Positions 1 through 22,638 of a stretch of 22,638 nucleotides of DNA are shown here, in pieces (positions within the stretch are counted from its first letter, which is position 1; every line of letters begins with the position of its first letter). Position numbers and translations under genes: made by a program. Source of the stretch: a virus; the IMG/VR virus record IMGVR_UViG_3300005435_000054, positions 1 through 22,638 of that record. One strand, written 5' to 3'. Under the pieces are notes generated by a model. That model saw only the letters and a list, made by a program, of their open reading frames with translations, made no database searches and was not told the origin of the DNA.

Positions 1-2
1 CC

Positions 3-461
3 GGGAAATACTCTTCGATCGTTCAGAAATCGTTAGAGGACAACGCATATATAATAAGGAATCAAATTATCTGGGCTAAAAGCCACCACGCTATCTCCCG
101 GGGCGACTATAATTGGAAGCACGAACCCTGTTGGTACGCGGTGAAAAAGGGCGCGACGGCGGAATGGTGTGGCGATTCGAAACAGACGACGCTCTGGGAG
201 ATTGCTAAGCCGCAGTCGAACGATACGGGTCATAGCACGCAGAAACCGGTAGAATGTATGGGCCGACCGATCACGAACCACAAGGGCGACGTGTACGATC
301 CGTTTATCGGCTCCGGTACGACGATGGTCGCAGCGCACCAACTCGGGCGTACATGCTACGGAATGGAAATCAATCCGCAATACTGTCAGATCGTAATTGA
401 TCGAATGTTGAAGCTGGATCCTGAATTAATAATAAAAAACAAAGGAAATACAAAGGATTAG
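3..461 (+). CDS. DNA methyltransferase, N4-cytosine/N6-adenine type, C-terminal part (5' end off window)
   Basis: The reading frame is open from the left edge, so the start is outside the window; a GTG at 141 is internal. The 152 visible residues contain IIWAK...HEPCWYAVKKG, then HSTQKPVE and the AdoMet-binding motif I DPFIGSGTT (coding near 297-323), followed by GRTCYGMEINPQYCQIVIDRM. Motif I in the C-terminal half is the order of beta-class amino-methyltransferases, whose catalytic (D/S/N)PP(Y/W) motif lies N-terminal, here beyond the edge. It would transfer a methyl group to exocyclic amines of A or C in a target site that cannot be read from this fragment. It sits 3 bp before the small terminase gene. 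Likely roles are protection from host restriction or marking of phage DNA (inference). Family call firm, base specificity unknown. Confidence 0.9.
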   Translation, partial: GKYSSIVQKSLEDNAYIIRNQIIWAKSHHAISRGDYNWKHEPCWYAVKKGATAEWCGDSKQTTLWEIAKPQSNDTGHSTQKPVECMGRPITNHKGDVYDPFIGSGTTMVAAHQLGRTCYGMEINPQYCQIVIDRMLKLDPELIIKNKGNTKD

Positions 462-464
462 CAT

Positions 465-893
465 ATGGGTACGAAAGTTAAGCAAAAACACGGCGGCGCG
501 ATTAACCGTTGGGGTAAAGGGGAGTGCGGAAATTCTAAGGGGCGTCCGCGTAAATTAGTCCCGTTGCTTAAGGACAAGGGATACAGCCCAAGCCAAACGC
601 TCGATATGCTCCGTAACGTTCAGTGGATGGAATTGGACGAACTGCAAGCAATACACAAGGACGAAAAAGAATCCGTGTTAGCGCGGACTTTAGCTAAAGC
701 TGCATACGATGCGCTAAAGAAGGGCGACCTTAGCGTTTACGAAAAAATATGGGATCGAATCATGGGCAAGCCGAAACAAATCGTTGAAGCCGATGTAACG
801 AGCAATTCGGTCGTTAAGACCAGCGTTACGATCGATACGGCCGACCCCGTCGAAGCTGCGAAACAATACCAAAAAATGATGCGTGACGAGTGA
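465..893 (+). CDS. Putative terminase small subunit (DUF5681-like N-terminus)
   Basis: A 142-aa protein encoded directly before the large terminase. The N-terminus has a WGKGECGNSKGRPRK stretch resembling the GNPKGRP motif of DUF5681 proteins, which are often found at the small-terminase position. The middle is helical and charged, with LAKAAYDALKKGDLSVYEKIWDRIMGKPKQ around residues 76-105, a pattern I associate with small terminase subunits. Small subunits bind the packaging site and regulate the large-subunit ATPase. The ATG has a purine-rich AAGGA-type site upstream, inside the end of the methyltransferase. The 3' end overlaps the large terminase GTG start by 4 bp (GTGA). Assignment rests on position plus moderate sequence resemblance; no specific DNA-binding fold was verified. 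Confidence 0.75.
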   Translation: MGTKVKQKHGGAINRWGKGECGNSKGRPRKLVPLLKDKGYSPSQTLDMLRNVQWMELDELQAIHKDEKESVLARTLAKAAYDALKKGDLSVYEKIWDRIMGKPKQIVEADVTSNSVVKTSVTIDTADPVEAAKQYQKMMRDE

Positions 894-2476
894 ATGAGCC
901 TAGGCTACCGTTTGAGTTCGATTTTAAGAATCCCGATTACGCCCGCGTTTATGCGCATCGATCGCGGCGTCTAGCATGGCTGCGTGCTAATCCCGAGCGC
1001 CTCGTTGAAATCAAAAAGTTCTACCGGCTAAACCCGATTCAGTTCATTATCGATTGGGGTTGCACCGCCGACCCCCGTCTTGCGCGCCGAAAGCTCCCCA
1101 CCGTCCTACCGTTCCTACCTTATGCTCGTCAAATCGAGTGGCTGCAGTGGGCAATCGCGCGCTATCAAAACGATGAGTTCGGCGTAACCGTAAAGTCACG
1201 TGAAACGGGCGTAACGTGGCTAGCCGTAGCGCTCGCTGTAACGCTGTCTATATTCAACGACGGACTTATTATAGGCTTCGGTTCGAACAAAGAGAGTTCC
1301 GTCGATAAGCTGGGCGATCCAAAAAGCATATTCTATAAGATACGCCAATTTACCGAACTGCTACCGCCCGAGTTTCGCGGCGGCTGGAATCGCGATAAGC
1401 ACGCCCCGTTCATGCGCTGTATCTTCCCAGAGAGCGGCAGTGTGATCACCGGTGAGGCGGGCGTTCAGATCGGGCGTGGCGGTCGGTATAGTATCTACTA
1501 TGTCGATGAGTCGGCTTTCTTGCAGCAACCGCAGCTTGTCGAATCGGCGCTATCCGAAGCAACGCCATGTCGTATCGATATCTCAACGCCATTCGGGCGA
1601 CAGAATCCATTCGCAGATAAGGTACATAGTGGTGAGACAAGCGTCTTTCGCTTCCACTGGCGCGACGATCCGCGCAAGGATCAAGAGTGGTATGACAAGC
1701 GCGTTAAGCGCTTAGCGCCGGTTGTTGTAGCGCAGGAGCTCGACTTAGATTTTGATGCGTCTATTGAAGGGATTCTAATCCCGACTGCGTGGGTCCAAGC
1801 CGCAGTCGACGCCCATATCAAGCTCGGCATTCAGCCCACGGGCGCGCGGTTGGCTGCGTTGGATATTGCGGATGAAGGTCCAGATATGCTTTCGCAAGCG
1901 GGGCGCTACGGTATTCTACTAGAGCAAATGGAAACTTGGTCGGGCAGTGGCAGTGACATCTATAAGTCGGTTGAACGATCCATGCGCCTATGTGACCTGC
2001 ACGGCTACCCAATGGTGATGTACGATGCGGACGGTCTTGGCGCTGGCGCACGGGGCGATGCGCGTATGGTGAATGAGAAGCGCGACGAAGAGGGCGAACG
2101 ACAAATACCGTTCATTGCGTTTCGTGGATCGGAGGGTGTGCTATCGCCGGATGGTATGACCGAAGGTAAGCGCAATAAAAACATGTTTAAGAATCGTAAA
2201 GCGCAAATGTGGTACATGCTGCGGCTACGATTCGCTGCTACTTATAAAGCGGTCGTCGAAGGGGAGAAGTTCGACCCGGATGCGATTGTCTCAATATCTA
2301 GCAGTCTACCCGAGCTAACTGAAACGCTGTCAGAATTATCGCAGCCCACGTATACTTATAATACGGTCGGTAAGATGATCATCAACAAAAAGCCGAAAGG
2401 CACAAAATCACCAAACCGCGCCGACGCTATCATGATCGCATACGCACAACGAACACAGGGGTTTTTCAGTGATTAG
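890..2476 (+). CDS. terL: Terminase large subunit (packaging ATPase-nuclease)
   Basis: This 528-aa protein is the motor that translocates and cuts DNA at the portal. A degenerate Walker A lies at about residues 102-109 (KSRETGVT), Walker B at 203-207 (YYVDE) and the coupling motif at 230-236 (DISTPFG). The C-terminal RNase H-like nuclease has candidate acidic residues D325 (AALDIADEG), D379/D381 (MYDADGLGAG) and D512 (NRADAIMIAY), with the FKNRKAQMWY segment near 433-442 typical of the family. Length is normal for TerL. The start is GTG with 4-bp overlap onto the small subunit; a nearby ATG at 894 is out of frame. The 3' end overlaps the portal gene by 8 bp. All expected motifs are present, so the gene looks intact. 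Confidence 0.96.
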   Translation: MNEPRLPFEFDFKNPDYARVYAHRSRRLAWLRANPERLVEIKKFYRLNPIQFIIDWGCTADPRLARRKLPTVLPFLPYARQIEWLQWAIARYQNDEFGVTVKSRETGVTWLAVALAVTLSIFNDGLIIGFGSNKESSVDKLGDPKSIFYKIRQFTELLPPEFRGGWNRDKHAPFMRCIFPESGSVITGEAGVQIGRGGRYSIYYVDESAFLQQPQLVESALSEATPCRIDISTPFGRQNPFADKVHSGETSVFRFHWRDDPRKDQEWYDKRVKRLAPVVVAQELDLDFDASIEGILIPTAWVQAAVDAHIKLGIQPTGARLAALDIADEGPDMLSQAGRYGILLEQMETWSGSGSDIYKSVERSMRLCDLHGYPMVMYDADGLGAGARGDARMVNEKRDEEGERQIPFIAFRGSEGVLSPDGMTEGKRNKNMFKNRKAQMWYMLRLRFAATYKAVVEGEKFDPDAIVSISSSLPELTETLSELSQPTYTYNTVGKMIINKKPKGTKSPNRADAIMIAYAQRTQGFFSD

Positions 2477-4073
2477 AAAATTATTTAAGCGAGAGCCTAA
2501 ACCGGTGGTGGTAGAAGCTAAGCGTCAAACGAACGGTATTTTTTCAACCGACGTTAATCTCGACGGTAAAAGCCGCGATGAGGTTATCGATGAAGTGAAC
2601 GCGCGCACATTCCTACAGCCTCCACCCACTCCGGTAAATCCTCCTGCCGTTCCTGTCTTCGATTCTAAGACAGGCGTAACGCGTCAAGCGATGGACTCTA
2701 ACAACTTCACGAAAGCCCAGTTCAGTATCGGCAATACTTACGCTGGCGAGTTACTCCTCGCGTGGTATAGCGAACAAGGATTCATAGGCTCACAAACATG
2801 CGCGCTTATATCGCAGCACTGGCTCGTAGATAAAGCGTGCACAATGCCCGGGAAGGACGCGGCGCGCAATGGCTATAAGATTACGCGTAACGATGGCTTG
2901 CCGATGGATCCGAAAATAGAGGACGCTATTCGGCAATACGACAAGAAATTTCGCATTAAGCACAACCTCGTTCAGTTCTCGCGCTTTAGCCGCATCTTCG
3001 GCATTCGCATCTTGAAGTTTAATATCGAGGTGGATGACCCTGTAAAGTTCTACGGCAACCCATTTAATATCGATGGCGTACCCCCGAAGAGTTATAAGGG
3101 CATCACACAGATTGACCCTTACTGGATTACGCCCCTTCTCGATGCGGATGCTTCGGGCAACCCTGCGTCTGAGTTTTTCTACGAGCCGACTTGGTGGGTA
3201 GTTAACGGGATGAAGATTCACCGTACTCACCTCATCATCACACGAACGAACGAAGTCCCGGACGTACTGAAGCCGACTTATATTTATGCAGGAATATCGC
3301 TCCCCCAACGAATCTATGAGCGAATCTACGGAGCGGAGCGCACGGCCAACGAAGCCCCGCTGCTATCGATGACGAAACGAGTCGGGGTGCTGAATGTCGA
3401 TACCAGCCAGGCAATTGCTAACCAACAGAGCTTTCAGAAAAAACTAGAAAAATGGGCGTTGTTGCGAGATAACTTTGGCGTTCATGCGCTAGGGCTGGAT
3501 GAGAAGTTTTCGCAGACCGATACGTCGCTCACCGACTTAGATGCTGTGATTATGACCCAGTATCAGATTGTTGCAGCCATTGCAGAAATTCCAGCGGTGA
3601 AGCTAATGGGAACGTCGCCCAAAGGGTTTAATGCTTCGGGCGAGTACGAATGGAAGAGTTACCACGAGTATCTAGAGAGTATTCAGTCGGACGAAATGGA
3701 GCCCGTACTCGATCGGCACCACATGTTGCTTATCAAATCCTGGATCGCGCCGGGCGCACCGTTCGATACTTCCATTAAGTGGAATTCGCTAGACATACCA
3801 ACCGCAGCAGAAGAAGCGGTTATCAAGAAATCGAAAGCGGAAACGGCTGTGTTATACGCACAAGCGGGAGCGATCGACGGGATCGACATTCGTAAGAATC
3901 TCGCGGGCGATATAGAAAGCGATTTCTCGGACTTAAAGCCTAGGCTATCAATGGCGATGAATGCGGGCGTAACCCCGGAAGAAAATAGCGGCGGCGGGTT
4001 CGAGGAAGGCAACGACCCGGATTACGAAGAGGCACCCGAGAACGAAGGAAACCCGGATCGTGAGACCCAATAA
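2469..4073 (+). CDS. Portal protein (DUF1073 family)
   Basis: A 534-aa protein between terL and the head morphogenesis gene, the standard portal position. The core, about residues 80-460, resembles the DUF1073 portal family: QHWLVDKACTMPGKDAARNG, the ILKFNIEVDDP region, IHRTHLI near 250, VLNVDTSQ near 308, and IVAAIAEIPAVKLMGTSPKGFNASGEYE near 367-393. The N-terminal 75 residues are proline-rich and probably flexible, and the C-terminus is very acidic. Twelve copies should form the ring at the capsid vertex through which TerL pumps DNA and to which the neck attaches. Start is GTG at 2469, overlapping terL by 8 bp. DUF1073 names are sometimes associated with the anti-CBASS protein Acb1; here context and length support portal function. 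Confidence 0.93.
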   Translation: MIRKLFKREPKPVVVEAKRQTNGIFSTDVNLDGKSRDEVIDEVNARTFLQPPPTPVNPPAVPVFDSKTGVTRQAMDSNNFTKAQFSIGNTYAGELLLAWYSEQGFIGSQTCALISQHWLVDKACTMPGKDAARNGYKITRNDGLPMDPKIEDAIRQYDKKFRIKHNLVQFSRFSRIFGIRILKFNIEVDDPVKFYGNPFNIDGVPPKSYKGITQIDPYWITPLLDADASGNPASEFFYEPTWWVVNGMKIHRTHLIITRTNEVPDVLKPTYIYAGISLPQRIYERIYGAERTANEAPLLSMTKRVGVLNVDTSQAIANQQSFQKKLEKWALLRDNFGVHALGLDEKFSQTDTSLTDLDAVIMTQYQIVAAIAEIPAVKLMGTSPKGFNASGEYEWKSYHEYLESIQSDEMEPVLDRHHMLLIKSWIAPGAPFDTSIKWNSLDIPTAAEEAVIKKSKAETAVLYAQAGAIDGIDIRKNLAGDIESDFSDLKPRLSMAMNAGVTPEENSGGGFEEGNDPDYEEAPENEGNPDRETQ

Positions 4074-4887
4074 AGCGCTACAAGGGAAAGAGCTCGCGCA
4101 CCCGGCGGGCGTTACGCGGAGATACCAAATGCGGCTAGAAGATTTAGTAAGTCGAATGACCGCAGAAGTTACGCGGCGCACGCTCGCGCTCTTTCGCAGC
4201 CCTAAGGCGCTTAAAGCAATGGCGCAAGATTGGAGCCTAGCGTCACAAGCTAGAATCCTGGGCGATGCGCTCGCAAAGAAATTTAAAAAGCTCTTCGATG
4301 ATGAAGCGTGGGATATTGCCGAATCGATGGTGCAAGAAGCAAGTCACGTTAGCCAAGCCGCAGTCGCGTCGAACTTAAAAAAGATAGGCGGCGAGTTGCT
4401 TACGATCAAAACCGATTTCGTAACGGCGGGCATGAAGGAAGTTATGACTGCTTCGGTTGCTGAGAACGTTTCGCTGATTAAGTCTATCCCCGAAAAGTAC
4501 CTACAGCAGGTCCAGGGCGATGTGATGCGATCGATCAGCATGGAAGGCAAGGGCGTAGCAGACTTAACGAAATCGCTAGAGAAGTACGAAGGTGTGACCA
4601 AAAACCGCGCAGCGAATATTGCGGAAGACCAAACGCGCCGAGTATACACTTCGTTAAATTCAAAGCGGCTGCAGAAGGTCGGTTTAGATAAGTTTCAATG
4701 GAAGTATAATTACGTGGGGCAAGCTTCACGTGAGCTACATGTAGCGATGGACGGGCAGATATTTAGCTTTAGCGATCCGCCCGTTATTCAAGATAGCCCA
4801 CGCGTAACAGGGTTACCCGGGGATCTACCGTATTGCCACTGTACAGCAATACCGGTTGTTTCATTTGACGATGATGAGGACGAGTAA
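4060..4887 (+). CDS. Head morphogenesis protein, Mu F / SPP1 gp7-like
   Basis: A 275-aa protein whose C-terminal third carries the Mu F-like signature: [14 protein letters not shown] with H227 and DG231-232, then [14 protein letters not shown] with PG253-254 and C259/C261. The N-terminal part is predominantly helical and charged. Members of this family are minor head proteins packaged in a few copies, often associated with the portal, and are needed for infectious heads or DNA ejection. The start chosen is GTG at 4060, overlapping the portal gene by 14 bp, because [17 protein letters not shown] at residues 14-30 looks like a conserved beginning. An ATG about 70 bp downstream would cut into it. 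No toxin or other extra domain is fused to it. Confidence 0.9.
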
Positions 4888-4889
4888 AG

Positions 4890-6050
4890 ATGAGAGAGAA
4901 TACAGCGCGTGTCCCGGATTTTAACGGGTGGATGGAAATTAAAGGAAACCCTATTTCGAAAGTAGGGGTGTTTGACTATCTCGGCGCGCAAATTAGCGAC
5001 GAATTAGAACCGGACAAAGTCTATAAAGTGTACCGCCCGGAAGAAGAACTGTCCGACCCGGATACGATTGCATCTTTTAAATTGGTTCCGTGGATCGACG
5101 ATCACGAGATGTTGGGCGCGGCCGAAGATGACCTTACGCCTGCAGAAAAGAAGGGAATTCAAGGATATACCGGGGAGAACGTTTATTTCGAATCGCCGTA
5201 CCTTCGCGCTAACTTAAAAGTTGTTTCGGAAAAACTTTCGTCTTTGATCGCCGACGGTAAAAAAGAGCTGTCAATTGGTTATCGTTGCTTGTATGATATT
5301 GTTTCGGGAGTTCATAACGGAATCCGTTACGACGCTATCCAACGAAAAATTAGGGGCAACCATTTGGCACTAGTCGACGAAGGTCGATCCGGGCCCGATG
5401 TTGCCGTTTTAGATAAGCGCGATGCATTTCGCGTTACGCTTGACACCAAGGGGCTAGAGTCAATGATTGAGAAAACAGAAGAAGCGGCGGTAAAGGCAGA
5501 AGGCGCAGGGCAAGACGAGTTAACACTCGAATCCCTAGCTGCGGTGGTCGGCGAATTGAAAGCGACGCTAGAAAAGTTGATGGGCGCTGAAAAAACAGAA
5601 GCCGCAGTTATCGGCAGCGATACCGAGGAAGAAGTCGCCGTCGGTGATGCTGAGGAAGAAGAAAAAGCGGAAGACGAAGCCGAAGTACCAAGCGCTAAAG
5701 CCATGGATGCGATGATTAAAAAAACCGTTGCGAAAGAAGTGCAGAATTTCAAAAAAACCGCGATGAAAACCTTTGCGATGGACGTAGCGGAGCGAAACAC
5801 TTTTGTTGACCGTGTGATTCCCTGGACTGGTGCTTTTGATCACGCGGCTATGACGGTTGATGAAGCTGCCGCATACGCCGTTAAAAAATTAGATCTGCCC
5901 GCTAATACCGGAAACGATCGTGCGGTCGTCGAAGGTTATCTAGCTGGTCGAAAATCTGGTAACACTGCGGTCGGGATGGATACAGCCATGATTTTTTCCA
6001 GCGACAAAAACGATAGATTGAATAACTACTACAAGAGCGAGGGTAAATAA
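4890..6050 (+). CDS. Capsid maturation protease fused to scaffold (DUF2213)
   Basis: 386 aa. Residues 1-180 match the DUF2213 prohead protease domain. Candidate catalytic residues are H72 (WIDDHEML), S128 ([10 protein letters not shown]) and H158 ([16 protein letters not shown]), the His-Ser-His arrangement of herpesvirus-protease-fold enzymes. Residues about 195-275 form a glutamate/alanine-rich, probably coiled-coil scaffold region, followed by a Lys-rich stretch and a C-terminal segment with [20 protein letters not shown]. The protein should guide capsid assembly internally, then cleave itself and exit the prohead. ATG at 4890 comes 2 bp after the previous stop, with GAGGA just upstream. 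The scaffold makes the antisense strand Ser/Ala-rich and open, producing spurious minus-strand ORFs. Family assignment firm; catalytic residues inferred from motif comparison. Confidence 0.92.
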
Positions 6051-6051
6051 C

Positions 6052-6573
6052 ATGGGCTTTCAGACTACAGTTAACGTATTTTCCGGGGCCGGTGTTGTCG
6101 GTGAATTTTATTCCGACAGCCCACGCCGCGCAGAGTCTTACATCCTGGATTCGGATGATGCGACTAATAACGTTTTTGGCCGCGCGTTCACTAAAGTTTC
6201 ACAAGGTGTAGCGCAAGTCGGCGGAACGGGCGTATTCGCTGGGTTCTTGATCAATCCTAAAGCTTCCGTAAATTACGGTATCTTAGGTGATGCTTTAGCC
6301 CCAACACTAACGCTCGCTAACAATGTACAAGCGGAACTTTGCACCTGGGGTACTTTCTTCGTATTGTTACCAGCCGCAGCAGCGATTGGTGACGTAGTAC
6401 TTTACGATACAACTACCGGTGAGCTATCTACAATATCACCAGGGGACACTTACCCCTCCGGAACACTACCAACTAACGCAGTCGTTGATTATTTCACGGT
6501 GTCGGGCGCTGGTTTAGCTGTGATTACCGCGACGGATGTGCCACCCGTTCCTTTACCCACAACCCCCGCTTAA
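6052..6573 (+). CDS. Structural cement / head decoration protein (gp24-like)
   Basis: 173 aa, small and beta-rich, encoded between the protease/scaffold and the major capsid protein, the usual place for cement proteins in this phage type. The sequence has the family look: an N-terminal FSGAGVVGEFYSDSPRRAESYIL segment, then VFGRAFTKVS and GVFAGFLINPK, ending in a thin Pro/Thr-rich tail (PPVPLPTTPA). Such proteins bind the outside of expanded capsids and stabilise them against internal DNA pressure. ATG follows the previous stop by one base, with GAGGG upstream. No signal peptide or membrane segment is visible. Identity rests on sequence resemblance plus gene order. Confidence 0.85.
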   Translation: MGFQTTVNVFSGAGVVGEFYSDSPRRAESYILDSDDATNNVFGRAFTKVSQGVAQVGGTGVFAGFLINPKASVNYGILGDALAPTLTLANNVQAELCTWGTFFVLLPAAAAIGDVVLYDTTTGELSTISPGDTYPSGTLPTNAVVDYFTVSGAGLAVITATDVPPVPLPTTPA

Positions 6574-6603
6574 TTCCACTAACGAGACGAGAGACTAGAG
6601 ACT
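6574..6603 (+). promoter_or_regulatory. Purine-rich leader of the major capsid gene with tandem AGAGACT repeat
   Basis: This 30-bp gap is the longest intergenic space in the head operon. It contains CGAGACG followed by two perfect head-to-tail copies of AGAGACT (6590-6603) abutting the ATG. No AGGAGG-like core is present, only GAG/AGAG purine blocks, which is unexpected for what should be the most highly translated gene. It may act as a relaxed ribosome-binding site; there is no room for a conventional promoter plus leader. Confidence 0.4.
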
Positions 6604-7701
6604 ATGAGCCACGAACAATCACAAGAGCACTATCACGTTAGCGCAAGAGACGTGCGGGTAATTGAGAATTTCAGTCCTAAAGATTTAGATTTGTTGCCCC
6701 GTATGGGCAGCATGATGGATGTAAACGATATGCGTCGGATTCGTGCAGTGCAAGATAGCTTGCAAGCGCCCGTTACACAAAGTTCGATTTCTACACCTAT
6801 CCAGTTCTTACAAAAATTTGCCCCGGGGCATGTCCGCGTACTTACTGCAGCGCAAAAAGCCGATGAAATTACCGGTTTTTCCACAATCGGTCGTTGGGAA
6901 GATGAAGAAATTATCCAAGGGCTATTAGAGTTAGAAGGCGTTGTACAACCGTATGGCGATTTCACTAACACTCCTTTAGCATCATGGAATATTGTTTACA
7001 ACAAACGTACTGTTGTTCGTTTTGAACTCGGGATGGAAGTTAATATCCTCGAAATGCGTCGTGCAGCTGCGCAAAATATCGATTCAGGAGCCGAGAAACG
7101 TAACTCCGCTACCCTACAGCTCGATATCGCGCGTAACAACGTAGCGTTTAACGGTTATAACAACGGTGCGAATCAAACCTACGGTATTTTGACTGATCCC
7201 GGTTTGCCTTCTTACTTAACCGCTGCGAATGGTGCGAGCGGATCTCCGTTGTGGTCAAGAAAGACATACAATGAGATCATCGATGATATCATTCGTTTAA
7301 TGTCGACCATTCAACAAAACTCACAAGATCAAATCGATCCTGAGAAAACTCCGATCACCATGGCAGTTTCCACCGTGGATAGACAGTTCCTTAATCAAGT
7401 TCCTCAGTTTGGTAATTCAGTAATGACTTATCTTCGAGAAACTTACCCTAATCTTCGCGTAGTTTCCGCACCGCAGCTAACCGCTGCTAACGGCGGCGCT
7501 AACGTAATCTACATGTTCGCTGAAATCGTAGAAGACGGCTCTAGCGATGATCGTAGAACTTGGATGCAAGCGATCCCCACAAAGTTTATGGTATTGGGCG
7601 TACAGCAAGAAACCAAGGGCTATAAGGAAGATTATTCAAACGCAACCGCAGGGCAAATGTTGAAACGTCCATGGGCGTTAGCACGTATGTCCGGCACCTA
7701 A
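6604..7701 (+). CDS. Major capsid protein (DUF2184, HK97-fold type)
   Basis: 365 aa. The middle and C-terminal parts resemble the DUF2184 major capsid family: NNVAFNGYNNGANQTYGIL near residues 179-197, then TYNEIIDDIIRLMSTIQQNS, PITMAVSTVDRQFLNQV, TYLRETYPNLRVVSAPQL, and an ending with MLKRPWALARMSGT. The NGxNxGANQTYGILTDP pattern is characteristic. It should assemble the icosahedral shell around the DUF2213 scaffold. The N-terminus (SHEQSQEHYHVSARDVRVIENF) may be partly removed on maturation, but no cleavage site can be identified by eye. The gene follows the cement gene after a 30-bp purine-rich leader. Start at the only well-placed ATG. Confidence 0.94.
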   Translation: MSHEQSQEHYHVSARDVRVIENFSPKDLDLLPRMGSMMDVNDMRRIRAVQDSLQAPVTQSSISTPIQFLQKFAPGHVRVLTAAQKADEITGFSTIGRWEDEEIIQGLLELEGVVQPYGDFTNTPLASWNIVYNKRTVVRFELGMEVNILEMRRAAAQNIDSGAEKRNSATLQLDIARNNVAFNGYNNGANQTYGILTDPGLPSYLTAANGASGSPLWSRKTYNEIIDDIIRLMSTIQQNSQDQIDPEKTPITMAVSTVDRQFLNQVPQFGNSVMTYLRETYPNLRVVSAPQLTAANGGANVIYMFAEIVEDGSSDDRRTWMQAIPTKFMVLGVQQETKGYKEDYSNATAGQMLKRPWALARMSGT

Positions 7702-7713
7702 TAGAGGCTAACT

Positions 7714-8112
7714 ATGACGCATTATGTTTATTCGACTTTAACCGGTAGCACTATTTATGAACCCGCGCCGGTTAAAGAGGCAAAAGATTTTCAGTACGAC
7801 GAAGAGACCCGAAGGATTCTAATCAAAGGCGGCGCGAATAGGGCGCGGTCGACTATCTCTGGGGGGCTCTGGACGCCTAAGGGTATACTTACTATCGTAT
7901 CGGATAAACAAATGGAGGCGTTATTGGTTAATCAGCATTTTATCAACCACGTGAAAAACGGCTTTATCAAGCATGATAAACAGAAAGCTAAGACGGTTGA
8001 AAAAGGCGTTGCTGATTTAGAGCCGAAAGATAAATCAGCACCTTATGACCCCAACAATATGCCGGTGCCTGGAGTTAAAGAAGTTAAAGATCCGAAGAAA
8101 CGAAAGGGCTAA
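7714..8112 (+). CDS. Unassigned head-region protein, basic C-terminus
   Basis: 132 aa, not assigned to a functional family. It begins MTHYVYSTLTGSTIYEP and has a central ILIKGGANRARS segment followed by TPKGILTIVSDKQMEALLVNQHFINHVKNGFI. I associate this pattern with small proteins encoded just after the capsid gene in related myoviruses. The last 45 residues are Lys/Pro/Asp-rich, strongly charged and probably disordered (VKEVKDPKKRKG end). There is no signal peptide, membrane segment or cysteine. AGAGG lies 6 bp before the ATG and the stop abuts the next start. Location suggests a minor head protein, possibly contacting DNA through the basic tail (inference only). Confidence 0.8.
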   Translation: MTHYVYSTLTGSTIYEPAPVKEAKDFQYDEETRRILIKGGANRARSTISGGLWTPKGILTIVSDKQMEALLVNQHFINHVKNGFIKHDKQKAKTVEKGVADLEPKDKSAPYDPNNMPVPGVKEVKDPKKRKG

Positions 8113-8553
8113 ATGACGATATTAACGTTTAATGTTTCAGCGTTTCGTGTTGAGTTCCCAGAATTTGCGAACGCAACGACCTACCCTGATGCGACATTGC
8201 AAGCGTATTGGGATCGGGCAACGTGCTACATAAACGCCAATTCGGATGATGGCGATTTGAATGGAACGTGTCGGCAGGGAGCGTTAAATTTGTTAACGGC
8301 GCATATTGCGCTATTGTCCACACAGCTAACAGCAGGGCAGGTGACTGGGCAATTGCAGTCTGCAACGATTGATAAAGTTTCGGTTGCAATAACACCACCG
8401 CCTGCGCCGAATACCTGGCAGTACTGGTTAAATTCGACGGGTTACGGACAACAGCTACTAGCGCTACTGCAAGCGCTAGCGGTCGGCGGGTTTCAAACAT
8501 GCATGTTGCCAGAAACAGCAGGGTTTCGCAGAATCGGGGGCATTTTCATTTGA
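8113..8553 (+). CDS. Head-tail connector (DUF4054)
   Basis: 146 aa. The N-terminus FNVSAFRVEFPEFANATTYPDATLQAYWDRATCYI is the recognisable DUF4054 beginning (FRxxFPEFxxxxxYPDxxLxxYW), followed by the ALNLLTAHIALLS helix and a C-terminal Trp-Tyr segment (NTWQYWLNSTGYGQQLLALLQ). DUF4054 proteins are head-completion adaptors that form a ring below the portal, comparable in role to gp6/gp15-type connectors. The ATG directly follows the previous TAA. It is the first of four consecutive neck genes. Family assignment good, ring position inferred. Confidence 0.88.
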   Translation: MTILTFNVSAFRVEFPEFANATTYPDATLQAYWDRATCYINANSDDGDLNGTCRQGALNLLTAHIALLSTQLTAGQVTGQLQSATIDKVSVAITPPPAPNTWQYWLNSTGYGQQLLALLQALAVGGFQTCMLPETAGFRRIGGIFI

Positions 8554-9074
8554 GCGTTAAAGTAACGAGACAGACTACCGAAGCGGGTAAGCATCTATTG
8601 CAAGCCCTGGAAGTGGGGCAAGCGCTTAACAGTACGAAGGTCGGGAAGGTTGGATGGTTCGCCGGGAAATACTATACCGATGATCAAGGACGAACGACAC
8701 CGGTCGCAGCGATTGCAGCACAGAACGAATTGGGAAATCCGAAGTTAGGAATCCCCCCTAGGCCAACGATTCGGCCAACGATCATGAAGCGGCGCGAGCA
8801 CTGGAAAGAAACGGCACGCAAGGCAGCGTTGCAGATACTAAAAGGAAAATCTAGCGATCCGAATTTGATTTTAGAATCGGTAGGGCTAGTAGCAGAGGCA
8901 GATATTCGAACGGCGTACAATGAGATTGAAGCGCCCGCGCTATCGCCACGAACAATTGATGCACGTATTCAGAAGAAAAAGAAAGGGCGACGGTTATTTG
9001 CCGGTGTGACTAAACCGTTGATAGAATCTGGTATCGCGATGAAAACATTAACTAATATCGTTGAGGACGAATGA
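8550..9074 (+). CDS. Neck / head-completion protein, virion-morphogenesis type
   Basis: 174 aa from the TTG at 8550, which gives a 4-bp TTGA overlap with the upstream gene, the junction style used throughout this operon; GGGGG lies about 10 bp upstream. An in-frame ATG at 8499 would add 17 residues (MHVARNSRVSQNRGHFH) and a 55-bp overlap, and cannot be excluded. Visible features: VGWFAGKYY, an AIAAQNELGNPKLGIPPRPTIRPT segment typical of small neck/tail-completion proteins (NE.G....PPRPF-like), a helical middle, and LSPRTIDARIQKKKKGRRLF...TKPLIESG near the end, the pattern of Mu G/HK97 gp10-like proteins. It probably joins head and tail. Function by family resemblance and location. Confidence 0.78.
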   Translation: MSVKVTRQTTEAGKHLLQALEVGQALNSTKVGKVGWFAGKYYTDDQGRTTPVAAIAAQNELGNPKLGIPPRPTIRPTIMKRREHWKETARKAALQILKGKSSDPNLILESVGLVAEADIRTAYNEIEAPALSPRTIDARIQKKKKGRRLFAGVTKPLIESGIAMKTLTNIVEDE

Positions 9075-9445
9075 TACCCGGATCGAACTTACTAAAAACG
9101 GCGCTCGGCTTAATCGCTTCGCAGACCATAACGTATTATCAATTTGTATCCCGAGCGCAAAGCGCAAAGGGGCAATGGGTGCCAACATACGCTTCAGCGA
9201 TTTCGATTAGAGGAAGCTTACAGCCGGTTCCGCGCAATCTATACGAGCAATGGGGCCTAGATTTAAGTAAAAATTATTTTACGTTCTACTCGTTAAATGA
9301 TGTAATCAGTATGCAGCGCGATGTATCGGGCGACCAATTTGTATTTAACAATCAGCAATACCAGTGTGAAGCAAATAACGATTGGTTCGCGATTGATAAA
9401 TGGAAAGGGGTCTTGTGTATCCAAGTACCTAAGACGCTATCGTAA
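9071..9445 (+). CDS. Putative neck/collar protein
   Basis: 124 aa, beta-rich, starting with ATG in a 4-bp ATGA overlap with the previous gene (GAGGA just upstream). The segment SIRGSLQPVPRNLYEQWGLDLSKNYFTFYS near residues 46-75 followed by QFVFNNQQYQCEANNDWFAIDKWKGVLC resembles head-closure/collar proteins, which often contain a 'G.LQPV....Y...GLD....Y...Y' pattern. It lies between the neck-completion protein and the presumed tail terminator. No membrane segments. Role inferred from order and this pattern; a stopper function is an alternative. Confidence 0.75.
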   Translation: MIPGSNLLKTALGLIASQTITYYQFVSRAQSAKGQWVPTYASAISIRGSLQPVPRNLYEQWGLDLSKNYFTFYSLNDVISMQRDVSGDQFVFNNQQYQCEANNDWFAIDKWKGVLCIQVPKTLS

Positions 9446-9979
9446 ATGCTAGATAACGCGATGTACCAAATCGTTTTGCCCATTATCCGGACAGGGCTAA
9501 CGGCGCGTGGGCTAAGCGATGTTGTGGTCACACAATCGGATCAGCCCACGCATCAGGGCGCAGTATCCGCAAGAGCCGTGTATTTATTTAAGATAGGTAA
9601 CGAGCCGTTTGGATATCCTCGTCGCGATGACGTTTGGGGCGGTGCCGCAGAGATACATACGGAGGAGCAATGGGACGAGGCGACTTTTCAAATTAGCGCA
9701 CTCGTTACGGAAAACCCTGCTGATAGTAATTCGTTGACCGCTTCTGATATAGTGAACATTGTAAAAAATATCATGCAGAGCGATGCAACACGAGCAACAT
9801 TGAAGAACGCAGGGCTTGGTATATTACGCATTGCCTCGGTGAGGAATCCGATACTTAAAGATGATCGCGATAACTTTGAAGCCTCACCTAGTTTTGATTT
9901 TATATTAACCGACATATCGACTGATACGAGTGTAAGTCCCGTAGCAAATAGCGTGGTATTTAACATACATCGGGTTTAA
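9446..9979 (+). CDS. Putative tail terminator / gateway protein
   Basis: 177 aa, immediately before the sheath gene, where the protein capping the tail tube is expected. It shows an N-terminal helix (AMYQIVLPIIRTGLTARGL), the strand VYLFKIGNEPFGYPRRDDVWG, and EQWDEATFQISALVTENPADSNSLTASDIVNIVKNIMQSDATRATLKNAGLGILRIA, which fits the alpha/beta terminator layout (long strand, 'TFQI.AL' strand, then a helix across 'ASDIV'). The ATG directly abuts the previous TAA with no strong Shine-Dalgarno, suggesting translational coupling. Called by layout and position rather than by a diagnostic motif. Confidence 0.72.
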   Translation: MLDNAMYQIVLPIIRTGLTARGLSDVVVTQSDQPTHQGAVSARAVYLFKIGNEPFGYPRRDDVWGGAAEIHTEEQWDEATFQISALVTENPADSNSLTASDIVNIVKNIMQSDATRATLKNAGLGILRIASVRNPILKDDRDNFEASPSFDFILTDISTDTSVSPVANSVVFNIHRV

Positions 9980-9992
9980 CAGGAGCGACAGA

Positions 9993-11471
9993 ATGACTAT
10001 TTCCATTAAAAAATACATTAACATTAATTCAAGCGTCGGCGCAGGAAATGCAGTTCCTACTGCTGAGCTGATCGGTCGGTTGTTCACAACGAACCCTTTA
10101 TTGCCTACTAACAGTTTCCTGGAGTTCACTAGCCCCTTGGATGTGGGTAGCTATTTCGGCACCGATTCTGAAGAATATGCTCGCGCAGTTCAATACTTCA
10201 CGTTCATCAACAAGACGGGCGCAACTGCCAATAAAATTTCTTACGCTCGATGGAACGAAGCCGCAGTGGCTCCTACCATCTATGGCGGTCGGCTAACCAC
10301 CACGCTAACTCAGTTTACCGCGATTGCAGACGGTAGTTTAACGATGACTATCGGTGGTGTGACTAACACCATGGCAGGGATCGATCTAACTACGGCTACT
10401 AGCCTCGCCGATGTAGCGACAGCGCTTCAAGCGGCCATTAACGATAATACTGGCACGCAATGGACAGCGGCGACTGTTTCATACAGTGGGACTCGTGCTG
10501 CGTTTGATTTCGTCGGCGGAGACACCGGTGTGGCAGATATTAGCGTATCCGCAACAGGCTCGGGTACTGATCTTCAAGATTTGATCGTATGGAATGCGCT
10601 AGGAATATTCTCGGATGGTGCAGCAGCGCAATCGATCACCGACTTGCTCACAGATTCAGCGGATCAATCAAATAATTTCGGTTCGTTTATTTTCATGCCG
10701 ACGTTAACGATCGATCTGCACGTGGAAGCTGCGACTTGGAACTATGCGCAAAACGTACAGTTCCAATACTATATCCCTGTATTGATCGAAGACTATGCAG
10801 ACTGGAAAGCGGCGTTAATCAATATCGGAATGTGCGCCTTGATTCTTACCGGCGTTGCGGACGAATACCCAGAAATGGGGCCGATGGAAACCATGGCTTC
10901 GACTGATTATTCGCTATCTAACACCGTACAGAACTATGAGTTCCAAGACTATAACTTAACCGCCACTGTGACCACCACAGCGCTATCGAATACTCTTGAT
11001 GCCGCGCGAGTTAACTATAACGGTGCAACGCAAACCGCAGGCGTAAAGCGTACGTTCTTCCAAACCGGCATTTTGATGGGGCCAGCGAATAGCCCTCAGT
11101 ACATGAATATTGCCGCGAACGAGCAGTGGCTTAAAGCTGCGATGACTTCCGAATTGATGAGCTTATTGCTAGTACTAACTCGCATCCCAGCGAATGCCCA
11201 AGGCATCGCTCAGATTCTAACCACGATGCAGGGCGTCATTCAGCAAGCATTGCTCAACGGAACGATCAGTGTAGGCAAGCCATTGACCAGCGCGCAGAAA
11301 TCTTTAATTCTGAGCTTAACTGGCGATCCGCTAGCTTATTTACAGATTCAAAATAGCGGGTGGCGCGCCGGATGTACAGTGGACGCAGTTGCCGGTGTGG
11401 CAACTTACAGCTTGATTTACAGTAAAGATGATGTGATCCGTAAGATCACAGGTAACCAAATTCTAATCTAA
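9993..11471 (+). CDS. Tail sheath protein (DUF3383)
   Basis: 492 aa. The start ISIKKYININSSVGAGNAV and the segments ELIGRLFTTNPLLPTN, FLEFTSPLDVGSYFGTDSEEYARAVQYFTFINKTG and ISYARWNE match DUF3383, the sheath family of this type of myovirus. The C-terminus PLTSAQKSLILSLTGDPLAYLQIQNSGWRAG followed by YSKDDVIRKITG is the conserved inner domain that binds neighbouring sheath subunits and the tube. Its presence shows the tail is contractile. A large middle domain (roughly residues 100-210, Thr/Ala/Gly-rich) probably faces outward. AGGAG lies 8 bp before the ATG, one of the best ribosome sites in the window, consistent with high copy number. Confidence 0.94.
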   Translation: MTISIKKYININSSVGAGNAVPTAELIGRLFTTNPLLPTNSFLEFTSPLDVGSYFGTDSEEYARAVQYFTFINKTGATANKISYARWNEAAVAPTIYGGRLTTTLTQFTAIADGSLTMTIGGVTNTMAGIDLTTATSLADVATALQAAINDNTGTQWTAATVSYSGTRAAFDFVGGDTGVADISVSATGSGTDLQDLIVWNALGIFSDGAAAQSITDLLTDSADQSNNFGSFIFMPTLTIDLHVEAATWNYAQNVQFQYYIPVLIEDYADWKAALINIGMCALILTGVADEYPEMGPMETMASTDYSLSNTVQNYEFQDYNLTATVTTTALSNTLDAARVNYNGATQTAGVKRTFFQTGILMGPANSPQYMNIAANEQWLKAAMTSELMSLLLVLTRIPANAQGIAQILTTMQGVIQQALLNGTISVGKPLTSAQKSLILSLTGDPLAYLQIQNSGWRAGCTVDAVAGVATYSLIYSKDDVIRKITGNQILI

Positions 11472-11483
11472 GGGGCGTGTGTT

Positions 11484-11930
11484 ATGACTCAGTATATACC
11501 TGTTTTCGGCCTACGGGCACATATCGTAGCAAGCACCACGTTTCCTGCGGGGTTTGGCATTACTCAATTCGCTAGCGACGCTGATCCTATAGATTTCCCT
11601 ACGCTTACCATGGGCGATGCAGCCATGGGCGTTAATGGCGATATGGAAGCCTGGTCTGTAGCCGCAGTTATTAAAGCTACAATCAACGTAATCTCAGGCA
11701 GCAATGACGACAAGAATTTACGAGCATTGTTTGAATCTAATCGCGTAGGCGCAGGAAAGCTTGCAGTGAATGATAAGATAACACTTACAGTCGTGTACCC
11801 GGATGGTAGCATCACTACGCTAGAAGGCGGCCAGTGCGCTAACTTCATGCCGAGTCCTTCCGGTACTAGCCAAGGGCGTTTGAAAACAAAAATTTACCAG
11901 TTCAACTTTGAAAATTTAGGAACCAGTTAA
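11484..11930 (+). CDS. Tail tube protein (DUF3277)
   Basis: 148 aa, directly after the sheath. It resembles the DUF3277 tube family: an N-terminal strand VFGLRAHIVASTTFPAGFGITQFASDADPID, the loop LTMGDAAMGVNGDMEAWS, then AVIKATINVISGSNDDKNLRALFESNRVGAGK and a C-terminal YQFNFENLG strand. Hexamers stack to make the rigid inner tube through which DNA passes. AAGGGG lies upstream of the ATG. The stop overlaps the next start by one base (TAATG). Assignment supported by family pattern and sheath-tube adjacency. Confidence 0.92.
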   Translation: MTQYIPVFGLRAHIVASTTFPAGFGITQFASDADPIDFPTLTMGDAAMGVNGDMEAWSVAAVIKATINVISGSNDDKNLRALFESNRVGAGKLAVNDKITLTVVYPDGSITTLEGGQCANFMPSPSGTSQGRLKTKIYQFNFENLGTS

Positions 11931-12367
11931 TGCGAGAGCTACTAGAACGTAAGCCAATCTCTATCGATGGCGTAGAATTTATCTTGTCGAAATTCCCCGC
12001 TTCGGATGGCCGCGACATTATCTGCCAATATGTCCCTTCGGGCGTACCGGTAAAGATGGTGGGCGACTATGCGATTAACCGAAAAATGGCTGATAGAATC
12101 TTAAGCTACGTTGCAGTATCTCTACCCGAAGGTAACGAGGTTCGTTTAACAACGGTCGAACTAATTGATTCGCATTGCGTATCTTGGGAACGTCGAATAA
12201 AACTAGAATTCGCAATGATGGAGTATAATTGGGACGCTTTTCGGGAAGGGCGGATCTCCAGTTTCTTCGGAGATTTCGCCCAGAATATAACCACGTGGAT
12301 TTCGTCAATGTTGACTGCCTCCTTGGGGCAATTATCGCAGAAGACAAAGCCTCCATCCAAGAGTTAA
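11930..12367 (+). CDS. Tail assembly chaperone, first frame
   Basis: 145 aa between tube and tape measure, the universal position of tail assembly chaperones (lambda G / Mu gp41 analogues). Features: the N-terminal KPISIDGVEFILSKFPASDGRDIICQYVPSGVP beta segment, VSWERRIKLEFAMMEYNW in the middle and FREGRISSFFGDFAQNITTWISSMLTASLGQ, then a short Ser/Pro/Lys tail. Such proteins coat the tape measure protein during tail assembly and are absent from finished virions. AGGAA lies before the ATG, with a 1-bp overlap with the tube gene. Its last 139 bp overlap a second open frame (-1 relative) that continues to 12480, so it probably produces or accompanies a second, longer or separate chaperone product. 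Confidence 0.85.
   Translation: MRELLERKPISIDGVEFILSKFPASDGRDIICQYVPSGVPVKMVGDYAINRKMADRILSYVAVSLPEGNEVRLTTVELIDSHCVSWERRIKLEFAMMEYNWDAFREGRISSFFGDFAQNITTWISSMLTASLGQLSQKTKPPSKS
12220..12223 (+). promoter_or_regulatory. GGAG ribosome-binding site before TTG 12229, inside the chaperone gene
   Basis: GGAG lies five bases before a TTG that opens the second chaperone frame. The codon just before that TTG in the same frame is TAA, so upstream translation in this frame cannot feed in. This supports independent internal initiation as an alternative to ribosomal frameshifting. Confidence 0.4.
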
Positions 12368-12480
12368 GAACTGTCTATACGATCGAGGACGCAATGAACA
12401 TGTGGGAAGTGATTGCGATAACTCGGTATAACGAATGGTTAGCGCAGGAGGAAGGGAAAAAACGACCCCCCAGGAGATAG
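12229..12480 (+). CDS. Tail assembly chaperone, second frame (T-like extension or separate small protein)
   Basis: The frame is open from TTG 12229 to TAG 12480 (83 codons) and lies -1 relative to the upstream chaperone, overlapping its last 139 bp. The part beyond the overlap looks like real protein: AIIAEDKASIQELRTVYTIEDAMNMWEVIAITRYNEWLAQEE is an amphipathic helical segment like the 'YxxLxxLYxIxDAxxxxEVxxxxxxNE' second domain of tail chaperones. Expression may be by internal start (TTG 12229 with GGAG; GTG 12295 has no site) or by a -1 frameshift, with TTGGGGC at 12323-12329 as the best slip site I can see. The fusion would then read ...SSMLTASLG-AIIAEDK.... It ends 3 bp before the tape measure start in the same frame. 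Coding status good, mechanism unresolved. Confidence 0.72.
   Translation: MGRFSGRADLQFLRRFRPEYNHVDFVNVDCLLGAIIAEDKASIQELRTVYTIEDAMNMWEVIAITRYNEWLAQEEGKKRPPRR
12323..12329 (+). other. Candidate -1 slip site TTGGGGC in the chaperone overlap
   Basis: In the chaperone frame this reads TTG-GGG-C. The glycine tRNA on GGG can re-pair perfectly with the overlapping GGG one base back, moving ribosomes into the downstream frame (CTT-GGG-GCA). It is not a canonical X XXY YYZ heptamer, because the leucine codon would mispair. No obvious stimulatory stem-loop is visible. Weak candidate, listed as the best in the overlap. Confidence 0.3.
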
Positions 12481-12483
12481 ACA

Positions 12484-13998
12484 GTGGCCTCAGTTTTAGA
12501 AACATTCATAGTCCTATTCAAAGGCGATACTACCGATTTAAAAAAGGGTAGCAAAGACGCCAAGAAAACAACGGACGACCTTCAAAAATCAATCAAAGAT
12601 ACCGACACCGTAGCCGGGAAACTGGGCGGTTCGTTTACGAACATGATCCGACAAGCCACCGGCGCGTTAACCGCTATCGTTGGTGTGGCTACCGTCATTG
12701 GTGGTTTAAAATACGCAACGCACTTTGCAGATCAACTAGGCGAATTGTCCGACGCACTAAGCGTAGATGTCGAAGCGCTAAGCTCTTGGGGCGATGCTGT
12801 TAAAATGTCCGGAGGCACGGCGGAAGGATTTTACGAAACAGTTAAGAGCATGACCGCATCGCTTGCAGATTTTGCAACGAAGGGAACCAGCCGCGCCGCG
12901 CCATTCTTCGTAGAGCTCGGTATTAAGATGACAGATGCGAAGGGTAAAGCGCGAAACTTCATTGACGTACTTCCCGAGATAGCAGCATCATTCGAAAAAT
13001 TAAGTCGATCAGAATCGTTTGGTATCGGGCGCAAGATGGGGCTCGATAACGGTACGATCATGCTCTTACAGAAAGGGCGTAAAGAAGTCGAGCTATTCAT
13101 CGAGCGCCAAAAAGAATTGGGTGTGATCACAAAGAAAGATACCGAGATTGCCGCTAAGTACAATGATACTTGGGATGATACGGTACACGCATTCCGCTCG
13201 CTAGCCGTATCCGCTAATTCTGAAATATTGCCTTTTTTAACTATCGTTGTTAAAGGGTTCCAAGATTTAGCGATACTCTTAAGAGAAAATCCAAGTTTGG
13301 TTAAAGCAATTGGCCTTGCGCTAGGCGGCCTCGTGGCATTCTTCGCGCCGGTGGTTGCGGCTATTGCGGTTGTGGGCGCGGCTATTGCCATACTATACGA
13401 TGATATCCAGGCGTTCCAACGCGGGTCTGATTCGGTTATTGGGGAAGCTGTTAAACGGTGGCCAATACTCAGTGACGTTTTTAGAGGGCTAGGGCAGATA
13501 GCACAGCTTGCATTTAGCCTTATCGGCGCGGGTATTCAACTTGCTGTAACGCTAGTTAAAAAATTCTTCTCATCCATCGGCGATATCCATGACGCTTTTA
13601 TAGAACTGGGAAGTTCCGTTAAAGGAATCTGGGATGGGATCGTACAAGTCATTACCTCCGCTATCGAAACGATCATGGCGGCCGTGGGTAAAGTCGTTGC
13701 GACCTATGAAAAGACGAAAGATTTCCTAGGCTTCGGCGACGCTAAAGCCGTTGAAGTTATTAAAACCGCGCAACAGACCGTAAACTTTGCGTCTACCGCG
13801 CCGATAGGATCAGCGTCCGGCGCTAGCATTGCGAACAGCAGCAAAGCGCTCACGCGAAATACCACAGTATCCGTGGGTGATGTGACCATACAGACGCAAG
13901 CCACAAGTTCCGATGGTATCGCGGCCGAGTTTAATAAATCGTTAGAGGCACAGATTAGGCAAGCGACTAATAATTTTGACGATGGGGTACTGGCCTAA
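12484..13998 (+). CDS. Tape measure protein
   Basis: 504 aa, from a GTG preceded by AGGAG (7-bp spacing). It has an N-terminal Lys/Asp/Thr-rich helical region (DLKKGSKDAKKTTDDLQKSI), hydrophobic segments near 58-74 and 278-304 (LALGGLVAFFAPVVAAIAVVGAAIAIL), a further weakly hydrophobic stretch near 338-358, and a C-terminal TVSVGDVTIQTQA...GIAAEF segment common in tape measure proteins. The family sets tail length and leads DNA into the cell, with hydrophobic stretches thought to engage the inner membrane. At about 1.5 angstrom per residue (general rule), 504 residues imply a short tail of roughly 75 nm. It shares the reading frame of the second chaperone ORF, from which it is separated only by TAG and one codon. 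Confidence 0.92.
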   Translation: MASVLETFIVLFKGDTTDLKKGSKDAKKTTDDLQKSIKDTDTVAGKLGGSFTNMIRQATGALTAIVGVATVIGGLKYATHFADQLGELSDALSVDVEALSSWGDAVKMSGGTAEGFYETVKSMTASLADFATKGTSRAAPFFVELGIKMTDAKGKARNFIDVLPEIAASFEKLSRSESFGIGRKMGLDNGTIMLLQKGRKEVELFIERQKELGVITKKDTEIAAKYNDTWDDTVHAFRSLAVSANSEILPFLTIVVKGFQDLAILLRENPSLVKAIGLALGGLVAFFAPVVAAIAVVGAAIAILYDDIQAFQRGSDSVIGEAVKRWPILSDVFRGLGQIAQLAFSLIGAGIQLAVTLVKKFFSSIGDIHDAFIELGSSVKGIWDGIVQVITSAIETIMAAVGKVVATYEKTKDFLGFGDAKAVEVIKTAQQTVNFASTAPIGSASGASIANSSKALTRNTTVSVGDVTIQTQATSSDGIAAEFNKSLEAQIRQATNNFDDGVLA

Positions 13999-14552
13999 TG
14001 TCGATTGAGCAAGTGATAGCATTAGCAACTTCCGCTATTCCCTCGAAAGCGATCGATGTGGTGGGCGTCTATACGAAAGATTTTATGCAAGTTTTCCCTA
14101 GCGCTCGTCCCATGAAAGCTGAAGTTAAAGAAGGGCTGAAACCGGCTGAGAGCCCGCGCGAGAATGGAACGCTAGCCACGGATCATGTTATCTATCTGCC
14201 TACTGAGATAACGATGTACATGTTCTTGCAACCGGGACAGTACCAAGCGACGTATAAAACGATTCAACAGCTGCACCGAAGCGCCACGTTACTTGTCGTA
14301 CAGACTCGAACTGGGTCTTACGAGAATCAGATCATCGCGGATATGCCCCACACCGAGGGGCCTGATATCTACAACACAATTACCCTCGTTATGAAGCTGC
14401 ACGAAACGCAAACGGTAACAGCTACGTTCGCCCCGGTTCCGGCAGATCCATCGAGTAAGTCTACGGTGAATAGGGGGACGGTAAACGGCAAGGACGTGAC
14501 ATCGACGACCACAAACAATCCGTCATGGATTCATAAACAGGCATTCGGATGA
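13998..14552 (+). CDS. Baseplate protein, Dit-like N-terminal domain
   Basis: 184 aa following the tape measure with a 1-bp TAATG overlap. FSxARPMKAEVKEGLKPAESPRENGTLATDHVIYLPTEITMYMFL resembles the Dit-like domain found in myovirus baseplate proteins (strand - 'MxxPxxxxxxGxxVTDHxxxxPxxVxLxxxL'), with LHRSATLLVVQTRTGSYENQIIADMPHTEGPDIYNTITLVMKLHETQTV continuing the fold. The last 35 residues are Ser/Thr/Asn-rich and probably flexible. It should form a ring around the base of the tube connecting hub and wedges. Domain recognition is good; its exact ring position is inferred from order. Confidence 0.82.
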   Translation: MSIEQVIALATSAIPSKAIDVVGVYTKDFMQVFPSARPMKAEVKEGLKPAESPRENGTLATDHVIYLPTEITMYMFLQPGQYQATYKTIQQLHRSATLLVVQTRTGSYENQIIADMPHTEGPDIYNTITLVMKLHETQTVTATFAPVPADPSSKSTVNRGTVNGKDVTSTTTNNPSWIHKQAFG

Positions 14553-14863
14553 TAGAGATACCTTTAGCTGCAATCCCCAACCAAACGCTATCGATACGGT
14601 TGAATAATAGCTTTTATAATGTGGCGCTTAAATTCGTATCGACCGTCATGGCCGTCGATGTCACAAGAGATAATATGCTGTTGGTGCAAGGGCAACGCGT
14701 AGTGAGCGGGTTTCCAATAATCCCGTACGAATATCTTTGGGAAGATAGTGGGAATTTTGCGATCATCACACGGGCAGGGGATTACCCGATTTATACAGAG
14801 TTTGGAATCTCTCAGTATTTATTGTTCGCTACAACTGCCGAAATCGAGGCATTAAATGGCTGA
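14549..14863 (+). CDS. Baseplate plug protein, Pam3 gp18-like
   Basis: 104 aa, ATGA overlap with the previous gene. The pattern IEIPLAAIPNQTLSIRLNNSFYNVALKF..., then AVDVTRDNMLLVQGQRVVSGFPIIPYEYL and GNFAIITRAGDYPIYTEFGISQYLLFAT is the small beta-barrel baseplate family typified by the plug protein of cyanophage Pam3. It is thought to sit at the centre of the hub and close the tube. The length fits the family. The 3' end overlaps the hub gene by 8 bp. Confidence 0.84.
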   Translation: MIEIPLAAIPNQTLSIRLNNSFYNVALKFVSTVMAVDVTRDNMLLVQGQRVVSGFPIIPYEYLWEDSGNFAIITRAGDYPIYTEFGISQYLLFATTAEIEALNG

Positions 14864-15683
14864 TATCGACCTACGCGTTATCAAAGTAGGTATTGAGGTG
14901 GATGGGCTACTGAAGGTGTATAGCGGACCGTTGGCGATATCCTGCACCGGAACGAAGTATGCGAACGCGCTACAGAACGAAGCCGAAGTAAAGATCGCCA
15001 ATCTTGATCGGGCGACGATGGATTACATCCTAACGGAGACATCGCCGTTCAATCTGAATAAGACGCACAAGCGTGTGACTATCGAAGCGGGACGGGTGAG
15101 TTACGGGACATCACAAATTTTCATCGGAAATATCGTGTCGTCGGCTCCGTCACAGCCGCCCGATATTGTGTTAACGTTAAAGTGCCTTACGGGGAATTTC
15201 GAAAAGGGAAAAATTGTTTCGAGTAGCCAACCAGGGAAAGCGAAGCTATCTAGTATTAGCCAGCAGGTAGCGAAAGATTTAGGTGTGACTTTAAATTTCC
15301 AAGCCCAAGATAAGCAAATTAGTAACTACACATATTCAGGCGCTGCGTTAAAACAGGTCGATCAGCTAAACAGCATGGGGCAAGTTACTGCCTATATCGA
15401 TGATGGGGTGCTGGTTGTTAAGCCGCTAAATTTACCGTTGCCCAACGTCGTGACGATTGTAAACGCAGATACAGGTTTGGTGGGAATTCCGGAGCTAACA
15501 GAGCAAGGGATTAAGGTTACTTTCTACTTAGATGGGCAAACTACATTGGGAGGCATACTCCGGTTAACCAGTAAATTATACCCGGCAGTAAATGGGGATT
15601 ACGTTATTTATAAACTCGGGTTTAATATTACTACTCGAGATACCGCGTTCTATTGGATCGCAGAAGGAAAGAGACTTGTATGA
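14856..15683 (+). CDS. Baseplate hub protein
   Basis: 275 aa, ATG with GAGG 6 bp upstream. The N-terminal part (RVIKVGIEVDGLLKVYSGPLAISCTGTKYANALQNEAEVKIANLDRATMDYI) and the central beta-rich LKCLTGNFEKGKIVS / ISQQVAKDLGVTLNFQAQDKQISNYTYSG region, then AYIDDGVLVVKPL and LTEQGIKVTFYLDGQTTLGGILRLTS, give the layout of hub proteins of gp27/gpD type reduced to a minimal size, as in Pam3-like phages. It should form the trimeric adaptor between the hexameric tube and the spike. It is encoded directly before the spike gene, with a 4-bp ATGA overlap. Confidence 0.85.
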   Translation: MADIDLRVIKVGIEVDGLLKVYSGPLAISCTGTKYANALQNEAEVKIANLDRATMDYILTETSPFNLNKTHKRVTIEAGRVSYGTSQIFIGNIVSSAPSQPPDIVLTLKCLTGNFEKGKIVSSSQPGKAKLSSISQQVAKDLGVTLNFQAQDKQISNYTYSGAALKQVDQLNSMGQVTAYIDDGVLVVKPLNLPLPNVVTIVNADTGLVGIPELTEQGIKVTFYLDGQTTLGGILRLTSKLYPAVNGDYVIYKLGFNITTRDTAFYWIAEGKRLV

Positions 15684-16342
15684 CGACTGAAAATGCAAAT
15701 CCATCGATATCCACCGATCCCGCGAGTAATGATAGCTTAGCGGGCGTTTTCGCGTTCGTCTTTAAGAAGATGATGCAATCGGTATCGGGAGTCACGCCCG
15801 CGAAAGTTATAAGCTTTCAGTCTGGGCCGCCCGACTATGTACGCGTACAGCCGCAAATACAGATAGTAGATACTAATAAGGTAGCTCAGTCGCGAGGGCA
15901 AATCGCAGAAGTTCCTGTTTGCCCGATCGGCGCAGGCGGGATGCTTCTTCGGTTTAATCTTAAAGAGGGCGACACGGGCTTGCTATTCGCCTGTGATAGG
16001 GACATTTCGTTATTCATGCAGTCAGGTAATGAGTCTCCGCCCAATACCGATAGGATAAAAGATTTTTCGAGCAGTTTCTTTTTACCGCTCGTTATGCGTG
16101 ACTACACAATTAACGGCGAAGACGCGGAAAATGCTGTGCTACAAACGGCGGACGGTTCTATCCGAATCGCTATATTTCCTGATAAGATAAAAGCAACGGG
16201 GCCTTTTGAATTCGACGGGCCAGTTACGATGAATGAAACATTAACGATTACCGGGCGAACGATTATCCACGGTGACTTAAATACCGGGGCTAACATTACA
16301 GCTGCCGGAACAATTATGCAGGGGATACCGATACCGCCATGA
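15680..16342 (+). CDS. Baseplate central spike (Gp138 N-terminal domain)
   Basis: 220 aa from ATG 15680, which makes an ATGA overlap with the hub gene. An in-frame TTG at 15653 would add nine residues and is less likely. Residues about 38-125 (VISFQSGPPDYVRVQPQIQIVD..., VPVCPIGAGGMLLRFNLKEGDTGLLFACDRDISLFM) form the OB-fold of Gp138-type spike proteins. Residues about 153-220 (ADGSIRIAIFPDKIKATGPFEFDGPVTMNETLTITGRTIIHGDLNTGANITAAGTI) read as short repeated beta strands, as in a trimeric beta-helix tip. The protein should pierce the outer membrane at contraction. No lysozyme domain is fused to it and no terminal HxH metal motif is visible at the tip. Confidence 0.88.
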   Translation: MTTENANPSISTDPASNDSLAGVFAFVFKKMMQSVSGVTPAKVISFQSGPPDYVRVQPQIQIVDTNKVAQSRGQIAEVPVCPIGAGGMLLRFNLKEGDTGLLFACDRDISLFMQSGNESPPNTDRIKDFSSSFFLPLVMRDYTINGEDAENAVLQTADGSIRIAIFPDKIKATGPFEFDGPVTMNETLTITGRTIIHGDLNTGANITAAGTIMQGIPIPP

Positions 16343-16704
16343 CCCAGACTCTAGGTATTAACGAAAATAATGATATCTTCATCGGAACCGATGGCAACTT
16401 GGTTATCAGACGAGGGATACTGGCGACACGTGACGCTTGCACTACCATAGCTCAATGCCAGCAAGGGGAATGCATCTACGATACTAACCTGGGTATTCCT
16501 AATTTCCGGACAATTTGGAACGGCAACCCCAATATCCCGCAATTCGAAGCGGCGTTACGAAAAGCTATTTCGTCGGTTTCGGGGGTTGATCGAATTTTAA
16601 ATTTAGTTACCACTATTTCAGGTGGGGTATTAACTTATACGATGGCTATTTTAACGGTGTACGGGCAAACATTAATATCGGGGAACTTCAATGTCATTAG
16701 TTAG
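16339..16704 (+). CDS. Baseplate wedge / sheath initiator, gp25-like
   Basis: 121 aa, ATGA overlap with the spike. It resembles the short gp25/gpW-like family as found in this phage type: a beta start (LGINENNDIFIGTDGNLVIRRGILATRDACTTIAQCQQGECIYDTNLGIPNFRTIWNG) and a C-terminal helix-strand (FEAALRKAISSVSGVDRILNLVTTISGGVLTYTMAILTVYG). In T4-like phages gp25 connects baseplate wedges to the first sheath ring. It is encoded upstream of the J-like gene, the conserved order in contractile injection systems. It overlaps the next gene by 14 bp. Confidence 0.84.
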   Translation: MTQTLGINENNDIFIGTDGNLVIRRGILATRDACTTIAQCQQGECIYDTNLGIPNFRTIWNGNPNIPQFEAALRKAISSVSGVDRILNLVTTISGGVLTYTMAILTVYGQTLISGNFNVIS

Positions 16705-17890
16705 CTATGCGTATATCACTTTAAGCGGAACGATCATCCCGGACACACTGGATATTTTGGTCGAAGTAGAAAACGAGTATAAAGCTGCGCTCGGCGCGGA
16801 TCTTATCGTCACACCGGATACGCCGCAGGGTGTTCTCATCGCAGCGGAGACCGAAACGCGGGATGCCATTGCACGTAACAATGCTACTCTAGCCAATCAA
16901 ATAAACCCGAATTTAGCGGGCGGTGTTTACCTCGACGCCATTTTGGCGCTCACCGGCGCAGAACGAAACCCGCAGATATTTTCAACTGCCCCGTGTGCTC
17001 TTGCCGGTGTGGCTACAACCCCGATACCCGCGGGGACTATCTTCAGAGACGTTAACGGCAACGAGTGGCAAACCGAAACCATCGTTACATTAGATGGTGA
17101 TGGTAATGCGACAGTCACAGTTCAGGCTCTTACCGCCGGATCGATCACCGCCGCAGAAAATACTATCACCACCATCGTTACCGACATCCTGGGTCTTGAA
17201 ACCGTCACAAATACTGAAGCCGCGACGGTCGGGCAAGCAACGCAAACCGACGAAGCCACTAGAATCTACCGAAGAAATACGCTCGCGCTACAGGGGCAGG
17301 GGCTAGCCGAAGCGATTCTAAGCGGGCTAAATGCCACCCTCGGCGTACGTAGCGCGAAATTTTTAGAGAACCCAACGGGCATGACTGTAGTTAAGCAAAA
17401 CGTAACGCTAGTACCTCATTCGATGTGGGCTTGTGTCGACGGGGGCTCCGATACCGACATCGCGAACACGCTAACAATTAAAAAGAATGGTGGGTGCGCA
17501 TACAACGGAGATGTAACCGTCCCCACGACTAATCCCTTCAGCGGCCAAATCATTGATGTACTTTTCGATCGACCAACTCCCGTACCCGTACTTGCCCGCG
17601 TGACAATCAGCGCCGATATAAGCGCAGCGGATCCTGTAGGATCAGTAACAGCAGATATTCTAGCGTACGCGGATGGGTTACTTAACAATGAACCCGGGTT
17701 CGTTACGGGCGCTCAAGTATCGCCCTTTGAACTCGCCGGAGCGATTACGTGTCAAACGCCTACGATTTTTGTTAAAAAATTAGAAGTTTCATATGCGGAC
17801 TCTATCAGCTATGAGACGACAGAATTGTTCATCGAAATTTTTGAAATACCAACTATCGATGCTGGTTCAATTACGGTGATCGTCGAATGA
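16691..17890 (+). CDS. Baseplate J-like protein (gp6-type wedge)
   Basis: 399 aa. It shows the baseplate J pattern: N-terminal LVEVENEYKAALGADLIVTPDTPQGVLIAAETETRDAIARNNATLANQINPNLAGGVYLDAILALTGAERNP, then AGVATTPIPAGTIFRDVNGNEWQTETIVTLDGDGNATVTVQALTAGSITAAENTI and DEATRIYRRNTLALQGQGLAEAILSGLNATLGV. The family forms the iris-like ring of wedges that opens during contraction. The C-terminal third (VLARVTISADISAADPVGSVTADILAYADGLL...FVTGAQVSPFELAGAI) is the expected domain with VxxxPFELAGAI-type end. GGGGA before the ATG; ATGA overlap with the next gene. Confidence 0.92.
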   Translation: MSLVSYAYITLSGTIIPDTLDILVEVENEYKAALGADLIVTPDTPQGVLIAAETETRDAIARNNATLANQINPNLAGGVYLDAILALTGAERNPQIFSTAPCALAGVATTPIPAGTIFRDVNGNEWQTETIVTLDGDGNATVTVQALTAGSITAAENTITTIVTDILGLETVTNTEAATVGQATQTDEATRIYRRNTLALQGQGLAEAILSGLNATLGVRSAKFLENPTGMTVVKQNVTLVPHSMWACVDGGSDTDIANTLTIKKNGGCAYNGDVTVPTTNPFSGQIIDVLFDRPTPVPVLARVTISADISAADPVGSVTADILAYADGLLNNEPGFVTGAQVSPFELAGAITCQTPTIFVKKLEVSYADSISYETTELFIEIFEIPTIDAGSITVIVE

Positions 17891-18543
17891 ACATAGAGAA
17901 ATTTGACTATTCAGTTAACATTCTCCGCAATCTGATATGGGAGTATGATGACGCACCCGCAATGCTCTCGTTACTTACCGCCAAACAAAACTGGCTGATC
18001 ACTAACCAAACGCAATTTTGGGAGAGTTGGTACACGGACGTTTTTAACTTACAAACGGCTAATGATTTTGGTTTAGCAGTGTGGTCAATTATTCTCGGAC
18101 TGCCGCTATTTATAGCACCAAACCCGGAGCCCGATGACAAACCAATTTGGGGCTTCGACGATATCGGGTATCAAAATTATGATAACGGTACGTTCGCAAA
18201 TCCCTCCGGCGGTATTGTCCTAACCCTCGAAGAGAAACGTTTGGTCTTAAAATTACGTTATTTTCAGCTAATTACGCGGGGGGCGATCCCTGAGATAAAT
18301 GAATTTCTAGCCTTCGCATTTATAGATCTAGGATCCATATACGCATTAGACGGTCTAGATATGACAATGGTGTATGTATATTTATTTTCGCCCAGTCAAG
18401 ACTTACTAGCAGCTTTGATAACTTACGATTTACTACCACGGCCTGCCGGGGTACTATTGCATTATATTGATGCGACTCGTGAGACTTTTGGCTTTGACGA
18501 TAGCTTTTATCAGAATTTCGACAACGGGAGCTTTTTAGAATGA
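17887..18543 (+). CDS. Baseplate wedge protein (DUF2612)
   Basis: 218 aa after the J-like gene, the place of gp7/I-like wedge proteins that link baseplate and fibres. The family-like N-terminus (VNILRNLIWEYDDAPAMLSLLTAKQNWLITNQTQFWESWYTDVFNLQTANDFGLAVWSIILGLP) is followed by a GFDDIGYQNYDNGTF motif at residues 89-103. The motif recurs at the extreme C-terminus as GFDDSFYQNFDNGSF (202-216), corresponding to the FGF...NQGxF repeat I associate with DUF2612 proteins. The last residue codon overlaps the fibre gene start (ATGA), suggesting coupled expression of wedge and fibre. Confidence 0.87.
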   Translation: MNIEKFDYSVNILRNLIWEYDDAPAMLSLLTAKQNWLITNQTQFWESWYTDVFNLQTANDFGLAVWSIILGLPLFIAPNPEPDDKPIWGFDDIGYQNYDNGTFANPSGGIVLTLEEKRLVLKLRYFQLITRGAIPEINEFLAFAFIDLGSIYALDGLDMTMVYVYLFSPSQDLLAALITYDLLPRPAGVLLHYIDATRETFGFDDSFYQNFDNGSFLE

Positions 18544-19682
18544 CAGTTAAATATTTTATCACCCCCTTCGCTTCAGGCGGCCAAAGAACCGTAATCCCCG
18601 ACGCTTCTCAAGTGAGCGGAGCTGTCAGCTATACGGAAGGTTTCGGCCCAGATTACTCGAAAAATCTGCTAACAGACCCAGCAGCAAAACCTGTCCCACG
18701 TTTACAAAGTAACGAGCTTTATTACGAGACAACGCTTGCGGTTCAACAATACCAACAATTCGGATGTTTTCGTTTTATTACGACAACAGACAATGGTGGG
18801 ACTGCCTTTCCGTACACCTTCAATGCTAGCGCAATTTACGACGACTTAATGAATGGCCCGCGCCGATTCATGTCGAACACTAATGCGAATACCAGTTTAC
18901 CCACAGGGAACGTGGATCCGGATGACGACGGAAGATGGCAGCGTGCGCCGCTGTATATTTTTGCAACAGCGACAGGCACCGGCAACGCGATCACGATTAA
19001 CCCAACATTAACTTATCAAAATCTATTGCCTGGCGATAAGATCGAATTTTTAGCGACCGCACCAAACACCGGCCCGGTTACCCTCGCTCTTGGTACGGGT
19101 AGCCCCGTAAGTGTGACCACCCCTTCGGCTTCGGGCGTTGTCCCTCTAGATGGAGGAGCATTTGTCATCGGGGGGCTTTACACGGTTGCATTCGACGGTA
19201 CTAACTACCAGCTCTTTACTGTAAGCGGTAATGCGGCTACCGTTCCGCCGGGTACAATCTCAGCATCCGGCGGAACCGTCGCAGATGCGGGGTATCTAGC
19301 ATGCGATGGTACTGCAGTTAGTCGAACAGCCTATAGCCAGCTATTTGCTAAGATCGGGATTGCTTGGGGTGCGGGTGACGGCGTAACTACATTTAACGTC
19401 CCACTACTCGCCCGATCAACTCTAATCGGATCAGGAGGGAATCAGCTATCCCCGCTAGTAGGCACAGCGGTCGGAGATACGGGCGGCGAAGAGCTACACA
19501 CTCAAACAATACCGGAGCTCGCGGCACACACCCACGGAGTAGAAGTGTTCCCGACCGGGACAGGTTTAGGCTCGGGTACAGTAGTAACCGGGTCTTCGGG
19601 TACGACAGGATCTACCGGTAGTAGCACCCCGTTCAATGTCATGCAGCCGTCCGCTGTTGTATTCTTCCAGATCAAATACTAA
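18540..19682 (+). CDS. Tail fibre with phage tail collar domain
   Basis: 380 aa. Residues 1-140 form a baseplate-attachment-like N-terminus. Residues about 140-228 (ATATGTGNAITINPTLTYQNLLPGDKIEFLATAPNTGPVTLALG...GLYTVAFDGTNYQLF) are a shaft domain common in phage fibres. Residues about 236-295 (PPGTISASGGTVADAGYLACDGTAVSRTAYSQLFAKIG...GDGVTTFNVPLL) are the tail collar domain. The C-terminus has HTQTIPELAAHTHG and PFNVMQPSAVVFFQIKY, the usual collar-fibre ending, after a low-complexity Gly/Ser/Thr loop near 340-362. It probably acts in receptor contact. GGGAG precedes the ATG. There is no signal peptide. Confidence 0.9.
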   Translation: MTVKYFITPFASGGQRTVIPDASQVSGAVSYTEGFGPDYSKNLLTDPAAKPVPRLQSNELYYETTLAVQQYQQFGCFRFITTTDNGGTAFPYTFNASAIYDDLMNGPRRFMSNTNANTSLPTGNVDPDDDGRWQRAPLYIFATATGTGNAITINPTLTYQNLLPGDKIEFLATAPNTGPVTLALGTGSPVSVTTPSASGVVPLDGGAFVIGGLYTVAFDGTNYQLFTVSGNAATVPPGTISASGGTVADAGYLACDGTAVSRTAYSQLFAKIGIAWGAGDGVTTFNVPLLARSTLIGSGGNQLSPLVGTAVGDTGGEELHTQTIPELAAHTHGVEVFPTGTGLGSGTVVTGSSGTTGSTGSSTPFNVMQPSAVVFFQIKY

Positions 19683-19691
19683 AGGTGAGTC

Positions 19692-20102
19692 ATGGCTACA
19701 GTTTATAAAGATGTTTTAGTTGATGTTCCCGTAACTATCTTGAACGGGGCTTCCGTATCGAATTTAATTAATTGCGCTGCATTGCCGAATTTTCAAGGTG
19801 CAGCAACATTAATGCGCGTCTCCTTACCCGCAGGATTCCCGGCGGGGAATATGTCATTCATCACACAGAACTTTGTAAACGGCGCGATAGACACTACCCA
19901 GTACCCATTTTCTTTAACTGATGGTGTGGATACCGCAGCTCCGCTTGTTCCTGTTGCGGGCGGTCTTCAGTCCATCGCATTTCCGGCGTACTGGTTCGCT
20001 TCCGTCGTATTGATACGACTCAAGATGAATGCGCCGGTTAGCGGGGATCAAATTTTTACTGCGCATTTTCAGCCTATAATTCAAGGCGCAAATAATGTAT
20101 AA
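19692..20102 (+). CDS. Small fibre-region protein, beta-sandwich type
   Basis: 136 aa, not assigned to a named family. The composition is beta-rich and hydrophobic, with TLMRVSLPAGFPAGNMSFITQNFVNGAIDTTQYPFSLTDGV, then GGLQSIAFPAYWFASVVLIRLKMNAPVSGDQIFTAHFQPIIQG. This pattern (LP.G..AG.M.F, ...., ..I.L..) resembles single-domain beta-sandwich proteins often encoded next to tail fibres, possibly a fibre accessory or tip protein. Good ribosome site AAGGTGAG before the ATG. No signal peptide. It sits between the collar fibre and the 50-aa ORF. Role inferred from location. Confidence 0.75.
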   Translation: MATVYKDVLVDVPVTILNGASVSNLINCAALPNFQGAATLMRVSLPAGFPAGNMSFITQNFVNGAIDTTQYPFSLTDGVDTAAPLVPVAGGLQSIAFPAYWFASVVLIRLKMNAPVSGDQIFTAHFQPIIQGANNV

Positions 20103-20247
20103 CATGAACGCAGCGATCAGATTATTGCTGCTTCTATCACCGGTTAAAGTCCGTAACCTTCCGCCGCCTGAAAAAAAATTTCTAGTTAAGGAAGATGGCA
20201 CCACCCAAATAATTTCAGAAAGCGGCGTCCCACTCCTATCGGATTAA
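20095..20247 (+). CDS. Small hypothetical protein (50 aa) in the fibre cluster
   Basis: A short ORF from ATG 20095 (overlapping the previous stop by 8 bp, AAGG 8 bp upstream) to TAA 20247; a second in-frame ATG lies at 20104. The product starts MYNMNAAIRLLLLLSPVKVR and ends with a charged PPPEKKFLVKEDGTTQIISESGVPLL segment. A leucine run of five (residues 10-14) gives a weakly hydrophobic N-terminus, too short for a transmembrane helix. It fills an otherwise empty 150-bp gap between two well-supported genes, with the operon's usual overlap style. I do not recognise a family. It contains an A8 run (20171-20178). Confidence 0.55.
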   Translation: MYNMNAAIRLLLLLSPVKVRNLPPPEKKFLVKEDGTTQIISESGVPLLSD

Positions 20248-20252
20248 AAACC

Positions 20253-20777
20253 ATGGCACAAGAAAAGTTTAGTCAATTCTATAACGCCCCCACGATCACC
20301 AGTGAAGATTTTATCGTCGGGTACCGTCCTTCACGCCCCGTAGGCGACCGCAACATTCAGATCAATAAATTAGCGGCTTTCGGAACGAATGGGGTGTATA
20401 CACCCACCGTAGCCGCGGTGTCGGGGGTAGATTCCGCTACGGGGCTACAATCGTCGTTCATCGCGCCTAACATCGCGGTGGGGGCGGTAGTGTCGATGAA
20501 ATTGAATTTCACTGTGACTACAAACACATCACCTGCAGTTGTTAGCGTTCCTCTTCCCGCAGCATTAGCTAATTCCATCACGGGAGTGGGGGCAGTTATC
20601 GACGGCGGGGGCAATGTTAAATTCACGGTAAACCCGAGCGCAGCGGATGGTGTTCCCGGGGACATGGACAGTAATATCGACGGTTCGATCCATATCGGAA
20701 TTAAAAATGCGGTAGGCATTCAAACTTACCGGGTAAGTATCTCATTAGACTATGTTATTCAAGCGCTGCCGAGCTAG
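20253..20777 (+). CDS. Fibre-tip-like protein carrying a GxYxPTV domain
   Basis: 174 aa. Residues 1-45 (QEKFSQFYNAPTITSEDFIVGYRPSRPVGDRNIQINKLA) look like a short fibre attachment segment of the type that precedes tail-fibre repeats. Residues about 47-170 form a beta-rich domain beginning GVYTPTVAAVSG and running through VGAVVSMKLNFTVTTNTSPAVVSVPLP...GVGAVIDGG to the end. The same domain occurs at the C-terminus of the next protein. This kind of domain is common at phage fibre C-termini, and may bind receptors. There is no cysteine and no signal peptide, consistent with ordinary cytoplasmic assembly into the virion. Weak ribosome site (GGA about 9 bp before the ATG). Confidence 0.8.
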   Translation: MAQEKFSQFYNAPTITSEDFIVGYRPSRPVGDRNIQINKLAAFGTNGVYTPTVAAVSGVDSATGLQSSFIAPNIAVGAVVSMKLNFTVTTNTSPAVVSVPLPAALANSITGVGAVIDGGGNVKFTVNPSAADGVPGDMDSNIDGSIHIGIKNAVGIQTYRVSISLDYVIQALPS

Positions 20778-20787
20778 AGGAAGAACT

Positions 20788-22374
20788 ATGAAAAAATTAC
20801 TTTTATTACTATTGTTTTTATCATCTAGTATTTTTGCGGCGGATAACCCATGCCTGGGAAGCGTAGGCTGTACCGGGGTGAATAACGGTAACAGAACGAT
20901 AACCGTCGGGGGGAACTTAAATACCTCCGGTGCGTTTAACACCGTCGGAGGGTTCGGTTTAACTTTTAACTTATCGGCGTTAACGAATCTCACGCTACCG
21001 ACCTCCGGCACTGTGGCCACATTGAGCGATTTGGGTAGTGTAAACGTTACGAATGACAACGATACAAATGCTGTGATGTATCCACTGTGGGTGAGTGGTA
21101 CTAGCGGGGCTCAATCAACAAAAGTATCTAGTAACGTTTTTGCATGGAATCCTGCAGCTGAGTTGTTTCGAATTGGTAACCTTAGCTCATCCTTCATTTT
21201 AGCCCAATCGTATGGTGGGGACGCAATTGTAAACATCAATCGTACTGGTACTAATTCTGCGGCTGTTGAATACGACGCGGGGGGGTTTGCGATATGGCGC
21301 GCAGGGTTACTAACTAGTAACACTGATTACACCATCCGAGACCAACCTAACGGCCAAGCACAGTTAACAATTAAACAGGGCTCCGGGGCAACAGGGATAG
21401 CTACATTTGCCGGGGTGGTTAACATCGGGTCCGCAGGCACTGCTTCTTCTGTTTTTGATATTGGATCAACTGCTAAAGGCTCGAGACCGTATCCATCAAT
21501 GACGGGCGCGCAAAGAGACGCAATCAGCTCTCCTGCAGAAGGGCTAACTGTTTACAATACGGATACGCATAAACCGAGTTTATATAACGGTACTTCCTGG
21601 GTTTCTGGGTCATTGGGCGGTGATCTTCAAAATTCCTACGATAACGGCACCCCCACAGCTCAGGGGTCAATTTTCTTAACCGCTGATAATTTAAACCCTA
21701 TTGCTGCATTCGCCACCACAACAGACTCAACAAAACTTGTTTTCGAGGCTGTCAATAATATAGCGAATAGCGATGGTAATTGGGGCTACGGATTCCGAGG
21801 GCCTAATTCATCTTCTAACTACACACAATTTGCTCGGATTCAAGCCTCTGCGCCTGTTGCAACCGAGGGCGCAGAGAGCGCAAGATTACTATTTCTCGTA
21901 AAGAGCGCCGGTGCTAATTTAGGGGGATTGCTTATTGATGGAAACGCGCAAGAAGTTAGCTCACCCTGGCCGATTACCGCGCCGAACATAGGCAATCAGC
22001 GATCCGGGTCATATGCACCGACTGTAACTTGCGTGAGTGGTTGTAGCTCGCCTGCATCAGTAAAAGCATTCTATCAGTATAACGATGCAAACGTTGGTTC
22101 GACGCAATCGATTAACGCCGAGGTTACTTTTACCGCAACCGCTACAACTGGGGTTGTTCGAGTTTCTTGTCCAGTCGATCCTAATTTTAATGCTTCAGGG
22201 GAAGCTTCCGGCGTGGGTACGATTCACAGGACATCCGGCGCGGCTATCGGAGATGGCACGGTTGTTGGTGCTGAAAGTCAATCAGGAAATAACGGCATTA
22301 ATTTAAATTGGATTGTGTCCACAGACAGCGTGGGCTATACCGTTAACGTAGCGGGTGTGTGTCAGAACCAGTAA
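20788..22374 (+). CDS. Fibre-like protein with N-terminal signal peptide and cysteine-containing tip domain
   Basis: 528 aa from ATG 20788, preceded by AGAGGAAG at a good distance; an upstream in-frame ATG at 20752 lies inside the previous gene and would bury the signal sequence. Residues 1-17 (MKKLLLLLLFLSSSIFA) have a two-Lys n-region, Leu-rich core and a plausible SIFA-AD cleavage site. The rest is fibre-like: NLTLPTSGTVATLSDL near 67-82, the common GSRPYPSMTGAQRDAISSPAEGLTVYNTDTHKPSLYNGTSW module at 231-271, and a GSYAPTV C-terminal domain (about 407-528) related to the preceding gene's domain. Six cysteines (22, 28, 415, 419, 461, 525) all lie outside the signal. Candidate function: exported fibre-like adhesin, decoy or periplasm-matured fibre; not proven. 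Confidence 0.85.
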   Translation: MKKLLLLLLFLSSSIFAADNPCLGSVGCTGVNNGNRTITVGGNLNTSGAFNTVGGFGLTFNLSALTNLTLPTSGTVATLSDLGSVNVTNDNDTNAVMYPLWVSGTSGAQSTKVSSNVFAWNPAAELFRIGNLSSSFILAQSYGGDAIVNINRTGTNSAAVEYDAGGFAIWRAGLLTSNTDYTIRDQPNGQAQLTIKQGSGATGIATFAGVVNIGSAGTASSVFDIGSTAKGSRPYPSMTGAQRDAISSPAEGLTVYNTDTHKPSLYNGTSWVSGSLGGDLQNSYDNGTPTAQGSIFLTADNLNPIAAFATTTDSTKLVFEAVNNIANSDGNWGYGFRGPNSSSNYTQFARIQASAPVATEGAESARLLFLVKSAGANLGGLLIDGNAQEVSSPWPITAPNIGNQRSGSYAPTVTCVSGCSSPASVKAFYQYNDANVGSTQSINAEVTFTATATTGVVRVSCPVDPNFNASGEASGVGTIHRTSGAAIGDGTVVGAESQSGNNGINLNWIVSTDSVGYTVNVAGVCQNQ

Positions 22375-22384
22375 AGAGACGAAC

Positions 22385-22638
22385 ATGAAAAAATATTTTC
22401 TATACTTTCTACTGGCATGCAGCATAGCGTCTGCAGGGCCAATACCGGCGTACAATGTAGACGTTTTACCTGAATCGCAGATTACGAATCTAACTAGCGA
22501 CCTAGCTGCTAGATTACCATTGGCTGGCGGTACGATGAGCGGCAGCTTAATTTTAAATGCCGACGCCACCAGTTCTTTACAGCCAGTTACCTACCAACAA
22601 CTGAATGCGGCGATAACCGGCGTTTACAAACTCCAAGG
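22385..22638 (+). CDS. Fibre-like protein with N-terminal signal peptide (3' end off window)
   Basis: ATG 22385, 10 bp after the previous stop with AGAGA upstream; 84 codons visible and still open at the edge. It begins MKKYFLYFLLACSIASAGPIP: a two-Lys n-region, a short aromatic/Leu core and an ASA-GP signal peptidase I site. The LLAC inside the core could alternatively act as a non-ideal lipobox, making a lipoprotein. The downstream segment RLPLAGGTMSGSLILNADATSSLQPVTYQQL is a widespread phage tail-fibre repeat (LPLxGGTMxGxLxLxxDPxxxxxAxTxxY). So this is a second exported fibre-like protein, probably long. Function as for its neighbour; incomplete. Confidence 0.83.
   Translation, partial: MKKYFLYFLLACSIASAGPIPAYNVDVLPESQITNLTSDLAARLPLAGGTMSGSLILNADATSSLQPVTYQQLNAAITGVYKLQ

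Follow-up and report, generated by a model that had tools for sequence, protein, structure and literature searches.

Two adjacent fibre-like genes with Sec-type signal peptides in a myovirus tail operon, and a possible export route for tailed-phage receptor-binding proteins

The stretch of DNA analysed here (the window) is an entire IMG/VR record of 22,638 bases. It encodes a terminase, portal, head protease, major head protein, sheath, tape measure, baseplate hub, baseplate J protein, DUF2612 protein and a fibre of the Pfam Collar family, and judged by this gene content it is a fragment of a small contractile-tailed phage (myovirus). The nearest relatives of its baseplate J protein belong to phages recorded from Leptolyngbya, Pseudomonas, Stenotrophomonas, Bordetella, Erwinia, Yersinia and Shewanella. 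An identical baseplate J protein is encoded at another locus (L002, IMG/VR contig 3300025929_000065), but that contig ends soon after the gene and so does not extend the window. Downstream of the collar fibre lie two small genes without signal peptide (19692-20102 and 20253-20777) and then the two genes considered here, all on the + strand: gene 1 (20788-22374, 528 aa) and gene 2 (22385 to beyond 22636, 84 aa visible, cut by the contig end). Each begins some 10 bases beyond the stop codon of the gene in front of it, and their position directly downstream of the baseplate, collar fibre and small fibre-like genes places them among the tail-fibre genes. The features of the region are as follows.

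16691-18543, + strand: baseplate J-like protein and DUF2612 structural protein, the tail operon context (Pfam and PHROG matches, baseplate J relatives)
18540-19682, + strand: ordinary tail collar fibre without signal peptide (PF07484, E=4.6e-14; PHROG tail families)
20253-20777, + strand: short fibre-like gene without signal peptide or cysteine, sharing the C-terminal domain of gene 1 (BLASTP, cysteine count); internal control
20776-20783, + strand: AGAGGAAG, ribosome-binding site of gene 1, which overlaps the stop codon of the gene before it
20788-20838, + strand: signal peptide of gene 1, MKKLLLLLLFLSSSIFA, before AD (heuristic score 12.4)
20839-22374, + strand: mature fibre-like protein of gene 1, 511 aa, six cysteines, no Pfam or PHROG match above cut-off
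20995-21024, + strand: LPTSGTVATL, presumed fibre-stalk motif of gene 1
21445-21612, + strand: TGAQRDAISSP...YNTDT module of gene 1
22000-22371, + strand: C-terminal GSYAPTV..VSG domain of gene 1, four cysteines (BLASTP E=5e-5 to the upstream gene without signal peptide)
22385-22435, + strand: signal peptide of gene 2, MKKYFLYFLLACSIASA, before GP (heuristic score 10.7)
22436-22636, + strand: mature fibre-like start of gene 2, cut by the contig end (weak matches to phrog_1798 and phrog_26580)
22514-22543, + strand: LPLAGGTMSG in gene 2 (viral relatives with the LPLAGGTM motif)

Both proteins open with a leader of Sec type, as a preliminary description of this DNA had claimed: the N-termini consist of MKK, a hydrophobic L/F core and a small-residue site for signal peptidase I (I-F-A/A in gene 1 and A-S-A/G in gene 2, the slash marking cleavage), with no twin arginine. 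In context the sites read MKKLLLLLLFLSSSIFA/ADN and MKKYFLYFLLACSIASA/GPI. Under a heuristic for tripartite signal peptides (charged n-region, hydrophobic core, -3/-1 small-residue cleavage site) only these two of the 28 window genes pass. Shuffled proteins pass at 36/5600 (0.6%), giving two adjacent passes a chance of about 1e-3 (27 adjacent pairs x 0.0064 squared), and the argument that two leaders in a row speak against coincidence is upheld by this rate. Among ORFs of at least 200 aa from other viral fibre loci, 3/734 pass; one of these is dubious and the other two are the same gene in two records. The further claim that each gene has its own ribosome site is borne out for gene 1, where the site is strong, and only weakly for gene 2 (AAAGAGAC). 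Lipoprotein identity was rejected, given that the gene 1 leader contains no cysteine and that the LLAC of gene 2, at residues 9-12, is too N-terminal for a normal lipobox.

The mature parts are assembled from modules. LPTSGTVATL in gene 1 we take, from general knowledge of phage fibres, to be a fibre-stalk motif. Two other readings from the preliminary description have to be revised: LPLAGGTMSG, described as a repeat, occurs once in the visible part of gene 2, and the TGAQRDAISSP module, described as fibre-typical, is found in viral fibre-like ORFs without signal peptide but is commoner in secreted proteins of Bacteroidota. In cellular genomes the QRDAISSP module is common in signal-peptide-bearing proteins, almost always from loci titled Bacteroidota, and it matches 110/247 genomes of the class scanned, which, judging by how dense the matches are, we regard as Bacteroidia. 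A contig titled Comamonas sp. MAG (L117) leads to a genome whose class has this Bacteroidia-like density, and is probably mislabelled or from a mixed bin. Searches of viral contigs and of the phage collection for relatives of gene 1 or 2 found none of full length; the matches were confined to the QRDAISSP module or to short fibre modules of LPLAGGTM type. Searches of Pfam, PHROGs, NCBIfam and PDB sequences found no virion-anchor domain at the mature N-terminus of gene 1, for which the predicted structure is of low confidence (pLDDT 37). A trimeric autotransporter adhesin of Eib/YadA type was considered and rejected for want of a Pfam match to a YadA-type anchor in gene 1, the C-terminus of gene 2 lying beyond the window.

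The cysteines of gene 1 bear on its destination. Its paralogous neighbour at 20253-20777 contains none, against six in mature gene 1, four of them in the domain common to both. Extra cysteines in the copy that bears a signal peptide are as predicted by export into an oxidising compartment, although this is one comparison. Their even number would be a well-supported mark of such a compartment on the mature part of gene 1.

Searching with the collar fibre of the window led to an unrelated podophage whose collar protein carries an N-terminal signal peptide and an inserted cysteine pair. For this collar family 53 loci were collected, 47 of them usable, and the leader is present in 23 homologs and lacking in 24 (the homolog of L187, missed by the heuristic, was scored as bearing a leader by eye; that of L191, where the heuristic fired on an internal start, was scored as lacking one). 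Residue -1 is A or G and residue -3 is A, V or S in 23/23, and the cleavage point coincides with the residue before which most leaderless homologs have their start codon (A/AGTLPL versus M/AGTIPL). The mature cysteine count is even in 23/23 homologs with the leader versus 10/24 without it (Fisher 8e-6), homologs being counted without correction for relatedness; counted in the same way, cysteine pairs at three sites, defined post hoc, are present in 18/23 versus 0/24. On the collar tree the leader state needs four changes, three of them forced by well-supported branches, while the independent contrasts of leader and cysteines number only three, none in the wrong direction, too few for significance. 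One leaderless homolog with leader-bearing relatives (L186) looks like a clean loss of the signal peptide because its start codon directly follows the upstream stop. The collar homolog of a named Rhizobium plasmid prophage is likewise leaderless.

Signal peptides are also found on larger genes close by. Thirteen large fibre or tailspike genes, lying 1-3 kb downstream of the collar gene in the tailspike position, carry one (one gene being cut by a contig end), and their mature cysteine count is even in 11/13. A survey of other phages, which the preliminary description had recommended, thus finds fibre-domain proteins with signal peptides both in the collar family and among these neighbours. Leader-bearing, cysteine-rich examples of 393-896 aa are as follows.

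L183:7975-9990, L185:8253-10931, L186:7954-10203, L188:8177-10267
L196:8436-10073, L197:10148-11350, L198:8133-9599, L206:6232-8682
L207:8260-10185, L208:8171-9352, L219:7930-9186

In the product of the L197 gene the leader is followed by KYQDFPAATSVTATDLFLVAQGA, a sequence similar to the N-terminal start of the window gene at 20253-20777. Taken together, signal peptide anatomy, the paired-cysteine signature and the comparison of homologs in other phages make export of the gene 1 and gene 2 proteins a well-supported prediction.

Several further observations concern genes of virion regions. A small 'NIRV...FPA' adaptor is fused to a leaderless fibre downstream of the collar gene at nine loci (L181, L189, L192, L195, L201, L204, L213, L217 and L222) and is a separate gene in many phages whose fibre bears a signal peptide; the split of adaptor from fibre may accompany the switch to export. 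Genes whose products combine a signal peptide with cysteines that are mostly paired occur at L166:1064-1699, L168:556-1143 and L169:486-1076, that of L166 directly after the major capsid protein gene, and the first gene past the capsid gene in a Rhizobium plasmid prophage (L174:27-467) has 31% identity to the L166-type gene and lacks the leader. These products may be capsid cement proteins, in which case the pattern would reach head decoration as well. A podophage tail region encodes a fibre-like protein that has collagen repeats (GPAGPAGP), a signal peptide and two mature cysteines (L163:4585-5226). In the cultured cyanophage Pseudanabaena phage Pam5, a small protein with a signal peptide and two cysteines (Pam5_19, L171:8990-9457) directly follows the annotated tail spike gene.

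The podophage collar protein itself looks like a part of the virion. Exactly one collar gene was present in each of the viral records tested (30/30), so that the leader-bearing forms are not decoy copies kept beside a cytoplasmic one, and a decoy-paralog reading of them is unsupported. These genes occupy the usual tail position, and the family matches PHROG tail families and has no known catalytic domain. The mature N-terminal domain corresponds to the head-binding domain of P22-type tailspikes, with profile matches to Pan3 (9vyg) and Pam1 (7eeq) at E down to 3e-13, and a Foldseek search with the domain model (pLDDT 76) returned 1lkt (P22), 7sg7 (Sf6) and 8u1o at probability 1.00. The Pantoea protein WceF also matches this fold, and since WceF is exported and not part of a virion, a head-binding domain alone is no proof of virion attachment. 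The single-copy gene, its head-binding domain and the leader-bearing tailspikes nearby, all read from sequence, lead us to favour a virion role for the family. A signal peptide on the sole copy of a protein that retains a P22-like head-binding domain favours maturation in the periplasm followed by joining of virions at lysis.

For the window this suggests, at close to an even chance in our estimation, that the products of genes 1 and 2 are receptor-binding proteins that undergo export, mature in the periplasm and encounter virions when the cell lyses. They would encode fibre-type receptor-binding or adhesive proteins with cleavable Sec signal peptides, exported by the host Sec system late in infection; signal peptidase would remove the leader, and the proteins would trimerise and form disulfides in the periplasm. 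Once the holin breaks the inner membrane they could meet finished particles and attach as the outer receptor-binding parts, and would thus be exported versions of a normal virion part, comparable with the exported versions of endolysins in some phages. Such late attachment is possible in principle, since completed P22 heads accept tailspikes supplied in vitro, outside the cell. Against assembly into virions, no homolog of gene 1 or 2 ties either directly to the virion, and several of the leader-bearing tailspikes are encoded separately from the leaderless adaptor that elsewhere is fused to the fibre.

The preliminary description had preferred a different role and offered periplasmic maturation as its alternative; the podophage collar family favours the latter. 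Its first choice was that fibre modules act as decoys, adhesins or superinfection blockers in the periplasm or on the surface of infected or lysogenised cells, secreted non-virion factors that would be accessory in the manner of lambda lom, and this we regard as doubtful yet a serious contender. None of the fibre-region genes examined in seven cultured relatives of the window myovirus has a signal peptide, and the same region there carries small accessory and lysis genes. Genes 1 and 2 are extras placed after an ordinary collar fibre, and the window also holds leaderless fibre-like genes for the virion; together with the seven relatives, these mark the two genes as accessory. Against such a role, the window genes have neither a normally placed lipobox nor an outer-membrane anchor matched in Pfam, and no promoter-like or terminator-like site lies between 19700 and 22638. 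The podophage collar protein with its leader is, moreover, the only copy and keeps its virion-binding domain.

Exported glycan-modifying proteins of tailspike-like build, acting on host exopolysaccharide and not carried in the virion, are an improbable identity for the two products. The model would be WceF of Pantoea stewartii, a Tat-exported bacterial protein with a tailspike-like fold (PMC7949094) that appeared in the collar-family fold search, and one leader-bearing podophage tailspike (L183) does have a pectate-lyase-like domain. However, neither window gene shows an enzymatic domain (Pfam and PDB sequence search; visible part of gene 2), and the collar family is a single-copy tail gene without known catalytic domain.

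It is very improbable that the hydrophobic N-termini are uncleaved tips or chance sequences on ordinary fibres assembled in the cytoplasm. The hydrophobic core of gene 2 is short and such N-termini are absent from the fibre-region genes examined in the related cultured phages, but the two adjacent genes pass a test that 0.6% of shuffles pass, they keep the -3/-1 rule, the cysteine number is even, and in another family there are 23 leader-bearing homologs in which cleavage regenerates the leaderless N-terminus. Scarcely credible is a capture of cellular secreted genes or an assembly artefact joining host DNA to the phage end: the genes stand at the contig end and the QRDAISSP module is found in 110/247 genomes scanned, with leader-bearing examples in Bacteroidota-titled loci, but they are co-oriented with the tail operon at 10-base spacing, gene 1 uses a Shine-Dalgarno site, which Bacteroidota mostly lack, and the C-terminal domain of its product has a paralog in the adjacent upstream phage gene, for which reasons a captured Bacteroidota gene was rejected.

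Known systems resemble the proposed one in part. P22/Sf6-type tailspikes, including those of cyanophages Pam1 and Pan3, have their head-binding domain in common with the mature N-terminus of the leader-bearing collar family (1lkt, 7sg7, 7eeq, 9vyg), whereas genes 1 and 2 show no such domain. To our knowledge the P22-type tailspikes have no signal peptide and are made in the cytoplasm. The prophage-encoded Eib adhesins are surface proteins with signal peptides that come from the tail-fibre region. Lambda Lom is a further surface protein with a signal peptide encoded in that region (PMC12309495). Both differ from the present case in being outer-membrane proteins not made of virion fibre modules. 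PblA and PblB of the streptococcal phage SM1 are tail proteins that act as adhesins, and we know of no signal peptide on either. Exported, processed forms accumulate before lysis for Lys44 of Oenococcus phage fOg44 and for SAR endolysins (PMC6116005); here too a phage protein family has cytoplasmic and signal-peptide-bearing versions, but these are lysis enzymes and not virion or fibre proteins. WceF is exported, as proposed for the products considered here, and has a tailspike-like trimeric fold, but it is a bacterial glycan-modifying enzyme and not a gene of a phage tail operon (PMC7949094). In Nixviridae prophages of Porphyromonas gingivalis phage genes, some of them structural, are reported to have predicted signal peptides; for the major capsid protein the prediction was attributed to cleavage by the prohead protease, five other genes have no known function, and the passages on signal-peptide genes contain no fibre or tailspike case (PMC10367356). 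In the literature searched, with preprints and most subscription journals outside its scope, signal peptides were reported on lysis proteins, Lom and the Nixviridae prophage genes, and no account of exported or signal-peptide-bearing tail fibres or tailspikes was found.

Tailed-phage assembly is taught as a cytoplasmic process, and incorporation of such proteins into virions, if shown, would be a new assembly route. It is possible, and we propose it tentatively at somewhat less than even confidence, that a widespread group of tailed phages finishes its virions outside the cytoplasm, with collar spikes, tailspikes, fibres and perhaps capsid cement proteins synthesised as Sec preproteins that undergo processing and disulfide bonding in the periplasm and join particles at lysis. 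A signal peptide together with an even cysteine count on a tail gene could serve as an annotation rule for further cases. Should export of receptor-binding proteins be routine in some lineages, virion maturation there would have an extracytoplasmic last step, and disulfide bonds would be a stabilising strategy for fibres. The periplasm of a late-infected cell would then hold the receptor-binding proteins of its own phage, which would bear on receptor blocking, superinfection and defence.
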